Shown: piece after piece, positions 1 to 64,000 of the stretch
Layout: each line of letters starts with the position of its first letter
Numbering within the stretch: the first letter of the stretch is position 1
Source: Pegethrix bostrychoides GSE-TBD4-15B
GTDB taxonomy: Bacteria > Cyanobacteriota > Cyanobacteriia > Elainellales > Elainellaceae
Length of the DNA stretch: 64,000 bases
Assembly: GCA_019359155.1 (NCBI GenBank)
Contig: JAHHHV010000065.1
Location: 62,001 to 126,000 of the forward strand
Reading direction: 5' to 3'
Notes under the pieces: generated by a model
What the model was told of the DNA's origin: nothing
Database searches by the model: none
The model's input: only the letters and a program-made list of their open reading frames with translations
Made by a program: the position numbers and the translations under genes

Positions 1-353
1 TGCTGATCTACGATATGCAAGGCAAGTTGATTGCTACGGTGCGGCAAGGCATGTCAGTCGAGGTGAATGGCGTGACGCTCTCGATTGTGGAGCTGGTGGG
101 CAGCACGGGGCTGCAAATCAAAGCCGATCCAGGAATTCCGCTAGTCTACACGGGCTTTGGTCTGCTGATGCTGGGCGTGATGCTTAGCTATGTTTCGCAC
201 TCGCAAATTTGGGCGCTGCAAACCGCAGACAGCTTTTATTTGGGCGGCAGAACCAACCGAGCGCAGGTGATGTTTGAGCGCGAAATGCTGACGTTGCTTG
301 AACAGCTGGCGCCTGCTTCGCCTGCGGAAAGCAAAGCTGGCACCAGAATCTAA
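1..353 (+). CDS. ccs1: Cytochrome c biogenesis protein Ccs1 (ResB family), C-terminal part
   Basis: The window opens inside this gene; the frame is set by the codon at base 3 and ends in TAA. About 116 C-terminal residues remain. The stretch [19 protein letters not shown] leads into the last membrane helix, and the tail carries [11 protein letters not shown] and [14 protein letters not shown], which I recognise from cyanobacterial and plastid Ccs1. Ccs1 works with CcsA in the System II pathway that delivers and attaches haem to c-type cytochromes on the lumenal side of the thylakoid. An ATG at 15 exists but is internal. The gene converges on the phytol kinase-like gene, with only 20 bp between the stops. 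Identification is firm; the N-terminus is off the window. Confidence 0.9.
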
Positions 354-373
354 ATTTCAAAGACTGTAAAAGC

Positions 374-1114
374 CTAGACCACGAACTGCATCAGCCAGAA
401 AGCCAGTCCGGCACTGCCCAGCGGCACCGTCAAATTGTCGATACCCAATTTTGAGAAAGCTTCTAGCAGCGCTGCCGCTACTGCCACAAGGATTGCCACT
501 AGCCAAATCTGCCAGAGATTGCCATAGACCGCCAGCAAAACCAAACTGCTGACCAAACTGCTGACTATCAACATGGTCAAGCTGCCTTCCCAGCTCTTTT
601 GAATCCCGCCTAGGCTATACGGATGCCGTCCCCAGCGCTGGCCAATCAGAGCGGCAAAGCCATCACCCCAGGTCATCACCAGCACGCCCAATACGGCAAA
701 CTGCGGCGCAGTCTGCCAGAAGCAGGCAATTAGCACCCCAATGCTGACTGCATAGAAAAACGTGCCCAGGCTCTTGCGACCAACGCTGTTGATCCCCGGC
801 AGAAGCGGCAGCCGATAGGAGAGCAGCGTCACCAGGCTAAACAGCACCGACGCGCCGATCCCCACAGCCGCCGGAAGCTTTAGCCACCAGGCAAACAGAA
901 TCACGTTGCCCGTGCCAATATGCACGACTTTACGAATCACTTCCGGCTCAACGACTTTCCAGGCTTGAAGGCTAAAGGCCAAAAGCACCACAAAGCCTAC
1001 CCAGGCCGCAGCAAGGCCGATTTGCAGCCAGAGGGTTGGTTCTGTCAGCTGAGCCAGTTCATCGAATACTAGTTCATCGAACAACGGTAGATCCTGCAAA
1101 CCGATATTTTTCAT
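374..1114 (-). CDS. Phytol kinase / dolichol kinase family membrane protein
   Basis: A 246-residue polytopic membrane protein of the dolichol kinase/CDP-alcohol superfamily, closest in feel to VTE5-type phytol kinases that phosphorylate phytol for tocopherol synthesis and chlorophyll recycling. Visible signatures are EVIRKVVHIGTGN near the N-terminus, GRKSLGTFFYA in the middle and TWGDGFAALIGQRWGRHPY followed by KSWEGSL, the CTP-binding signature of the family. Six or seven hydrophobic segments can be counted. I place the start at the ATG at 1114; the open frame runs back to 1180 but that extension is translated from a 13-bp tandem repeat and is unlikely to be coding. The exact alcohol substrate (phytol, geranylgeraniol or polyprenol) cannot be read from the sequence. 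Confidence 0.8.
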   Translation of the reverse strand: MKNIGLQDLPLFDELVFDELAQLTEPTLWLQIGLAAAWVGFVVLLAFSLQAWKVVEPEVIRKVVHIGTGNVILFAWWLKLPAAVGIGASVLFSLVTLLSYRLPLLPGINSVGRKSLGTFFYAVSIGVLIACFWQTAPQFAVLGVLVMTWGDGFAALIGQRWGRHPYSLGGIQKSWEGSLTMLIVSSLVSSLVLLAVYGNLWQIWLVAILVAVAAALLEAFSKLGIDNLTVPLGSAGLAFWLMQFVV

Positions 1115-1151
1115 ACTGTAGAGGATCTTGTTCCCGCCTGAGCAGCACCGC

Positions 1152-1190
1152 CATTCACAGCCGTCATTCACAGCCGTCATTCACAGCCGC
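1152..1190. repeat. Three tandem 13-bp repeats
   Basis: The unit CATTCACAGCCGT occurs three times head to tail, the last copy ending in C. It lies between the divergent kinase-like and epimerase-like genes and would encode the suspect N-terminal extension of the former. Confidence 0.8.
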
Positions 1191-1255
1191 CATCGGGCTC
1201 AGGGTTCTATACTAAGCTCTGTAAGATCCAAAGCCAGATTGAATCAGAATTCATT

Positions 1256-2176
1256 ATGAAAGTAGCGGTAACAGGTGCAACCGGATTTGTCGGCAGTCGG
1301 CTGGTCGCAAAGCTTCAGCAATCCGGGGAGCAGGTTCTAGTGCTGACTCGAAACCCAGCCAAGGCCGAGCAGATCTTTTCCAAAGCTGCTTTTCCTACCG
1401 TCGAAATTATCGCCTATCAGCCGCTGCAATCCGGCGATTGGCAGAGTCGCATCTCAGGCTGTGAGGGCGTAGTGAATCTGGCTGGCGCACCGATTGCCGA
1501 GAGCCGCTGGACGGCAGAACGCAAGCAAGAGATTCTAGAGAGCCGTACGATTGGCACAGCCAAGATTGTGGAAGCGATTGCCCAGGCCCGCGACAAGCCT
1601 ACCGTGCTCGTCAACTCCTCGGCCATCGGCTACTACGGCACCAGCGAAACAGCGGTGTTTGACGAAACCAGCCCCGCCGGAACCGATTTTTTGGCGCAGG
1701 TCTGCCAAGCCTGGGAAGCCGAGGCCGAGCACGTGAAAGCGTCCGGCACCCGGCTCGTAATTTTACGAACTGGCATTGTAGTTGGTGCAGGCGGCGCAGT
1801 CGCTAAAATGATGCTGCCGTTTCAACTCTTTGCAGGGGGGCCCTTGGGCAGCGGCAAACAGTGGTTCTCCTGGATTCACATTGATGACCTGGTCAGCTTG
1901 ATTGTGCAGGCATTGTGTCAGCCTGATCTAGAAGGCGTTTTGAATGCCACAGCGCCACAGCCCGTCAAAATGGCAGAACTCTGCCGAGCTTTAGGAGAAG
2001 TTCTGGGTCGCCCCTCTTGGCTGCCTGTCCCGGCGTTTGCGCTGGAGGCACTGCTGGGCGATGCGGCGAAGGTGGTGCTGGAAGGGCAACAGGTGTTGCC
2101 TCAAAAGACTCAGGCCGCAGGCTTTGACTTTCAGTATTCAGCTATTCAGCCAGCCCTGCAAGATGTGCTGCGCTAA
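1256..2176 (+). CDS. TIGR01777 family NAD(P)-dependent epimerase
   Basis: An extended short-chain dehydrogenase of 306 residues. It starts with the dinucleotide-binding loop VTGATGFVGSRL (GxxGxxG), followed by VNLAGAPIAESRW, NSSAIGYYG, RTGIVVG and WIHIDDL, all typical of the TIGR01777/YfcH family. The plant relative GC1/SulA-like protein affects plastid division, and bacterial members are often loosely called cell-division inhibitors, but no substrate is established. The C-terminal DUF1731-like part is recognisable in GRPSWLPVPAFALEALLG. The start at 1256 is a lone ATG right before the Rossmann strand. It is divergent from the kinase-like gene and converges with the small gene at 2198. Confidence 0.88.
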   Translation: MKVAVTGATGFVGSRLVAKLQQSGEQVLVLTRNPAKAEQIFSKAAFPTVEIIAYQPLQSGDWQSRISGCEGVVNLAGAPIAESRWTAERKQEILESRTIGTAKIVEAIAQARDKPTVLVNSSAIGYYGTSETAVFDETSPAGTDFLAQVCQAWEAEAEHVKASGTRLVILRTGIVVGAGGAVAKMMLPFQLFAGGPLGSGKQWFSWIHIDDLVSLIVQALCQPDLEGVLNATAPQPVKMAELCRALGEVLGRPSWLPVPAFALEALLGDAAKVVLEGQQVLPQKTQAAGFDFQYSAIQPALQDVLR

Positions 2177-2197
2177 AGTTTCGACTCTAGGCACAGG

Positions 2198-2470
2198 CTA
2201 TTCAGCCAGGTTTCGCAGCCGGATCAGCTGGCGGCGCATCTGCGGCGAGGCTTCCACTTCAGGCAGCTCCTGCGCCTCGACCTGAGACTGGACTGACTCC
2301 AGGTATTCATCAGCCCCATACGAAAAAGCATCTAGCAGCAGATCCAAAAGCTGCTCCCGATTTTTCAACACCTGCTTCTCTTCAATCAGTCTAAACTTGA
2401 GCCGAATCTCACAGTCATAGACAGCAAACTTGGACTCGAATGACTGTGGCTCCACAGAATTGGGGTTCAT
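2198..2470 (-). CDS. Small conserved cyanobacterial protein, Npun_R1517-like
   Basis: A 90-residue acidic protein with the conserved core VYDCEIRLKFRLIEEK, a leucine-rich helix (QLLDLLLDAF) and the tail EASPQMRRQLIRLRN. I recall this pattern from a small cyanobacterial family labelled Npun_R1517, annotated as a heterocyst-differentiation transcriptional regulator in filamentous strains. Members also occur in strains without heterocysts, so the name should be taken as family only. No membrane segment or enzyme motif is visible. It ends 21 bp from the stop of the epimerase gene, tail to tail, and is preceded by a long AT-rich spacer that probably carries its promoter. Confidence 0.72.
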   Translation of the reverse strand: MNPNSVEPQSFESKFAVYDCEIRLKFRLIEEKQVLKNREQLLDLLLDAFSYGADEYLESVQSQVEAQELPEVEASPQMRRQLIRLRNLAE

Positions 2471-3221
2471 TTGAGGTAATCACACCTTAAGTTGAGCTGA
2501 GTGAGAGCCTGAAGCAAATCAGGCATCGTGAGGCAGTAAGGGCGGCAAACAGATTAAACAGATCGGTAACCAGATCAGAGAGGTGACTGTGACAGAAGTA
2601 AATCTGCGCCATTTATGAACGCAAGTTTTGCAGAACTGTGAGGTCGAAAAATAGATCGTTGGGGCGTTAATGATCTACAACTTAGCATTCCCAAAAAGTT
2701 AATCAGATCCGCTAACTTGCTGAACTGCTGCTGTTTAGATCTCAAGTCAAACCGTCATTGGAGGAAGCCAGTAATTTATAGATATCACTATTGAATGGTT
2801 TGCGGCAGAAGGTTTTGTGAATTATCTATGAGGATTGATGCTGCCTTTGTAAGCACTTTCTATAGCTGTCTCGCTATTTAATTCGACTTAAGTTTCTGTA
2901 TTATTAAAAATACGATTTCTGCATTCTCAGCATGTATTTTTTAATGCTGAAAGCAGTCCTTACAGTCTTATTTTGAGCTGTGGTTTAAGCACGGTTTGAT
3001 ACCTGTAGCGACATCCGTAGTCGGATTGACAGAGTAATTAGCGCGGATGAATCATCATAGATTACCTACCTAAGGCTGGCTGATAGCCCAATGCAGCTCA
3101 ACAGTAAGCAGCGCACGATCTGGTCACCGCTCAGCACAGGTAGTTTTAATACATTCTTGATATATCAGTTTTGATACATCAGTATGACGTTTGGAAATGG
3201 CACTCCAAAAGATGCCTGCCA
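2471..3221. other. AT-rich spacer without a recognisable gene
   Basis: About 750 bases between the start of the small Npun_R1517-like gene and the end of the GUN4-domain gene. The sequence is clearly richer in A and T than its flanks, especially 2780-2980. No convincing ORF, tRNA or known small RNA was seen. It should hold the promoter of the small gene and the 3-prime untranslated part of the GUN4 gene; an unannotated small RNA cannot be excluded. Confidence 0.6.
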
Positions 3222-4454
3222 CTACTCGGCTGGTTTGATACCTTCAGGCTTGATCCCGCAGCGGCGCAGCATTGCCATAAACTCAGGCAGCGTTAGGGCA
3301 TCAACCCGACAGCCGCCTCGTTCAGCAGCCAACCCCAGGTTCCCCAGCTTCAGCGCCTCGCTGCGCGGCAGCTGCCAGAACCAGTAGGCAGGCAGATGCC
3401 CATACTCTGCGCTGGGTGAGTAGTTGAGCTGAGCGTAAAACTTATAAAACTTCAGCGGCTCGATCCACCAGTCAACTTTCTGACTGAACAAAAGTGCTTG
3501 CTCAATTTGCTTAGCCTGATCCTGCTGGAGCGCATCGTCTGAGAGCTTGCCGTAGAGTGCTAGCTGCCGCCCAAAGCCAAACCTATAGGCGCTACTCTGA
3601 CTCCAGAGCCGATCAATTGCCTGGATCGCCGCTCGGTCTAGCTCGGTTTTAGGAAATTCCCGCAAAGCCGTCACATCTAGCCAGCTTTGCACAGGCTGGA
3701 TCACCTTCAGCAAAATATCGTGCGTTTGCTGATCAGCCGCCTCATATGCCGCCTTGCCCAACTGAGCGACTAGTGCTTCAAAAGAGTTGCTGAGACTGGG
3801 ATCGTAGGCTGGCAGACCTGAGTTGGCGGCTGTAGCTGCTGCCACCGTTGCGATGTCCTCTGAAGCCAGAGCCGGAGGCTGGCTGCGAACAAACTCTTCG
3901 CTTAGCTCATCTTCAACGGCTGCGGCATCGCTCTGAGTGAGACCCAATATCTGAGCTAGCTTGTTCAACTCTGCCCTAATTTCTGTAGTCAGCAGGGGAT
4001 CATTCAAGTAGGCTTCCCGCAGCACCTGCTTGTATTTTTCGCGGCGGCTGGCTGTATCGGGCGACTGCAAAATAGCCTGTGGAGCAAGAATTGTAGAAAT
4101 GATCGAAGCCGGGACTTCTGGGATAACCTGTCGCTCAGCTGAAGCAGGTGGCTCACTGCGTAGCCGACGAGGCTGTGATCGAGCGACTGCGCGATGGGAA
4201 GCAGGTTTAGAAGGCGCTAGCTCAGATGCGGTGGCAGACGGCGAGGCAGGCCAGTCCCTCTGCTCTGGGCTCTCTAGCTTATCAGCCTCAGCTGCTTGAT
4301 GCATCACGTCCTGCTCAATTGCCCTCGCCTGATCAGGCAACAGCCGCAGCAGCATTCGATTGGTTTCGAGCGCCTCTCGCTCATCTGCGGAGAGGCTGCC
4401 GCTATGGCGATATTGCTGCACTAGCGCTCGATAGGACTCTTCAGGCGTACTCAT
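3222..4454 (-). CDS. GUN4 domain-containing protein with two helical modules
   Basis: The C-terminal 180 residues of this 410-residue protein match the GUN4 fold: KAAYEAADQQTHDILL at the start, then QSWLDVTALREFP, AIDRLWSQSSAYRFGF, FSQKVDWW and GHLPAYWFWQL. GUN4 proteins bind porphyrins and the free one activates Mg-chelatase; multidomain versions in cyanobacteria have unknown roles. The N-terminal part carries two similar short helical modules, around residues 10-50 and 140-190, each with a loop, a D/E-R/I run and an LGLT- or LLP-type turn followed by A..IE/VE. Between them is a low-complexity Ser/Pro/Arg stretch. This is not the short, essential GUN4 itself. It is 87 bp downstream of nothing on its own strand that looks linked. 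Confidence 0.78.
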   Translation of the reverse strand: MSTPEESYRALVQQYRHSGSLSADEREALETNRMLLRLLPDQARAIEQDVMHQAAEADKLESPEQRDWPASPSATASELAPSKPASHRAVARSQPRRLRSEPPASAERQVIPEVPASIISTILAPQAILQSPDTASRREKYKQVLREAYLNDPLLTTEIRAELNKLAQILGLTQSDAAAVEDELSEEFVRSQPPALASEDIATVAAATAANSGLPAYDPSLSNSFEALVAQLGKAAYEAADQQTHDILLKVIQPVQSWLDVTALREFPKTELDRAAIQAIDRLWSQSSAYRFGFGRQLALYGKLSDDALQQDQAKQIEQALLFSQKVDWWIEPLKFYKFYAQLNYSPSAEYGHLPAYWFWQLPRSEALKLGNLGLAAERGGCRVDALTLPEFMAMLRRCGIKPEGIKPAE

Positions 4455-4541
4455 GGTGAGAGTGATAGCTAAAAGTTATGCAGAGGAAATTGCTCCAGAT
4501 CTTAGCGTTAGCTCACGGCGTTGCACCAATAATTGAGCTGC

Positions 4542-5306
4542 CTATGACCAGTCTGCGGCATCTGCGGCATCTTGAGCCACCAAATGCTGCTTGACCGTTT
4601 TCCAGTCAATCTGCTCGGCATGCAAATCTTGGATCAGCCGCCCCTGCTGCAACGCTAGAAGGCGACTGCAAAACTGCTGCAAAATATCAAGCTGATGATT
4701 CACCATGACGATAGCGGTTGAGCCGTCAGCCAGTAGTTTTAGCAGCAGCAAGAGCTGTTCGGCGCGCCCAGCATCGAGAGCAGAGGTAGGTTCATCTAGC
4801 AGCAGCACTTTGGGCTGAGCAATCACGGCTCGCGCGATGGACACCCACTGCCGCTGCCCAACTGAGAGCTGAATTTCGCCACGCTCTAGCCAGTCTGCTG
4901 GAATCTGAAACTGATCTAGCCCAGTTTGAATGCGTCGCTCAAGAGTGGGCTGATCCAGTCCGCGCAATCGCAGTGGATAAGCCAAAGCCTGCCGCACCGT
5001 CATGCCCAGCAGCCGCGACTCTTGCGGTACAAGCATCACCTGCTGCCTCAGCTCCACTACAGGCAGCTGATCGAGCAGCTGGTTTCGATAGAAGATCTGG
5101 CCGCTTACAGGCTGAGCCAGCCGATTGAGGAGCCGCAGCAGCGAGGTTTTGCCAGCCCCAGCCGCGCCAACAATGCCCAGACGATCCGTCTCAAATAGCT
5201 CAAACGAAATATCTTGCAACAGATATGTATCGCTCAGAGCTACGCCTCCAGGGCTTTTAAATCTGACATGCTCTAGGCGCAGACTGCTGGGATGGTCGGG
5301 TGGCAA
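4542..5306 (-). CDS. ABC transporter ATP-binding protein
   Basis: A complete 254-residue ABC ATPase. Walker A is GAAGAGKTS, the Q-loop lies in VMLVPQESRL, the signature is LSVGQRQ rather than the usual LSGGQ, and Walker B is VLLLDEPTSALD with the H-loop in VMVNHQLD. The frame begins with TTG and has no good in-frame ATG before Walker A, so TTG is probably the true start. No permease gene adjoins it: the next gene downstream is the GUN4 protein and the one upstream, 41 bp away, is a membrane protein of unknown family that could be a partner. It resembles FetA/YbbL-type exporters' ATPases, but substrate is unknown. Confidence 0.85.
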   Translation of the reverse strand: MPPDHPSSLRLEHVRFKSPGGVALSDTYLLQDISFELFETDRLGIVGAAGAGKTSLLRLLNRLAQPVSGQIFYRNQLLDQLPVVELRQQVMLVPQESRLLGMTVRQALAYPLRLRGLDQPTLERRIQTGLDQFQIPADWLERGEIQLSVGQRQWVSIARAVIAQPKVLLLDEPTSALDAGRAEQLLLLLKLLADGSTAIVMVNHQLDILQQFCSRLLALQQGRLIQDLHAEQIDWKTVKQHLVAQDAADAADWS

Positions 5307-5347
5307 AACAACAAGACTGAAAAGGTGCGCTTAGATCTTAGCTTGGA

Positions 5348-5971
5348 CTAGGCCAGCGCCACGCCGATCGTCCAGAAATCAATCAGCAATAGCAAAAGAG
5401 TCAGGATCAACAAAAACAGATACATCCAGGGTTGAGCCAGCAGGCGCACATCGCTGGTGTCGATTCCGGTCTGAGCCTCGACAATCCGCACGAGTTCTGC
5501 GAAGCCTGCCACCCGCATTGGCAGTAGGTAGGCCAGTCCAGTCTGACTCAAGAAATAGTAGACAATGCCGCCCTGCCCGGTCGAGCGCGGCTTGAGCGCC
5601 TTGATCTCTATCCAGGGCAACGACCAGCCGCGCCGAAAAATTGACTTCGCCCAGCCAGGATAGGTCACCTGAATTCCCTGCTGATCCAAAATCACCCGTT
5701 CGCTTAAGGCCGCATACAGCGTTACAGCTCCCAGAACGAGTCCCAAAATCAGCAGCGCAGGCGGAACAGGTGCGGCAGTTTTTTGTGCCAGGAAGGGCAA
5801 AGGGACGGTCAGCGCCGCGTAGAACAGCAGCAGCGTGATCTGAATCAGTGGCGACAGCCGAAAGACGCGCTGCTCTAGCCCAGAATTTGGCTCAAGTTTT
5901 GGCTCGAGTTTTGGCTCAGGTTTTGGCTCAGAGATGGAGGACAAGGGTGACTTTCCGCTTGGGTTGCTCAA
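5348..5971 (-). CDS. Membrane protein of unknown function
   Basis: A 207-residue protein not recognised beyond its architecture. The N-terminus is a Pro-Glu-Lys low-complexity stretch made of EPK repeats (DNA 5880-5932), then two membrane helices near residues 45-90, a soluble segment of about 80 residues (GIQVTYPGWAKSIFRRGWSLPW), and a strongly hydrophobic C-terminal helix. The soluble part between two helical regions resembles bacterial PH-like membrane domains, but this is only an impression. The only usable start is TTG at 5971. It lies 41 bp upstream of the ABC ATPase on the same strand and may be co-transcribed with it. Confidence 0.6.
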   Translation of the reverse strand: MSNPSGKSPLSSISEPKPEPKLEPKLEPNSGLEQRVFRLSPLIQITLLLFYAALTVPLPFLAQKTAAPVPPALLILGLVLGAVTLYAALSERVILDQQGIQVTYPGWAKSIFRRGWSLPWIEIKALKPRSTGQGGIVYYFLSQTGLAYLLPMRVAGFAELVRIVEAQTGIDTSDVRLLAQPWMYLFLLILTLLLLLIDFWTIGVALA

Positions 5972-6038
5972 CTGGGTTGCTCTAGCAGTGTAGCAACTGC
6001 TGCCTGCTGCAAGACCATTCGATTCGGAGCGCTTCGCG

Positions 6039-6497
6039 CTAAGGCAGATATTTTTGCACCACCGTCCAGCCCGTCCAGCTGACGGCAGCTAGCCCCAGCA
6101 GCAGCAGTAGGTTCGTGCCCAGATGCAGCGAACGTGCCCAAGGGCGCTGTGGGCTGATGCGGATCGCGCTCCAGCCTGAGAGCAGCGTCAGGCCAACGAC
6201 CGTTAGCCCAGTCACCAGATGCGGTGAATGCCCTAGCGATCCGTAGTAGCCCAGTGTCCCGACTAGCCCGACCGCTAGCAGCAGCACCACCAAGCCGACA
6301 AGAGCGCCACCCGTAATTAGATGCAGAGGTCGCAGCCAGCCCGGACGGCTTGAATGCTCCGACTGCCGATGGCTCACAAACAGCCAGCTACCAGTCGTGG
6401 CCAGCAGTAAATAAGCCGAGAGAGACAGCCCCATTGACCAGGCGGCAATCCGCCAGAGCCACAGGAAAGAGGGAAGATTCAATGCAGCAACTAGCAT
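6039..6497 (-). CDS. DUF4079 family membrane protein
   Basis: A 152-residue protein with four hydrophobic helices. Conserved-looking elements are LPSFLWLWRIAAWSMGLSL at the start, RPLHLITGG in the second helix, GHSPHLVTGL, and ISPQRPWARSLHLGTN before the last helix, ending WTVVQKYLP. I recognise these from the DUF4079 family, common in cyanobacteria; the paired histidines inside helices suggest a possible haem or cofactor site but no function is established. It shares strand with the genes on both sides, with 51 bp to the upstream gene and 67 bp to the downstream one. Confidence 0.8.
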   Translation of the reverse strand: MLVAALNLPSFLWLWRIAAWSMGLSLSAYLLLATTGSWLFVSHRQSEHSSRPGWLRPLHLITGGALVGLVVLLLAVGLVGTLGYYGSLGHSPHLVTGLTVVGLTLLSGWSAIRISPQRPWARSLHLGTNLLLLLGLAAVSWTGWTVVQKYLP

Positions 6498-6548
6498 TTT
6501 GGTTTCAGGGCAACGCTGCTTTTTAGCCTATCGCTAATTGGCCGATTG

Positions 6549-7685
6549 CTAAGCTGGAACATCGGGGTTGAGATCATCCGGCAGAATTCGCAGCCGTACC
6601 CGTTGCGAGAAGCTGCCATCTGGATCGCCCAGATCGACTTCCAGCAGATCCTGGGTGAGTGGCGCAACCTGATCGAGCAAGGCGCGCAGGTTAGGCGTAC
6701 TGGCTCCGCTATCGAGATACAGCCGATCCGCCAAATTATTCAAGCGTCTCCAGGCAGCATGAAGCTTGATGACTGACTGCTCCAGCTGCGAAGCCTGATT
6801 GACCAAATCGGCAGCGCTGCTCAAGCATCCGACTCGCAGCGCTTCTTCCAGCGCCGACTCAAGATCGATGGAAGAGTGATTAAGCGCCTGCACCTGCACC
6901 GCCGCCGCCAGATACTTAGCCAGATAACGAGCTTCCACGGTCGCCTGCTTGACCGTATCCACATCGGGATTGGCAGTGATTCCATCCTGAATCGCGGTCT
7001 GATGCAGGGGCGGCAGTTTTTCCAGTTCGCGCACTAGCGGCGTTAAATAGCGCGTTGGGATGGCGCTGCTGGCCGCCTTCTCCTTCACCACAAGCGGCAG
7101 CAGATCGGAGGACATGGTTGTCCATTCGTCTTGAATCTGGCGCACTTCTCGGCGGGTAATCTGGGGCGCAGCTTCTCCGGAGGGTTCGTTGACCAAGTCA
7201 CAGACCATTTGCTGCACTTCTATGGCGGCCTGAGCCGTTTCGATAAATGCCCGCTTGCTGAAACAGTTAACCGCTTCGGGTTGCAGCATCCCGTCTTGCA
7301 GCAAAGTATCAGCGCTGTTGGCTAGCTCAATCAGCGAATAAGCCTGTGTCTTGCTAATTTCGCGGTCGTTCAGCCAGCTCAAAAAACCGCTGCCGCGTCC
7401 ATCGCCGCCTTGCTTTTCGCGGTCGCGCACCGTCCGTAGAATCCGGCCTCGCCAGATTTCGGTCTGCAAGTCGAAGCGGTCGCAGATCTGCCAAGCCGTG
7501 GACACCTGATGCAGAAAGTCGGTCTCGGACAGCTGCAAGTCTTCCGGATTGGGAAGGTCTAGGCTGAAGGTCGTCGGATCAACTTCGTTGCTCCAGTTAG
7601 GTCGAGCTGAACGCGCCTGGGCTTGCTTGGAGGCCGCAGCATTAACAAGGTGAATAGATTGGGATGGGTGAAACGCCTGAACCAT
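6549..7685 (-). CDS. Conserved cyanobacterial protein with ParB/DUF3102-like helical segment
   Basis: A 378-residue soluble, mostly helical protein that I cannot assign. Around residues 95-150 the run GFLSWLNDREISKTQAYSLI, a tract of helices and QPEAVNCFSKRAF resembles the helix-turn-helix region of ParB-like and DUF3102 DNA-associated proteins, in which short helices recognise a site. No ParB N-terminal nuclease/CTPase box (GxxRxE) is visible. The remaining two-thirds is predicted coiled or helical with no catalytic motif. A DNA- or nucleoid-associated role is only an inference. The first ATG at 7685 is used; upstream is a 173-bp spacer before the DUF4112 gene. Confidence 0.6.
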   Translation of the reverse strand: MVQAFHPSQSIHLVNAAASKQAQARSARPNWSNEVDPTTFSLDLPNPEDLQLSETDFLHQVSTAWQICDRFDLQTEIWRGRILRTVRDREKQGGDGRGSGFLSWLNDREISKTQAYSLIELANSADTLLQDGMLQPEAVNCFSKRAFIETAQAAIEVQQMVCDLVNEPSGEAAPQITRREVRQIQDEWTTMSSDLLPLVVKEKAASSAIPTRYLTPLVRELEKLPPLHQTAIQDGITANPDVDTVKQATVEARYLAKYLAAAVQVQALNHSSIDLESALEEALRVGCLSSAADLVNQASQLEQSVIKLHAAWRRLNNLADRLYLDSGASTPNLRALLDQVAPLTQDLLEVDLGDPDGSFSQRVRLRILPDDLNPDVPA

Positions 7686-7858
7686 GAAACCTGCTCTAAA
7701 ACAGCCGGATCATTATGGCATGGCCTACTGCAAATGCACCAAAATAGCGCTATATCTGGCGGCTGGCGAGTTTCTACGCTCAAGAGTCCACTGTCTCCAG
7801 CCTCCAGCTCTGCTGCCTCTAGAGTTTTGCTATCTCCTGTAATGCTTGAGCCAAGCTC

Positions 7859-8425
7859 TCAGCTCGCCGCCCCACCCACTAGCTGCACGAACCACCGCAG
7901 CAGCCGGAAGGATAGATAGGCGCAGAGTACCAGTGCCAAAGCCAGCCCAGCAATCAGCAGCAGAGCAAACCAGCGATTTTTGGCGGACTGAGGCTGGGGC
8001 AGATCGAGATGTTGCTCGAGCAGCGTGATGTTGCGAACGTTAGATTTCCAAGTTGCATCAAACAGATCGCCTACACCTGGAACAGTTCCGGCAATTGTTT
8101 CCAGCAGCACGTTAAAAGCCATTGTCCCCAGCGTCGATTTGGAGGCTCCCATTTGAGCTGCCTCCAGGACAATAAAAGCAGACATCATCAACCCCATGGT
8201 ATCGCCGCCGCCCGGAATCAGGCCGATAATGGGATCTATTCCAATCCGGAAGGCCGTGCCCGGAATTTTAATGGCGCTATCGAGCAGCTGACTCAGCCGC
8301 CGCAGTCGCTGCATTTTGGCAGCTCGGCCAGCAGACTTTAAGGGGCGCTGAGCACCAAGCCGACTTAAGGCTTCAGCAGAGGATTCGACAGGCCGATTTG
8401 GCCGGGATTTGAAAGAGTCTGGCAT
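7859..8425 (-). CDS. DUF4112 domain-containing membrane protein
   Basis: The DUF4112 core is clear: DSAIKIPGTAFRIGIDPIIGLIPGGGD, then VLLETIAGTVPGVGDLFDATWKSNVRN. A single membrane helix lies near the C-terminus (ALLLIAGLALALVLCAYL). The N-terminus is basic and Ser/Pro-rich. The frame opens with TTG at 8449, but the ATG at 8425 is a better start and gives 188 residues. Function of the family is unknown; the paired GxxPGxGD motifs suggest a repeated membrane hairpin. It is divergent from cobD with only about 33 bp between the starts, so the two promoters must overlap the opposite gene. Confidence 0.82.
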   Translation of the reverse strand: MPDSFKSRPNRPVESSAEALSRLGAQRPLKSAGRAAKMQRLRRLSQLLDSAIKIPGTAFRIGIDPIIGLIPGGGDTMGLMMSAFIVLEAAQMGASKSTLGTMAFNVLLETIAGTVPGVGDLFDATWKSNVRNITLLEQHLDLPQPQSAKNRWFALLLIAGLALALVLCAYLSFRLLRWFVQLVGGAAS

Positions 8426-8458
8426 TTGCAGGATGCACCTCAGCGCCAAAGGGAAGCT

Positions 8459-9478
8459 ATGCTACTGCTGGTGATTATGCCGCAATTTTCGTTGAGCTTG
8501 CTATTTGACCCCTCCTGGTGCGCTGCGTCGCTTGGCTTGGCTGCGCTACTAGACTATGGCCTGGGAGATCCCTGGGGCTGGCTGCATCCGGTGCAAGTGA
8601 TGGGGCAGTATATTCAGCGCTACAGTCAGTTTTGCCTCAAACGGCTGTCAAGACCGCTGCTGCTGAAGATAGCCGGGGTTGGCCTAGCGCTGACCACAGT
8701 TGGCCTGAGCACTTTGGCTGGATGGCTGACGCTGCTGGCAGCGAGCTATCTGCATCCGGCTCTTGGCTGGATGGCCGAAGTTGTGCTGCTGGCAAGCTGC
8801 TTTGCGGGGCGTAGCCTGCGCGATGCGGCAACAGCCGTTCTGCAACCTCTAGCAGCAGGTGATTTACAAGGTGCGCGGACGCTGCTGAGCCGCTATGTTG
8901 GACGGGATACTGCCGAGCTGCCCGCTACCGAAATTCTGCGGGCGGTGCTAGAAACCGTCACTGAAAATGCCACCGATGGGGTGATGGCTCCGCTGTTTTA
9001 CGCCAGCTTGGGCTCTATTTTACCGCTGGGAGCTGCACCTGTTGCTTTGGCCTACAAGGCAGCCAGTACGCTAGATTCAATGGTGGGCTACCGGGACGCG
9101 CCCTATGCTAATTTAGGCTGGTTCAGCGCCAGACTCGAAGATCATCTCACCTGGTTGCCTTGCCGCTTGCATGTACTGACTTTGGCGCTAATCTCAGGGC
9201 AACCTCGGCGGGTGCTGCGGCTCTGTGCGCGCGATGGACATAAAGATTCAAGTCCCAACTCTGGCTGGAGTGAAACTGCCTATGCGGCAGCACTGGGCGT
9301 TCAGGTTGGGGGCATGAATCGATACCGAGGTCTGCTGAAGCAAAAGCCGCTGCTGGGTGATCCAATTCAGCCGATCACGCCCGACACAGTCTTGGCGGCG
9401 ACCCGCCTGACGAGGCACTGTTTTCTGCTGTGGCTCAGCCTATTTGCACTCGTCTCTGCCAATGCCGTTCTGCATTGA
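8459..9478 (+). CDS. cobD: Adenosylcobinamide-phosphate synthase CobD/CbiB
   Basis: This enzyme joins aminopropanol (phosphate) to adenosylcobyric acid in late cobalamin synthesis at the membrane. The order of motifs fits CbiB: LDYGLGDPWGWLHPVQVMG, SLRDAA, LSRYVGRDT, ETVTENATDGVMAPLFY, AYKAASTLDSMVGYRD and ARLEDHLTWLP, with four or five membrane helices and NSGWSETAYAAALGVQ near the end. The ATG at 8459 follows a purine-rich AAAGGGAAG and gives 339 residues; the frame also extends to a TTG at 8426. Its last 39 bases overlap the end of the convergent GspH/FimT gene. No other cobalamin genes are nearby. Confidence 0.9.
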   Translation: MLLLVIMPQFSLSLLFDPSWCAASLGLAALLDYGLGDPWGWLHPVQVMGQYIQRYSQFCLKRLSRPLLLKIAGVGLALTTVGLSTLAGWLTLLAASYLHPALGWMAEVVLLASCFAGRSLRDAATAVLQPLAAGDLQGARTLLSRYVGRDTAELPATEILRAVLETVTENATDGVMAPLFYASLGSILPLGAAPVALAYKAASTLDSMVGYRDAPYANLGWFSARLEDHLTWLPCRLHVLTLALISGQPRRVLRLCARDGHKDSSPNSGWSETAYAAALGVQVGGMNRYRGLLKQKPLLGDPIQPITPDTVLAATRLTRHCFLLWLSLFALVSANAVLH

Positions 9479-9997
9479 TCCAAGAATCGTCTTGACATTG
9501 ACGCAGCGTACACTGCCACCGTCAACTGGAGAGGTCACTACAATTGTCATGATGCCAGCTTCTTCGGTTGGTGAAGCAGCGGTGCCAATATCGACGTTGC
9601 CCCGATCGTCAAATACTAGGCAGTTAACAGCATTTGCGGCACAGCCCGCGCTGCTGATTCGGCTAATCACCTCTAGCCCGTAAGTTTTGTTGGTACGCTT
9701 ATCGGCCTGTACCTGCCCATCTAATGTTTGACTGATACTGCCGGTTTGAATGATTGGCAAGGCATTGGCAGGCGTGATGAAGTTAACAACCTGTCTTTGA
9801 CGGGTCTGCATCGCCTGCGTCTGAGCCTGCCTGAGCAACTGCAAGATCTGATCTCGGCCTGCATCAGCGCGACGGTTGTTGACGAATGTGAGCCAGCTTG
9901 GAGCCGCAATCAAAGCCAGGATTGAAGCCATGACAACTACGACAAGCAGCTCAAATAGCGTGAATCCAGCGGTAGAGTGACGAGTGGCGTTTCGCAT
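9440..9997 (-). CDS. GspH/FimT family pseudopilin (last gene of hps pilin-like operon)
   Basis: A 185-residue type IV pilin-like protein. After a short basic leader the prepilin peptidase site and hydrophobic helix read AGFTLFELLVVVVMASILAL, with Glu at +5 as in true pilins. RRADAGRDQILQLLRQAQTQAMQTRQ is typical of GspH/FimT minor pseudopilins. It is the fourth gene of a run hpsA-hpsB-hpsC-this one, 77 bp after hpsC, and would sit in the position of hpsD of Nostoc punctiforme. It is expected in the inner membrane, forming part of a pseudopilus tip used in polysaccharide secretion or pilus assembly. Its 3-prime end overlaps cobD by 39 bases, tail to tail. Confidence 0.85.
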   Translation of the reverse strand: MRNATRHSTAGFTLFELLVVVVMASILALIAAPSWLTFVNNRRADAGRDQILQLLRQAQTQAMQTRQRQVVNFITPANALPIIQTGSISQTLDGQVQADKRTNKTYGLEVISRISSAGCAANAVNCLVFDDRGNVDIGTAASPTEEAGIMTIVVTSPVDGGSVRCVNVKTILGSMQNGIGRDECK

Positions 9998-10074
9998 GTG
10001 CTTACTGTGCTTTGCTTACTTGCTTTGCTTTACTTGCTACGTGCTTACTGCGCTTTGCTGATTGCGCTGAGAAC

Positions 10075-11139
10075 CTATTCGCCAATTGGGCTACGACCCA
10101 AAACGCTACGGTTTAAGACGCGAGTCTGAACCGTTGGCAAAACGTCTTGATCATTTCTGCCAGCTCCCTGTACGCCCGGTCTGCCCACAGCGCTGCCGCG
10201 CAGAAATAGCAGCACGTCTCGATATTGAGTGGGGTCAGCCTGCCCAGCGCTGGTTCCAGTCGTTGCAGTCTGAGAGAAGACACAGGCATAGAAACTGCGC
10301 ACCCCTTGAGGCGCAGTCTTGGGCGAGATGTCATAGGAGCCAGCCGTGGTAGTGCCTGTCGCTCCGCCCGCAGGGCAAAAGCCAGTTTGGCTGACCTCTG
10401 TAGTCAAACTTGCATCAAAGCTCACAAAGTCCACCAGCGTAAAAGCCTGTCCGGTTGGGCGAGCTGCCTGTAAATTCCGTACCCCAGATGTTGGGTTCGC
10501 CCAAGGCCATGTGGCAAAGTTGCGGTTCTCGCCAGGATCAACATAGCCCACAGTCAGGTTACCGCTAGCGTCAAACTGACTCAGAACATAGCGCGTGATC
10601 CGAGATTGGCCTTTCCAGACGGAGTTGGCAGCTTTGGGCGCTAGCGAATAGACGACCAGCGCATAGGATTGACCGTTCAAGCAAGCTACCCCATCAATCG
10701 TTGCAGTTGAGCTAGCACATTTCTGCTTGACCGCTTCTGGAAAAGTTTGGAGTTTCCAAAAGGCCAGTACTGGCACAGCGCCATTGCTGCTGACTGAAGC
10801 GGGCAGATAGTCAGCGAAAGGTTTGTTGGTGGTGTTGAGATTGCTCCTGCTGTTTTCCAAATAGGTGCCGGGATAGGTGTACACCGACTCTCGTAGCTCT
10901 GCGGCCATGTAGTCGAGTGCCATCTGCATTTCGCGCTGGGTTTCAGCCCGCGAAGCCTCGCGTTGGTCAGAGGTCATCATTTGGATGACAATAAAACTCA
11001 GTCCAGCGACAATCCCGCCTGCAATAGCTGTTACCACTAGCAGCTCGACCAGCGTAAACCCTTGCATGCTGCGACGAGTTTTGTGATGCTGAGATTTCAG
11101 GAAGGTTTTTTGGAGGCGAGAGAGAAGAGATTTAGCCAT
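10075..11139 (-). CDS. hpsC: Hormogonium polysaccharide secretion pseudopilin HpsC
   Basis: A 354-residue PilW-like pseudopilin. The N-terminal leader is basic, followed by QGFTLVELLVVTAIAGGIVAG, the prepilin cleavage site and membrane helix with Glu at +5. The conserved segment SRAETQREMQMALDYMAAELRESVY follows, then a long variable C-terminal domain with four cysteines. Position between HpsB and the GspH/FimT gene matches the hps locus described in Nostoc punctiforme, where these genes are needed for hormogonium polysaccharide secretion and gliding. The ATG at 11139 is the first in frame. There are 82 bp to hpsB upstream. Confidence 0.82.
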   Translation of the reverse strand: MAKSLLSRLQKTFLKSQHHKTRRSMQGFTLVELLVVTAIAGGIVAGLSFIVIQMMTSDQREASRAETQREMQMALDYMAAELRESVYTYPGTYLENSRSNLNTTNKPFADYLPASVSSNGAVPVLAFWKLQTFPEAVKQKCASSTATIDGVACLNGQSYALVVYSLAPKAANSVWKGQSRITRYVLSQFDASGNLTVGYVDPGENRNFATWPWANPTSGVRNLQAARPTGQAFTLVDFVSFDASLTTEVSQTGFCPAGGATGTTTAGSYDISPKTAPQGVRSFYACVFSQTATTGTSAGQADPTQYRDVLLFLRGSAVGRPGVQGAGRNDQDVLPTVQTRVLNRSVLGRSPIGE

Positions 11140-11221
11140 GGTGAGTTAACTCAAAGATGCAAGGCGGGTAGAGGCAATGGGGCATTCAGCATATTTAGTG
11201 ACGACAGCAGTGACCGCCGCT

Positions 11222-12004
11222 TTAGTTACAGCCAGCAATTTGTTTTTTGTCGGCATCGGTAGCATATTCACACAGCACTTCTGAGCGCTCGCCCCAGGAA
11301 ATTTCTTTGTAAACTACGGCGAGTGGATTACTAGCTTGCTGTCCCTGCCCAATGGTCAAGCCAAAAGACGCTGGCTCTACTTTCAAATTACCGCCAGTCA
11401 GCGTCTTGTTCGTATCTACCAGCTTTGAGTAAACTCGCACGCCTAGATTGAAACGAGCGGGTCTTCTCTGGGCTGCGGTTTTCTGCAATTCGGCTGTAGT
11501 ATAACTGCTGCTGTTCCGAAACACCTGCATGAAGAAATCTGGATCGCAGTCCCCGTCTACATCAATCGGCAGGGCATCGGTAACGGGTAGCTGTTGATCA
11601 GCGTAGCGCGTGTAGCCGGAGTATTTACTGGCTGGGCAAGCCGTACCAGTGCTGCGTGTAGTCTCAATGTAGTTTGCAATCTTAGTAGGGACAGGGACAG
11701 TCCCAATATTTGGCTGTCCTGCGTCGGTCGGCAACAGACTATTTTTATGCAGGCCGCGCTGCACGAGCGTATTGATCCGGTCTATTTCGTCTTGCGCCAC
11801 CTGCAATGCCTGTTCGCCTCTGCGGGTTTGAACTCGGCTCGCGGTTGCAATCAGCAGCGGCGGTGTCACCATCGCAATGGTGATACCAATCAGCATAATG
11901 GCCACCAGACATTCCAGAATGGTCAGCCCCTGCTGCGAACTCTGGCTGCGCCGCAGCAACTGCCGCAGCAGCAAGGTTTTTGGGGATGTCATGACTGGCA
12001 GCAT
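11222..12004 (-). CDS. hpsB: Hormogonium polysaccharide secretion pseudopilin HpsB
   Basis: A 260-residue pseudopilin with the leader and helix QGLTILECLVAIMLIGITIA, Glu at +5, then a segment rich in Gln/Arg (RVQTRRGEQALQVAQDEIDRIN) typical of PilV-like minor pilins. The long open frame extends upstream to 12271, but that part overlaps hpsA and is non-coding. The ATG at 12004 is chosen because GAGGAAG stands about 6 bases before it. It lies 109 bp after hpsA and 82 bp before hpsC, same strand, so an operon is likely. Role is inferred from the hps locus: part of a pseudopilus-like complex for polysaccharide secretion. Confidence 0.84.
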   Translation of the reverse strand: MLPVMTSPKTLLLRQLLRRSQSSQQGLTILECLVAIMLIGITIAMVTPPLLIATASRVQTRRGEQALQVAQDEIDRINTLVQRGLHKNSLLPTDAGQPNIGTVPVPTKIANYIETTRSTGTACPASKYSGYTRYADQQLPVTDALPIDVDGDCDPDFFMQVFRNSSSYTTAELQKTAAQRRPARFNLGVRVYSKLVDTNKTLTGGNLKVEPASFGLTIGQGQQASNPLAVVYKEISWGERSEVLCEYATDADKKQIAGCN

Positions 12005-12113
12005 ATACGCTTCCTCAGTAAAGGGTGATGGATCAAAGGGTGATGAACCTGAAATTCTGGAATCTGCATCCCCTTCACCAGCGAGCAAAAGTGAGCAAAG
12101 GAGATGCAGGGCG

Positions 12114-15100
12114 TTAGGTGGGGCAACCCGGTGCAGGTCTACTGGGTACAGCAGGCACTTTGGCGCAGAGGTTGCGGATATAGGGATCATTGGCCGCAGG
12201 TTCGCTGTAAAACTCGCTACGGGTGTTTTCGGAGAACTGGAAGCGGGCAGCCACCGGGGAAGTTTTGCCATACTTCAGCGCCGGATCATAGCCCCAGCGT
12301 CGATTGGGGGGGGCATAGTAGGAAATCCACTCGTTGTTGCCGCTACCCGCTACCGGAGCGGGAGAGCCGACCTGCCAGTTTTCCTGGTCAAAGGGAGCCG
12401 TGCCGTAAGAGCTGAAGTTGAGCTGCAAAAAGGCACCTGAGATAAACAGGTCATCACCACCCCAGTTCTCGTTAAAACGAGGGAAGTTGTGCAGTCCACC
12501 GTAGGACTGACCTTTGCGAGAGGGCACCAGGTTGCTGACAAGGATCATATTCATCCGAGTCTCAACGGCTGGCGAGGGCGATTTGCCAGCTGTATTGTCT
12601 TTTGCTGTAGCATAGGTGCCCTGGTACTTCTCAATTGTCCCAGCTGTATCTCTCCAGTTAATCGGCCTGCCATCTCGTGAGAAGAAGATGGGCGACTCGC
12701 CTTCATCTAGACTGTGGGCAACCGTGGCTGTTCGCACTCCGCCTGGGAAGCTATCCGCCACGTTCGCTCGCTGCCAAGTCACGCCTCGCGCTGTCGCACC
12801 GTTGGCCACTGGCGTTCTGGGGCGAGTCTGGTTGAAGTAGGAGCTTTGCTGGGCATTAGTACAGCCATAGCGGTTTCTGAGCCAGACTGGCAGGGTTGCC
12901 GTGCCGATGTTTGATAGCCCGTCTTCAATGCTGCCGTCGCAGAAGTTAGCAGAGAGTAAGGTCACAGCATCCGCGACAACTTCACTGGGTCGCCACTGAT
13001 CCTTCGTAATCTCAGCAAAGCTCGTATCCGGCGTTTTGCGGTCGTAGAAATTGTTATACCGACCAGTACCATCAAAGGTCAGCTGCTCCGTAAACTCTTC
13101 TAGTCGGGTGCCGCCACCGTTCTGGTGCAGGTTGAAGTCACCTTGCACATAGGCCGCATCGTCAGTGATAAACGAGAGTCCCAAGCCTTCGTCGCCAGCC
13201 CGATTGAGACTTGCGCCTCTGATCAGTCGGAAGCCATAAGGACGACGATCCGGATCAGGGTAGTAATCGACGGGTTTTGGCGTGATCAAGTTGTTGTCGT
13301 TCAACGGCGGATCAACTGAGCGATAGGCGTTATTGCTGTGCGTGTTCATCTGACAGGTCGGCGCAGCCAACTTCGCATCATCGTCGCAAGATGCCCAGGT
13401 GGCGGCATTTGGCCGCACAATGTTCCCCTCTGAGATGGCATCTTCGCGGAAGGCATAGACTACCGCCTTTTTGGGTAGCCACCAGTCTGAGCCAATTGCG
13501 GTGGTTCGCATCAAGTCGAGGTCGAGGTTGAGCGCTCGCACCGGCATCAGCTCACGTCCGTTGTAGAACACAGTATCTTTGAACGCGACTCGCACCAGCT
13601 GCCCCACTCTTGGAATTTGGAAGCTAGTCGTGCTGTTTTGCGGCTCAGAGCAGCGTGCCCCAGTAGTTAGGTCATTTCTACAGATTTTAATCAGATTAAA
13701 GGCGCTGCTGTTAGGCGTTGATCCAGAGGTGGGGGTGCCGTTGGCATTGGGTAACACCCAGTTGCTGCCGCCTCCCAGGGTGACACCGAGGCGAGTCAGC
13801 GTCCGAGGCTGGAGAGCGATATCCGCTGGGCGCACCACGCGGTAGGTGGTGTCACCGTTCGCATCAGCGATAAACGAGGCAATCGAGGCACCGCTGGTTT
13901 CCCTGTCACGCACCTTGCTGTCTTCTTCTGGATCCGCAAGATCTTTATGGCTGACAAAGCCACTGGCATAGGCTTGATCAAGCGTCAGCCCAGAGAGAGC
14001 TAGGTTGCTGCCATCGGCTTTGGCTGGTGCAGCGGGGAAGAGCGAGTAGAGGATGGGATAGCGAGGTCGGGTTGAGCAAAAGCGGTGCAGTGGATCTGAC
14101 CAGACTTGAGGCTCATTAGGCGCTGGCGTTCCGGCGCTGCTCAGAATATTGATTTTGCCAGCCGGATCATTGATCCAGCCCGTCACGCCACCCGCATCTA
14201 CCGGCAGGCCACAGTCGCCTAGAGGGGCAAAGCTGTAGGCATCTGATGTCCCATTGCTGTTGCTGTCCTCGCCGTTGCGGCCATAGAAGCCCCAAGTCCG
14301 GTCGCGGGCAACCTGCTCTTTGGCAATGGTTAGCTGAGCCAATTCAATGCTGCGATTCAGCGATAGCCGCATCTGAACCTGCTCAGCAGCCGTCAGGCCA
14401 CTATTGACAATCTCATCCCGCCAGCGCTCCAGAAGCCGGACGTAGGTTTCTGGATTGTTAGATCCGTTGGCATCCCAGGCCATGAAGTTCATCCCGCGCT
14501 GGTTTAGCCCGGAGGGGGTCAGATCTCTGAGGCTGTTCACAAACGTCAGCGGCGGTCGCTGACCTTTCGGAATTTTCTGGTATGAGATAGAAGCGGGAAC
14601 AGTGCCCACGGCAGGCAAATCTGTTGCAGTGCCGTTGATCAACCCTTTGATGATGTGGTCAATCACGCGGATTTGACCTCTTAAGCCTGCGCTGTAGGCC
14701 GGGAGCGCCACAGTGGCCGCATTCACCGTCAGGTTATTACCCGTGGCCAGCGCCCGATCTTGAACCCCCAGAATACTCTTAGCCGGATCGGCATCGGTCA
14801 AGCTGGGCTTATCTACACCAAAAGCAGTCTGGACATTGAATTTCTCTAGATAGTCGAGGTTGTAGGCCAACATGCCCAGCGTACAGGCTGCCGTATGCAG
14901 TGTTGTCTTGTCGGCAGGACTGAGATTGTCGTAGCTGGTGCCGCTGTCCAGCAACTTGAAAACCTGCCGCAGCGTCGAATAGTTGCCCCACATCGCCATT
15001 GCGGGATAGGGGTGGACTCTGCCGCGCTCTTGGGTGGGCTTGAAGGAGGGCGCGCCGCCCAGAGGATCGCCCGCATAGTTAGCTAGGTTTCGCAAGGCCA

Positions 15101-17291
15101 GCATCGTCGGGCTGGTGAGGTTGCTAAATTCAGTTACTCTCGGAATCTCAAACTCCCAGCCGTTGGTACCGCGTCCCCGCAGGAAATCGGTGATGACGGT
15201 ATCTACGGGCTTGTCGGTATAGCCGGGAATCAAATCGGTGGGGAGGCCAAAAGCCAAGTTCTCAAACGTGGAGCTGCGATCTAGTGTCGTTGGGGTTCCG
15301 GGGTGAACCGTCGTGGCTAAGCAAGCATCAGGAAAATCACGTGTTGCTCCTGTTGTATCCGCCGAGTTGTGGTAGATTGCCGTTGCCTGAACTGACGCCA
15401 AGTTATCCCAGAGCGTCTTACGCTGACGGTCTTCGTTGCAGCGGTCACCAGAGGTACAGCCAGCTGGCCAGGGCATTAGCGGCTCTGTGTCGTTGCCGAT
15501 CTTGACTCTGTTTTCATTGGTACCAGGGCCACCCCAGCCCGCCGGATCCCCTAGCTCCAGCCGCTGTCCGACAATCAGTCTTAGCCCGTCTACTCTGGCG
15601 CGACGTTCCCAGTAGCCGTCAAGACCCACGTTGTCGCTGTCGGTGCCAGGAGTTGGGTCGCTGCCCGTCAAGACCTCCACGCCCACAATCGGCTCCCCAA
15701 TTTTTGCGGTCGCTTCTGTGCCCGCCTTGTCTTTATCTGTTACCCCGATGGGCAGCGCATCGGGTCCCCAAGTGGGTCTTGGCCCCCAGCGGTTATCGGC
15801 CCGAAAGGTGTCATCCAGGTTGGGGGTAGTATTCTCTGTAATGTTAGTAAATCGACCGTTCCCGTTAGCGCTGAACTCGCCGTTAGGCCAATTGCCTGCC
15901 TCGTTGGTCACCGGGGTGATGGCAGCGTTGCGAGTGCGCGTTAGTCCTTGAGTTTGCAGCACAACTGGCTCAGCCGCAAAGTCAACCGGGGTGAATCTTT
16001 GCTGATCGACAGAATCGGTATCCGATTTCATGACCCGATTTGGGTTGAGAGCACCGCCGCCCGTGACCAGATCGAAGGTGGGATCGCCGCTGAAGTTATC
16101 GTCTCGCACGGTGCCGACAATAAAACGCCCTTTAAAGCCCGGATAGTTTGGCTTGTTTGCCTGGTCTTCAGGAATCAAACGAGCCGTGATGTCAGAAGCG
16201 CCCTTGTCGTTAATGCAGGATTCTGTCGAACTGACTAAATAGCCCCGGAATTTGTCGCTGCCACCGACAATCAGGTTGCTTTCCGTATGCATCGCCCCGT
16301 TCCAGTTGAAGACCGGCCCTGGAAAGATCTCTAGATCGTAGCGGAACCAAGCTGCCCATTTGAAGCCGCGTGTGGCTTCCCGGTCTTGCTGAAACTCTAG
16401 CGTTGCGACCGTGCCGTTGGGATTATTCGGGACGACATAAGCATCTACCTGGAAATTCTTCCGGATCTTGGTGGTATCGCGCTGATCGACAAACCATCCC
16501 GCCTCTTGAGTTTGGCGATCGCCGCCGCCAGCTGTGACGTTACGCTGACAGAGATTGGTTGTTTGGTTGGTGTTGCTCAACGGCGCATTGCGGATAAATA
16601 GCTTGGAGGCACGACTCTGCCAGCCTGCTGACTGTGAATTGCGGAGTGAGTCATTGCCGGTTGCGTTAGGCGGGGGCGTTTGAAAGATAATGGAATAAAC
16701 TGCCCAGCCGTCTTCTTTGCCATCTGTTTTGCCATCGCCGTTTAGATCAATCGGATAGCGCCAAGCGTTATCCCTACGGCCATCGGCAGCGCCTGTAGTA
16801 CCACCAATATCAAGGCGCTCCTCACCCGGAAACGTATAGGGATCAAAGTCGCTACCTTGCGGAAACTTCGCAACAGCTGTGCCGTTCACTGGCTGCCCGT
16901 CATTTAACATCATGGCTACGAGCTGATCGCCCGAAGGCACACCGCCGCCCCGCGTATCTTTGCGGGAATCTAACAGGAACTCAATTTTGCTTCTAGCGCG
17001 ATCAATCACAGGAGTTGCAGCATTGGAAACCACCTGCTGCTGCCGATCTACAATCGCCTGCTGCGAGCGCGTGAAGGTGCGATAGCCGATAGCCCCTACC
17101 GTCAAGACAACAACCAGCAGCAGCAAAATCGTGGTTGGCAGCACAAAACCCGCTTGTGAAGCGGGTCGTCGGCCAAGTCGCAGCCAGCCACGCAACAGCC
17201 CGCTCACCAGCCCTTTGGTCAGCCCACGGGCAATTCGGCCAACTTGCCGGAGGAGCACTTGGGCTGCCCTGATTATCTTTGGGGTTGACAT
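12114..17291 (-). CDS. hpsA: Hormogonium polysaccharide secretion pseudopilin HpsA (giant)
   Basis: At 1,725 residues this is the largest protein in the window. A basic N-terminus ends in SQAGFVLPTTILLLLVVVLT, a pilin-like cleavage site and helix but with Pro-Thr-Thr where pilins have Glu at +5. Then comes the conserved HpsA stretch ATPVIDRARSKIEFLL. The rest is a very long extracytoplasmic domain rich in Asn, Thr, Gly and Asp with repeated W-, D- and N-rich motifs (FNWNGAMHTESN, GGLHNFPRFNENW) and scattered cysteines. In Nostoc punctiforme HpsA is required for hormogonium motility and polysaccharide secretion. The ATG at 17291 is preceded by AGGAA about 9 bases away. It heads the pseudopilin operon; its promoter lies in the upstream spacer. 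Confidence 0.88.
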   Translation of the reverse strand: MSTPKIIRAAQVLLRQVGRIARGLTKGLVSGLLRGWLRLGRRPASQAGFVLPTTILLLLVVVLTVGAIGYRTFTRSQQAIVDRQQQVVSNAATPVIDRARSKIEFLLDSRKDTRGGGVPSGDQLVAMMLNDGQPVNGTAVAKFPQGSDFDPYTFPGEERLDIGGTTGAADGRRDNAWRYPIDLNGDGKTDGKEDGWAVYSIIFQTPPPNATGNDSLRNSQSAGWQSRASKLFIRNAPLSNTNQTTNLCQRNVTAGGGDRQTQEAGWFVDQRDTTKIRKNFQVDAYVVPNNPNGTVATLEFQQDREATRGFKWAAWFRYDLEIFPGPVFNWNGAMHTESNLIVGGSDKFRGYLVSSTESCINDKGASDITARLIPEDQANKPNYPGFKGRFIVGTVRDDNFSGDPTFDLVTGGGALNPNRVMKSDTDSVDQQRFTPVDFAAEPVVLQTQGLTRTRNAAITPVTNEAGNWPNGEFSANGNGRFTNITENTTPNLDDTFRADNRWGPRPTWGPDALPIGVTDKDKAGTEATAKIGEPIVGVEVLTGSDPTPGTDSDNVGLDGYWERRARVDGLRLIVGQRLELGDPAGWGGPGTNENRVKIGNDTEPLMPWPAGCTSGDRCNEDRQRKTLWDNLASVQATAIYHNSADTTGATRDFPDACLATTVHPGTPTTLDRSSTFENLAFGLPTDLIPGYTDKPVDTVITDFLRGRGTNGWEFEIPRVTEFSNLTSPTMLALRNLANYAGDPLGGAPSFKPTQERGRVHPYPAMAMWGNYSTLRQVFKLLDSGTSYDNLSPADKTTLHTAACTLGMLAYNLDYLEKFNVQTAFGVDKPSLTDADPAKSILGVQDRALATGNNLTVNAATVALPAYSAGLRGQIRVIDHIIKGLINGTATDLPAVGTVPASISYQKIPKGQRPPLTFVNSLRDLTPSGLNQRGMNFMAWDANGSNNPETYVRLLERWRDEIVNSGLTAAEQVQMRLSLNRSIELAQLTIAKEQVARDRTWGFYGRNGEDSNSNGTSDAYSFAPLGDCGLPVDAGGVTGWINDPAGKINILSSAGTPAPNEPQVWSDPLHRFCSTRPRYPILYSLFPAAPAKADGSNLALSGLTLDQAYASGFVSHKDLADPEEDSKVRDRETSGASIASFIADANGDTTYRVVRPADIALQPRTLTRLGVTLGGGSNWVLPNANGTPTSGSTPNSSAFNLIKICRNDLTTGARCSEPQNSTTSFQIPRVGQLVRVAFKDTVFYNGRELMPVRALNLDLDLMRTTAIGSDWWLPKKAVVYAFREDAISEGNIVRPNAATWASCDDDAKLAAPTCQMNTHSNNAYRSVDPPLNDNNLITPKPVDYYPDPDRRPYGFRLIRGASLNRAGDEGLGLSFITDDAAYVQGDFNLHQNGGGTRLEEFTEQLTFDGTGRYNNFYDRKTPDTSFAEITKDQWRPSEVVADAVTLLSANFCDGSIEDGLSNIGTATLPVWLRNRYGCTNAQQSSYFNQTRPRTPVANGATARGVTWQRANVADSFPGGVRTATVAHSLDEGESPIFFSRDGRPINWRDTAGTIEKYQGTYATAKDNTAGKSPSPAVETRMNMILVSNLVPSRKGQSYGGLHNFPRFNENWGGDDLFISGAFLQLNFSSYGTAPFDQENWQVGSPAPVAGSGNNEWISYYAPPNRRWGYDPALKYGKTSPVAARFQFSENTRSEFYSEPAANDPYIRNLCAKVPAVPSRPAPGCPT

Positions 17292-17663
17292 AGTGATTTC
17301 CTGTCAGATGAAATATTGAAACGGTAAGATGCCGGGTAAGGCAGTTAATGAGGCAGTCGCAGGTGATGAATTGCGAGTGGCTAGAGCCATGACTAGAGCC
17401 ATGATGAGAGGCCATCATAAAAGCCTCAATCATCGCTAATTTTACTAAAAACTTACAATTCGATTCATTTTGCGATCACTGTCCTAGCAAGATCAGCCCT
17501 GTAGAATCAACCGGGAAAACACGACTAGCAAAATTACTGGGAAGCAGAACCTTGTGGCCAAGAGTGAGGGGTTACCGGGAGCCTTCACGTTCACACTTTC
17601 GACAGAGCTATCCCTGACGCAAAACTTTTTATACAGACCAATCCAGCTTGATGCAGCCCCTAA

Positions 17664-17800
17664 GAAGCTGTTTGTAAAAGAGTATGAAGAACCTTGCAAC
17701 CCTTGCAGGACAGGCTCTTCGAATATTTAGTTCAATTGTTCTAAAAACACCGGAAAGCCTTGCATGACTAAGGGATACACATTCTTTTACAAACAGCTTC
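17664..17800. mobile_element. MITE-like element with 18-bp terminal inverted repeats and TAA duplication
   Basis: The ends GAAGCTGTTTGTAAAAGA (17664-17681) and its exact reverse complement (17783-17800) bracket 137 bp of AT-rich, non-coding DNA. TAA sits immediately outside both ends (17661-17663 and 17801-17803), as a 3-bp target duplication would. TNA duplications and GAxGCTGTTT-type ends are typical of some IS5-family elements, so this is probably a non-autonomous derivative. No transposase is encoded. It has landed in the hpsA upstream spacer. Confidence 0.75.
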
Positions 17801-17943
17801 TAAGACTGAGCGCTGACCTTGTGAAAAGGGTTGCCCAGATAGATTACCCATCTTGATCAGGTAAACGATCAGGTTATCTACTAGATTTGAGGGTAGCAGA
17901 TCCGGCAATCTTCAGACTGCAAAAATAGCGTAAAACCCATCAC

Positions 17944-17973
17944 AAAAACGAGCAGCTTTTATAAAAACTGCCC
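17944..17973 (-). terminator. Probable Rho-independent terminator of rpmB
   Basis: Read on the minus strand, GGGCAG pairs with CTGCTC around an A/T-rich loop with one mismatch, followed after two bases by five T. It lies about 100 bp past the rpmB stop. The stem is short, so confidence is moderate. Confidence 0.45.
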
Positions 17974-18069
17974 GCCCTGTGCAAATTTAATCTCGAATCG
18001 GTAGAAGCTAGACCCGCTAGGCTAAAAGGCTAGGGTGTGAATAAGCCTCAGACAACCTAGACCTTCAAA

Positions 18070-18306
18070 CTAGACCTTAGCGAGATTGATACCTGCCTTT
18101 TTGGCCATCGCATGTAGCCCCTTGGTTTCTAAGGTTTTAATTGCTTTGGTTGAAAGCCGCAGTTTGATCCAGCGCTTCTCCTGAGGTGACCAAACCCGCT
18201 TTTCTTGAAGATTTGCGCCCTGCATTTTCTTCGTGCGCCGATGCGAGTGAGAAACCGCGAAGGCGTTGTTGGCTTGCTTGCCAGTGAGTACACATTTACG
18301 AGCCAT
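18070..18306 (-). CDS. rpmB: 50S ribosomal protein L28
   Basis: A 78-residue basic protein with the L28 hallmarks: [21 protein letters not shown] at the start, [35 protein letters not shown] and a C-terminal Lys-rich helix [13 protein letters not shown]. It is a component of the large ribosomal subunit near the exit-tRNA region. Length and start match other cyanobacterial L28 proteins. It stands alone, with a leader containing a stable hairpin about 60 bases upstream and a terminator candidate downstream. Confidence 0.97.
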
Positions 18307-18349
18307 AGTTTTGCCAGATCCGAAATAACTGTCTGAAATTAACTGTCTG

Positions 18350-18386
18350 AAAAATGCAAAAGCCCCCAGTCTGTTGAACCAGACTG
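18350..18386 (-). promoter_or_regulatory. Hairpin with G-rich and T-rich tail in rpmB leader (attenuator-like)
   Basis: On the minus strand CAGTCTG and CAGACTG form a perfect 7-bp stem around a 6-base loop, followed by GGGGCTTTTGCATTTTT. It lies 44-80 bases upstream of the rpmB ATG. The shape is that of an imperfect intrinsic terminator, so it may attenuate rpmB, or it may end a transcript coming from upstream. Regulation by L28 or its partners is not shown. Confidence 0.4.
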
Positions 18387-18521
18387 CTGAAATTATCTAT
18401 CAGCACGGACATAGCATCTCATTGTAGCTATCAGCGCAGATTGCTGCACCAAAAATTTGGTCAACCGCTGCTGAAATTAGCCGTCAAACTGGTCACTAAA
18501 CTAGCTGCCAGACAGCTGTAG

Positions 18522-18559
18522 TTAGCAAAAGACTCATGAGTTAGCAAAAGACTCATGAG
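18522..18559. repeat. Two exact tandem 19-bp copies
   Basis: TTAGCAAAAGACTCATGAG occurs twice head to tail in the 444-bp spacer between the divergent rpmB and SRPBCC genes. The rest of the spacer (18307-18750) contains no supported gene; a TACAAT near 18589 could be a -10 box for the plus-strand gene. Confidence 0.85.
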
Positions 18560-18750
18560 AGCCTACGTAGTCTAAGCTACAATAGATTGCTGAGGTGTCA
18601 AGTCAGCGGTCATTGAGCGCAGCAGCCTGCCAATCGTTAATTCATGCGTCAGAGCGACTTCAGAGAGGAATCGTCACCAGAGCTTGTACTTGCCCTTACT
18701 ATGCTAGACAAAGCTTTAGATAAAGCAGGATTTGAAGGAGAAGTTTCGCA

Positions 18751-19371
18751 ATGCTAAGCTTCTGGACGCGCTGTTGGCCTCGCTGGAGCAGTTTAACGGC
18801 TAGACTGACTGCCAGATCGAACAGACCCAGACGATTGCCGCTCTTAGTGGAAACCTACGAGGTGTTCAGTTCCGCCTCGGTAGATGAGCTATGGGGGAAA
18901 GTGATGAACCTAGCCGATATGTCCTGGCATCCTCTGCTGGCAAAAACAAACGTCCCCTATGGCCTCATCCCCAAACCCGGCTTAATTTTCCAGGCCGTCA
19001 GCCGCCTGTCGCCGATTCCAATCAAGATCTTCGTAGAGCGCGTTTCACCTGGAGAGTTACTCAGTGTCCGGGTTCTGGCAATTCCAGGATTAGAAGAGCG
19101 CGTTACTTACCGGATTGAGTCTACCGTTTGCGGCACCTGCGTCTCATATTCGGTGACGCTAAAAGGTTGGCTCTCACCCTTGATCTGGTCCATTACGCAG
19201 CCCTATGCCGCTAAAGTAGCGCGCGAACTCGCCCTAGCCGCCGAACAAGAGCGCTATGAGCTTCCTGTAAAGCTCCGGCAGCGACCCAGTCTCGACTGGT
19301 TGGGTGGGCTGATCCTGATGGTCAGCCTTACAGAAATATTGGATCTGGCCTCCGGATTCAGATTCAGCTAG
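18751..19371 (+). CDS. SRPBCC-family protein
   Basis: A 206-residue protein whose core reads like a polyketide-cyclase/START-like (SRPBCC) domain: VETYEVFSSASVDELWGKVMNLADMSWHP at the start, GLIPKPGLIFQ, ERVSPGELLSVRVL and YRIESTVCGTCVSYSVTLKG, ending with a basic amphipathic part and a hydrophobic tail. Such folds hold hydrophobic ligands; the ligand here is unknown. The first 25 residues are basic. The ATG at 18751 follows AAGGAG by 11 bases. It lies 95 bp upstream of mrp on the same strand, though no functional link is obvious. Confidence 0.7.
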   Translation: MLSFWTRCWPRWSSLTARLTARSNRPRRLPLLVETYEVFSSASVDELWGKVMNLADMSWHPLLAKTNVPYGLIPKPGLIFQAVSRLSPIPIKIFVERVSPGELLSVRVLAIPGLEERVTYRIESTVCGTCVSYSVTLKGWLSPLIWSITQPYAAKVARELALAAEQERYELPVKLRQRPSLDWLGGLILMVSLTEILDLASGFRFS

Positions 19372-19466
19372 GGGCAGCCAAGGGCTAAAATGAGATTCAG
19401 AGAAGCTGCTTGAAGAGCGACTCAAAACAGCGCAATGGCTTGCTAAGTTGCCAGATGGAGAACAAA

Positions 19467-20537
19467 ATGCTGACGACGCTAGATGCTAGCCAAGTTTTAG
19501 AGGTCCTGCGTCCGGTGCAAGATCCGGAGCTACACAGGAGCCTAGTTGAACTCAATATGATCCGCAACGTGCGGGTGCAGGGGAGCAAGGTCAGCTTCAC
19601 GCTGGTGCTAACAACGCCCGCCTGTCCGCTGCGGCAATTTATCGTTGAAGACTGCGAGCGAGCCGTGAAGACCTTGCCGGGAGTCGAGACTGTCACAGTA
19701 GAAGTCACCGCTGAAACGCCGCAGCAAAAAGCCCTGCCTGATCGGACTGGCATTGCCGGGGTGAAAAATATTTTGGCTGTTTCTAGCGGCAAAGGGGGCG
19801 TGGGCAAAAGCACAGTGGCTGTGAATGTCGCGGTGGCGCTGGCGCTGGCGGGCGCAAAGGTTGGCTTAATTGATGCTGATATCTATGGCCCCAATACCCC
19901 GACAATGCTGGGCTTGACCCAGGCCAAAGTCAGCGTCCAGCAGGGCACGAACGGCGAGGTGATTGAACCCGCCTTTAACTATGGGGTTAAGCTGATTTCA
20001 ATGGGCTTCTTGATCGATCCAGATCAGCCGGTCATCTGGCGCGGCCCAATGCTCAACGGGATTATTCGTCAGTTTCTCTATCAGGCGACTTGGGGCGAGC
20101 TAGACTATTTGATTGTCGATATGCCGCCCGGCACAGGCGACGCGCAGCTGACGCTGGCTCAGGCTGTGCCGATGGCCGGAGTTGTAATTGTCACCACGCC
20201 CCAGACCGTGGCGCTTCAGGATGCGCGGCGCGGCCTGCGGATGTTCCAGCAGATGCAGGTGCCGGTGCTGGGCATCGTTGAGAACATGAGCTACTTTATC
20301 CCGCCCGACCTGCCCGATCGTCAGTACGACCTGTTTGGCTCTGGCGGCGGCGAAAGAACTGCCAAAGAGCTGGATTTACCGCTGCTGGGCTGCGTGCCGC
20401 TAGAAATGCTGCTGCGCGAGGGTGGTGATCGGGGCGTACCGATTGTGATTGAGCGGCCTGAGTCAGCTTCGGCGCAAGCGTTGATCCAGATTGCCCAGCA
20501 GATTGCGGCCAGAGTTTCGATTGCAGCCTTAAGTTAG
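19467..20537 (+). CDS. mrp: Iron-sulfur carrier / P-loop ATPase Mrp (ApbC/NBP35 family)
   Basis: A 356-residue protein. The N-terminal MIP18/DUF59 domain (VLEVLRPVQDPELHRSLVELNM, residues 8-85) is followed by the ATPase with the deviant Walker A SSGKGGVGKSTVAVN, DADIYGPN, and MPPGTGDAQLTLAQ. Mrp proteins carry or insert Fe-S clusters into apo-proteins in the cytosol; the CxxC often found near the C-terminus of the ATPase is not visible here, as in many cyanobacterial versions. I moved the start to the ATG at 19467, which has GGAGA 6-7 bases before it, rather than 19410. rodA follows after 19 bp, so the two are probably co-transcribed. Confidence 0.92.
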   Translation: MLTTLDASQVLEVLRPVQDPELHRSLVELNMIRNVRVQGSKVSFTLVLTTPACPLRQFIVEDCERAVKTLPGVETVTVEVTAETPQQKALPDRTGIAGVKNILAVSSGKGGVGKSTVAVNVAVALALAGAKVGLIDADIYGPNTPTMLGLTQAKVSVQQGTNGEVIEPAFNYGVKLISMGFLIDPDQPVIWRGPMLNGIIRQFLYQATWGELDYLIVDMPPGTGDAQLTLAQAVPMAGVVIVTTPQTVALQDARRGLRMFQQMQVPVLGIVENMSYFIPPDLPDRQYDLFGSGGGERTAKELDLPLLGCVPLEMLLREGGDRGVPIVIERPESASAQALIQIAQQIAARVSIAALS

Positions 20538-20556
20538 CCTGGGGAAAAAGAGCGCC

Positions 20557-21813
20557 ATGCTGCAAAAATCGCTGAGTCGAATTAGCTGGAAGTCTCTGAT
20601 TCAGCCCTGGCAGGAGCTAGACTGGCTCCTATTTTTACTACCTGTGGGGCTGATGCTGTTTGGTGGCATCACAATTCGCAGTACGCAGATGCATCTGGGG
20701 TTGACCGTTTGGTGGCAGCACTGGGTGACGGGCGCAATCGGGACAGTTCTGGCACTGCTGCTGGCTCGCTGGCGCTACGAAAATCTGCTGCAGTGGCGCT
20801 GGATTATCTATGCGATCACGAATATTACGCTGCTGATTGTGATTTTCGTGGGCACGACAGCGAACGGGGCGCAGAGTTGGGTGACAGTGGGTAGCTTCAA
20901 CCTCCAGCCCTCTGAGTTTGCCAAAGTAGCGATGATTATTGTGCTGGCATCAGTTCTGCATGAAGCGGGAGCCAGATCGCTAGGAACGGTGTTCAAAGCG
21001 CTGGCAGTTACGGCCTTGCCAGGAGTTCTCATCTTGCTCCAGCCGGATCTGGGCACTTCTTTGGTGTTTGGAGCCATCACGATTGGAATGCTCTATTGGG
21101 CGAATGCCAATCCGGGCTGGCTAATTTTGCTGGTTTCGCCTATCGTTTCAGCTGTTCTGTTTGGTATCTTCCTACCGGGCTGGGTGGCCTGGGTATCGCT
21201 GATGGTGCTGATGGCTTGGCGAACCTTACCCTGGGCGATTTCGGGGAGCTTTGTGGCAGCGGTGGTCAACCTGACAGCAGGCGGGCTGGGCAGCTTTGTC
21301 TGGCAGCATGTACTCAAAGCCTATCAGCGGGATCGGCTGACGCTGTTTCTCGATCCAGACAAAGATCCGCTGGGCGGCGGCTATCATCTGATTCAGTCCC
21401 GGATTGCGATTGGGGCAGGGCAGCTGACTGGACGCGGACTCAACCAGGGTACTCAGACGCAGCTTAACTTTATCCCGGAGCAACATACCGACTTTATCTT
21501 CTCGGCAATTGGCGAAGAGTTTGGCTTTGTGGGCTGTCTGCTGGTGCTAGCCGTGTTTTGGCTGATTTGCCTGCGGCTAGTAATTATTGCCCAAAACGCT
21601 AAAGATAACTTTGGGTCGCTGCTGGCAATTGGCGTGCTCTCAATGATTGTGTTTCAGGTGCTGATCAACATTGGTATGACGATTGGGCTAGCGCCAATTA
21701 CGGGCATTCCGCTACCCTGGCTGAGCTATGGGCGATCGGCACTGCTGACCAACTTTATGGCGCTGGGCATTGTCGAATCAGTCAGCAACTATCGGCATCG
21801 GCTCAAGTTCTAG
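20557..21813 (+). CDS. rodA: Rod shape-determining protein RodA (SEDS glycosyltransferase)
   Basis: A 418-residue SEDS protein with about ten membrane helices. It makes glycan strands of peptidoglycan from lipid II during elongation, with a class B PBP. Family landmarks: GAQSWVTVGSFNLQPSEFAKVAMI, LILLQPDLGTSLVF, DPLGGGYHLIQSRIAIGAGQ, NFIPEQHTDFIFSAIGEEFGF and ITGIPLPWLSYGRSALLTNF. The catalytic Asp candidate is in QHTDFIFS. RodA rather than FtsW is chosen from the PDKDPLGGGYH region and the absence of an extended tail. It follows mrp by 19 bp. Confidence 0.92.
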   Translation: MLQKSLSRISWKSLIQPWQELDWLLFLLPVGLMLFGGITIRSTQMHLGLTVWWQHWVTGAIGTVLALLLARWRYENLLQWRWIIYAITNITLLIVIFVGTTANGAQSWVTVGSFNLQPSEFAKVAMIIVLASVLHEAGARSLGTVFKALAVTALPGVLILLQPDLGTSLVFGAITIGMLYWANANPGWLILLVSPIVSAVLFGIFLPGWVAWVSLMVLMAWRTLPWAISGSFVAAVVNLTAGGLGSFVWQHVLKAYQRDRLTLFLDPDKDPLGGGYHLIQSRIAIGAGQLTGRGLNQGTQTQLNFIPEQHTDFIFSAIGEEFGFVGCLLVLAVFWLICLRLVIIAQNAKDNFGSLLAIGVLSMIVFQVLINIGMTIGLAPITGIPLPWLSYGRSALLTNFMALGIVESVSNYRHRLKF

Positions 21814-21844
21814 ACCAAGCAGCCCGAAGCGACCCGGGCACTCT

Positions 21845-21863
21845 CGATTGGCTTTCCCAATCG
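21845..21863 (+). terminator. Hairpin after rodA
   Basis: CGATTGG and CCAATCG form a perfect 7-bp stem with a 5-base loop, 31 bases past the rodA stop. There is no T run after it, so it may be an RNA-end stabiliser rather than a terminator. Confidence 0.35.
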
Positions 21864-21917
21864 CTCAGAATGCCGTAAGCTAGACGAGAAGTAGGTTTAG
21901 AGCAAATTGGTGGCGTT

Positions 21918-22115
21918 ATGATGATTTTGCCTGGGTCAGCCGTGCGCGTCAAAAACAATGCCGACATCTACTATGGCTATCAAGGTCTGGTGCAGCGGAT
22001 CAGCAGCGGCAGCGCTGCCGTGCTGTTTGAAGGCGGCAACTGGGACAAGCTGGTGACGTTTCGGCTCTCAGAGATAGAGCTAGTCGATGCCACTGCTGGG
22101 CGCGGTAAGAAATAA
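21918..22115 (+). CDS. ndhS: NAD(P)H-quinone oxidoreductase subunit S
   Basis: A 65-residue protein with the NdhS signature [42 protein letters not shown], known from Synechocystis ssl0352 and related to the plant SH3-like subunit CRR31. NdhS sits on the stromal/cytoplasmic arm of photosynthetic NDH-1 and helps bind ferredoxin for cyclic electron flow. Two ATG codons stand in tandem at 21918 and 21921; either may be used. It lies 29 bp upstream of the HAS-barrel gene on the same strand. The tail after SEIELVDA is basic (GRGKK). Confidence 0.9.
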
Positions 22116-22144
22116 GCTACAAAAATAGAGCCATAAAGCAAGTT

Positions 22145-22816
22145 ATGCGCCTGCCTTTGCCGCAGTTCAGCGTCTCCAATCGGCATCCCAGCTACATCGC
22201 TGAGGTGATTGAAACCGCCACGACCGAATTTTTGGCGCAGTGCCTAGAGCCAGAAGATCTCAGCTTTGCGACGATGCCGCCGTTTGGCAGCTGGGTCAAG
22301 GCCAACGACGAAGATTCGGGCAGCCAGATCTATGCGGTAATTTACCACGTCACGACTAGCCCGATTGATTCAGTGCATCGGGCGAGGGCGCTGGGGCTGT
22401 CTTTGCCGGAGCTGCGCGAACAGCAGCCGCAGATTTTTGCGATGCTTAAAACCGAGTTTCGCGCCGTGATTGTCGGCTATCAGCCGCTGGCAGTGAACCG
22501 CAACGGATCAAGCCATAGGGAGCTTGACAAGGCGGTCTATCAGCATTTGCCGCCGCGTCCGCCGCAGGTGCATCAGGCGGTCTATTACTGCGAGCCGGAC
22601 GAAATTATTCACTTCAGCGAACAGCTCGACTTTTTCAGGACGCTGCTGCAAACCCAGGGTGCGCCAGATAGCCTCGCTGCTGCTGTTCTACGCGAGATCT
22701 ATCGGCTGCGGCAGGCGGATCGAGATTGGCTGGTGCAGGCAGGTCGCAATCTGAGCCTGCTGCTGAAAGATGACTACGATCGGCTGCGCGTGATTTTAAA
22801 CCAGGTTCATCTTTAA
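22145..22816 (+). CDS. HAS-barrel domain-containing protein
   Basis: A 223-residue soluble protein matching a cyanobacterial family annotated as HAS-barrel proteins, named for the beta-barrel found in HerA and ATP synthases. Landmarks are FATMPPFGSWVKA, IYAVIYHVTTSPIDSVHRARALG, TEFRAVIVGY and a C-terminal helical half with RQADRDWLVQAGRNLSLLLKDDYDRL. No ATPase motor is encoded nearby, so it is an orphan HAS-barrel. Its position immediately after ndhS with a 29-bp gap suggests one transcript, but a link to NDH-1 is only an inference from neighbourhood. Confidence 0.75.
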   Translation: MRLPLPQFSVSNRHPSYIAEVIETATTEFLAQCLEPEDLSFATMPPFGSWVKANDEDSGSQIYAVIYHVTTSPIDSVHRARALGLSLPELREQQPQIFAMLKTEFRAVIVGYQPLAVNRNGSSHRELDKAVYQHLPPRPPQVHQAVYYCEPDEIIHFSEQLDFFRTLLQTQGAPDSLAAAVLREIYRLRQADRDWLVQAGRNLSLLLKDDYDRLRVILNQVHL

Positions 22817-22971
22817 GAATCTCTCAAGAGGCGATGCTGATGAGGTTCTGACAGATCAGGTCTGAACGGCTCTAGGCAACTTTGAGGCAGCTGGTAAGAT
22901 AATCTTGCGCTGGTTGATGGCATCTACTGTTGCGAGCGCGAGCATCTCACCTTTCACCCCCTGCCTCTGCC

Positions 22972-25002
22972 ATGCACCTAGAACCGCTTGCTTCGTTTGT
23001 GATTTTGCTGGCGGTAATCTTAATTCTGCCAATCTGCTTTGAGCGGCTGCGGCTGCCGGGTCTGCTGGGACTGCTGCTGGCAGGTGTTGTGTTGGGTGAG
23101 CATGGGCTGCAAGTGCTCAGCAGCGAGTCCGAAACGATCCGGCTGCTGTCGGGAATTGGCGTGATCTATCTGCTGTTTGTCTCAGGGCTAGAGATCGATC
23201 TGGCGCAGTTTCAGGCTACCCGCAGCCGCTCAGCAGGCTTTGGGATGCTGACTTTTGCGATACCGATGGTGATGGGCATAGGAGTGGGGCGGCTGTTTGG
23301 CTTTGACTGGAACGCTTCAGTGCTGATTGGCTCTCTATTTGCCTCGCATACGCTGCTCGCTTACCCAATCATCAGCCGCTTGGGCGTGATTACCAACGAA
23401 GCCGTGACGGTGACAATTGGCGCGACCATTTTCACGGACGTGGGAGCACTGCTGGTGCTGGCGATTTGCGTTGGGATTAACAAGGGTAGCTTTAGCGCTC
23501 TGAGCTTAGTAAGCCTGCTGCTGTCGCTGATGATCTATTCGGCGCTGGTGCTGTTTGGGCTGCACTGGCTGGGTAAAGCGGTTTTTCAGCGCTCTGGAGA
23601 CCAGGAGGCGGTGCAGTTTTTGTTTGTGCTACTGGCCGTGTTTTCGGCAGCGCTGGGTGCAGAGCTGATTGGCGTTGAAAAGATTGTCGGGGCGTTTTTG
23701 GCTGGGCTAGCGGTGAATGGCCTGGTCAGTGAAGGCACAGTCAAAGAGAAGATTCTCTTCGTCGGCAACGTTTTATTCATTCCAATTTTCTTTGTAGATA
23801 TTGGCCTGCTGATTGATCTGCCTGCCTTCGCGCGCAGCATTGGATCGCTGGGGCTGACGCTGGCGATTGTGGCTGGCCTGATCCTCAGCAAATTCTTGGC
23901 AGCCTTCTGCGCCCAAATGCTCTACCGCTATAGCTGGCGCGAGGGCATCACGATGTGGTCGCTCTCTTTGCCGCAGGTGGCCGCGACACTGGCTGCAACT
24001 TTTGTTGGCTACCGAGAAGGAATGCTGAGCGAAGGCGTTTTGAATAGCGTGATTGTGCTGATGCTGGTGACGGCGACATTGGGTCCGCTAATTACATCTC
24101 GGGCGGCAGCGGGGCTAATTCCCCAGCTTGAAGTCGCCAAAGCGCTGGAAAGTGACCTAGACATCAGGCCTGAAGCTGATTTGACAGTAGTTGTACCAGT
24201 CTACAACCCAAACACCCAGCGTGATTTGATTCATTTTGGAGCGCTGCTGACCGGGCGGGGGGCTGGCTCGCTGATGCCGTTGGCAATTGCGGCGGCTCAG
24301 GCGCATCTGGACATTCCGGAGCTAGAAAATGCCTTTCAGCGCAGTCAGGAGCTGCTGGCGAGAGCCGTGACGCTGGGACGGGAGTTTGGGGCGAAAGTGC
24401 AGCCGCTGCTGCGAATTGATGACGATATTGCTCAAGGGATCAGCCGCGCCAGTCGGGAGCAGCAGGCCAGCCTGATTGTGATTGGCTGGAGCGGCAAAAC
24501 TGGGCTGCAAACCAAGCTGTTTGGCTCACTGATTGAGCAGGTGCTCTGGTCTGCGCATTGCCCGGTGGCGGTTACCAAGCTACTTAGCTCGCCCGACCAG
24601 ATTCGGCAAATCCTAGTGCCGATTGAAATTCCAGATCGAGAAGCGCTGCTGGCCTTGCAGTTTGCCGCCAAGCTAGCGCAGGCTAATCAAGCTAGCATTA
24701 CGCTGCTGCATGTGGTGGTGCCAGCTGTCTCGGATGAACGTGCGGATTGGATCGAAGCACAGTTCAACGGATTGGTGGCTCAGATGAAGCAGCCAGCACA
24801 GGTGAAGCTGGTTTGCTCTAGAGATGTTGTCGGCGCGATTGTTCAGCAGGCGCAGAGTAGCGATCTGGTGATTTTGCGCGCCTCGCGCCGACGCACGGGC
24901 AGCTTGGGAGAGGTGAAACTGGGCGAACTGACCGCTCCCATTTTGGCGCAGCTGCATTGCTCAGTCGTCATGCTGGGCGAACCACAGCACCATATGCCAT
25001 AG
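22972..25002 (+). CDS. CPA2-type cation/proton antiporter with two universal-stress domains
   Basis: A 676-residue protein. Residues 1-390 form a 12-helix antiporter of the KefB/NapA type: RLPGLLGLLLAGVVLGEHG, LFVSGLEIDLAQF, IGATIFTDVGALLVLA (the ion-site segment, Thr-Asp form) and FFVDIGLLIDL. The C-terminal half has two tandem USP-like domains, the first with IVIGWSGKTGLQTKLFGS and the second with QILVPIEIPD and VILRASRRRTGSLGE. It should exchange Na+ or K+ for protons across the plasma or thylakoid membrane, perhaps gated by nucleotide. The frame opens with TTG at 22930; the ATG at 22972 directly precedes the first helix and is preferred. Confidence 0.87.
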   Translation: MHLEPLASFVILLAVILILPICFERLRLPGLLGLLLAGVVLGEHGLQVLSSESETIRLLSGIGVIYLLFVSGLEIDLAQFQATRSRSAGFGMLTFAIPMVMGIGVGRLFGFDWNASVLIGSLFASHTLLAYPIISRLGVITNEAVTVTIGATIFTDVGALLVLAICVGINKGSFSALSLVSLLLSLMIYSALVLFGLHWLGKAVFQRSGDQEAVQFLFVLLAVFSAALGAELIGVEKIVGAFLAGLAVNGLVSEGTVKEKILFVGNVLFIPIFFVDIGLLIDLPAFARSIGSLGLTLAIVAGLILSKFLAAFCAQMLYRYSWREGITMWSLSLPQVAATLAATFVGYREGMLSEGVLNSVIVLMLVTATLGPLITSRAAAGLIPQLEVAKALESDLDIRPEADLTVVVPVYNPNTQRDLIHFGALLTGRGAGSLMPLAIAAAQAHLDIPELENAFQRSQELLARAVTLGREFGAKVQPLLRIDDDIAQGISRASREQQASLIVIGWSGKTGLQTKLFGSLIEQVLWSAHCPVAVTKLLSSPDQIRQILVPIEIPDREALLALQFAAKLAQANQASITLLHVVVPAVSDERADWIEAQFNGLVAQMKQPAQVKLVCSRDVVGAIVQQAQSSDLVILRASRRRTGSLGEVKLGELTAPILAQLHCSVVMLGEPQHHMP

Positions 25003-25051
25003 CACCATACGATGGTATGACTCGCACCAGTTTGACTCACGTCGGTTTAAC

Positions 25052-26284
25052 CTATGGCTCCACATCCGTCACCCGCCAGCTCAGCTTGAGATTTAGCCAG
25101 AAGTTCCAGAGCGTTACCAGCGCAATTGCCATCAGGTTGGCCAGATAGCGGTTGAGTCCCAGCTGATTGAACAGCAAATTTAGCAGCAGTACGTTCAGAA
25201 AAATCCCGACCAGGCAGATGGCATTGAACTTGAGAAATCGCTTCAGCCGCTTGCGCCAGCCGCTCTGACGGCTAGAAATATCGCCAAATGTCCAGCGATC
25301 GTTCCAGAGAAAATTATTGATTACCGCTACCTCGGAGGCCAGGATCTTGCTGCGGGTCAGCCCCCAGTCTAGCGTGGTCGGATCGCTGAGCAGGTAGAGC
25401 ATCGCCATATCGACAAATACACCGCTCAGCCCCACCAAGCCAAACCGCAAAAACCGCTGGAGTTGATATTTCTGCCGCAGCCGGGTGATGCGGCCACCGG
25501 AGCGCAGCTTGGCTAGATGCAGCAGATAGTCAAGATACTGCCGCCAAGTGACTTTGCTTTCACCCTGCTTACGCTCCTGGAACACATAGCCCACTTCCGC
25601 CACCTGCTGGATCTGGCCGCGACCCAAAACTTCCAGCAAAATTTTGTAGCCTAGTGGGTTCATGATCCGTCCGGCGATGGCGCTGCGCCGCACCAGAAAA
25701 TAGCCGCTCATGGGATCAGAGACTCGCCCAACGACGCTGGGCAAAATCAGCAGACCCAGCACCTGCGCCCCGCGAGACAAAAACCGCCGCACCGGACTCC
25801 ACTCGCTAACTCCGCCGCCTTCAATATGCCGACTGGCTACCGCCAAGTCTGCGCTCTGCATGGCCTGCAAGAGCTGGAGCAAAACTTCCGGCGGGTGCTG
25901 CAAGTCGCCGTCAATCACGCCCAGGATTTTGCCACGCGCCACCTGCCAGCCGCGAATTACGGCAGTCGAAAGCCCGCGCTCAGTTTGGCGACGCATGACT
26001 CGCAGCTGCGGATATTGGGGAGTGAGCTGCTGAGCGACTTTCCAGGTCTGGTCTGGGCTGTCGTCATCCACCACAATCAGCTCGTAGGCCAAGGGAATCG
26101 CCTGATCGAGCAGATGAGTGAGCTGCTGCAAAATCCGGCTGATGTTTTGGGCTTCGTTGTAGGTGGGGATAATCAGCGAAAAAGCGAGCGGTTCGCTGAG
26201 CGTGGCGGATGACTCAGGACTCTCCGGCACGCAGAGATCTGAGGTTGGGATAGCCAGCAGTTTGGAAGGGGGAAATGCACTCAT
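25052..26284 (-). CDS. Dolichol-phosphate mannosyltransferase-like GT2 fused to GtrA domain
   Basis: A 410-residue protein. Residues 30-260 are a family-2 glycosyltransferase with FSLIIPTYNEAQNI, VVDDDSPDQTW (the DDD region), VIDGDLQHPPE (DxD metal site) and a DPMSGYFLVRR acceptor motif, as in DPM1. Residues 275-405 are a four-helix GtrA domain (FLRFGLVGLSGVFVDMAML, NNFLWNDRWTFGD). This fusion transfers a sugar from a nucleotide donor to polyprenyl phosphate and moves the lipid-sugar across the membrane. It is divergent from the GT39 gene at 26415, which would use polyprenyl-phosphate sugars, so the two probably work together. Confidence 0.9.
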   Translation of the reverse strand: MSAFPPSKLLAIPTSDLCVPESPESSATLSEPLAFSLIIPTYNEAQNISRILQQLTHLLDQAIPLAYELIVVDDDSPDQTWKVAQQLTPQYPQLRVMRRQTERGLSTAVIRGWQVARGKILGVIDGDLQHPPEVLLQLLQAMQSADLAVASRHIEGGGVSEWSPVRRFLSRGAQVLGLLILPSVVGRVSDPMSGYFLVRRSAIAGRIMNPLGYKILLEVLGRGQIQQVAEVGYVFQERKQGESKVTWRQYLDYLLHLAKLRSGGRITRLRQKYQLQRFLRFGLVGLSGVFVDMAMLYLLSDPTTLDWGLTRSKILASEVAVINNFLWNDRWTFGDISSRQSGWRKRLKRFLKFNAICLVGIFLNVLLLNLLFNQLGLNRYLANLMAIALVTLWNFWLNLKLSWRVTDVEP

Positions 26285-26414
26285 TCAAAAGGGGTGGGTT
26301 TCATCCCGGATTCACTAGAATGACGACGGTAAGGCTGATCAGGTTGCTGAGAGGCTGACTCAGCTTAGTGCAGTTCCAGATCAAGATTATTATTCGTTCA
26401 ACCTAGAATAGCTC

Positions 26415-28109
26415 ATGCCTCACCCGACTTACTCAAAAAGCCCGACTGGCTGGCGTTTTTGGCCGCTGTTGCTGGGAATCTGTCTAATTGCAGGCGTGAT
26501 TTTGCGGGGTGTTAATCTGACGCAAAAGCCCTACTGGTATGACGAAACCTACACGTCGCTGCGGATTTCCGGCTACAGCGAGACGGAGGTCGTCCAGGCA
26601 ATTTCGAGCGATCAAGTCATTAGCGTTGAGAAGCTCGCGCTCTATCAGCGTTTGAGCGAGCGCAGGATAACCGACACAGTGCGCGGTTTGGCGCAGGAAG
26701 AACCTCAGCATACGCCACTCTATTTTGTCTTGGTGCGAATTTGGGCAGAGATCTTTGGCGACTCGATTGCGGCAGTTCGCAGCCTGTCGGTGCTGTTGAG
26801 TCTGCTGGCACTGCCCGCGATGGCTTGGCTTTGTTGGGAGCTGTTTGGCTCAGCGCTGGCGGCTTGGCTAGGGGCAGTGCTGCTGGCCGTCTCACCGTTT
26901 CAGGTGATCTATGCTCAAGAAGCTCGACCCACGGCGCTCTGGACGCTGACCATTTTGCTCTCTAGTGCGGCGCTGCTGCGTGCTATGCGGCTGAAAACGG
27001 CTCGCAGCTGGTGGCTTTATGGTGGTTTGTTGAGCATCACTCTCTACAGCTACCTCTTTTCCGGGCTGGTGGCTATTGCCCACAGTGTTTACGCAATCGG
27101 ACTTTACGTGATCGGGCGGGAACGTCACGTAAACTCAACGCTGCGCTGGTTTGGCGGCATGATGGCGCTTGGCCTGCTGCTGTTTTCACCCTGGCTGCTG
27201 ACAGTAGCGACCAACTCAGATCAAGTCAGTACGGTCACAGGCTGGATGACGACCGAGAATCGGCCTGGGCTGCTGGAGATGGTGAAGCTCTGGGGCTATC
27301 ACCTCAGCCTGTCGTTTGTAGATCGCGGAGAGCTAAACTTACCGTTGGGACTGCGGCTGCTGTTTCTGCTGTTTCAGGCCGCCGTGCGGCTTACTGTTCT
27401 GTATGCGCTCTATGTTCTATGGCGATATGCGCCGCTTCGCACCTGGCTATTTGTAGCTCTGCTGATTGGCATTCCAGCGCTGGCGCTAACTCTGCCAGAT
27501 CTGCTGCTGGGGGGCAAGCGTTCGACCATTCCGCGCTACTTTGTGCCCGTTTATCTTGGGTTGGAGCTGGCGGTGGTCTATCTGATGCAGCACTATTCAT
27601 CGGCAGGTTCGGCTAGCTCGACGGAGACGACCAGCTTGCCCCCGACAAAAGCTCAGCGGCTCAGGCTCTGGCGAAGATTTTGGCAAAGCGCATTTGGCAT
27701 CGTTTTGGCTGCAGGTCTTAGCGCTTCGGTGCTGATTGCTCAGTCGCCTGCCTGGTGGAACAAAGGCCACCACAGCCGTCTGCTGGATCTGGTCGCTCAA
27801 ATCAACGTCACTGAGCGGCCGCTAGTGGTCAGCAACGCCGAGCTGGGTGATTTGCTGGCTCTCAGCCACTACCTCGATCCAAAAGCGCGGCTGCTGCTCC
27901 AGCCCACCTGCTTCGCCTGCGCGTTCAACCGGGATCAAGATCAGCTCAGCCTGCCTGAAATTCCGTCCGGCTACAGCGACGTATTTCTCTACAATCCACG
28001 TCCCTCAACATCCTGGCTGGCACAGCTAGAGCAGTCCAATCAATTTGAAACAATCTCTCGCGTCACCGATAACTGGTATCGCGAATACTGGCTGTGGAAA
28101 AAGCGCTAG
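26415..28109 (+). CDS. GT39/ArnT-like membrane glycosyltransferase
   Basis: A 564-residue GT-C fold protein with roughly eleven membrane helices. The first extracytoplasmic loop carries the acidic motif KPYWYDETYTSLR, a common GT-C metal-site pattern, followed by QEEPQHTPLYFVLVRIW and AVRSLSVLLSLLALPAMAWL. Later RSTIPRYFVPVYLGLELAV matches the family. The C-terminal 130 residues are extracytoplasmic with two cysteines in PTCFACAF. It likely transfers sugars from polyprenyl phosphate onto a glycan or protein at the outer face of the plasma membrane. The divergent gene at 25052 would supply the lipid-linked sugar. Confidence 0.82.
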   Translation: MPHPTYSKSPTGWRFWPLLLGICLIAGVILRGVNLTQKPYWYDETYTSLRISGYSETEVVQAISSDQVISVEKLALYQRLSERRITDTVRGLAQEEPQHTPLYFVLVRIWAEIFGDSIAAVRSLSVLLSLLALPAMAWLCWELFGSALAAWLGAVLLAVSPFQVIYAQEARPTALWTLTILLSSAALLRAMRLKTARSWWLYGGLLSITLYSYLFSGLVAIAHSVYAIGLYVIGRERHVNSTLRWFGGMMALGLLLFSPWLLTVATNSDQVSTVTGWMTTENRPGLLEMVKLWGYHLSLSFVDRGELNLPLGLRLLFLLFQAAVRLTVLYALYVLWRYAPLRTWLFVALLIGIPALALTLPDLLLGGKRSTIPRYFVPVYLGLELAVVYLMQHYSSAGSASSTETTSLPPTKAQRLRLWRRFWQSAFGIVLAAGLSASVLIAQSPAWWNKGHHSRLLDLVAQINVTERPLVVSNAELGDLLALSHYLDPKARLLLQPTCFACAFNRDQDQLSLPEIPSGYSDVFLYNPRPSTSWLAQLEQSNQFETISRVTDNWYREYWLWKKR

Positions 28110-28144
28110 CTTGCAGAGATTTTAGCTTTCAGAGATTCTAGCTT

Positions 28145-29116
28145 TCAGAGATTAACCGTCTGCCCCGTTGTGGCTGAGCAATGCGCTGCGTCGGCCACCT
28201 TGAGCGCATAGAGACTGTCGGCCAGCGAGACGTAGAGCGGTGCGCCCGTGATCAGATGATCTAGCACCATCGCAGTGTCTTTGGCAAATAGGCCGCGCCG
28301 ACTGCCAAGCTGCAGCGGTTCACTCTGATCCGGCAACACCAGCTTGCCCTGCTCGCCTTCCACAAAAATGCCGCCGCGCTCCGCCTGAATTTCTAGGGTG
28401 CGGCTGCTCTGCCAGACTGTTTCGCCCTTGCCGTAAATCAGATCGGCCACCAGGCCGCTCATAAACCGCAGCTGTGCGGTGCAGAGGCAGGCCGCAAAAA
28501 ACTCTGGCGTTGCGCCCTGCCAATACTGCGCCTGACAGCTGACGGTGGCCACGTTCCCAAACAAGTTGATCAGCCGATGCAGCCGCGAGAGCGCCCCTAC
28601 CAGCGGAAAGCCAAACTGCTCGTAGGCATAAGTCCATTTGTTGGGAGCCGGATGCTGGGCGTTGAGATTGGCGTACCGCACATAAAAGGGCGTGCCAATG
28701 GTGGGGAGCGCCTGCCTAACTGCCTGATGGATGCCGCTCAATAGCTCGATATGCTCCACATGCAGCAGCCGATTTTGGGTCTGGGATAGCTCGACGAGGG
28801 CGGCGGCTTCGCTCCAGCTCAAGGCCAGCGGATACTCCACCACCACATGCCGCTCAGCCTGAAGCGCGTTTCTGACCATGGCGGCATGATCGGCATTCAC
28901 CGAGGCGATAATCACCAAATCTAAGTCAGGACGATGCAGCAGATCCAGCCAAGCCGTCAGCGGCTCAGCTCCATAGGCTTGACAGAACTCGCGGGTTTTT
29001 TCCAGGCTGCGACCCGCTACGGCTACCAGCTTGGCGCGTGAATCGGCCATCAGGCTTTCCGCTCTGGCTTTAGCCGCATAGCCCGTCCCAATTAATCCGA
29101 CTCGAATTGAATACAT
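28145..29116 (-). CDS. bvdR: Biliverdin reductase BvdR (Gfo/Idh/MocA fold)
   Basis: A 323-residue oxidoreductase. The N-terminal Rossmann motif is VGLIGTGYAAKARAE, then HVVVEYPLAL and HVEHIELLSGIHQAVRQ. The C-terminal half has KWTYAYEQFGFPLVGALSR, IYGKGETVWQSSRTLEIQAERG kept short here as the sheet strand, and GSRRGLFAKDTAMVLDHL, which I recall from Synechocystis BvdR (slr1784). BvdR reduces biliverdin IX-alpha to bilirubin with NADPH and is linked to phycobilisome integrity. The ATG at 29116 directly before the Rossmann strand is preferred to the upstream start at 29179. It converges on the GT39 gene and is divergent from the aldo/keto reductase. Confidence 0.83.
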   Translation of the reverse strand: MYSIRVGLIGTGYAAKARAESLMADSRAKLVAVAGRSLEKTREFCQAYGAEPLTAWLDLLHRPDLDLVIIASVNADHAAMVRNALQAERHVVVEYPLALSWSEAAALVELSQTQNRLLHVEHIELLSGIHQAVRQALPTIGTPFYVRYANLNAQHPAPNKWTYAYEQFGFPLVGALSRLHRLINLFGNVATVSCQAQYWQGATPEFFAACLCTAQLRFMSGLVADLIYGKGETVWQSSRTLEIQAERGGIFVEGEQGKLVLPDQSEPLQLGSRRGLFAKDTAMVLDHLITGAPLYVSLADSLYALKVADAAHCSATTGQTVNL

Positions 29117-29231
29117 CTGCCTGATTCCACTTGCTCTAGCAATTTCCGCTATGGTAAATATTACGATCTGTGAAGCCACTTAAGCGATTCAGTTGAGCAA
29201 TCAGTCGAGCAATTATTCGAGCTAAAGCACT

Positions 29232-30191
29232 ATGGAATCTACGCTGGAAGTCACGTTAGGCTCAACTGGGCTGGCTGTAACGCCGCTGGGTATTGGCACC
29301 TGGGCTTGGGGCGACAAACTGTTTTGGAGCTACGGCAGAGACTATCATGCGTCCGAGCTGCAAGCTGCTTTTAAGACGGCGCTCGATCTGGGCGTTGGCT
29401 TCTTCGACACGGCTGAAATCTACGGCATGGGCGAGTCTGAGCGGCTGCTGGGGCAGTTCATACAGCAGGAGGAATCTCCAGATCAACCTGTGATCATCGC
29501 CACTAAATATTTTCCGCTGCCTTGGCGGTTTAGCGCTGATGCCGTAGCCGATGCCCTCACCGCCAGCCTGAAGCGGTTGCAGTTGCCGACGGTCGATCTC
29601 TATCAGGTGCATTGGCCGTTCGATTTTTTCATGGGACAAACGACCTTGATGCAGGCCTTGGCAGACGAAGTGCAGCAGGGACGAATCAGAGCCGTTGGCG
29701 TGAGCAACTATTCGGCAGCACAAATGCGGGAGGCGCACCGCACTTTGGCGCGTCGAGGCGTGCCGCTGGCCGTAAATCAAATGCAGTATTCGCTGCTGGC
29801 GCGGCAGATTGAGCAGAACGGCGTATTGCAGACCGCCCGCGACCTCAGCGTGACGATTCTGGCCTACAGTCCGCTGGCACAGGGCTTGCTGACCGGGAAG
29901 TATACCGCCACCAACTATCAGCCGCCCACCGGAGCCCGCCGCTTTGACCCGCGCTTTAGCCAGAGCGGTTTGCAAAAGTTGAGTCCGCTGTTCCAGAGTT
30001 TGACCCACATTGGCGCAAATCACGACCGCACGCCTGCCCAAGTGGCGCTGAACTGGCTGATTGCTCAGGGCAATGTGATTCCGATCCCCGGCGCCAAAAC
30101 TGCCGAGCAGGTGCGGCAAAATGCAGGTGCGCTGGGCTGGTCGCTATCCGCCGCAGAGCTGGATCAGCTCGCCACAGTTAGTCAGGCTTAA
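29232..30191 (+). CDS. Aldo/keto reductase
   Basis: A 319-residue TIM-barrel reductase using NADPH. The catalytic tetrad is visible: Asp and Tyr in FFDTAEIYGMGESE, Lys in IIATKYFPL and His in LYQVHWPFD. Also VGVSNYSAAQMREAH and, for cofactor, VIPIPGAKTAEQVRQNAGAL near the end. The group (AKR11/13-like) reduces aldehydes or ketones; physiological substrate unknown, and plant/cyanobacterial relatives include pyridoxal reductases. It is divergent from bvdR over about 115 bp that contain near-repeats of GAGCAATCAGTCGAGCAATT type. Three CAGGCTTAA copies follow the gene. Confidence 0.9.
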   Translation: MESTLEVTLGSTGLAVTPLGIGTWAWGDKLFWSYGRDYHASELQAAFKTALDLGVGFFDTAEIYGMGESERLLGQFIQQEESPDQPVIIATKYFPLPWRFSADAVADALTASLKRLQLPTVDLYQVHWPFDFFMGQTTLMQALADEVQQGRIRAVGVSNYSAAQMREAHRTLARRGVPLAVNQMQYSLLARQIEQNGVLQTARDLSVTILAYSPLAQGLLTGKYTATNYQPPTGARRFDPRFSQSGLQKLSPLFQSLTHIGANHDRTPAQVALNWLIAQGNVIPIPGAKTAEQVRQNAGALGWSLSAAELDQLATVSQA

Positions 30192-30217
30192 ACTCAGGCT
30201 TAAGATCAGGCTTAAAG

Positions 30218-30916
30218 TCAGAACTGTTCGTCCCGGAACTGAAGATTTTCCAGCATGATGGTTGAGCGGGGTTCAAAGCCGTCGGTATACTCAGCCGGAT
30301 AATGTGTCAGCGCATAGAACGCTCGCCCCTTGTAGTCGCCAATGTAAATTGACCCAACGAAATTCTGCTTGTCGGTCTTCTGCTGATAGATCAACTTCTC
30401 GCTCGCCCAGCTGTAGCTAACGATATTGGTGCGATCCACCAGGCTCCAGCGATTGCTGGCCAGCAGTCCGGACTCATCCAGCAAAAGCCGCCGCATCTCT
30501 TCGAGGCTGGTTTGGCGAGCGGGCAGAAAAATCTGCACGTAGGCGGTCTGATCCTTTTTGCCTTTGGGACTGAAAAAAAACTGCGACACCGTGCCCTGTT
30601 CAGATTCATTAACTTCCGACTGGAAGTCTTGGGTGGGCACGTAGGTTGTGAAAGGCAGCGGTGCTTTGTCAAACAAGTTCAGCTCTATTTCAACCACCGT
30701 GCCTTCGATGGTCATCGGCATGACGCGCGTATCGGGGCGGCCATTCGGCGGCAGAGAGACAACCGGACTAGCGACCGTCGGAGCAGTCGGAGCATTAGAG
30801 GGGCTGCTCGCTGGCGATTCTGGTGCGGGCGGCTGCGAATTTGACTGCAAAATGGTGCAGCCACTCAGCAGGCCAAATCCGAGAGCGGCTAGGGCAATTG
30901 TCCAACGCAGCATCAT
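30218..30916 (-). CDS. Putative lipoprotein of unknown function
   Basis: A 232-residue protein with a clear lipobox: hydrophobic signal helix followed by LLSGC, so it should be lipid-anchored. A Pro/Ser/Ala linker of about 45 residues follows, then a globular domain containing VPTQDFQSEV, QFFFSPKGKKDQTAYVQIFLP and FYALTHYPAEYTDGFEPRS. I recognise the general pattern from cyanobacterial hypothetical lipoproteins but no function. It is 21 bp downstream of leuS on the same strand, so probably co-transcribed, and it ends close to the aldo/keto reductase stop. Confidence 0.72.
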   Translation of the reverse strand: MMLRWTIALAALGFGLLSGCTILQSNSQPPAPESPASSPSNAPTAPTVASPVVSLPPNGRPDTRVMPMTIEGTVVEIELNLFDKAPLPFTTYVPTQDFQSEVNESEQGTVSQFFFSPKGKKDQTAYVQIFLPARQTSLEEMRRLLLDESGLLASNRWSLVDRTNIVSYSWASEKLIYQQKTDKQNFVGSIYIGDYKGRAFYALTHYPAEYTDGFEPRSTIMLENLQFRDEQF

Positions 30917-30937
30917 GAAAACCTTCTCCTTCCGGCC

Positions 30938-33508
30938 TCATTCCACCACAAAATTCACCAATTTACCAGGCACGACAATCACCTTCTTGATTTCTTTACC
31001 TGCGATAAATTTTTGCGCTAGCTCGGAGTCATGGGCATATCGCTCAAGCTGGGCTTTGTCGGCCTGAGCTGGAACCTGAATAGTGCCGCGCGTTTTACCC
31101 ATGACCTGAATCACCAGCGCAATCTCATCTACAACCAGCGCCGTCGGGTCAGCTTCCGGCCAAGGCTGCTGATGCACCGAGCCAGACTGACCGAGATGCT
31201 GCCAGAGTTCCTCAGCAATATGCGGCGCAAACGGAGCCAGCAGCTTCAGCAGCATGTAAATCCCTTCTGCATAGACTGGCGAAGTTTTGCAGGGCGCGTC
31301 GGTTAAAGCGTTGCTCAGCTTCATCAGCTCTGAAATGGCCGTGTTGAACTGGTAGTCACCCTCTAGGTCTTCGGTGATCCGAGCGATAGCGTTGTGGATA
31401 GCGTAGCGCAGCTCTTTTTCAGTTTTTTTGAGGCCGGCGGCAGATGGCTCTGAAGGGGTTGTCGCTGCAAATTCCGTCACCAAACGCCAGATCCGGTTCA
31501 AGAAGCGAAACTGCCCTTCCACATCCGCATCGTCCCACTCCAGATCCTTCTCAGGCGGCGCTTTAAACAAAATAAACATGCGGGCAGTGTCAGCTCCATA
31601 TTTGCCCAAGACCTGCGCCGGGTCGATGCCGTTGTACTTTGACTTCGACATCTTTTCAAACACGACTTCCAGCGGCTCCCCGGTTTCAGGATCTTTTGGC
31701 TCCTCCAGGTTGAGCAAATCGGGCGCGAAATATTTGCCCGTCTGCGGATTTTTGTAGGCCGCCGCCTGCACCATGCCCTGCGTTAGCAAGCGCTTAAACG
31801 GCTCGTCAAAGTTCAGTAAGCCCCGGTCGCGCAGCACTTTAGTAAAAAAGCGCGAGTAGAGCAGATGCAAAATTGCATGTTCGATGCCGCCCACATATTG
31901 ATCGACGGGCATCCAGTCATTGGTTTTGGCCGAGTCAAAGGCTTGCTGCTCGTTGCAGGCATCTGGATAGCGCAGGTAGTACCAGGACGAACACATGAAA
32001 GTGTCCATCGTGTCGGTTTCGCGGCGGGCGGGTTCACCGCAGCTCGGGCAAGGCACATTGATCCAGGCATCCAGCTTGGCCAGAGGCGAACCCGCCCGCC
32101 CGGACAGTTCGACATTTTCAGGAAGCTGCACGGGCAGCTCGGCTTCCGGCACAGGCACAATGCCGCAGCTTGGGCAATGCACCACCGGAATCGGGCAGCC
32201 CCAGTAGCGCTGTCGGGAAATTAACCAGTCGCGCAGCCGATAGTTGGCCATGCCCTGACCTTTGCCCTGATCCTCTAGCCATCGTACTGCCGCCGCCACG
32301 CTCTGCCCTGCCCCCTTGCCTGCTGGGATGCCGTCCAGCGGCTCGGAATGCACCATCACGCCTGTGCCTATGTAGGCGGCAGTCATGCTGTCGGCGGTGA
32401 GCGGCTCAGAATCAGGCGGCTGGATAACCGGGACAATCGGCAGATCGAACTTGCGAGCAAAGTCAAAGTCGCGCAGGTCATGCGCCGGAACCGCCATAAT
32501 TGCACCTGTGCCGTAGCCCATCAGCACATAGTCGGCGATCCAGATGGGGATGCGCTCGCCGTTTACCGGATTGATCGCAGAACTGCCCGTCCAGACCCCA
32601 GTTTTCTCGCGGTCTTCTGCCGTCCGGTCGATTTCGCTTTTGCCTGCGGCCTCGGCCTGATAGCGCTGCACGGATTCAGCCTGTGCTGGCATGGTCAGCT
32701 TTTCGACCAGCGGATGTTCCGGTGCTAGCACCATGAAGGTCGCGCCCCAAAGCGTGTCGGGGCGGGTAGTAAAGATGGGCAGTGCGTCACCCGCTTCAGT
32801 CGTGAAGACCACTTCAGCTCCAGTCGATTTGCCGATCCAGTTTTCCTGCATCAGCCGCACCCGCTCTGGCCAGCCGTCAAGCTGATCGAGGTCTTGGAGG
32901 AGCTGCTCGGCATAGTCGGTGATTTTGAAAAACCACTGCGTTAACAGCCGCCGCTCAACTTTTGCCCCCGATCGCCAAGAGCGGCCTTCACTGTCTACCT
33001 GCTCGTTCGCCAGCACTGTCTGGTCAATTGGATCCCAGTTGACGGCGGCGGCTTTTTGATAAGCCAAGCCTGCTTTTAGAAACTCTAGAAAAATCCACTG
33101 CGTCCAGCGGTAGTAGTCCGGCGAACAGGTCGCCACCTCGCGGTTCCAGTCGTAGGATAGCCCCAAGCGCTGAAGCTGTCGCCGCATCTGGGCAATATTC
33201 TCATACGTCCACTTGGCCGGATGCACACCCCGATCAATCGCCGCATTCTCGGCAGGCAGGCCAAAAGCATCCCAGCCCATCGGATGCAGCACCCGATAGC
33301 CCTGCATTCGCCGCACCCGCGCCAGCACATCGGTGATGCTGTAGTTGCGGACATGCCCCATATGCAGGTTTCCGGACGGATAGGGAAACATCGACAGCGC
33401 ATAAAATTTGGGCTTTGTGCTATCTTCAGGAGTCAAATCGGCTCCCTGCTCGGCCCAATACTGCTGCCACTTATCCTCAATTTCTGCCGGATTGTAACGG
33501 GACTCCAC
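30938..33508 (-). CDS. leuS: Leucyl-tRNA synthetase
   Basis: A class Ia synthetase of about 856 residues that charges tRNA-Leu. HIGH motif: [21 protein letters not shown] motif: [14 protein letters not shown]. The CP1 editing domain shows [15 protein letters not shown] and [13 protein letters not shown]. Two CPSCG motifs look like zinc sites. I place the start at GTG 33508 ([17 protein letters not shown] follows) because GAGGAG stands 8 bases before it; the frame also opens at a TTG at 33544 without support. The lipoprotein gene follows after 21 bp. The spacer upstream contains a TCTAGAA/TTCTAGA inverted pair. Confidence 0.97.
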
Positions 33509-33566
33509 GGACTGAACTCCTCTGGCTGACGGTTGGCTGAACAATGCTAAACAATGTGCTAGACGG

Positions 33567-33603
33567 TCTAGAACAATGCGGATAATATCTACACCATTCT
33601 AGA
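33567..33603. promoter_or_regulatory. Inverted TCTAGAA pair in the leuS / GGCT divergent spacer
   Basis: TCTAGAA (33567-33573) and TTCTAGA (33597-33603) are separated by 23 bases that include GGATAATATC, a possible -10. It lies between divergent starts at 33508 and 33663 and could be an operator, or chance. Confidence 0.25.
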
Positions 33604-33662
33604 GGAATGTTGAAACGAGCAGAACGGCCAATTTGAACCGGAACCTACACCGAGAGAGAACT

Positions 33663-34139
33663 ATGTTTGGAGCATCCAGTCGAGCATCTGGCCAAAGATC
33701 TGACCTGATATCTGGCAGACCCTTCAGCGTATTTGTCTACGGCACGCTGAAGCCCGGTGAGGAAAACTATGAGCGCTATTGCAAAAAATGGGTGACGCAG
33801 GCCAGAGCTGCCACCGTGAAAGGGGAACTCTTCGACCTACCGTTTGGCTATCCGGCACTCACGCCTGGAAATAGCTTAGTCCACGGCTATCTGCTCTCGT
33901 TTGTCGATCCCGCAGTTCTGACCATGCTGGACGAGCTAGAAGACTATGATCCAAACCGTCCGCTCAACCAAAACGAATATCTGCGGGTGAAAACCCAAGC
34001 GTTTAGCCTAAACCACCGTCCGCTGGGGCAAGCCTGGGTCTATCAAATGCAGCCAGAGCGAGTTGCCCAGTCTAGAGGCATTCGGCTACTTGAAGGGAGC
34101 TGGAGCAACCAAGCGCCGTTTCAGCAGGTTAGCCTCTAG
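33663..34139 (+). CDS. Gamma-glutamylcyclotransferase-like protein (AIG2/GGCT fold)
   Basis: A 158-residue protein of the GGCT/AIG2 family. FSVFVYGTLKPGEENYERY is the diagnostic loop that binds the gamma-glutamyl group. VKGELFDLPFGYPALTPG, HGYLLSF and LDELEDYDPNRPLNQNEYLR complete the barrel; the acidic residue in the LDELEDY segment is the expected catalytic Glu. Such enzymes form 5-oxoproline from gamma-glutamyl amines or peptides, but many members are uncharacterised. ATG at 33663 follows GAGAGAA; a longer TTG-started frame begins at 33633. It converges with the anti-sigma gene. Confidence 0.82.
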   Translation: MFGASSRASGQRSDLISGRPFSVFVYGTLKPGEENYERYCKKWVTQARAATVKGELFDLPFGYPALTPGNSLVHGYLLSFVDPAVLTMLDELEDYDPNRPLNQNEYLRVKTQAFSLNHRPLGQAWVYQMQPERVAQSRGIRLLEGSWSNQAPFQQVSL

Positions 34140-34155
34140 CTTTGGCAGCTTAAAT

Positions 34156-34746
34156 CTAGCGGAGCGCTCCAGGTTTCTGAGTCGTTCTGGGAATTGCAAT
34201 CGGCGGCTGGTTCAGCGCAATCATCAGGCCGTCGCTGGGGACTTCCTCAGTCGTTGCGCGCTGAGAGCCAGAGCGCTGAGCTACAGAAGGGCTGTAAGGC
34301 TCTGGCGGCATCGCGTTAAATAATACGCCAATCAGCAGACCAGCCGCAGCTAAGCCACCCCAGGCCAGTCGGCGCGGCTGACGTTCGACCCTTGCCGTAA
34401 CGCGATCCACGAGCTGGTCAATGTTTTGGCTGGGCTGAGCAATTGGCAGCGTTTGTAGCCCTTGACGCAGGCTCTGAAGCCGACTGTAGAGCCGCTGGGT
34501 TTGTGGATCAGTTGCTAGCCAGCTCTCAACCTGTCGGCGTTCGGCAGCGGTCACTTCGCCATCTAGATAGGCGCTGAGCAACTCAAACTGGTCACGCTGA
34601 ATCAGGGAACAGCAGTCAGAATTTGGCTCAGCACCTTGACAGTCGGCTTGACAATCAGCCTGCCAAGCGCCCTGATCTAAATCTTGGGCGGCATCTGCTC
34701 CAAGCTCTCTGCCGCGTTTGCCAAACTCATCAAAATGGTGGGTCAT
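34156..34746 (-). CDS. Anti-sigma factor with degenerate zinc motif
   Basis: A 196-residue single-pass membrane protein. The cytoplasmic part contains FELLSAYLDGEVTAAERRQVESWLATDP, the core helices of the ZAS/RseA-like anti-sigma domain. The usual HxxxCxxC zinc site is absent there; instead a cluster DCQADCQ...DCC lies before it. A membrane helix follows (GLAAAGLLIGVLFNAM), then a short periplasmic tail. It lies 215 bp downstream of the ECF sigma factor on the same strand, the usual sigma/anti-sigma order (SigG/SapG in Synechocystis). It should hold the sigma factor at the membrane until released. Confidence 0.83.
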   Translation of the reverse strand: MTHHFDEFGKRGRELGADAAQDLDQGAWQADCQADCQGAEPNSDCCSLIQRDQFELLSAYLDGEVTAAERRQVESWLATDPQTQRLYSRLQSLRQGLQTLPIAQPSQNIDQLVDRVTARVERQPRRLAWGGLAAAGLLIGVLFNAMPPEPYSPSVAQRSGSQRATTEEVPSDGLMIALNQPPIAIPRTTQKPGALR

Positions 34747-34961
34747 TTCCGAAATCTCTAGAACTAAAGCGCTTGATTAAACCTTGATCCAACAAACTTA
34801 GATCCAACAAACTTATCGCTCTCAAAACTGCTGACACCCTCAGCACTAGATTCAGGAACAGGTGGCGCTAAAATCGCGTAACCGTGGCAACTATAGCATT
34901 TGCACCGCTGATTTTGATCAGGGCTAATCGACCTGGTTTCAGGCTCTGCCTATACTTCGCT

Positions 34962-35666
34962 CTATGCTTCAATGTAGTGCTGTAGCTGCTCCTGCAACCG
35001 CTGACGTGCCCTGGCAATTCTCGACTTTACGGTTCCCAACGAAACGCCTGTGATCTCAGCAATTTCTTCATAGGCCATGCCTTCAATTTCGCGCAGCACA
35101 ATCGTGGTACGAAAAACCTCAGGCAGATCGGCAATGGCCTGTCGGAGCTGCTCGTAGAACTCCTGCGTAGCCAGCTCTTCAGCAGGGCCAGGCGCATCGG
35201 CGGCAATTTCCCAGTCCAGCTCGCCGTCTTCCAGCATCCGGGGCGCGTCCAGCGAGAGCGGCTGGCTGTTGCGCTTGCGTTTCCGCAGCTCGTCGTAAAA
35301 CAGATTGGTCGCAATCCGGCTCAGCCAGCCCCGGAATTTGACGGGTTCTTGCAGGCGCTTGATGTTGCGATAGACGCGAATCCAAACTTCTTGGGAAAGA
35401 TCGGCGCGGTCGCTCCAGTCCGGGGCAAGATGGTAGAGCAGTTTTTCGACATGGGCATGATAGCGACGCATCAGTTCGGCAAACAGCGTCTTGCCGGGAC
35501 GTAGCCCCACCTGACATTGCAAGATCAAGTCGTAGTTGGAGAGACGATCGACAGGAACGGACAGCGGCGGCGTGATCGCCTCGACAGCTGACCAGGATAC
35601 GGGTAGAGATTCGCTGCTCATGGACAAAAGCTGGCTTTGAGGAGTTTGTTTAGGAGACGCTGACAT
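34962..35666 (-). CDS. sigG: ECF-type RNA polymerase sigma factor, SigG-like
   Basis: A 234-residue group 4 sigma factor. Region 2: FAELMRRYHAHVEKLLYHLAPDWSDRADLSQEVWIRVYRNI; its promoter-melting part is KFRGWLSRIATNLFYDELRKRKR. Region 4: LPEVFRTTIVLREIEGMAYEEIAEITGVSLGTVKSRIARAR, a clear helix-turn-helix for -35 recognition. The acidic linker between is typical of cyanobacterial SigG. With the membrane anti-sigma downstream it forms a signalling pair responding to envelope stress. The N-terminal 40 residues are Ser/Pro-rich. The divergent gene at 35981 shares the upstream spacer with four 14-bp repeats. The SigG name is from family resemblance, not proof. Confidence 0.88.
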   Translation of the reverse strand: MSASPKQTPQSQLLSMSSESLPVSWSAVEAITPPLSVPVDRLSNYDLILQCQVGLRPGKTLFAELMRRYHAHVEKLLYHLAPDWSDRADLSQEVWIRVYRNIKRLQEPVKFRGWLSRIATNLFYDELRKRKRNSQPLSLDAPRMLEDGELDWEIAADAPGPAEELATQEFYEQLRQAIADLPEVFRTTIVLREIEGMAYEEIAEITGVSLGTVKSRIARARQRLQEQLQHYIEA

Positions 35667-35980
35667 AAGCGGTGGGGTTCCCTCGGTGAGTGAGCAAATA
35701 ACCAGGCGTAAAGCTGCAAACCTGTAGCTGTTTGAGTAGCTGTTTGAGTCTATATAAGACTACGAATTCAGCACTCTGATAGATTTTGATCTGGCGAAGA
35801 GCGGTTCGCGTCCACCGGTAGGACGGTTTTCAGGCCGGACATCGAGCATAGACAGACAGGAAGTGCTTTGTCCAAATCGCCCCGCCCAAATCGCCCCGCC
35901 CAAATCACCCCGCCCAAATCGCCCCACTTTGAGCTATTAATCTAGTTAACCTAGCGTTTAGACCCGTTTGGAGAGTCATC
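35667..35980. other. Divergent spacer between sigG-like gene and 35981 gene
   Basis: About 310 bases without a gene. Besides the 14-bp repeats (listed separately) it has a short direct repeat GTAGCTGTTTGAGT near 35725-35752 and TATATAAGAC close by, a possible -10 for the sigma gene. Confidence 0.5.
35872..35925. repeat. Nearly four tandem 14-bp repeats CCAAATCGCCCCGC
   Basis: Copies start at 35872, 35886, 35900 (one G to A change) and 35914 (incomplete). They lie 55-110 bases before the start of the 98-residue protein gene. Iteron-like spacing could serve a regulator, but slippage duplication is as likely. Confidence 0.85.
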
Positions 35981-36277
35981 ATGCCAGATCAAGCTGAGTC
36001 ATTAATCCAAGTCACGTTTTACTACCTCAACGGTCAAAATGAATCGTTTACCGTGCCGCGTAACCCAGACGACGATGAAACCAACCAGGATGCTCAGATG
36101 GAATTTCGCCATCTGCTGCAAAAAGACTGGTGGGTGATGCAGCTTGAAGATCAAACCGTGATGGTGAATATGGCAAATGTAGCCAAGGTAGAAGTTCGAC
36201 CTTCCCTAGGGCAACAGCGCGGCGAGGGCATATTCCTGAATGCTGAAAGAATCACAGCGCTAAATCGCGGCCGCTAG
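35981..36277 (+). CDS. Small conserved hypothetical protein
   Basis: A 98-residue acidic protein, not assigned. Sequence shows a beta-rich start (IQVTFYYLNGQNESFTV), an acidic loop (NPDDDETNQDAQMEF), then FRHLLQKDWWVMQLEDQTVMVNMANVAKVEVRP, reading as a small barrel-like domain. It looks like a cyanobacterial family of similar length. The start ATG at 35981 is preceded by GGAGAG 9 bases away, a good ribosome site. It is divergent from the sigma factor and 91 bp upstream of the DUF362 gene. Confidence 0.72.
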   Translation: MPDQAESLIQVTFYYLNGQNESFTVPRNPDDDETNQDAQMEFRHLLQKDWWVMQLEDQTVMVNMANVAKVEVRPSLGQQRGEGIFLNAERITALNRGR

Positions 36278-36368
36278 CGGCCCATTAGCCAGCGAGCTAA
36301 CCCGAATCTAGCTCACTGTCTGGATCGCGGATTACATTAAGATAAATTACAATCTCCTCAAGAAATCT

Positions 36369-37352
36369 ATGCCCGCTATCCTGCCCGCCACCCTGCCCGC
36401 CACCGTCAGCTTTCTGCGAGCCACCTCTTACGAATCCGCCAGTCTAGATGCGGCACTCCGCCAGGTTCTAGCGCCGCTGGGCGGCATCTCGGCCTTTGTC
36501 ACACCGGGCGATCGAGTGCTGCTCAAGCCCAATCTGCTGACGGGGGCGCGTCCCGGCAAAGAATGCACCACCCGCCCCGAAATTGTTTACTGCGTCGCCA
36601 AGCTGGTGATGGAGGCAGGCGGTAAGCCGTTTGTTGGCGACAGTCCAGCATTTGGCAGCGCTAGAGGCGTGGCGATTGCTAGCGGCTACCAGGCGATTTT
36701 AGACGAGCTGAATCTACCGATTATCGACTTTCAGGGCAGGCGTTACGAGGCGGATCAGGACTTCAACCATCTGCTGCTCTCCAAAGAGGCGATGGAAGCT
36801 GACGTGGTGATCAATCTGCCCAAAGTCAAATCGCATGTGCAGCTGACGCTGACGCTGGGCGTCAAAAACCTGTTTGGCTGCGTTCCGGGCAAAATGAAAG
36901 CCTGGTGGCATATGGAGGCCGGACAGGACAGCGCTCGCTTCGGCAAAATGCTGGTGGAGACTGCTCGCATCATCGCCCCAGATCTGACCATTTTGGACGG
37001 CATCATCGGCCACGAAGGAAATGGGCCAAGTCAGGGAGAGCCGCGTCTGCTAGGGCTGTTGGCTGCTTCAAATCACGTGTTTGCCCTCGATCGAGCCATG
37101 CTGGAGGTGCTGGCGGTTGAGCCAAGCCAAGTGCCGACGGTGGCGGCCTCTCAGCAGCTCGGACTCTGCCCGCGGCTGGCTGGGATTCAGTTTCCGCTGC
37201 TTGCACCTGCCCAACTGCGAGTCGCAGACTGGAAGCTGCCTGAGCGTCTGATGCCGATTGACTTTGGCCTGCCGCGTGTGATCAAATCCACCTTCCGGCA
37301 TCTCTACATCCGGTTTATCAAAGAGCCATTCATGGCTTACGGCGCTCGCTAG
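36369..37352 (+). CDS. DUF362 domain-containing protein
   Basis: A 327-residue protein of the DUF362 family. Landmarks are DRVLLKPNLLTGARPGKECTTRPEIV, FVGDSPAFGSARGVA, VVINLPKVKSHVQLTLTLGVKNLFGCVPG and LTILDGIIGHEGNGP. Some DUF362 proteins carry a C-terminal ferredoxin domain; this one lacks CxxCxxC motifs. Function is unknown, although an iron-sulfur or redox link has been suggested for fused members. The stop codon overlaps that of the convergent DUF502 gene by four bases (CTAG). A TACAAT about 20 bases before the ATG may be its -10. Confidence 0.85.
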   Translation: MPAILPATLPATVSFLRATSYESASLDAALRQVLAPLGGISAFVTPGDRVLLKPNLLTGARPGKECTTRPEIVYCVAKLVMEAGGKPFVGDSPAFGSARGVAIASGYQAILDELNLPIIDFQGRRYEADQDFNHLLLSKEAMEADVVINLPKVKSHVQLTLTLGVKNLFGCVPGKMKAWWHMEAGQDSARFGKMLVETARIIAPDLTILDGIIGHEGNGPSQGEPRLLGLLAASNHVFALDRAMLEVLAVEPSQVPTVAASQQLGLCPRLAGIQFPLLAPAQLRVADWKLPERLMPIDFGLPRVIKSTFRHLYIRFIKEPFMAYGAR

Positions 37353-38068
37353 GCACTCAACCCAACTTCAGGCTGTGCCTCTGGTGCGTCCAAGATCGAC
37401 TCTAGCTGACGCGATTCACCGCTAGTGACAATCGCGATGCCGGGGTTGACAATGCCGCCCGAGACGATCATTTTGAAGGCATCTTCAATCGAGAGGCTCA
37501 GGCTCATCGTCTCGCGCTCTGGCACAATCGCGTACCAGCCGGTCGTGGGATTGGGCGTGCTGGGAATAAACAGACTCAGCATCGCCTCAGAAAACTGTGT
37601 CTGGATCTGCGGCGTGAGTGTACCCGTCACAAAAGCAATCGCCCAGACTCCTGAGCGCGGGTATTCTACCAGCACCACGCGCCGAAAGCGGCTGTTTGAG
37701 TCACGCAGCAGGGTTGCAAGTAACTGCTGGAGCGGTTTATAAACCGCTCCAGCCAGCGGAATCGCTTGTAGCAGCCGCTCGCCCACTTCCAGCAGCCAGC
37801 GACCCGCGATATTGCGTGCCATCAAGCCAATCAGCAGAATGCTCAGCAGCGGTGCGGCCAGTCCTACGGCCAGATTCAGCAAATTCAGCAGAATTGGATT
37901 CAGATTGTCAAACGGGTTGAGCTGCTTGGGGATGCGGGTCAGTAGGTCAATTGCCCAGGCTGCCACCGTCACCGACAGCCAAATCGTTGTGGCAATCGGG
38001 ATCGCTACCAGCAGTCCGGCAATCAGGTCATTTTTTAAGTCTTGCTTCAACCGCTGCAATAACGACAT
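37349..38068 (-). CDS. DUF502 family membrane protein
   Basis: A 239-residue membrane protein. Two N-terminal helices (DLIAGLLVAIPIATTIWLSV and the one around LAAPLLSILLIGLMARN) are followed by GRWLLEVGERLLQAIPLAGAVYKPLQQL, VLVEYPRSGVWAIAFVTG and SLFIPSTPNPTTGWYAIVP, all standard DUF502 marks. The C-terminus has SLSIEDAFKMIVSGGIV. Relatives in plants (COV family) affect vascular patterning; bacterial role is unknown. It shares its last bases with the convergent DUF362 gene. Start ATG at 38068. Confidence 0.9.
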   Translation of the reverse strand: MSLLQRLKQDLKNDLIAGLLVAIPIATTIWLSVTVAAWAIDLLTRIPKQLNPFDNLNPILLNLLNLAVGLAAPLLSILLIGLMARNIAGRWLLEVGERLLQAIPLAGAVYKPLQQLLATLLRDSNSRFRRVVLVEYPRSGVWAIAFVTGTLTPQIQTQFSEAMLSLFIPSTPNPTTGWYAIVPERETMSLSLSIEDAFKMIVSGGIVNPGIAIVTSGESRQLESILDAPEAQPEVGLSA

Positions 38069-38187
38069 GCTTTACCTCTACCGCTTTGGGTATTATTGCT
38101 GCGGGCATCACCACTGCGGACAGTAACAACAGGATGCCGCTCAATCGCTGCAATCTCTCTTACTTGTAAAGCTTATTAAGAATTGTT

Positions 38188-39093
38188 TCAAGTCTTGAGT
38201 AAAAAATCATCCGGCTCTGGCTGGAGCAGAACCGGCACCCCGTTGAGTTCGGGATCGAGCTGAGGCACTGGCAAATGCCGAATTTCCCAGACCTTCAGCA
38301 AAATCAAATATTCGTAGAAAGCTTGCAGTAGACACCAGTGAAAGCCCGCCGCGCCGTCCCAGCAGCCGCCCAGCCCAAAATACATGTAGAGAAATCGCAC
38401 GATCGGACGCAGCGGCAGACGCAGCGACAGATTTTTGAGGGCGCGACGACGCTCAACTTCGGTTTTGCCAAACAGCAAATCCCGCCAGTTCACCGAGCCA
38501 GTTTCGAGCTGCCGCAGGGTTTCAGTGGCCTCATCGCTAGAGTAGCGGTTGTGCTTGTCAATCCAGCGGCTGAAGCCTTTGCCAGAGGTGTAGTGCGGGT
38601 AGGTTTCGCGCAAAAAACCGGTTGCGCCCGTGCAGACTTCACGCTCAGTATGGCCATAGTCCTCAAACCAGACCTGTCCATGCCGAAACAGCCGCATCTG
38701 GTAGCGCGGATATTGAGTGCAGCGCCGAATCCAGCGTCCCATAAACATGACCCGCTCAGCCACGTAGTAGCCCACGTACTGCGGCTGAGCCTGTTGAACC
38801 TGAATAGTTCGCAGGCATTCCTGAAATAAACCTGGAGTCATCCGCTCGTCAGCCTCCAAGATGTAGACCCACTCGTGCTTAGGCGGCACAGACTCCAGCA
38901 TCCAGCTTCGCTGCTTGCCGTGGCTCTCAAAGACATGCTGAATCACCCGCACCGGATAGCGTCGGGCAATTTCTACCGTGCGGTCGCTGCTGTAAGAGTC
39001 AATGACGATCACGTCTTCTGACAGTAAGGCCGACTCAATGCAGGCGGCAATTTCCAGCTCTTCGTTGTGGGTGAGGATGTAGATTGAGAACAT
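38188..39093 (-). CDS. Family-2 glycosyltransferase (WaaE/HpsE-like)
   Basis: A 301-residue GT2 enzyme. MFSIYILTHNEELEIAACIES is the nucleotide-binding start, VIVIDSYSSDRTVEIAR and YILEADERMTP provide the metal-site DxD-like pairs, and SGKGFSRWIDKHNRYSSDEA is a conserved later motif shared with WaaE/KdtX-type beta-1,4-glucosyltransferases. A short hydrophobic part (RFLYMYFGLGG) lies near the C-terminus. It is 21 bp downstream of the HpsJ gene on the same strand. The hps locus of Nostoc also combines such transferases with HpsJ, so a role in extracellular polysaccharide assembly is likely but inferred. Confidence 0.85.
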   Translation of the reverse strand: MFSIYILTHNEELEIAACIESALLSEDVIVIDSYSSDRTVEIARRYPVRVIQHVFESHGKQRSWMLESVPPKHEWVYILEADERMTPGLFQECLRTIQVQQAQPQYVGYYVAERVMFMGRWIRRCTQYPRYQMRLFRHGQVWFEDYGHTEREVCTGATGFLRETYPHYTSGKGFSRWIDKHNRYSSDEATETLRQLETGSVNWRDLLFGKTEVERRRALKNLSLRLPLRPIVRFLYMYFGLGGCWDGAAGFHWCLLQAFYEYLILLKVWEIRHLPVPQLDPELNGVPVLLQPEPDDFLLKT

Positions 39094-39114
39094 ATTGTTG
39101 CGTTGAAGACTGAA

Positions 39115-39924
39115 CTACTGCTGGCGCAGATTGCGAAGTCCGCTCCAGCCGACTGTAATAAAACCAATCGCTAGCAGCAGGCTGCCAATCCCAATCCGCA
39201 GACCCGACTTCAAATCCTCGGTTTTGCGCGCTTCTAGAGCAGTTTTCTTGCGTAGCTCGATCTGCGTCTTCACCTGCTTACGAAGTTCTTCTTCTTGCTG
39301 AGCGAGAAATGGCTCAACTGAATCAGGCTTGGCCTTGAACGCTTTGATCTTGTCGGCTTGCTCCTGCGTGAGCTGACTACCGCTAATCAGCTGGTTGAGC
39401 TGATCTTCGTTGGCGGTCATGAGCTGGCTAATCTGCTGCCGTCGGGCTTCAACCTCTTGCGTCACCTGATCGCTCAACTGCGTTTCGGCGGCCTCACCTT
39501 GCTCGTTGACCTCTTCGAGCGCGGCTTGGTTAGACTGCCCAACATTATAGAGATGCAGCGGAAAGGCCAGCACATAGACCAATCCCAGCAGACTAGAGAG
39601 CGCTAGCGCCCAGAATCGCGGAGTTTGCCAGATGGCTCGCCGCTCGCTGCGGCCTTCTAAAGCTGACTCCATGCCGCGATCTAGGCCGCTATCAAGGCCG
39701 TAGCCCGTCAGGAATATCACAATTCCGACCAGCGGCACAATGCCCCGATCAACAATAGAAGTGACAAAATCAATCTGCCACTGCCGATCGCCCATTTGAT
39801 ACGGGATGGACAGAATCAAAATGTCAAATAGAGCCGCCAGGGTAATCACCAGACCCGCAATCTTGAGAATGCGGGCAATCTGCACGGGCAGAGAGCGATG
39901 GCTAGATAGTTTTTTAGAAGTCAT
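39115..39924 (-). CDS. hpsJ: HpsJ family membrane protein
   Basis: A 269-residue protein with membrane helices near 20-40, 55-75, 105-125 and at the C-terminus, and a long Gln/Glu/Lys-rich coiled-coil (residues 135-235). The N-terminal pattern ARILKIAGLVITLAALFDI, WQIDFVTSIVDRGIVPLVGI and FPLHLYNVGQSN is what I recall for the HpsJ family of cyanobacteria, linked to hormogonium polysaccharide biosynthesis. The adjoining family-2 glycosyltransferase supports this. The four-gene pseudopilin operon of the same pathway is about 22 kb away. The ATG at 39924 is the first in frame. Confidence 0.78.
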   Translation of the reverse strand: MTSKKLSSHRSLPVQIARILKIAGLVITLAALFDILILSIPYQMGDRQWQIDFVTSIVDRGIVPLVGIVIFLTGYGLDSGLDRGMESALEGRSERRAIWQTPRFWALALSSLLGLVYVLAFPLHLYNVGQSNQAALEEVNEQGEAAETQLSDQVTQEVEARRQQISQLMTANEDQLNQLISGSQLTQEQADKIKAFKAKPDSVEPFLAQQEEELRKQVKTQIELRKKTALEARKTEDLKSGLRIGIGSLLLAIGFITVGWSGLRNLRQQ

Positions 39925-40200
39925 GGCAATTCAAACTCAACAGCTCAGCGCGAAAAATGGGCTTAGGCTTCATTAAACATGATGCTGCGCCTGTAGCGGC
40001 AGTCGCCTCAGCCTAGAATGCCCGACCCAATCTTGAGTTCAACAGGCTAAGCGCCGCCAAATCTACAATCTTTAAGAAATTAGATCAATTCTCTGAGGTC
40101 GCCCCAGATTGACTAAAGTGAGTGAGATTGAAATTGCAACCGCTCCAACCCACTCGCTTAACTTTTAGAATTCGTACAAACAATACAGAGCCATCAAGCC

Positions 40201-40929
40201 ATGACTCAGCACGTTGAGGTTTTAACAGATAAATCGGCGCTGGTGGAACGCGCTTTGGAAATTGTCCTAGAACAAGCCCAAATTGCGATCGCTGAACGCG
40301 GTTTATTTACCATTGCGCTGGCAGGCGGCAGCACACCCAAGCCGCTCTATGAAGCTTTGGCGCAGCAAGATCTGCCCTGGAACCAGATTCAGGTGCTCTG
40401 GGGAGACGAGCGCTATGTGCCGCCCGATCATCCAGACAGCAACGAGGGCATGGCGCGTCGGGCCTGGTTAGAGCATGTGCCGATTCCAGCCGCCAACATT
40501 CACCCGATGCCAACCGATGAGGCCGAGCCGAGCCGAGCGGCAGAGCGCTACGAACAGATGCTTCAGCAACTTTTTGGGATCTCGTTCGGCAGCTTTCCTA
40601 AGCTAGATGTCGTTCTGCTGGGGATTGGCGACGATGGGCATACGGCCTCGCTGTTTCCGCAGACTGAGGCGCTCCAGGTAACCGATCGCCTGGTTACAGT
40701 GGGGAACAAAGACGGCCAGCCTCGCATTACCTTCACTGCGCCCCTGATTAACCAAGCACGATGTGTCATTTTCATGGTGGCTGGAGCTAGCAAGCGGGCA
40801 GCGCTAGCCGAGATCTTTGCGGTTGAGGCAGACGACATGAGCTATCCGGCGCGGTTGATTCGGCCTGATGGAGCGCTCTGGTGGCTACTGGATCAAGCGG
40901 CAGGGGAGAAACTAGCGCCGAGGGCTTAG
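40201..40929 (+). CDS. pgl: 6-phosphogluconolactonase
   Basis: A 242-residue soluble enzyme of the SugarP_isomerase family that hydrolyses 6-phosphogluconolactone in the oxidative pentose phosphate pathway. Motifs: FTIALAGGSTPKPLYEAL, WNQIQVLWGDERYVPPDHPDSN, DVVLLGIGDDGHTASLFP and RITFTAPLINQARCVIFMVAG. The catalytic region is GDERYVP and GDDGHTAS. Length fits the family. It stands alone between divergent HpsJ (275-bp spacer with a likely promoter; CTACAATC near 40064) and the FHA gene 213 bp downstream. No G6PDH gene is nearby. Confidence 0.95.
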   Translation: MTQHVEVLTDKSALVERALEIVLEQAQIAIAERGLFTIALAGGSTPKPLYEALAQQDLPWNQIQVLWGDERYVPPDHPDSNEGMARRAWLEHVPIPAANIHPMPTDEAEPSRAAERYEQMLQQLFGISFGSFPKLDVVLLGIGDDGHTASLFPQTEALQVTDRLVTVGNKDGQPRITFTAPLINQARCVIFMVAGASKRAALAEIFAVEADDMSYPARLIRPDGALWWLLDQAAGEKLAPRA

Positions 40930-41142
40930 AAAGCCGCAAGAGTTTAATTAAAAATTTAACTTAAGAATTTAAGGAATCAACCGGAGTCGAGCTGTATTCA
41001 GTAAAATTCAGCCAGCTAGCTTTGGCACGGATCGTATGATGGAAGCGCAAATTGGCGTATTGTGCTTTTTAGAGTGGGTGACTCTGCGTGACCGTTTACC
41101 GTGACCGCTCACTGTCCCGACGAGGCTTGAGGAAGAAGTTGC

Positions 41143-41982
41143 ATGATCGTATGTCCCAATTGCAGCCATCAAAATCCAGATGCGGCAATTCAGTGTGAAG
41201 CTTGCTATACACCGCTGCCCGCCATGACCACCTGCCCAAGCTGCGGGGCTGCGGTGCAAACAGACGCGAGCTTTTGCGGTCAGTGTGGTTTCAATCTACA
41301 GGCGGCTCAGGAGCGTCCTGCTGCGCCAAATGCCCTGCCCGATTTGGCTGAATTGAACATCCCGCCGCTTGTGTCCCCCGATCCGCTGGTTGAGGCTGGC
41401 AAGTTTGAGGCAACTCTAACGAGTGCCACTCAGTCCAACCTGCTGGAATCTGACCCGTCAGCATCTAACCTGCCCCTCTCTGAATTGCCCCCAATAGCAG
41501 CTATGCCAGAACCAGAACCCAATCCAGAAGCGAACTCAGAAGCAAACCCAGAAAGCAATCTAGAAGCCGCGCTGCCCAGCGAACCTGAGCTGCCGCCCGC
41601 AGCACCCGTCAAGCCTGCCGTGCCTGCCAGCAATTCGCAGACTCAGCTACAAACCCAGACGGCACAGCTCTTGCATGTGCAGACCAACACAACCGTCGAG
41701 CTGCCCAGCACGCTAGCTGTCATTCATATTGGCAAGCCCAACGACCGCATCCCGCCCGATGTGGATGTGTCGGGCTATCCGCACTCTGAGATTGTGTCGC
41801 GGATTCACGCCGATATTCGGGTTGAGGGCGATATTTACTACATTGAAGACGTGGGTAGCTCAAACGGCACCTACATTAACAACGCGCCTCTGCCCAGCGG
41901 CAACCGCCATCGTCTGCGTCCGGGAGACCGAATTGCCTTAGGCAAGGGAGACAAAGTTACCTTTTTGTTTCAGGTTTCCTAA
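41143..41982 (+). CDS. FHA domain protein with N-terminal zinc ribbons
   Basis: A 279-residue protein. Residues 1-50 contain two zinc-ribbon-like knuckles, CPNC...CEAC and CPSC...CGQC. A long linker of about 130 residues rich in Pro, Glu, Asn and Ser follows, partly made of PEANSEANPES repeats. The C-terminal FHA domain (about 175-279) has HIGKPNDRI, SEIVSRIHADIRVEGD (the phosphothreonine-binding Ser-Arg-xx-His) and GSSNGTYINN. FHA domains bind phosphothreonine, so this may be an adaptor for a Ser/Thr kinase, none of which lies nearby. The start ATG is preceded by GAGGAAGAAG. A second FHA gene follows. Confidence 0.88.
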   Translation: MIVCPNCSHQNPDAAIQCEACYTPLPAMTTCPSCGAAVQTDASFCGQCGFNLQAAQERPAAPNALPDLAELNIPPLVSPDPLVEAGKFEATLTSATQSNLLESDPSASNLPLSELPPIAAMPEPEPNPEANSEANPESNLEAALPSEPELPPAAPVKPAVPASNSQTQLQTQTAQLLHVQTNTTVELPSTLAVIHIGKPNDRIPPDVDVSGYPHSEIVSRIHADIRVEGDIYYIEDVGSSNGTYINNAPLPSGNRHRLRPGDRIALGKGDKVTFLFQVS

Positions 41983-42119
41983 TCATGGTTCCTGAGACCA
42001 TTTCCTGATGATTTTTCTTGACTATCCATTGGTTGGTAGTCAAACAGCATAGGATATAAAGGATCTGAGACAACACCATTTAGCTAGCGGCGACTCTGTT
42101 TCTAACGTATAGTGCCTGT

Positions 42120-42641
42120 GTGATCATTCTCTCTCTGCTGCATCCGATTAAGCAAATTCCAGTTCAGCTCTGGACGTTTCCCAATGAGTCTGTGATCCGC
42201 GTTGGGCGAGCTACAGACAACCAGGTGATTCTCTACAGCGCTGTAGTTTCGCGGCGGCATGTCGAGCTGCGACGCACGGGGCTGACTTGGGAAGTCGTCA
42301 ATCTGGGCACAAACGGCACCTATCTAGACGGAAAGCGGATTAGCCAAACCGCCTTGATGGACGGAGCCGTGATTCGTCTGGCTCGTTCTGGCCCAAATAT
42401 TCAGGTGCGAATTGGCGAAGCCGCCTACCGCGAAATGTTGGAGACGGTGCCTGCTACATTAATGGGACATCAGCGCTCTGGCGAGCCAAACCTGCCAACT
42501 GAAATTACTAGCCGTCCGTCTGGGCTAGAGGCTGATTTGGATGAAAGTATTGAGCTAATCGACCCGGAATCAGACCCGCTCAATCCAGATGCGCCCCAGT
42601 TAGAGCAGCCAGAAGCCAGCTTCAGCCTGGATGACTTTTAG
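42120..42641 (+). CDS. FHA domain-containing protein
   Basis: A 173-residue protein. The FHA domain covers residues 1-95: VIRVGRATDNQVILYSAVVSRRHVELR (Arg and Ser-Arg-xx-His phosphothreonine site) and LGTNGTYLDGKRI. The remaining 75 residues are acidic and Ser/Pro-rich (DLDESIELIDPESDP), probably disordered. The apparent start is GTG at 42120, with no strong ribosome site; no in-frame ATG lies before the domain. It is 137 bp downstream of the zinc-ribbon FHA gene and 68 bp upstream of the cysteine desulfurase, all on the plus strand. Partner kinase unknown. Confidence 0.85.
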   Translation: MIILSLLHPIKQIPVQLWTFPNESVIRVGRATDNQVILYSAVVSRRHVELRRTGLTWEVVNLGTNGTYLDGKRISQTALMDGAVIRLARSGPNIQVRIGEAAYREMLETVPATLMGHQRSGEPNLPTEITSRPSGLEADLDESIELIDPESDPLNPDAPQLEQPEASFSLDDF

Positions 42642-42709
42642 ACGCGCCCTTCGCTCTAGGCTTTATCACCCCAATTTTTTACTCCGGTCTTCCTTCTGCT
42701 TGGGTAGCT

Positions 42710-43870
42710 ATGCAAATTTACTTGGATTACAGTGCCACAACTCCCCCTCGCCCCGAGGTGATTGCGCTGATGCAGTCTGTTTTGGCCGCAGAATGGGGCA
42801 ATCCCTCTAGCCTGCACGACTGGGGCGCAAGAGCCGCAACGGTGCTAGAGCGCGCTCGGATGCAGGTGGCCAGCTTGCTGAATGCCTCACCAGAGACGAT
42901 TTTATTTACCTCCGGCGGCACGGAAGCAGACAACCTGGCAATTTTGGGCATCACCCGGCATTACGCTCAGCCCCAGCATTTGATCATTTCTAGCGTCGAG
43001 CATTCGGCTGTTTCAGAGCCAGCACGGATCTTAGAGCAGCAGGGCTGGCAGGTGACTCGGCTGCCGGTTGACCGTGTCGGACGGGTCGATCCGCTGGATC
43101 TAAAGGCCGCTTTGACTGCTAACACGGTGCTGGTTTCGGTGATCTACGGTCAGAGCGAGGTGGGGACGCTTCAGCCGATTCAGGCGCTGAGTCAGATTGC
43201 TAGAGCACATGGGGCTTTGTTCCATACGGACGCAGTGCAGGTGGCTGGACGCTTACCCATTGATCTGCAAACTTTGCCCGTTGATCTGCTCTCGGTTTCT
43301 AGCCATAAGCTGTATGGGCCACAGGGAGCCGGGGCACTGTACTGTCGGGCTGGGCTGGAACTAGTGCCCTTGCTGGCAGGCGGTGGGCAGGAGTCTGGCG
43401 TTCGCTCTGGCACGCAGGCACTGCCGAATATTGCTGGATTTGGGCTGGCCGCAGAGCTGGCAGAACAAGAACTTAGCTCGGAAGCCGCGCGGTTGAGCCA
43501 GCTGCGCGACGCTTTGTTTGAACAGCTGGCCGATCTGGAGGCTCTGGCGGTAACGGGCGACCGCTGGCACAGACTGTTGCACCACGCCAGCTTTTACCTA
43601 CGCTCGGCAGATGGCGAGCAGATCAGCGGCAAAACCCTGGTGCGGCAGATGAACCTGGCAGGGATTGGCATCAGCTCTGGCTCAGCCTGCAACAGCGGTA
43701 AGCTCATTCCCAGCCCGACCCTGCTGGCCATGGGATATAGCGCGAGAGCCGCCAAATCAGGCATTCGGCTCTCGCTGGGACGCAGCACAACTCAAGCCGA
43801 TATTGACTGGACGGTAATCGTGCTGAAGCAGGTGATTGAGCGGCTCTCCCCCAGACTGGCGCTTTGCTAA
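42710..43870 (+). CDS. Cysteine desulfurase (NifS/IscS family)
   Basis: A 386-residue PLP enzyme that takes sulfur from cysteine for Fe-S clusters and thiolation. MQIYLDYSATTPPRPEV is the family start; GGTEADNLAILG and EHSAVSEPARIL bind cofactor; SVSSHKLYGPQGAGALY carries the PLP lysine. The mobile active-site cysteine is in GISSGSACNSGKLIPS, a long loop as in group I NifS/IscS. LSLGRSTTQADID is the C-terminal Arg region. Whether it supplies Isc- or Suf-type assembly cannot be told; no scaffold gene is next to it. Confidence 0.92.
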   Translation: MQIYLDYSATTPPRPEVIALMQSVLAAEWGNPSSLHDWGARAATVLERARMQVASLLNASPETILFTSGGTEADNLAILGITRHYAQPQHLIISSVEHSAVSEPARILEQQGWQVTRLPVDRVGRVDPLDLKAALTANTVLVSVIYGQSEVGTLQPIQALSQIARAHGALFHTDAVQVAGRLPIDLQTLPVDLLSVSSHKLYGPQGAGALYCRAGLELVPLLAGGGQESGVRSGTQALPNIAGFGLAAELAEQELSSEAARLSQLRDALFEQLADLEALAVTGDRWHRLLHHASFYLRSADGEQISGKTLVRQMNLAGIGISSGSACNSGKLIPSPTLLAMGYSARAAKSGIRLSLGRSTTQADIDWTVIVLKQVIERLSPRLALC

Positions 43871-44052
43871 ATTGGGGCTGAATGGCGCTGGGGGGTGGGA
43901 TGCAGCTTTCCTGATTTTCTGGGTAATATATTTGGACAGTGGTTCTCATACGGTGATTCTTATGCAGTGGCTCTCAGTGGCTCCTGTAATGTTGTCAAAC
44001 TGCATAGGCCTGACCGACAGATTCGACCGATCTTTTATTCTGAAGCGCCCTC

Positions 44053-44736
44053 ATGCAGACCGCTGCCTTTAACGAACTTTTTCCGCTGTTTAATGCAGCT
44101 AGCCCCGAAACCGTAGACTGGCTGCTCTCGATTGCGGTCGAGCATGACTATCCAGCCGATCGCGCTGTGCTGATGGAAGATGCCTGGGGCAACGCGGTTT
44201 ATTTCATCGAGTCGGGTTGGGTCAAGGTACGGCGGCACGGCGGTGAAGAGGTGAACACGCTGGCGATTCTGGGGAGAGGAGATTTCTTTGGCGAAATGGC
44301 GATCCTTGATGAGTCGCCCCGCTCCACTGACGTGGTCGCGCTCTCCTCGGTGCATCTGCTCAGCATTTCGGCGCAGCGCTTCATCCAAACCCTGTTTCGG
44401 GACTCGCAGCTGCATCACCGGATGCTCCAGCTGATGGTGCGTCGCCTACGCCAGACCAACTATCGGTTCCAGCTGCGCCATCAGCCGCCCGCGATTAAGC
44501 TAGTGAATACGCTGGTGGCTTTGGGAGAGAGCTACGGCTCGCCCAGCGAATACGGCACCGAAATCTACAACATTCCTTTCAAAGATCTCGCAGATGTCAG
44601 CGACATTACGGTGGAAGAAGCCACCAAAATTATGGAAAAGCTGAGCAGCAAAGGCTGGATTCGGATTGCGCCAGGGCGGCAGGCAATCTATCTGGCGCAT
44701 CTGAAACAGTTGAACCATATTGCGGGTCGCGGCTAA
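44053..44736 (+). CDS. Crp/Fnr family transcriptional regulator
   Basis: A 227-residue regulator. The cyclic-nucleotide-like domain (about 15-130) holds GDFFGEMAILDESPRSTDVVA, close to the phosphate-binding cassette of cAMP receptors. A long dimer helix follows. The helix-turn-helix is IPFKDLADVSDITVEEATKIMEKLSSKGWI near the C-terminus. PRST lies where PR-A/S-T/S residues contact cAMP, so ligand binding is plausible. NtcA is less likely because the helix-turn-helix recognition part differs. It stands between the cysteine desulfurase and the M61 peptidase, all on the plus strand, with 183- and 132-bp gaps, so own promoters are expected. Confidence 0.88.
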   Translation: MQTAAFNELFPLFNAASPETVDWLLSIAVEHDYPADRAVLMEDAWGNAVYFIESGWVKVRRHGGEEVNTLAILGRGDFFGEMAILDESPRSTDVVALSSVHLLSISAQRFIQTLFRDSQLHHRMLQLMVRRLRQTNYRFQLRHQPPAIKLVNTLVALGESYGSPSEYGTEIYNIPFKDLADVSDITVEEATKIMEKLSSKGWIRIAPGRQAIYLAHLKQLNHIAGRG

Positions 44737-44867
44737 CGGGTCGTAGGCCAGAGAAGGCCAGAGAAGAATTGTCGAATTCTGGCGATAGCTGATAGGGTTG
44801 AACCACGCCTGCATGCGGGCTGTCTATCCTGATCTCTACCGCTAACCTTCACCGTCACAGACTTGCC

Positions 44868-46640
44868 ATGACAGAAACGACTCAGCTGCGTCCGGTGACT
44901 GCGGCTCAGCCTCGCCTCAACCTGCACTACTGGGTGGCTATGCCCCAGCCAGCGTCACATCTGCTGGAGGTAACGCTTCAGGTCAGCGGTTGGGATGCGC
45001 CGCAGCTCGACCTCAAGATGCCCGTCTGGACACCTGGCTCCTATCTGGTACGCGAGTATGCACGGCATGTCCAAAATTTCCAAACCGAGCGCCCCTGGCA
45101 AAAGCTGGCCAAAAACCACTGGCAGATAGAAACCGCAGGCGTGAGCGACGTGACCCTACGCTATCAGGTTTTTGCCAACGAGCTGACCGTACGCACTAAT
45201 CATCTCGATACCAGCCACGCTTTTTTCAACGGCGCAGCCCTGTTTTTTTATCTGCCCGGATTGCAGCAGCAGCCAATCCGGATCACGATCCAGCCGCCGA
45301 CCGACTGGCAGATTGCCACCGCTCTGCCGCCCGTAACTGATCAAACCAACACGTTTGAAGCCGCTGATTTTGACCAGCTCGTTGATTCACCGTTTGAGAT
45401 CGGCTTGCACCAGCGCTACGAGTTTGAGGCATTGGGGAAGCCGCATCAGTTCGTGATCTGGGGGCAGAGCAACGCGCAGCCCGCTCAGCTGATCGCTGAC
45501 ACCCAAAAAATTATCCAGGTTGAGGCCGAGCTATTTGGCGGCTTGCCCTACGAGCGATATCTGTTCATTCTGCATCAGACGGCTCAGGGCTTTGGTGGAC
45601 TAGAGCATAAAGACTCCTGCGCCTTGATCTATCCGCGCTTTGGCTTTCGCTCAGAAGAGAGCTATCAACGGTTTATGCAGCTCGTGGCGCATGAGTTCTT
45701 TCACCTCTGGAACGTCAAGCGGATTCGCCCCAAAGGGCTAGAGGCGTTTGACTATGAGGCGGAAAACTACACGCCCTCGCTCTGGTTTTGTGAAGGCACG
45801 ACCAGCTACTACGACGTCATGCTGCCGCTGCGGGCTGGGATTTATGATGCGCGAACGGCTATCAAGCTGTTGGGCAAAGAGATTAGCCGATTTTTGACCA
45901 CGCCCGGTCGGCTGGTGCAGCCACTGGGCGAATCCAGCTTTGATGCCTGGATCAAGCTCTATCGGCGCGATAGCAACAGCGACAACAATCAGATTTCTTA
46001 CTATCTCAAGGGCGAAATGCTGTCTCTGATTTTGGATCTGCTGATCCGAGCCAAGCACGACAATCGTCGCTCTCTAGATGACGTGCTGCGGCAGCTCTGG
46101 CAGCAGTTTGGTCAGCCAGAGGTGGGCTTTACGCCTGAGCAGCTTCAGATGGCGATTGAGTCGGTGGCTGGCGCTGAGTTGAGCGATCTGTTTGAGCTGG
46201 GTCTGCACAGCACACAAGAGCTGCCGCTAGCGGAGTATCTAGAGCCATTTGGGCTGAAGATTCTGCCCGAAGATACGAGCGCCGCGCCACCCCATCTCGG
46301 ATTGAAGATTGCAGAAGGCGGACGCGAGCTGGTTCGCGCCGTGGAGTTTGGCTCGCCTGCCCAGCAAGCCGGGATTGATCCTGACGACGAGCTGCTGGCG
46401 CTTGACGGCTTTCGGGTCAGGGGCAGCCAGTTGGCCGAGCGACTGAAGCAGTACCGCCCCCAGGATACCGTTCAGCTCACCCTGTTTCACCAAGACGAGC
46501 TGCGGACTTACGCAGTTAAGCTGGGCGAGCCGCAGCCGCAGAGCTATCAGCTGGTAGCGGTAGAATCTGCCTCTGAGCAGCAGTCGCGCAATTTTGCAGG
46601 CTGGCTGGGAGCGCCCTTAACCAGTCTGGCTCCAGCCTGA
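44868..46640 (+). CDS. M61 glycyl aminopeptidase family protein with PDZ domain
   Basis: A 590-residue protein. Residues 15-180 match the M61 N-terminal beta domain (MPVWTPGSYLVREYARHVQNF). The gluzincin core shows FGGLEHKDS, then VAHEFFHLWNVKRIRP, the HExxH zinc site with the third ligand in SLWFCEGTTSYYD. A PDZ domain is near residues 470-560 (GIDPDDELLALDGFRVRG). No signal peptide is seen, so it is probably cytoplasmic. M61 enzymes release N-terminal Gly or Ala, though some are inactive scaffolds; all expected ligands are present here. It is 132 bp after the Crp gene. Confidence 0.9.
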   Translation: MTETTQLRPVTAAQPRLNLHYWVAMPQPASHLLEVTLQVSGWDAPQLDLKMPVWTPGSYLVREYARHVQNFQTERPWQKLAKNHWQIETAGVSDVTLRYQVFANELTVRTNHLDTSHAFFNGAALFFYLPGLQQQPIRITIQPPTDWQIATALPPVTDQTNTFEAADFDQLVDSPFEIGLHQRYEFEALGKPHQFVIWGQSNAQPAQLIADTQKIIQVEAELFGGLPYERYLFILHQTAQGFGGLEHKDSCALIYPRFGFRSEESYQRFMQLVAHEFFHLWNVKRIRPKGLEAFDYEAENYTPSLWFCEGTTSYYDVMLPLRAGIYDARTAIKLLGKEISRFLTTPGRLVQPLGESSFDAWIKLYRRDSNSDNNQISYYLKGEMLSLILDLLIRAKHDNRRSLDDVLRQLWQQFGQPEVGFTPEQLQMAIESVAGAELSDLFELGLHSTQELPLAEYLEPFGLKILPEDTSAAPPHLGLKIAEGGRELVRAVEFGSPAQQAGIDPDDELLALDGFRVRGSQLAERLKQYRPQDTVQLTLFHQDELRTYAVKLGEPQPQSYQLVAVESASEQQSRNFAGWLGAPLTSLAPA

Positions 46641-46850
46641 AGTGAAGTTTTTAGCAGGGATGCTCCAGAAATCTGGTATTTTGCAAGATTGAGGAGTAGG
46701 ATGTCAGCTGTCATTCGCTGTTGTTCTCTGGACTGCTGTTCAGCGGTTTATTCAACTTTCGGCAATTTGCGGGTGTGGCGCATCTGGAGATGAAGGCGCA
46801 GATGGCAGATGAATCACGCATGGATGATGGTCTGATAAGTGGGGGAAGCT

Positions 46851-48905
46851 ATGGCCGAAGACTACAGAGCGCCTGACGCGCCTGATCGCAAACGCCGCCG
46901 ACCGAAACCCGCTAGACCGCCGCGCAAGGCGGCAAGCTCTGCTGCATCTCAGGCGAGCGCTGATCTGAAGGTCAGGGATACGGCCTCGACTCGCCGCTGG
47001 CGTCTGCCTCGCAGCTGGCTGTTTTGGGGCGGTACAGCCATGGTGGCCTTTAGTAGCCTCGGCCTTTTGTCGGCCACAGCCCTGCTGAGACTGCCCAGCC
47101 TGCCCAACTGTCCGGCAATCTTCTGGCCGACCGCCTCGGCTTCACTGCGGCTCTACTGCGCTCAGCTAGCGGCTGACAAACGCACGCCTAAAGACCTGCT
47201 CTACGCCATTTCGCTAGTCAAGGATCTGCCGCAAGATCATCCGCTGCGCCCGGAGATCGATCACAACATTGAAGTCTGGTCCAACGAAATGCTCGAGCTG
47301 GGCGAAGCATCGTTCCAGGCTGGAGATTTGAAGCAAGCCATTGAAACGGCCCAGAAAATCCCGGCTGACAGCTCAGCCCACCAGCTAGTAGACCCCAAAA
47401 TCGAGCAGTGGCAGGCAACCTGGGACAAGGCAGAGGACATATACAAGCAGGCGGAGACGGCGCTCAAAGATCAAGATCTGCGGCAGGCGTTTCGGACGGC
47501 TACTCAGCTTTTGGGGATTGGCAACCAGTACTGGGAAAATACGAAGTACCGAGAGCTAAACGATCTGATCACCACCACGCGACTTGACAGCAACAAAATT
47601 GACAAGGCCAAAGGGCTGTCTGATCAGGGCGGGCTGACTAATCTGCTGGCTGCAATCAAGCTGATGGAAGAGATTAAGCCAGAGAGCCGCCTGTTTTCAC
47701 GAGCGCAAGAGATGATCGCCAGATTTGGCCGGGATATGCTTGACCTAGCAGATGCCGCCCTCGATCGCCGCGACTATGACCAGGCGCTGAGAATTACGAG
47801 CCAGATTCCCAGCAAAGCGAACCTGCAAGCCGAGATCCGCGACTTCAACATGATTGCCGAGGCGCAGTCTCAGGCCTGGAACGGCACCGTCTCAGATCTA
47901 GAAACCGCGATTGTGGCCGTGCAGCGGATCAATCGCGACCGACCGCTCTACGGCAAGGCACAGCAGCTGATCAGCAGTTGGCAGGCCGAAATCAAAGACG
48001 TGACGGTGCTCGACCGCGCCAAGCAAATTGCTCAACCCGGCGCTGAGAGCGATTTAACCGCCGCCATTGCCGAAGCGCAGCGCATTCCGTTTGGCAATCC
48101 GCTGCGCGAACAGGCCGAAAAGTCGATCCAGCAGTGGCAGCGCCAGATTGAAACTGCCGCAGATCAGCCCTATCTAGATCGCGCCGAGCAGTTAGCCAGC
48201 AGCGGCGACCTCCAGGCGGCGATTGGCGAAGCAAGCCGCATTAGCCCAGGACGCGCCCTCTACGATCAGGCTGGTCGCCGAATCGACGACTGGACGAGCC
48301 AGATGCAGCGATTGCAGGATCAGCCTCAGCTTGATCGGGCACGCCAACTGGCCGAAGGCGGCGATTTGAACGGCGCAATTCAGGTGGCGCGCCAGATCGG
48401 CAGCGGTCGTGCCTTAACTCAGGTAGCCAGAGCTGACATTGACCGCTGGTCAGATCAGCTTCAGCAGTCGCAAGATCAGCCCCGATTAGAGCAGGCTCGT
48501 CAGCTGGCTGCTCAGGGCAATTTTCAAGAAGCGATCCGACAAGCCGAGCTAATTCCGCCAGATCGGCAGCTTTATGACCAGGCGCAGGCTGAGATTCAAA
48601 CCTGGCGCAGCCAAACTCGCGGTACAGATCAGCTTGCCCAAGCCTATAGCGCGGCGCAAGTGGGCAGTCCGGCGATGCTCTCTGCCGCAATCGAAATAGC
48701 TGATCAGGTGGGCGAGAACAACCCGACGCGGCGCGAAGCCAACCGCATGATCGACCAGTGGAGCTATCAAATTCTGCAAATCGCTCAGTCGCAGGCGGAC
48801 TCGAATCCGACAGATGCCATTGCTATTGCCAACCGGATTCCGGCTAACAGCGCCGCCTATGCTGAGGCGCAGCGCGCGATTCAGGCTTGGCAACAGCGCC
48901 GCTAG
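46851..48905 (+). CDS. Membrane-anchored helical-repeat protein
   Basis: A 684-residue protein. The first 55 residues are basic and Pro-rich, then one membrane helix (LFWGGTAMVAFSSLGLLSATALL), and the rest lies outside. That part is about nine copies of a roughly 50-residue helical module: L[DE]xAxxLAxxGDLxxAIxxAxxIxxGRALYDQA, best seen at residues 385-590. They read like degenerate TPR-type repeats. Such proteins are often mis-annotated as chromosome segregation ATPases; no ATP motif exists here. The ATG at 46851 follows GGGGGAAG; the frame also begins at GTG 46839. Function unknown; a scaffold for envelope proteins is a guess. Confidence 0.75.
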   Translation: MAEDYRAPDAPDRKRRRPKPARPPRKAASSAASQASADLKVRDTASTRRWRLPRSWLFWGGTAMVAFSSLGLLSATALLRLPSLPNCPAIFWPTASASLRLYCAQLAADKRTPKDLLYAISLVKDLPQDHPLRPEIDHNIEVWSNEMLELGEASFQAGDLKQAIETAQKIPADSSAHQLVDPKIEQWQATWDKAEDIYKQAETALKDQDLRQAFRTATQLLGIGNQYWENTKYRELNDLITTTRLDSNKIDKAKGLSDQGGLTNLLAAIKLMEEIKPESRLFSRAQEMIARFGRDMLDLADAALDRRDYDQALRITSQIPSKANLQAEIRDFNMIAEAQSQAWNGTVSDLETAIVAVQRINRDRPLYGKAQQLISSWQAEIKDVTVLDRAKQIAQPGAESDLTAAIAEAQRIPFGNPLREQAEKSIQQWQRQIETAADQPYLDRAEQLASSGDLQAAIGEASRISPGRALYDQAGRRIDDWTSQMQRLQDQPQLDRARQLAEGGDLNGAIQVARQIGSGRALTQVARADIDRWSDQLQQSQDQPRLEQARQLAAQGNFQEAIRQAELIPPDRQLYDQAQAEIQTWRSQTRGTDQLAQAYSAAQVGSPAMLSAAIEIADQVGENNPTRREANRMIDQWSYQILQIAQSQADSNPTDAIAIANRIPANSAAYAEAQRAIQAWQQRR

Positions 48906-48960
48906 TCTGGTCTGGCACTCATGCTTATAAAGTCAGGCGTATAAAGCTAGGCGTGTAAAA

Positions 48961-49932
48961 CTAAGCGTAGTAGGACTCGTACCAATCCACGAAGCGGGCA
49001 ATGCCGGTTTCGATTGGGGTTGTGGGTCTAAATCCTACGTCGCGCATCAGCGCATCGACATCGGCATAGGTGATTGGCACGTCACCGGGCTGCATGGGCA
49101 GAAATTTCTTTTGAGCCGTTTGGCCAAGCGCTGTTTCTACGACCTCAATGAAGTGCGCCAGAGTCACCGGGCGATTGTTGCCAATGTTGTAAAGCCTATA
49201 GGGTGCGCTATTTTCAGTCGCTACTGGAGCCTGCCGCATGACGCGCAGCACCCCCTCAATTACGTCATCAATATAGGTGAAGTCGCGCTGCATATCGCCG
49301 TGGTTGTAGACCTCGATCGGTTGGCCTGCCTTAATCGCCTTGACGAACTTGAAGTAAGCCATATCAGGCCGACCCCAAGGTCCGTAGACCGTGAAGAAGC
49401 GCAGCCCGGTGGTCGGGATCTGGTAGAGATGGCTGTAGGTGTAGGCCATCAGCTCGTTAGCTTTTTTGGTGGCCGCATAGAGCGAAATTGGGTGGTCAAC
49501 GCTGTCGTCAGTCGCAAACGGCACTTTCGGATTGATGCCATAGACCGAGCTGGAGGAGGCATAGACCAGGTGCTGCACCTGCTGCTGCCGACAGCCTTCT
49601 AGCAGGTTTACAAACCCGACTAGGTTGCTGTCGGCATAGGCATGAGGATTGGTCAGCGAGTAGCGCACGCCTGCCTGAGCCGCCAGATTCACCACGCAGT
49701 CGAAGGGATGAGCCTCAAACAGGCTGGCCATTCCCGCCCGGTCGCTCAGATCGAGATACTGAAAGCTAAATCCGGACTGTGGCTGAAGCTGCGCTAGGCG
49801 AGCTTTCTTGAGATTGACATCGTAGTAGTCGTTCAGGTTGTCGATGCCACAAACCTGAATGCCTTCTGCCAATAGCCGCTGAGCCAGATGGTAGCCAATG
49901 AATCCCGCAACGCCGGTGACAAGTGCTCGCAT
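48961..49932 (-). CDS. UDP-glucuronate 4-epimerase-like NAD-dependent epimerase
   Basis: A 323-residue extended SDR. MRALVTGVAGFIGYHLAQRLL is the NAD-binding start, and IDNLNDYYDVNLKKARL is the stretch typical of UDP-glucuronate epimerases (CapI/LpsL type). SSSSVYG and SLYAATKKANE give the Ser and Tyr-xxx-Lys catalytic residues; RFFTVYGPWGRPDMA follows. The product UDP-galacturonate would feed capsule or exopolysaccharide, consistent with the Hps genes elsewhere. Next to it are the helical-repeat protein (convergent) and PrxQ (same strand, upstream by 99 bp). Substrate is inferred from the family. Confidence 0.88.
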   Translation of the reverse strand: MRALVTGVAGFIGYHLAQRLLAEGIQVCGIDNLNDYYDVNLKKARLAQLQPQSGFSFQYLDLSDRAGMASLFEAHPFDCVVNLAAQAGVRYSLTNPHAYADSNLVGFVNLLEGCRQQQVQHLVYASSSSVYGINPKVPFATDDSVDHPISLYAATKKANELMAYTYSHLYQIPTTGLRFFTVYGPWGRPDMAYFKFVKAIKAGQPIEVYNHGDMQRDFTYIDDVIEGVLRVMRQAPVATENSAPYRLYNIGNNRPVTLAHFIEVVETALGQTAQKKFLPMQPGDVPITYADVDALMRDVGFRPTTPIETGIARFVDWYESYYA

Positions 49933-50031
49933 AGTCTTTCAATCAACTGGGGTGAATCTGGGGTGAATCGGCAGTTCAAGGTTGCCTGACTCTAGGGTTG
50001 CCAGAATCAAGCCAAAATTACCAGATGCTTG

Positions 50032-50469
50032 CTAGAGCTTCAGTTCTCGCATGATGTCTTGAGCATGGCTCTCGGTTTGAATGCTGGTGTAGACCTGGCT
50101 AATTTTGCCGCTGCCGTCAATCACATAGGTCACCCGCTTGGCATAGCCGCCACCATCGACATCATAGGCTTTGGTGAGTGAGCCACCGACATCAGCTAGC
50201 AGCGGAAACGGCAGGCTAAATTTATCGGTAAACTGCTGGTGCGAGGCTTCGCTGTCCATGCTCACGCCGAGCACCACCACGTCTTTGCCCTGATAGTCGC
50301 CGTAGGCATCGCGGAAGCTGCAAGCTTCTTTGGTGCAGCCAGGAGTGTCATCTTTGGGATAAAAGTAGAGCACCACCGTTTTTCCGGCAAAGTCAGAGAG
50401 GGACACTGGACTGCCGCTGGTGTCATTCACGGTAAAGCTGGGAGCTGTATCACCGATTGATAAAGGCAT
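50032..50469 (-). CDS. bcp: Peroxiredoxin, PrxQ/BCP type
   Basis: A 145-residue thioredoxin-fold peroxidase. PLSIGDTAPSFTVNDTSG begins the fold, VVLYFYPKDDTPGCTKEACSFRD carries the peroxidatic Cys and, five residues on, the resolving Cys of the alpha-2 helix as in PrxQ. VVVLGVSMDSEASHQQF and FPLLADVGGSLTKAYDV follow. It reduces hydrogen and alkyl peroxides using thioredoxin. No signal peptide is visible, so it should act in the cytosol. It is the last gene before the AT-rich stretch that begins at about 50.5 kb, which must hold its promoter. Confidence 0.95.
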   Translation of the reverse strand: MPLSIGDTAPSFTVNDTSGSPVSLSDFAGKTVVLYFYPKDDTPGCTKEACSFRDAYGDYQGKDVVVLGVSMDSEASHQQFTDKFSLPFPLLADVGGSLTKAYDVDGGGYAKRVTYVIDGSGKISQVYTSIQTESHAQDIMRELKL

Positions 50470-51142
50470 AATTCTCTCCTGGTGGTAATAGAGTTTGCAG
50501 ATAGTATTGCTTTCAAGTCAATTGCTCAAACAGCATCGGATTGAGCTGACCTTTCTGCAAGTTTTCTCGCAAGAGTTCCAAGTTCAAATCTTAACAAAAA
50601 TGGCACTCACCCTAGTAGTCCGAGAGAGGCACTTTGCCTAGTTCAATGCCGGTAGTGTCATTTATTGAAGGACAGAGGAAAAAGCCTGCTTTTGAGAGCT
50701 TTGTCAGCCAAGACTTCTGAAATTGATGATTATTCTCTATCCTTTAACAAGTATCACTACCCAATATTTCTGCGCCATGCATCGGGATAAGGGGAATAGC
50801 TATCCAGCGGCGATGCGGACATTAGCGCTTAAGTGGATACAGATCTTGTTTCGCTGTTGAGCGGAGAGCTATATGATGAAGCAAAATGTTTAGTAGCACT
50901 AGAATGCAATAATTTACTAATTGCGAAGATTATAGATAGCAAGCAATAAGTGAAGAGAATACAGTTGCTAAATTCAGTTAAAAAAGAGAATATGGATAAG
51001 AATAATTTTCTTACCATGACCATAACAAGGTAAGTTGACTTGGGCAGTTGATGAGAGCGAGAATTGATGAACGGCAAGATTTCAAACCCTACTTGACTCC
51101 GTTCGGCTCAGAGATTATGTTGTACCGCGCCGCTTACGTAAC
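50470..51142. other. AT-rich spacer upstream of bcp
   Basis: About 670 bases between bcp and the end of the TIGR04255 operon. Sequence is noticeably AT-rich. On the plus strand a GTG-started frame of 38 codons at 50833-50949 has a protein-like look (acidic start, Leu-rich), but it has no clear ribosome site and I do not call it. No hairpin typical of a terminator, no tRNA, no IS end seen. Confidence 0.55.
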
Positions 51143-51730
51143 TTATCCTTCACGCTCACTTTCATACTGAAAAGGCAGCGCAACTCTACCGTGAAAGCTA
51201 TGATACCGTCTAGAAAAATGCTCCAAATATGGACTAGCTAAAATTGCTCTGCGTTTAACCATACCAAGTTCGATTTGACGATATAAAGTTGATGCATCCA
51301 TACCAAGAACCTTTTTGAAATCAGCAGTAAGTTCAGGTAAACCTTCTTGCTCTACCTCACATTCAGGGGGAATCTTTTCAAAAAAATAAAATCTTTCATG
51401 GCGATGAGCAACAACCAATTCCCACTCCTTCCGGTTCATTCCGTCTGTGCTTCTAATTGATTCCGCTGTTCCTATTTCACACAAAACGATCGAATTCAAA
51501 AGCTTAGCTGGGTTATTATTAATTCCTCTAGCTTTATAATCCCAATCGAGGTCACAATCTTGTGTAATGACGATTGAGTATGGATGAATGATGGGCGTAA
51601 AAGATAACTCCTGAAGCTCTTTCGGTATTTCATCAATAACAGGGTTATATTGAACCACGCCTGTCACAATTTCTCCTTGCCTCAGCGAGGAACCTTTATC
51701 TGATGCTTGGTAGATAGCCCGTTCTTCCAT
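51143..51730 (-). CDS. Third gene of TIGR04255 operon, unknown protein with TQDCDLD motif
   Basis: About 195 residues; not assigned to a function. The conserved-looking parts are GEIVTGVVQYNP, YSIVITQDCDLDWDYKARG, RHERFYFFEKIP, EGLPELTADFKKVLGM and SPYLEHFSRRYHSFHGRVALPF. I recall proteins with a TQDCDL box and a PYLEHLS...RVALP end as sporadically spread hypothetical proteins. Acidic and aromatic residues suggest a small domain with a metal or nucleotide site, but that is guesswork. ATG at 51730 is used; TTG at 51745 is also possible and would leave 5 bp to the gene upstream. Codons are A/T-rich compared with the rest of the window. Confidence 0.65.
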   Translation of the reverse strand: MEERAIYQASDKGSSLRQGEIVTGVVQYNPVIDEIPKELQELSFTPIIHPYSIVITQDCDLDWDYKARGINNNPAKLLNSIVLCEIGTAESIRSTDGMNRKEWELVVAHRHERFYFFEKIPPECEVEQEGLPELTADFKKVLGMDASTLYRQIELGMVKRRAILASPYLEHFSRRYHSFHGRVALPFQYESEREG

Positions 51731-51750
51731 GCGGTGATTTACCAAACAAT

Positions 51751-52230
51751 CTAAGGTTCTAAAACAATAGGTGGTCTGACCTGCATAGCACTCAACTTGC
51801 CTCTAATAGTACTAGCAGGGATCGTAGGTAGCTCGGCTTGAGGAAAGCGATTTGTATAGAAGCGATAAATTCCTTCCAACTCCTCAGAAGCTTCTTCTAG
51901 AGCAGATTCAGGCAATGTCTGAATAATAAGTAAGCATTTTAGTAACAGCATCAACTTGTCTGGCGACAAGCGATGTGAATCAGTTCTAAAAGATAAAGAT
52001 GAGCCAGACATCATCAAATCAAAGGAAGAGTATTGAATTACGATAGCCTTGCCACTTTCTCTATCGAAAACCACATTATTGGAAGTAGTACCTGATGAAG
52101 TTTGACTATGCTTGTACTGATACTGATTCAACTGATTGGGGTTGCATGGCATTATGGAGGGTATCTGTGATGCTCCACCTAAAGAGCCTTCCGGCAGACT
52201 GATTGAACTGATTGAGTACGTTCCAGACAT
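51751..52230 (-). CDS. Second gene of TIGR04255 operon, unknown small protein
   Basis: A 159-residue protein I do not recognise. The first 40 residues are Ser/Pro/Asn/Gln-rich (disordered-looking), then VVFDRESGKAIVIQYSSFDLMMSG, LSPDKLMLLLKCLLIIQTLPES, an acidic helix and IYRFYTNRFPQAELPTIPAS, ending RPPIVLEP. The start at 52230 has GAGGG about 8 bases upstream, so I prefer it although it overlaps the end of the TIGR04255 gene by 125 bases in another frame. An alternative ATG at 52152 lacks a ribosome site. It probably works with its two neighbours. Confidence 0.55.
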   Translation of the reverse strand: MSGTYSISSISLPEGSLGGASQIPSIMPCNPNQLNQYQYKHSQTSSGTTSNNVVFDRESGKAIVIQYSSFDLMMSGSSLSFRTDSHRLSPDKLMLLLKCLLIIQTLPESALEEASEELEGIYRFYTNRFPQAELPTIPASTIRGKLSAMQVRPPIVLEP

Positions 52231-52909
52231 CTTTATTACCCTCTATCTTCTGTTCTGTGTAAAAGTCGGCATCAAACAGGTAAGCAATCTCATCACTGCT
52301 GCCCTGTGCTTCTTTAACATTCACCAATCCATGATTCAGATTAATTTGCCCAATTTCCGTTTTCAAAACTAAACTCTTTACTATTGTTTGAATTGAGGAA
52401 GAAAAATTCGCCTCATATAGTTCTGAAGCAATATGTTCAGCTATTAACTCCGACCAGTTTTTATCTTCAATTCCAAGTTTTGAGCGAATAATTAAGTCTT
52501 GGTAACGAAGTCCAATTCTTGTATAAAAGGATGGCTTATAGATCGCTTCAAAAATCCCTAGAGCCTCCTCTAAACGCTGTTTAAATTGCTCATAATGCTC
52601 ATATGAGGAAGTAGTTAAAGCAATAAAATCCTTATTAAGGGAGAGGCTCCATCTCTGGTCTTCTGATTTAAAGTTATAAGCAACGTCACTTTGCAGAGGT
52701 AGTCCTAGTTGCTGTACAACCTGTGAGATTTCGGATGGAAGTTGCGCCCTAGTCGTCTCAAAAAGAGGATATTTAAATCTAATCGTATCCTGAAACTCAA
52801 CTGGCTCTTGGTGAGAAATCTTGAGTATGGGCGGAAAACGCAATTGACAGACAACCTCTACAAGAGGGTTGCGCTTGTAAATTACACGCTCAAACTCAGG
52901 CAAGTTCAT
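52106..52909 (-). CDS. TIGR04255 family protein
   Basis: A 267-residue protein with the start I recall for this sporadically distributed family: ERVIYKRNPLVEVVCQLRFPPILKI, then FQDTIRFKYPLF. Later FIALTTSSYEHYEQFKQRLEEALGIFEAIYKPSFYTRIGLRYQDLI is typical, as is the C-terminal VWNVLNQFNQSAGRLFRWSITD. Function of the family is unknown; it is patchily spread and usually next to small unknown genes. The ATG at 52909 is the likely start (a TTG precedes it). First gene of a three-gene minus-strand operon. Codon use is AT-rich relative to neighbours, suggesting horizontal arrival. Confidence 0.8.
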   Translation of the reverse strand: MNLPEFERVIYKRNPLVEVVCQLRFPPILKISHQEPVEFQDTIRFKYPLFETTRAQLPSEISQVVQQLGLPLQSDVAYNFKSEDQRWSLSLNKDFIALTTSSYEHYEQFKQRLEEALGIFEAIYKPSFYTRIGLRYQDLIIRSKLGIEDKNWSELIAEHIASELYEANFSSSIQTIVKSLVLKTEIGQINLNHGLVNVKEAQGSSDEIAYLFDADFYTEQKIEGNKDVWNVLNQFNQSAGRLFRWSITDTLHNAMQPQSVESVSVQA

Positions 52910-53605
52910 CAAAATCTGCTATACGCCTCAAGACTACTACATCAGCTCTAGTTTAAACTGCCGAGCTACCTCTTTACCAGTAGTTTCAATCACTCTTTAC
53001 TACAATTGTGGTCTAACTTTAACCATCTCAGCGAACTTTTAGAGCAACACCCGACCAATAACCTCTCGGTTACTGCCCTAAGCAACAGCTCCAGCAGCCC
53101 AACTATTAATAGACTGAAAATCTCCGCCTAAGATCCCGTAATAGCTGGATAGGCAAAGTGAGTCGCCATAACACATTACTTAGGCAGCATCTTTCCGTAT
53201 AATACGCTTCCTTGCCCCGTTAAGCAGAAGTTTTCCGCATATCGTTACAGGTGAAGCTAAAGGCAAACTGCTCTCTGTCTCAGAAGCAAGATAGCCTCAA
53301 ATGAGCTGTCTGCCTAGCCCAATCTCACCAAACGTAAAAATTCTCTCATGCCCACTTGCGCTCAGCCAGAGTTTCGGTTTATGATTCACCACACTGATTG
53401 CGTGGAGCGGTCAGGACAGGAAAGCTTAAGGCGTCGCTGACTAGAAGTGGTGGAACACGACTAGCCAGCTAACCCGACTTCCCGATAGGCACGGGAGGCA
53501 AGGCTGAGTCGATTTTACATCGCGCTCGCTTCGTTCACGCATGTGGTCAGGTGACTCAACGCCTTAGGCTTTCAAAGCCATACCCAAAAATACGAGGCAA
53601 ATATC
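52910..53605. other. Spacer upstream of the TIGR04255 operon and of the 66-codon gene
   Basis: About 700 bases without a gene. The left part must carry the operon promoter. TATAAT at 53198-53203, with TTACTT 16 bases before it, could be a plus-strand promoter for a long leader. The part 53423-53579 can form a multi-branched RNA and is listed separately. Confidence 0.5.
53423..53579 (+). ncRNA. Candidate structured leader RNA upstream of the 66-codon gene
   Basis: AGCTTAAGGCGT (53423-53434) pairs over 12 bp, one G-U, with ACGCCTTAGGCT (53559-53570). Inside are smaller helices: TTCCCG/CGGGAG around 53479-53496, ACAT-GCG/CGC-ATGT around 53517-53543, TGAGTC/GACTCA, and CTGAC/GTCAG. GGCTTTCAAAGCC (53567-53579) is a small hairpin that shares four bases with the 3-prime arm of the closing helix, so the two could be alternatives. 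The gene starts 26 bases on. It does not match any riboswitch class I can recall. Confidence 0.4.
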
Positions 53606-53806
53606 ATGTCTACAGAGTTCAACGAGCGTCTGCCGGAGTCGCTTGGCCATCAGGCGCAGATTTGGATTGTCGGGACGCGAGAGCAGGTGAACCACATCAT
53701 CAGCGAAATGTACGTCAGGCAGATGATTACCGACCGCAGCCAATTCTCGCCAATGGTTCCTGCACCGTTCGCGCAGGGTAAATTCATGAGCGTACTGCTG
53801 CGATAG
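53606..53806 (+). CDS. Small cyanobacterial protein of unknown function
   Basis: A 66-residue protein. A core IWIVGTREQVNHIISEMYVRQMI and end SPMVPAPFAQGKFMSVLLR resembles a family of 60-80-residue cyanobacterial proteins with VTGTRQQVLxFI...SPLLPAP...MSIL patterns that I recall without a function. GAGG stands 9 bases before the ATG, so this start is chosen over a longer frame from 53551. The leader contains the structured RNA candidate. It converges on the VIT/VWA PEP-CTERM gene with a 66-bp gap, and an inverted run GGTGCAGC...GCTGCACC (53820-53847) between them may end both transcripts. Confidence 0.7.
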   Translation: MSTEFNERLPESLGHQAQIWIVGTREQVNHIISEMYVRQMITDRSQFSPMVPAPFAQGKFMSVLLR

Positions 53807-53819
53807 TCGTGAGCGGGTG

Positions 53820-53848
53820 AGGTGCAGCTATCTTTGGCGCTGCACCTC
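53820..53848. terminator. Bidirectional hairpin between convergent genes
   Basis: GGTGCAGC (53820-53827) and GCTGCACC (53840-53847) form an 8-bp perfect stem, extendable to GAGGTGCAGC/GCTGCACCTC, around a 12-base loop. It lies in the 66-bp gap between two convergent stops and probably ends both transcripts although no T run is present. Confidence 0.55.
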
Positions 53849-53872
53849 ACCCCAGTTATTTCAAGGCACAGC

Positions 53873-56734
53873 TCAAAACTCAGAGAGCTTTTGCTTTTGG
53901 ACGCGGTAGACCCCAAACAGCAAACCAGCAGCCAGAATTAGCAGCAGCCACTCCGACGGTTCGGGCGTGGCCGAAACTGCTAGCGGCGCGCTGGGTTGAG
54001 GCAGCGCCTGATCTTCCACCTCGCGATTAAAACGATCCTTGTCCTGCTCGGCCTGCCTCAGCGCCTGCCGCTGCGCGTCGTTGACCAGCACCAGCATGGA
54101 AGAGTAGGGCGAGACAATCCCGTACTGTTTGGTGATGGCGTGGATGCTGTCCAGCTCTTGGAGCTGATCCGGCTTCACATACTGACTCAGGTGCGTCACC
54201 CATTGGCGAGCCGCCAGCGCCTCAAAGTTTGGATCAGTTTTGGCATCAGGCAGCGGCGTTTTGGCCAGATACCAGGCATAGCCGTCCACCAGATTTAGCC
54301 GCGTCGTGTTGGATCCCAGACTCGGCTGCGTCCCCAAGCGCTGCATGACTGGCTCTAGCTGCGTCGCCACGCCGCCGCCGCTGTTTTGGATTGCGGCCAG
54401 AGTCGCGTCGTCGTAGGCAGACTGCAAGCCGCCCAGATGCACCATCCAGAGTGGGGCAGAGAGATCCAGCGCGGCAGGTTGATCAGCAGTCAGCTCGTAG
54501 CTTCCGGCATCGGTGAGCAGCAGTACTGCGTCATAGGCGCTGTCGCCGCGCAGGTCGAGGAACTGTTGCAGCATCTGGCTGGGGGCAATTGTGCCGTAGA
54601 AGCTGGACTGAGTCAGCTGCTTCAGGTCGTCTAGGCGGCGCGGCTGGGCCGGAGATGCAGCCGTCAGGTAGAGATCGGCGCTGTTTTGAGTCAGGACGTG
54701 AGACTGAAGCCACTGGAAGCTCTGCTGCACCTCGGCTGAGTGAGCGTTCATGCTGTAGGAGCCGTCCAACAAAATCGCAAATCGCTGGCCTTGGGGCAGC
54801 TTGTAGTCGCTGGCGGCAAAGGGTTGGGCAATAATTTGCGCCTCTGAATCACTCCCTGAATCACTCCCTGAATCACTCCCTGAATCACTCCCTGAATCAC
54901 TCCCTGAATCACTCCCTGAATCACTCCCTGAATCACTGCCCCAAGACAACGGCATCTGATGCGCGACAGGCTGAAACGGCTTGGCAGCAGGCGCTTTGGG
55001 AAACCAGGTATCGCTAGCGACCGACTTACCGTTCAGCTGCCGCTGCGTGCGGTTTGTCCAGAAGATGTTGCGGCGTTCGTGCAGCTCTGGCAATGCCCAG
55101 CCGTCTGGCTGCTGCAAGACTTTGTAGGTGAGCCAGAGATGCATCTGCCCCTGACCCAGCGGCGGAATTGGGAAGGCACGCAGCCGATATTGGCGTGGGC
55201 CGACCTGCTCCAAAAGCGCCGGATCTTGGCGACGAGTTACCTCAGCGTTGTAGACCTGCTGCGCCGCGCCGCGTGGCGAGACTGAGAAAGCATAGCGCTG
55301 GCTGCGGTCATCCGTTTCGCCCAGCCAGAGTCCGGTGATCACGGCGCTTTCGGGCAGCGAAAAGAAGTAGAGAATTTCCTGCTGATCGAGCGTTTTGTTT
55401 TCGTAGACTTCATGCAGCTCTACCTCCGCCCAGTCGCCTTGCGGAGTCAGCTTGAGCTGCTGCTGCGCCAGCCAAACCCGCTCCTCGTTGACATCGTTCA
55501 GTCCAGCTTTGGCCTCGCTACGGTTAAACGTAGACTCCAGCGCGTTTTGGATCGCCGGCTTCTCGCCCCGCAAAATCGGCGTATCAAAAAACTGGCCGTA
55601 GAGGGCGCTGGCTTTGTCGGCATCGAGATTGGCATCGCCGGGATAGGTAAACGGCGAGAGCAGCAGGCCATAGGCTTGCTGAAGCGCAAATGCCCAGCTT
55701 TCTGGAGCCTGAATCGCGCGATACATCTGGTAGATATGCCCGTTCTCAGCCAGCTGACTAGCCTGACGCGGATAACGATACCGAGCCAGATAAGCATTCA
55801 CCAGCCCTTGCCGAATCACACCTTGCTGTTGCAATAATTCTTGCTGAGCTTGCGGCGTGGCAGCAGGAGCAGCCAGCAGCTTGAAGGCTGTCAACTGCGG
55901 TGGCTGATTCAGCGTGAGAAATAGCCCCAGGCCGCCCACAGCCACGCCCGCCGTCAGCAGCCCCGCCCAGATCCGTCGTTCGCCAAACGAGCGCACCGTC
56001 TGCCACCAAGCTTGGCCGTAAATCCAGAGCGCCCCCAGAGGCGACAGCAGCAGCCCCAGAAAAATGATCCAGATGGGCAGCAAGATACCGGCATAGAGAA
56101 AGAGCAGCATCACCTGAGGCAGAGAGAAGATCAGCGCCGAAATGGAAAGCCAGCTCAGCGGCAGCAGATAGAAGCTGATTAGAGCCGTGCCGTAAACGGC
56201 CAGCACCAGCATCAGCGAGAAGCCAATCAAGTAGCCAATGTTTAAGTAGCCAATATCGGCAGTGCCGCTGTGCGGCTGCATTGGGTCAATCGCGTCGAGA
56301 TGCTGCTGATAGAGCCAGTGGCACAAGCTGAAAATGCCAACCAATCCAGCGGCCAGAAACAGCGTTGTGCCCGGAGTCAGGTCGCGCAGCCAAAAGAAGC
56401 GCAGGGTGCAGAGTGCCAGCAGCGGTGCTTCAACGCCCCAAAACAGCTGCGGCAGCGAGAGACGGCGCTTTTGTTTGGGCAGTACGCCAACAGTCGCGCA
56501 GGCAGTCGGCACACCCACCAAGCCAACAAACGGCAGGAAAAAGTCCCAGGGCACCAGACCCGACATCAAATCGCCAATCAAGGCAAGGCCAATGAACGGC
56601 AGCAGCCCCAAATAGGCCACCAGCAGCAGCGAGGCATTGAACGCCCAGAAAAAAGCCTGCGAGAAGAACCGCTTGCAGATCCAAGTGCAGATCTCGAAGC
56701 CAAGCTGAAGCAGCGAAACGAAAGGTGACTTCAT
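53873..56734 (-). CDS. PEP-CTERM integral membrane protein with VIT and VWA domains (TIGR02921-like)
   Basis: A 953-residue protein. Residues 1-290 hold about eight membrane helices. A VIT-like domain (about 420-545) reads AEVELHEVYENKTLDQQEILYFFSLPESAVITGLWLGE in strands. A Ser-Asp-Gly repeat follows (about 600-630), then a VWA domain with the MIDAS motif ILLDGSYSMN (DxSxS). The C-terminus TPEPSEW, a hydrophobic helix and a basic tail is a PEP-CTERM sorting signal. I recall TIGR02921 as exactly this unusual polytopic PEP-CTERM family. The exosortase next to it is the expected processing enzyme. Role unknown; VIT-VWA suggests metal-dependent adhesion in the periplasm. Confidence 0.86.
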   Translation of the reverse strand: MKSPFVSLLQLGFEICTWICKRFFSQAFFWAFNASLLLVAYLGLLPFIGLALIGDLMSGLVPWDFFLPFVGLVGVPTACATVGVLPKQKRRLSLPQLFWGVEAPLLALCTLRFFWLRDLTPGTTLFLAAGLVGIFSLCHWLYQQHLDAIDPMQPHSGTADIGYLNIGYLIGFSLMLVLAVYGTALISFYLLPLSWLSISALIFSLPQVMLLFLYAGILLPIWIIFLGLLLSPLGALWIYGQAWWQTVRSFGERRIWAGLLTAGVAVGGLGLFLTLNQPPQLTAFKLLAAPAATPQAQQELLQQQGVIRQGLVNAYLARYRYPRQASQLAENGHIYQMYRAIQAPESWAFALQQAYGLLLSPFTYPGDANLDADKASALYGQFFDTPILRGEKPAIQNALESTFNRSEAKAGLNDVNEERVWLAQQQLKLTPQGDWAEVELHEVYENKTLDQQEILYFFSLPESAVITGLWLGETDDRSQRYAFSVSPRGAAQQVYNAEVTRRQDPALLEQVGPRQYRLRAFPIPPLGQGQMHLWLTYKVLQQPDGWALPELHERRNIFWTNRTQRQLNGKSVASDTWFPKAPAAKPFQPVAHQMPLSWGSDSGSDSGSDSGSDSGSDSGSDSGSDSGSDSEAQIIAQPFAASDYKLPQGQRFAILLDGSYSMNAHSAEVQQSFQWLQSHVLTQNSADLYLTAASPAQPRRLDDLKQLTQSSFYGTIAPSQMLQQFLDLRGDSAYDAVLLLTDAGSYELTADQPAALDLSAPLWMVHLGGLQSAYDDATLAAIQNSGGGVATQLEPVMQRLGTQPSLGSNTTRLNLVDGYAWYLAKTPLPDAKTDPNFEALAARQWVTHLSQYVKPDQLQELDSIHAITKQYGIVSPYSSMLVLVNDAQRQALRQAEQDKDRFNREVEDQALPQPSAPLAVSATPEPSEWLLLILAAGLLFGVYRVQKQKLSEF
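54849..54932. repeat. Seven exact 12-bp tandem repeats, in frame
   Basis: TCACTCCCTGAA occurs seven times without change, with partial copies on both sides. On the coding strand each unit encodes Ser-Asp-Ser-Gly. It lies between the VIT and VWA domains of the PEP-CTERM protein. Perfect identity points to recent expansion; units of 12 keep the frame. Confidence 0.97.
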
Positions 56735-56805
56735 ATGCTCAGGAGAAATATATCTGGAAGGAATAGTTGGAGGAATGGATTAGCTGTTGAGCTGCTATTG
56801 AGCCG

Positions 56806-58302
56806 CTATTGAGCTGCCAGTACAGACTGCACCTGATTGAGAAACGCCTGAACCTGCGGCGATTCGGGCGAGTAGGGCTGGTCAAACAAAACCGAAACCA
56901 TCGTCCAAGCAGGCTCCTGCCGCGACAGCTCTGCCCAGAGCCGATCCAGGTAGCTGTCGGTAGTGCGGTGGGGCGACTGAAACCAGTAAGCAGCGGCTTG
57001 CTGGGTTGCATCCTGCTTCAGCGACAGCCAGCGACCCAGCACCGCATCCGTTAGCTGCTGCTGCCGCATTTGGTTAATCTCAAAACCGCTGCTGATATAG
57101 CAAAGCTCTGGCGAATGGTGCGCCTGCCAAGTTGGGCTAGCCACCAAAATCATCGAGCCAGCAATCCCCTCAAAGTCGAACCGCTGTTTTTCGGCAGTCA
57201 CGCCGTCATAGCTGACAAAAAAAGCCTGCTCCGGCTGACTCAGCGCCATCGGCTCCACCTGCATAGCAGCAGGCCAACTCAGATGTGCCAGCGCGGGCTG
57301 AACGGGTAGAACTGCGGCTGGACGCGGCAGAAAACTGAGCAGCAGCAAGACGGCAATCAGCCCAGCCAACAGCTTCGGACTCGCGGGTTGAGCAGGCCGA
57401 GCTATGGCCTGCACTGGCGCGCGAGCCTTCTCAGCTTGCGGCACCCAGCGCAGCAGCCCCCAAGCCAGCAGCGACACGGTAACAAAGCTGACCAGTCCCA
57501 GCGGCATATGCAGCAGGTCAGCCAGCGCGGGCTGGCGGAGCACGTTGGTCAGCAGCACCAGACTCAAAACGCGCATCACGTTGGCGCTCACCAGCAGCCC
57601 CCAATTGGCACAGCAGACCAGCAGCCAGCGCCAGCCGAGTTTGCGCCCCTCTAGCCCCGTCATCGCCAGCAGCAGCACCGTCCCCATCCAGAGGCTCTTG
57701 AGGCCGCTGCAAGGCAGATCCACCTGGGCAATGCCCGTATCCAGCACAATAATATCTGCCGATGAGAGCGCCGTGATCTGCCAGGTATTGAGAATCGCCT
57801 CGACCGCCTGAGCGGTGAGAATCCGCGCCGGAAAGCCCAGCCCCGTCGTGAACTGAAGCCAGAACGGCACCACCGCCGCTACAGTAGCCGCCACAGGCAG
57901 CCCTCTGCGCCAAGTCGCTGGATGCAAAAACAGTCCGGCTAGTCCATAGCTGCCCAGCAGAAACAGCAGCCCCGGAATCTGCTCAAAGGCCAGCAGCCAG
58001 CGCGATCCCAGCGCCAAGAGCGCACTTCCCAGCAGCAGCACCAGCGGAAAGAGCCGCAGCTGAGCCGCCAATACGGGCAGCGGACGGCGAACGGCCAGCC
58101 AGCCCAGCAGCAGCGCCACCGCCGCCAAAAAAAGCTGATTAAACCGGGGTAAACCTAGCAGCGACTCGCCAAACCAGGTCAGCGTCGAGGCGTTCAGCCA
58201 GAGCCAGCTTAGAACCAGCAGGCCAACTAGCAGCAGGGTCAGTCGTTCAGTCGCTCGCAGCTTCACTCCGACCTGCGGAGGTTGGGCTAAATCATGCGTC
58301 AT
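56806..58302 (-). CDS. xrtO: Exosortase, XrtO type, with C-terminal EpsI-like domain
   Basis: A 498-residue polytopic protein. The first 330 residues hold about nine helices with the exosortase catalytic triad candidates: Cys in VDLPCSGLKSLWMGT, Arg in NVMRVLSLVLL and His in LLHMPLGLVSF. The C-terminal 150 residues resemble the EpsI-type domain, with HHSPELCYISSGFEI. Exosortases cut PEP-CTERM signals and pass proteins to the surface. It is 71 bp upstream of the TIGR02921-like gene, its expected substrate, same strand. XrtO is chosen from this pairing. The ATG at 58302 has AAGGAG 9-10 bases upstream; a start at 58365 is less likely. Confidence 0.85.
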   Translation of the reverse strand: MTHDLAQPPQVGVKLRATERLTLLLVGLLVLSWLWLNASTLTWFGESLLGLPRFNQLFLAAVALLLGWLAVRRPLPVLAAQLRLFPLVLLLGSALLALGSRWLLAFEQIPGLLFLLGSYGLAGLFLHPATWRRGLPVAATVAAVVPFWLQFTTGLGFPARILTAQAVEAILNTWQITALSSADIIVLDTGIAQVDLPCSGLKSLWMGTVLLLAMTGLEGRKLGWRWLLVCCANWGLLVSANVMRVLSLVLLTNVLRQPALADLLHMPLGLVSFVTVSLLAWGLLRWVPQAEKARAPVQAIARPAQPASPKLLAGLIAVLLLLSFLPRPAAVLPVQPALAHLSWPAAMQVEPMALSQPEQAFFVSYDGVTAEKQRFDFEGIAGSMILVASPTWQAHHSPELCYISSGFEINQMRQQQLTDAVLGRWLSLKQDATQQAAAYWFQSPHRTTDSYLDRLWAELSRQEPAWTMVSVLFDQPYSPESPQVQAFLNQVQSVLAAQ

Positions 58303-58370
58303 GCGTTTTTTCTCCTTGAAATAACAAACGCTTTGGTTACGCTTCAGGTGGCCGGAGCGGCTCACCTGTG

Positions 58371-58396
58371 ATGCCCTGATCTAATGCCCTGATCTA
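58371..58396. repeat. Two tandem 13-bp copies
   Basis: ATGCCCTGATCTA twice head to tail in the divergent spacer between the exosortase gene and glgX. The spacer holds no other recognisable element. Confidence 0.85.
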
Positions 58397-58537
58397 AATA
58401 CCAGTATCAAAAGTTTCTTTGACTACAGAGGATGCCGTTACGATTCCTGAAACGTAGTCAAAGATTGGGGGTAGGAACTTTGACCAATAGCTGTTAGGGT
58501 TTTTAAATGCAAGACCCATAAGGTTTTCTGACTCGGT

Positions 58538-60652
58538 ATGCAGCTATTGCTTTGGCCCGGTAAGCCCTATCCGTTGGGAGCCACCTGGGATGGGGAAGGT
58601 ACAAACTTCGCCCTATTCTCAGAGCGGGCGACTCAGGTGGCGCTCTGCCTGTACGATGCTGAAGGCCACGAAACCTGCATTCCGCTGGTGGAGGTCAGCA
58701 ATTTTGTCTGGCATGGCTACGCGCCGTTTGTGAAGCCGGGGCAGCGCTACGGTTTCCGTGTGGACGGGCCGTATGACCCTAAGGCCGGGGATCGGTTTAA
58801 TCGGCATAAGCTGCTGATTGACCCCTACGCCAAAGCTCTAGAGGGTGACATTGAATTTGGCGAAGAAATTTTTGGCTACTGCTGGGAGCATCCCGACGGT
58901 GATTTTTCATTCTCGGAGCTAGACAGCGCCAACTTCCTGCCCAAAGCCATCGTCATTGACGAGCTGTTTGACTGGGGCGACGATACGCTTCTGCAAACCC
59001 CCTTCCACGAAACAGTCATCTATGAGACGCATGTGCGCGGCTTTACGAAGCTACACCCAGAGATCCCAGAGCCGCTGCGCGGCACCTATGCAGGACTGGC
59101 ACATCCGGCAGTCATCGCCCACCTCAAGCAGTTGGGCATCACCGCCGTTGAGCTGCTGCCCGTGCATCACTTTATGGCCAATCCCGGCCATTTAGCCAAG
59201 CAGGGACTCCGCAACTACTGGGGCTATGACTCGATCTGCTACCTAGCTCCCTACTCCGGCTACAGCGCCAGCGGGACGCAAGGCCAGCAGGTGGTGGAGT
59301 TTAAGCAGATGGTGAAGACGCTGCATGAGGCCGGGATCGAGGTGATTCTAGATGTCGTTTACAACCACACGGGCGAAGGCAATCATCTGGGGCCGACAAT
59401 CTCGCTGCGCGGCATCGACAACAGCGCCTACTACCGACTCGTCGAAGACAATCTGCACTACTACATGGACTTCACGGGCTGCGGCAACTCGCTAAACGTG
59501 CGGCATCCGCAGGTGCTCAAGCTGATTATGGACAGCCTGCGCTACTGGGTACTGGAGATGCATGTAGACGGCTTCCGGTTTGATCTGGCCTCGGCGCTGG
59601 CTCGCGAGCTGTATGCGGTCGATCGGCTTTCTGCTTTTTTTGACATTATTCACCAAGACCCGGTGCTGGCCGACGTGAAGCTAATTGCCGAACCCTGGGA
59701 CGTGGGCGAGGGCGGCTATCAGGTGGGCGAATTTCCGCTGCTCTGGTCAGAATGGAACGACAAATGCCGCGACACGGTGCGCGACTTCTGGCGCGGCGAG
59801 GATAGCCTGCTGGCCGATTTTGCCTATCGTTTTACCGGCAGCTCTGATCTGTACAAAAACAATGGCCGCAACCCCAGCGCCAGCATCAATTTCATCACGG
59901 CGCATGACGGCTTTACGCTGCGCGATTTGGTCAGCTACAACGAAAAGCACAATGAGGCCAATGGCGAAGGCAACCGCGACGGCAGCAGCCACAACAGCTC
60001 CTGGAACTGCGGCGTGGAAGGCGAGACGGATGACCCGAAGATTTTGCAGCTCCGGCGGCAGCAGCAGCGCAATTTCTTAGTGACACTCTTGCTCTCTCAG
60101 GGCGTGCCGATGCTGCTATATGGCGACGAGATGGGTCGGACGCAGGGCGGCAACAACAATCCTTACTGTCAGGACAACGAGATTTCCTGGGTGGACTGGA
60201 GCCTGGAAGCGGCGGATCAAAACCTCCTAAATTTCACCAAAGCGCTGATCGAGTTTCGGCGGCAGCATCCGGTGTTTCGGCGGCGCAAATGGTTTCAAGG
60301 CCGCGCCATTTTCGGCAGCGAAGCCAACGACATCGCCTGGTTTAATCCCAACGGCAGCGAAATGAACAGCCAGCAGTGGGAAAGCGACTTCGCCAAAGCG
60401 GTCAGCATTTTCTTGAACGGCGAAGAGATTGCCACGCCGGGAACACGCGGCGAACGCATCCTCGACGACAGCTTCCTGCTGTTTTTTAACGCCCACTACG
60501 AGCCGCTGAAGTTTGCGATCCCCGACTCGCTCGACGCAAACTGGGCGATTGTCATTGACACCTCCGCTGATTTCATTGGTTTAACCGAGCGCTGCTATCA
60601 AGAATCTGAAGTCGCAGCGCGTTCGGTGCTGGTGTTGCAGCGCTTGGCCTAA
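58538..60652 (+). CDS. glgX: Glycogen debranching enzyme GlgX/TreX
   Basis: A 704-residue GH13 isoamylase-type enzyme. N-terminal CBM48 domain (PLGATWDGEGTNFALFSERA). The four GH13 regions are present: DVVYNHTGEGN (I), DGFRFDLASAL with the nucleophile Asp (II), LIAEPWDVG with the acid Glu (III), INFITAHDGFTLRD (IV). It removes alpha-1,6 branches of glycogen. In an operon with treZ and treY it is usually called TreX, freeing linear chains for trehalose synthesis. The ATG at 58538 is directly before the first strand. treZ follows after 100 bp on the same strand. Confidence 0.95.
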   Translation: MQLLLWPGKPYPLGATWDGEGTNFALFSERATQVALCLYDAEGHETCIPLVEVSNFVWHGYAPFVKPGQRYGFRVDGPYDPKAGDRFNRHKLLIDPYAKALEGDIEFGEEIFGYCWEHPDGDFSFSELDSANFLPKAIVIDELFDWGDDTLLQTPFHETVIYETHVRGFTKLHPEIPEPLRGTYAGLAHPAVIAHLKQLGITAVELLPVHHFMANPGHLAKQGLRNYWGYDSICYLAPYSGYSASGTQGQQVVEFKQMVKTLHEAGIEVILDVVYNHTGEGNHLGPTISLRGIDNSAYYRLVEDNLHYYMDFTGCGNSLNVRHPQVLKLIMDSLRYWVLEMHVDGFRFDLASALARELYAVDRLSAFFDIIHQDPVLADVKLIAEPWDVGEGGYQVGEFPLLWSEWNDKCRDTVRDFWRGEDSLLADFAYRFTGSSDLYKNNGRNPSASINFITAHDGFTLRDLVSYNEKHNEANGEGNRDGSSHNSSWNCGVEGETDDPKILQLRRQQQRNFLVTLLLSQGVPMLLYGDEMGRTQGGNNNPYCQDNEISWVDWSLEAADQNLLNFTKALIEFRRQHPVFRRRKWFQGRAIFGSEANDIAWFNPNGSEMNSQQWESDFAKAVSIFLNGEEIATPGTRGERILDDSFLLFFNAHYEPLKFAIPDSLDANWAIVIDTSADFIGLTERCYQESEVAARSVLVLQRLA

Positions 60653-60752
60653 GCAATCCAACTCAGGATAGATATTCAGGTTGCACAATGCGTGTTAAGA
60701 AACATAAAGTCTCCTGTACATCTTCTCCTGCACATCTACAGCGGTAAGCCCC

Positions 60753-62594
60753 ATGCAAGTTGGTTCTCAGTATCTCGGCAACGGTCGATCCAAATTCACG
60801 GTTTGGGCACCTCAGCTGGAACAAGTCGCCGTTCATTTGGTTGCGCCGACCGATCAGCTCATTCCCTTGCAGCAAGACGAGCGCGGCTACTGGCAGGGAG
60901 AAGCTGAAGCTGAACCGGGAGCGCTCTATTTTTATCAGCTAGAGGGCACCGATCGACCTGATCCCGCTTCGCAGTCGCAGCCGCAGGGCGTGCATGGCGC
61001 TTCAGAAATCGTAGATCACAGCTTTGACTGGACAGATCACGACTGGAAAAATATCTCGCTGGGCGATATGGTGATCTACGAGCTGCATGTCGGCACGTTT
61101 ACGCCAGAGGGAACATTTGAAGCAATTATCTCGCGTATTCCAGAGCTGCTAGATTTGGGCGTGAATGCAATCGAGCTAATGCCAATTGCTCAGTTTCCGG
61201 GCGACCGCAACTGGGGCTATGACGGCACCTATCTCTATGCGGTGCAAAATTCTTATGGCGGCGTGCAAAGCCTGAAGCGGCTGATTGATGCCTGCCACCA
61301 GCAGGGGATGGCCGTGTTTTTGGATGTGGTCTACAACCACTTTGGCCCAGAGGGTAACTACATCGGCTGCTATGGGCCTTACTTCACCGACAAATATCAT
61401 TCGCTTTGGGGCGACGCCATTAATTTCGACGCAGCCTATAGCTATGCAGTCCGCGACTTCTTCATCCAAAACGTACTTTACTGGTTCCGCGAGTTTCATT
61501 TCGACGCACTGCGGCTGGATGCCACTGACCATATCTTGGATCACAGTTCTCAGCACTTTCTGCAAGAAATGGCCACGGCTGTGAGCGAATTTGAGCAGCA
61601 GCAGGGGCGTGAGTTTTATCTAACGGCTGAAAGCGACCTGAACGATCCGCGCTGGATTCGGCCTCAAGAGCAAGGCGGCTTCGGCCTAGATGCTCAGTGG
61701 AACGATGAATTTCACCATGCGCTGCATGCGCTCGTCACCGGCGAAACAATGGGCTACTACAAAGATTTTGGTAGCCTGGAGCAGGTTGCTAAGGCCTATA
61801 CGCACAATTTTGTTTACACCGGAGAATTTTCAGCTAATCGCCAGAAGCATCACGGCGCTGATCCCTGCGACCGCTCACCTCGACAGTTTGTGGTCTGCAC
61901 TCAAAATCATGATCAGGTGGGCAACCGGATTCTGGGTGACCGACTTTGCCACAGCATTTCGTTTGAAACCGAGAAGCTGCTGGCGGCGGCGTTGCTGCTT
62001 TCGCCCTCCATTCCGTTAATTTTTATGGGACAGGAATATGGGGAGACTGCGCCGTTTCAGTACTTTGTGAGCCATAGCGATCCCGACTTGGTGGCCGCAG
62101 TTCGCAAGGGTCGCAAAGAAGAGTTTGCGGCGTTCCACATGGTGGGCGAAGCGCCCGATCCGCAGTCCGAAGAAACCTTTCAAAAATCCAAGCTCAACTG
62201 GGAGATGCTCAACATTGGCAACAATCATCTCCTCTGGCGGTTTTATCAAACCCTGCTGCGGCTGCGGCGCGAACTGCCAGCGTTGCAAAGCTCAGAGCGT
62301 CAGCATCTCGAAGCTAGCGTGATTGAGTCAGGACAGATGTTGAAGCTGCGGCGCTGGCACGAGAATTCTCAGGTTTTGTGCTTGCTGAACTTCAATCACC
62401 AAGTGAGTTCCATTACAGTAGATTTGCCGGACGCTGTCTCCGCTCAGAGCTGGAAAAAGTTGTTGAACTCTGCTGATTTAGACTGGGGTGGTCAAGGTTC
62501 TGATCTACCTGAGCGACTCCCAGCTGATGCAGCCAGCTCAAAGATCTCGCTGACGCTAGCGCCTCAGACTGTCGTCATCTATGGCTTGTCATAG
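60753..62594 (+). CDS. treZ: Malto-oligosyltrehalose trehalohydrolase
   Basis: A 613-residue GH13 enzyme releasing trehalose from the maltooligosyl trehalose made by TreY. N-terminal domain YLGNGRSKFTVWAPQLEQVAV; GH13 regions: DVVYNHFGPEGN (I), FDALRLDATDHI (II, nucleophile Asp), YLTAESDLNDPRW (III, acid Glu), VVCTQNHDQVGNRILGD (IV). LNWEMLN and the end LAPQTVVIYGL fit TreZ. The start ATG at 60753 has no strong ribosome site; the leader also contains AAGTCTCCTGT. It lies between glgX and treY, as in several cyanobacteria. Confidence 0.95.
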   Translation: MQVGSQYLGNGRSKFTVWAPQLEQVAVHLVAPTDQLIPLQQDERGYWQGEAEAEPGALYFYQLEGTDRPDPASQSQPQGVHGASEIVDHSFDWTDHDWKNISLGDMVIYELHVGTFTPEGTFEAIISRIPELLDLGVNAIELMPIAQFPGDRNWGYDGTYLYAVQNSYGGVQSLKRLIDACHQQGMAVFLDVVYNHFGPEGNYIGCYGPYFTDKYHSLWGDAINFDAAYSYAVRDFFIQNVLYWFREFHFDALRLDATDHILDHSSQHFLQEMATAVSEFEQQQGREFYLTAESDLNDPRWIRPQEQGGFGLDAQWNDEFHHALHALVTGETMGYYKDFGSLEQVAKAYTHNFVYTGEFSANRQKHHGADPCDRSPRQFVVCTQNHDQVGNRILGDRLCHSISFETEKLLAAALLLSPSIPLIFMGQEYGETAPFQYFVSHSDPDLVAAVRKGRKEEFAAFHMVGEAPDPQSEETFQKSKLNWEMLNIGNNHLLWRFYQTLLRLRRELPALQSSERQHLEASVIESGQMLKLRRWHENSQVLCLLNFNHQVSSITVDLPDAVSAQSWKKLLNSADLDWGGQGSDLPERLPADAASSKISLTLAPQTVVIYGLS

Positions 62595-62793
62595 CGGTAA
62601 GCTGTGCTTAAACATACCAGCTGAGTTCGGCTCCTCGCAAGACAATTCTCGGATTTATGAGTATGCTCCTATTAAACTGAGCGCGACTGAACCAATGTTC
62701 TTTGCCCAAGCCCAAGCCTCTGAGATGCGTTGGCTATTTCGCGGCACAATTTGCTTCTAGCATGTTCCCGCTTCGTCTCGCAGATCTGAACCT

Positions 62794-64000
62794 ATGATGA
62801 AAATTCCTCTAGCTACCTACCGAATTCAGTTTCACGCTGGATTCAACTTTCGTGCTGCTCAAGCCATCGTGCCTTATTTAGCAGAGCTGGGAATCTCTGA
62901 TCTATACGCATCGCCGATCTTCACAGCTAGGACAGGCAGCACGCACGGATATGACGTTGTGAATCCAGGCCAGATTAATCCTGAACTGGGTGGCGAATCA
63001 GAGTTTGCAGCATTGAGCGCTGAGCTAACGCAGGCTGGAATTGGCTGGATACAGGATATTGTTCCCAATCATATGGCGTTCGATAGCCAGAATGATATGC
63101 TGGTGGATGTGCTAGAGAACGGGCCAGATTCGCCCTTCCACAACTTTTTTGACATCGACTGGAATCACTTTTATGGCGGTATCAAGGGGCGATTACTGGC
63201 ACCTTTTTTAGGCAGATTTTACGGTGATTGCTTAGAGAACGGCGAACTTCAGCTGCGCTACGATCAAGAGGGGCTGTCAGTTAATTATTACAACTGGCGA
63301 TTTCCGCTGCGGATTGAGACCTACAGCAACGTCCTGATGTATGACTTGGCGCGGCTACGCGAACAGCTAGGGCGCAATCATCCCAGCTTTGTCAAGCTCT
63401 TGGGTGCGCTCTATATGCTGAAATACGTTCCGGCAGGTGAGGAGAGCCGCGAGCGCTATGACCAAATTTCCTTCGTGAAGCAAATGCTCTGGGAGCTGTG
63501 GAATGACAGCCCGGAGGTGCAGCAATTTATTGAAGAGAATATCCAAATTCTCAACGGCGAACCCGGAAAACCAGAGAGCTATAATCTGCTGGACGCTCTG
63601 CTCTGCGATCAGTTTTTTCGACTCTCCTATTGGAAAGTGGGCAACGAGGAGCTAAACTACCGCAGATTCTTCACGGTGAACGAATTAATTTCACTCAAGG
63701 TCGAAGATCAAGCAGTCTTTGATACAATACATGCCTATGTTTTTGTACTAATTCGGGAAGGTAAAATTAACGGTCTGCGAATTGATCATATTGACGGTCT
63801 GTATGACCCAACTGAATATATCAAGCGCATTCGTCAGCAGATGCCCGATCTCTATCTGGTTGTCGAAAAAATCCTAGAGTCAAACGAAGATCTACCGCTC
63901 AACTGGTCGATTCAGGGTACGACGGGCTATGACTTCATGAACAAGGTGAACGGCCTGTTTTGCCAGCAGGAACACAAAGCTGAATTCACCAATCTGTACT
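62794..64000 (+). CDS. treY: Malto-oligosyltrehalose synthase (N-terminal part)
   Basis: The frame opens at two ATG codons (62794 and 62797) and runs off the window after about 402 codons, so roughly the first 40 to 45 percent is seen. TreY turns the reducing end of malto-oligosaccharides into a trehalose unit. The GH13 parts visible are PLATYRIQFHAGFNFRAAQ, GISDLYASPIF, QDIVPNHMAF (I), NGLRIDHIDGLYDP (II, nucleophile Asp) and YLVVEKILESNE (III, acid Glu). Two hundred bases separate it from treZ. The order glgX-treZ-treY suggests coordinated conversion of glycogen to trehalose under salt or drying stress. Confidence 0.95.
   Translation, partial: MMKIPLATYRIQFHAGFNFRAAQAIVPYLAELGISDLYASPIFTARTGSTHGYDVVNPGQINPELGGESEFAALSAELTQAGIGWIQDIVPNHMAFDSQNDMLVDVLENGPDSPFHNFFDIDWNHFYGGIKGRLLAPFLGRFYGDCLENGELQLRYDQEGLSVNYYNWRFPLRIETYSNVLMYDLARLREQLGRNHPSFVKLLGALYMLKYVPAGEESRERYDQISFVKQMLWELWNDSPEVQQFIEENIQILNGEPGKPESYNLLDALLCDQFFRLSYWKVGNEELNYRRFFTVNELISLKVEDQAVFDTIHAYVFVLIREGKINGLRIDHIDGLYDPTEYIKRIRQQMPDLYLVVEKILESNEDLPLNWSIQGTTGYDFMNKVNGLFCQQEHKAEFTNLY

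Follow-up and report, generated by a model that had tools for sequence, protein, structure and literature searches.

Toxin-antitoxin-chaperone (TAC) systems, such as Mtb HigBA1-SecB-TA, consist of three genes in which one SecB-like chaperone serves HigBA, HicAB or MqsRA pairs through a C-terminal tail (ChAD) on the antitoxin, and this dependence can be moved to other antitoxins (PMC5105189). In the related phage-defence system CmdTAC, the chaperone senses phage capsid protein and its loss frees the toxin (PMC11618068). We analysed a three-gene unit in a cyanobacterial genome of 5.7 Mb that resembles TAC in having three genes and one component shared among unrelated pairs of downstream genes, but whose shared component, a member of the unassigned family TIGR04255 (NCBIfam 'sporadTIGR04255'), does not match SecB by sequence and is encoded by the first gene instead of the last. 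The extra tail of the middle protein is N-terminal and Ser/Thr-rich, and no Pfam or NCBIfam match was found for the second and third proteins that would place them in the HigBA, HicAB or MqsRA families. Two other described kinds of loci are related to some of the sister operons, namely VapBC (PIN toxin) type II toxin-antitoxin pairs, which ordinarily lack TIGR04255, and two-gene HEPN loci (PF05168 plus an upstream partner gene).

Three genes of the operon and their coding status

The window, which is the whole 64,000-nt stretch analysed here (contig JAHHHV010000065.1, positions 62,001 to 126,000), contains the three genes ORF1, ORF2 and ORF3 (Table 1; g1, g2 and g3 hereafter denote the corresponding genes of any such operon, and L numbers denote individual loci). 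GC content was 0.41/0.40 in the 51–53 kb region against 0.55–0.60 on either side. ORF1 scored 167.4 bits against TIGR04255 (cut-off 30 bits) along model positions 2–251 of 252, while no family was found for ORF2 or ORF3 in Pfam, NCBIfam or PADLOC, and none of the three proteins matched a PADLOC 2.0.0 model at E values of up to 10.

We then compared the codons of the three genes with those of six relatives. ORF2 outside the overlap had a pN/pS of about 0.2–0.4 and ORF3 of about 0.1–0.3, and within the overlap ORF1 lost synonymous change in four of six comparisons (pS of 0.13–0.22 against 0.54–0.64), as expected if both frames are read. ORF2 and ORF3 are therefore not frame artefacts, which the earlier note had named as one possible refutation of its reading. 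The 'TQDCDLD' box and the 'RVALP' end pointed out in the same note were found to be near-invariant parts of a protein family, in which Q23, G24, C64, D65, R187 and P191 are conserved in 36–37 of 37 sequences.

Table 1. Coordinates of the features described in this study
Feature	Sequence	Coordinates	Strand	Remarks
ORF1 (g1), TIGR04255 family protein	window	52106–52912	-	268 aa; conserved start is the ATG at 52909; proposed shared controller
ORF2 (g2)	window	51751–52230	-	159 aa; Ser/Thr-rich N-terminal tail and conserved C-terminal core; proposed antitoxin
ORF3 (g3, class A)	window	51143–51745	-	200 aa (195 aa from the ATG of the conserved start at 51730); gap to ORF2 of 5 bp to the TTG or 20 bp to the ATG; proposed toxin/effector
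Double-coding overlap of ORF1 and ORF2	window	52106–52230	-	125 bp
Transferable unit	window	51143–52913		1.77 kb
Dispersed repeat	window	53093–53807		0.7 kb
Small ORF within the dispersed repeat	window	53606–53806
Gene of a 953-aa membrane protein	window	53873–56734
Gly-Ser-Asp-Ser repeat within the membrane protein gene	window	54748–54936		Perfect-looking
Operon with first gene not reached by the TIGR04255 profile	L006	149–2019		First gene of 259 aa
Operon with split class A third gene	L054	7153–9300
TIGR04255 gene broken into two frames	L071	5541–6279		Stop codons
Plasmid operon with papain-like-looking third gene	L083	2174–4471
Trio in the phage tail region	L104 and L105	4001–6145

Conservation and transfer of the trio

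Close relatives of ORF3 were found in 2 of 291 other sampled cyanobacterial genomes and in six GTDB contigs, all eight of which had the same three genes in the same order with the same overlap but with different flanks. DNA similarity to three of the six closest (L016, L017 and L018) ended at 51142/51143 and 52912/52913, and in the other three (L014, L015 and L019) it ran on by at most about 190 bp. In two genomes of the same genus (L167 and L168), the neighbouring bcp and epimerase genes were kept, but an alpha/beta hydrolase gene was found next to bcp where the window has the trio. Directly upstream of the trio we found a dispersed repeat with about 40 further places in the same genome matching it in whole or part (67–92% identity) and with no Rfam match, which is possibly a small mobile element linked to the insertion. 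These results supported the earlier note, which had guessed a transferable module headed by a patchy TIGR04255 gene and asked whether the trio stays together in unrelated genomes. Its suggestion of a role in defence or stress was sharpened to a toxin-antitoxin-like module by the sister operons described below, although phage defence itself remains inferred.

TIGR04255 was found in 29 of 292 sampled cyanobacterial genomes, on 12 plasmids and in 3 phage records in the first search, and also in viral contigs. Nearly everywhere it was followed by a middle gene and a third gene, often with ATGA-type or longer overlaps, whereas a few TIGR04255 loci (L066, L081, L091 and L095) had no such trio in the stretch read and one (L071) was apparently a pseudogene. 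Such operons were found in cyanobacteria, proteobacteria, Actinomycetota and Deinococcota and on conjugative plasmids and prophages. In L104 and L105, the trio sits as a cassette between genes of the phage tail region, like a moron. No DNA-level match to the trio of a Klebsiella plasmid was found in E. coli genomes.

Diversity of the third genes

Clustering of 46 operons gave 27 with the ORF3 family (class A), smaller families B and C, two HEPN, two PIN and singletons, and with further plasmid and viral operons the count for class A was 38 of 58. Class A spans cyanobacteria, alpha-, beta- and gammaproteobacteria, Actinomycetota (Kocuria, Paenarthrobacter) and Deinococcota (Meiothermus), and its common denominator is QG near the N-terminus, (T/S)QxCD in the middle and RxAxP near the end. 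A tblastn search of plasmids with the window ORF3 itself detected none, but searches with class A proteins found new loci, its distant relatives, independently of TIGR04255, and every intact one that was opened lies directly behind TIGR04255 and a g2, while two others (H19 and H23) were degraded. In L054, a class A third gene was split by what looks like a TnpB-type insertion sequence while TIGR04255 and the middle gene stayed intact. In L006, a class A third gene was accompanied by a first gene that the TIGR04255 profile does not reach, which is perhaps a diverged or different controller.

Among the other third genes, PIN (PF01850, L073 and L078) and HEPN (PF05168, L067) were recognised by Pfam, and L068 clustered with L067. 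Those of L083 and L097 looked by eye like permuted papain/NlpC-type proteins (HVG...WxHH...GLTCATxV), which no profile confirmed. Only 4 of the 58 operons have a third gene of a recognised RNase-toxin family, and the HEPN proteins show R-N-K-A-D-Y where many HEPN RNases have Rx4-6H, so their activity is unsure.

Middle genes and their relation to antitoxin-like partners

We next searched cyanobacteria for two-gene loci cognate to the HEPN operons. The gene before HEPN in these loci encodes a partner of mostly 110–130 aa (longer in L148, L151, L153, L155 and L157), and the C-terminal half of g2 in L067 and L068 was homologous to it (blastp 1e-4 to 3e-27), where a profile of the partner found just these two g2 proteins (hmmsearch, 3e-34 and 8e-28). 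In the two-gene loci L147, L149, L152, L154, L156 and L158, the partner has almost no N-terminal extension, whereas an extension, of about 70–100 residues in the TIGR04255 operons, was found where an extra first gene is present, with one exception, L148, which has a long partner without such a gene. Interestingly, the extra first gene was TIGR04255 in L067 and L068 but a different gene of about 230 aa (IPQQYQLGITxxIKIDE...) in L151, L153, L155 and L157, which was unrelated to TIGR04255 by profile for the three copies tested (L151, L153 and L157), suggesting a possible second controller family.

In the PIN operon L073, the 79-residue g2 ends in IPILPDEAFSRESIYSDHD, which aligned with the VapB of locus L145 (9e-9 in a pairwise test and 0.0025 in the genome search), and its PIN protein was 43% identical to the VapC of that locus, although the VapB-like tail rests on one short alignment. 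So where the kind of g2 and g3 can be recognised, they are an antitoxin-like partner and a toxin-like effector. Class A g2 proteins of the long type carry an Xre/CI-like HTH, as in antitoxins.

On a maximum-likelihood tree of 58 TIGR04255 proteins, the class of the third gene changed at least 13 times, and close TIGR04255 relatives carried different effectors (L078 PIN with L080 class A, support 100; L049 class B with L056 class A, support 95). The g2 proteins fell into many unrelated clusters, yet their first 60 residues were poor in charge and rich in Ser/Thr (23.5% against 13.3%) in 42 of 43 proteins and in all 12 clusters tested, and in 27 of 27 proteins and 10 of 10 clusters when restricted to proteins whose start lies next to the g1 stop, while the third proteins showed only a slight difference. 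The N-terminal composition of ORF2 is partly set by the overlap with ORF1. The window ORF2 was also grouped by phmmer with the g2 of L049, L063 and L065, but the shared part was mostly the N-terminal tail, which in the window and L049 lies inside the overlap with g1, and this grouping was not taken as homology of the antitoxin core. The tail is the one feature that g2 proteins share and is therefore the best candidate for what TIGR04255 recognises, which is an inference.

Structure prediction

The AlphaFold2 model of TIGR04255 was of good quality (pLDDT 84, pTM 0.82) and predicted a two-lobed alpha/beta protein, with P16, P49, Y104, R132, R136, Y137, D214 and F244 conserved in 58 homologues. 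Its top Foldseek hit was McsB (E value 5e-4), and most of the best rows of a structural alignment search (VIA-align) were guanidino kinases (Z up to 8.7, 193 residues, 4.1 Å, 10% identity), but TBP and AdoMetDC were matched too, and these similarities are too weak to name a function. SecB was not among the fold matches listed, which is not evidence against such a fold. The ORF3 model was unusable (pLDDT 43), and ORF3 matched no toxin family. A link of the ORF3 family to MazF/PemK (PF02452) was not upheld, since the profile score of 24.2 bits with 26 sequences (shuffle maximum of 17.1) fell to 18.05 with 37 sequences, and single MazF proteins scored like decoys. Solved-structure sequence searches with the ORF3 and TIGR04255 profiles gave nothing credible, and a viral fold library gave weak hits only.

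A proposed tripartite toxin-antitoxin-like module

Taken together, we propose that the three genes form a mobile, tripartite toxin-antitoxin-like module, with ORF3 as the toxin, ORF2 as the antitoxin and TIGR04255 as the shared controller, working like the SecB-type chaperone of TAC/CmdTAC. In this model, TIGR04255 holds ORF2 through its N-terminal tail and keeps it folded or stable so that ORF3 is held inactive, and when TIGR04255 is titrated or disabled by a trigger, for example a phage product or loss of the element, the antitoxin fails and ORF3 stops growth. In the absence of toxicity, binding or phage data, the roles of all three proteins, the trigger and the benefit are inferred, and we consider this explanation only somewhat more likely than not. 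It is supported by the conserved unit whose ends coincide or nearly coincide with the genes, its plasmid and prophage carriage, the exchange of the third gene among unrelated families including PIN and HEPN, the homology of the middle gene to the partners of ordinary HEPN and VapBC pairs in those cases, and the shared tail. On the other hand, ORF3 itself belongs to no known family, and the best fold matches of TIGR04255 do not point to a chaperone.

A three-part anti-phage or anti-plasmid immune system, in which TIGR04255 is the sensor, ORF2 an adaptor and ORF3 an effector that is silent until activated, with no antitoxin in the strict sense, appeared unlikely but was not dismissed. The cassette-like carriage in prophages and conjugative plasmids would fit this view, exchangeable effectors are typical of defence systems, and individual operons were found beside multiubiquitin/ThiF/DUF6527 genes (L083) and a DarT/DarG-like pair (L014). 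However, these neighbours were noted case by case without a statistical test, the window has no recognised defence gene next to the trio, its proteins have no PADLOC match, and the HEPN and PIN operons carry the partners of ordinary two-gene pairs in the middle position, which points to neutralisation.

It is more doubtful that TIGR04255 is an enzyme that modifies or phosphorylates the antitoxin or toxin in the manner of the guanidino kinase/McsB fold that it resembles most. While its charged residues R132, R136, D214 and D216 are widely conserved on two strands of a well-predicted model, they are kept in only 44–49 of 58 proteins, and Z scores of 7–8.7 at 4 Å are within what unrelated models reach. 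Equally doubtful is an ordinary accessory metabolic or regulatory operon that happens to be mobile, with the PIN and HEPN genes as chance neighbours of TIGR04255. This view can draw on the absence of functional data and of a known family for ORF3, but the tight coupling with the PIN and HEPN genes in the same slot (ATGA overlaps and 100-bp overlaps), the partner sequences carried by g2, the repeated class changes on the g1 tree, and the plasmid and phage carriage argue against it.

The family name, PIN and HEPN toxins and tripartite TAC systems were known before, whereas the three-gene architecture, its spread, the exchange of effectors, the antitoxin-like identity of g2 in recognisable cases and the class A family appear to be new, as far as can be told from a literature search that found no mention of TIGR04255 but cannot prove novelty. 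A broader view, which we hold only tentatively, is that TIGR04255 is the hub of a cross-phylum class of tripartite toxin-antitoxin or phage-defence modules, in which a non-SecB protein binds a Ser/Thr-rich tail grafted on antitoxins of unrelated families and so brings many different toxins (the ORF3 family, PIN, HEPN, papain-like and others) under one sensor, with ORF3 representing a toxin family of unknown fold and chemistry. If the proposed module is true, it would give a role to a 'sporadic' orphan family found in about one in ten sampled cyanobacterial genomes and on plasmids and prophages of several phyla, would name at least three apparently undescribed effector families (ORF3 type, class B and class C), and would show that the tripartite design of TAC systems, one controller with exchangeable toxin-antitoxin cores, is also used with an unrelated controller.
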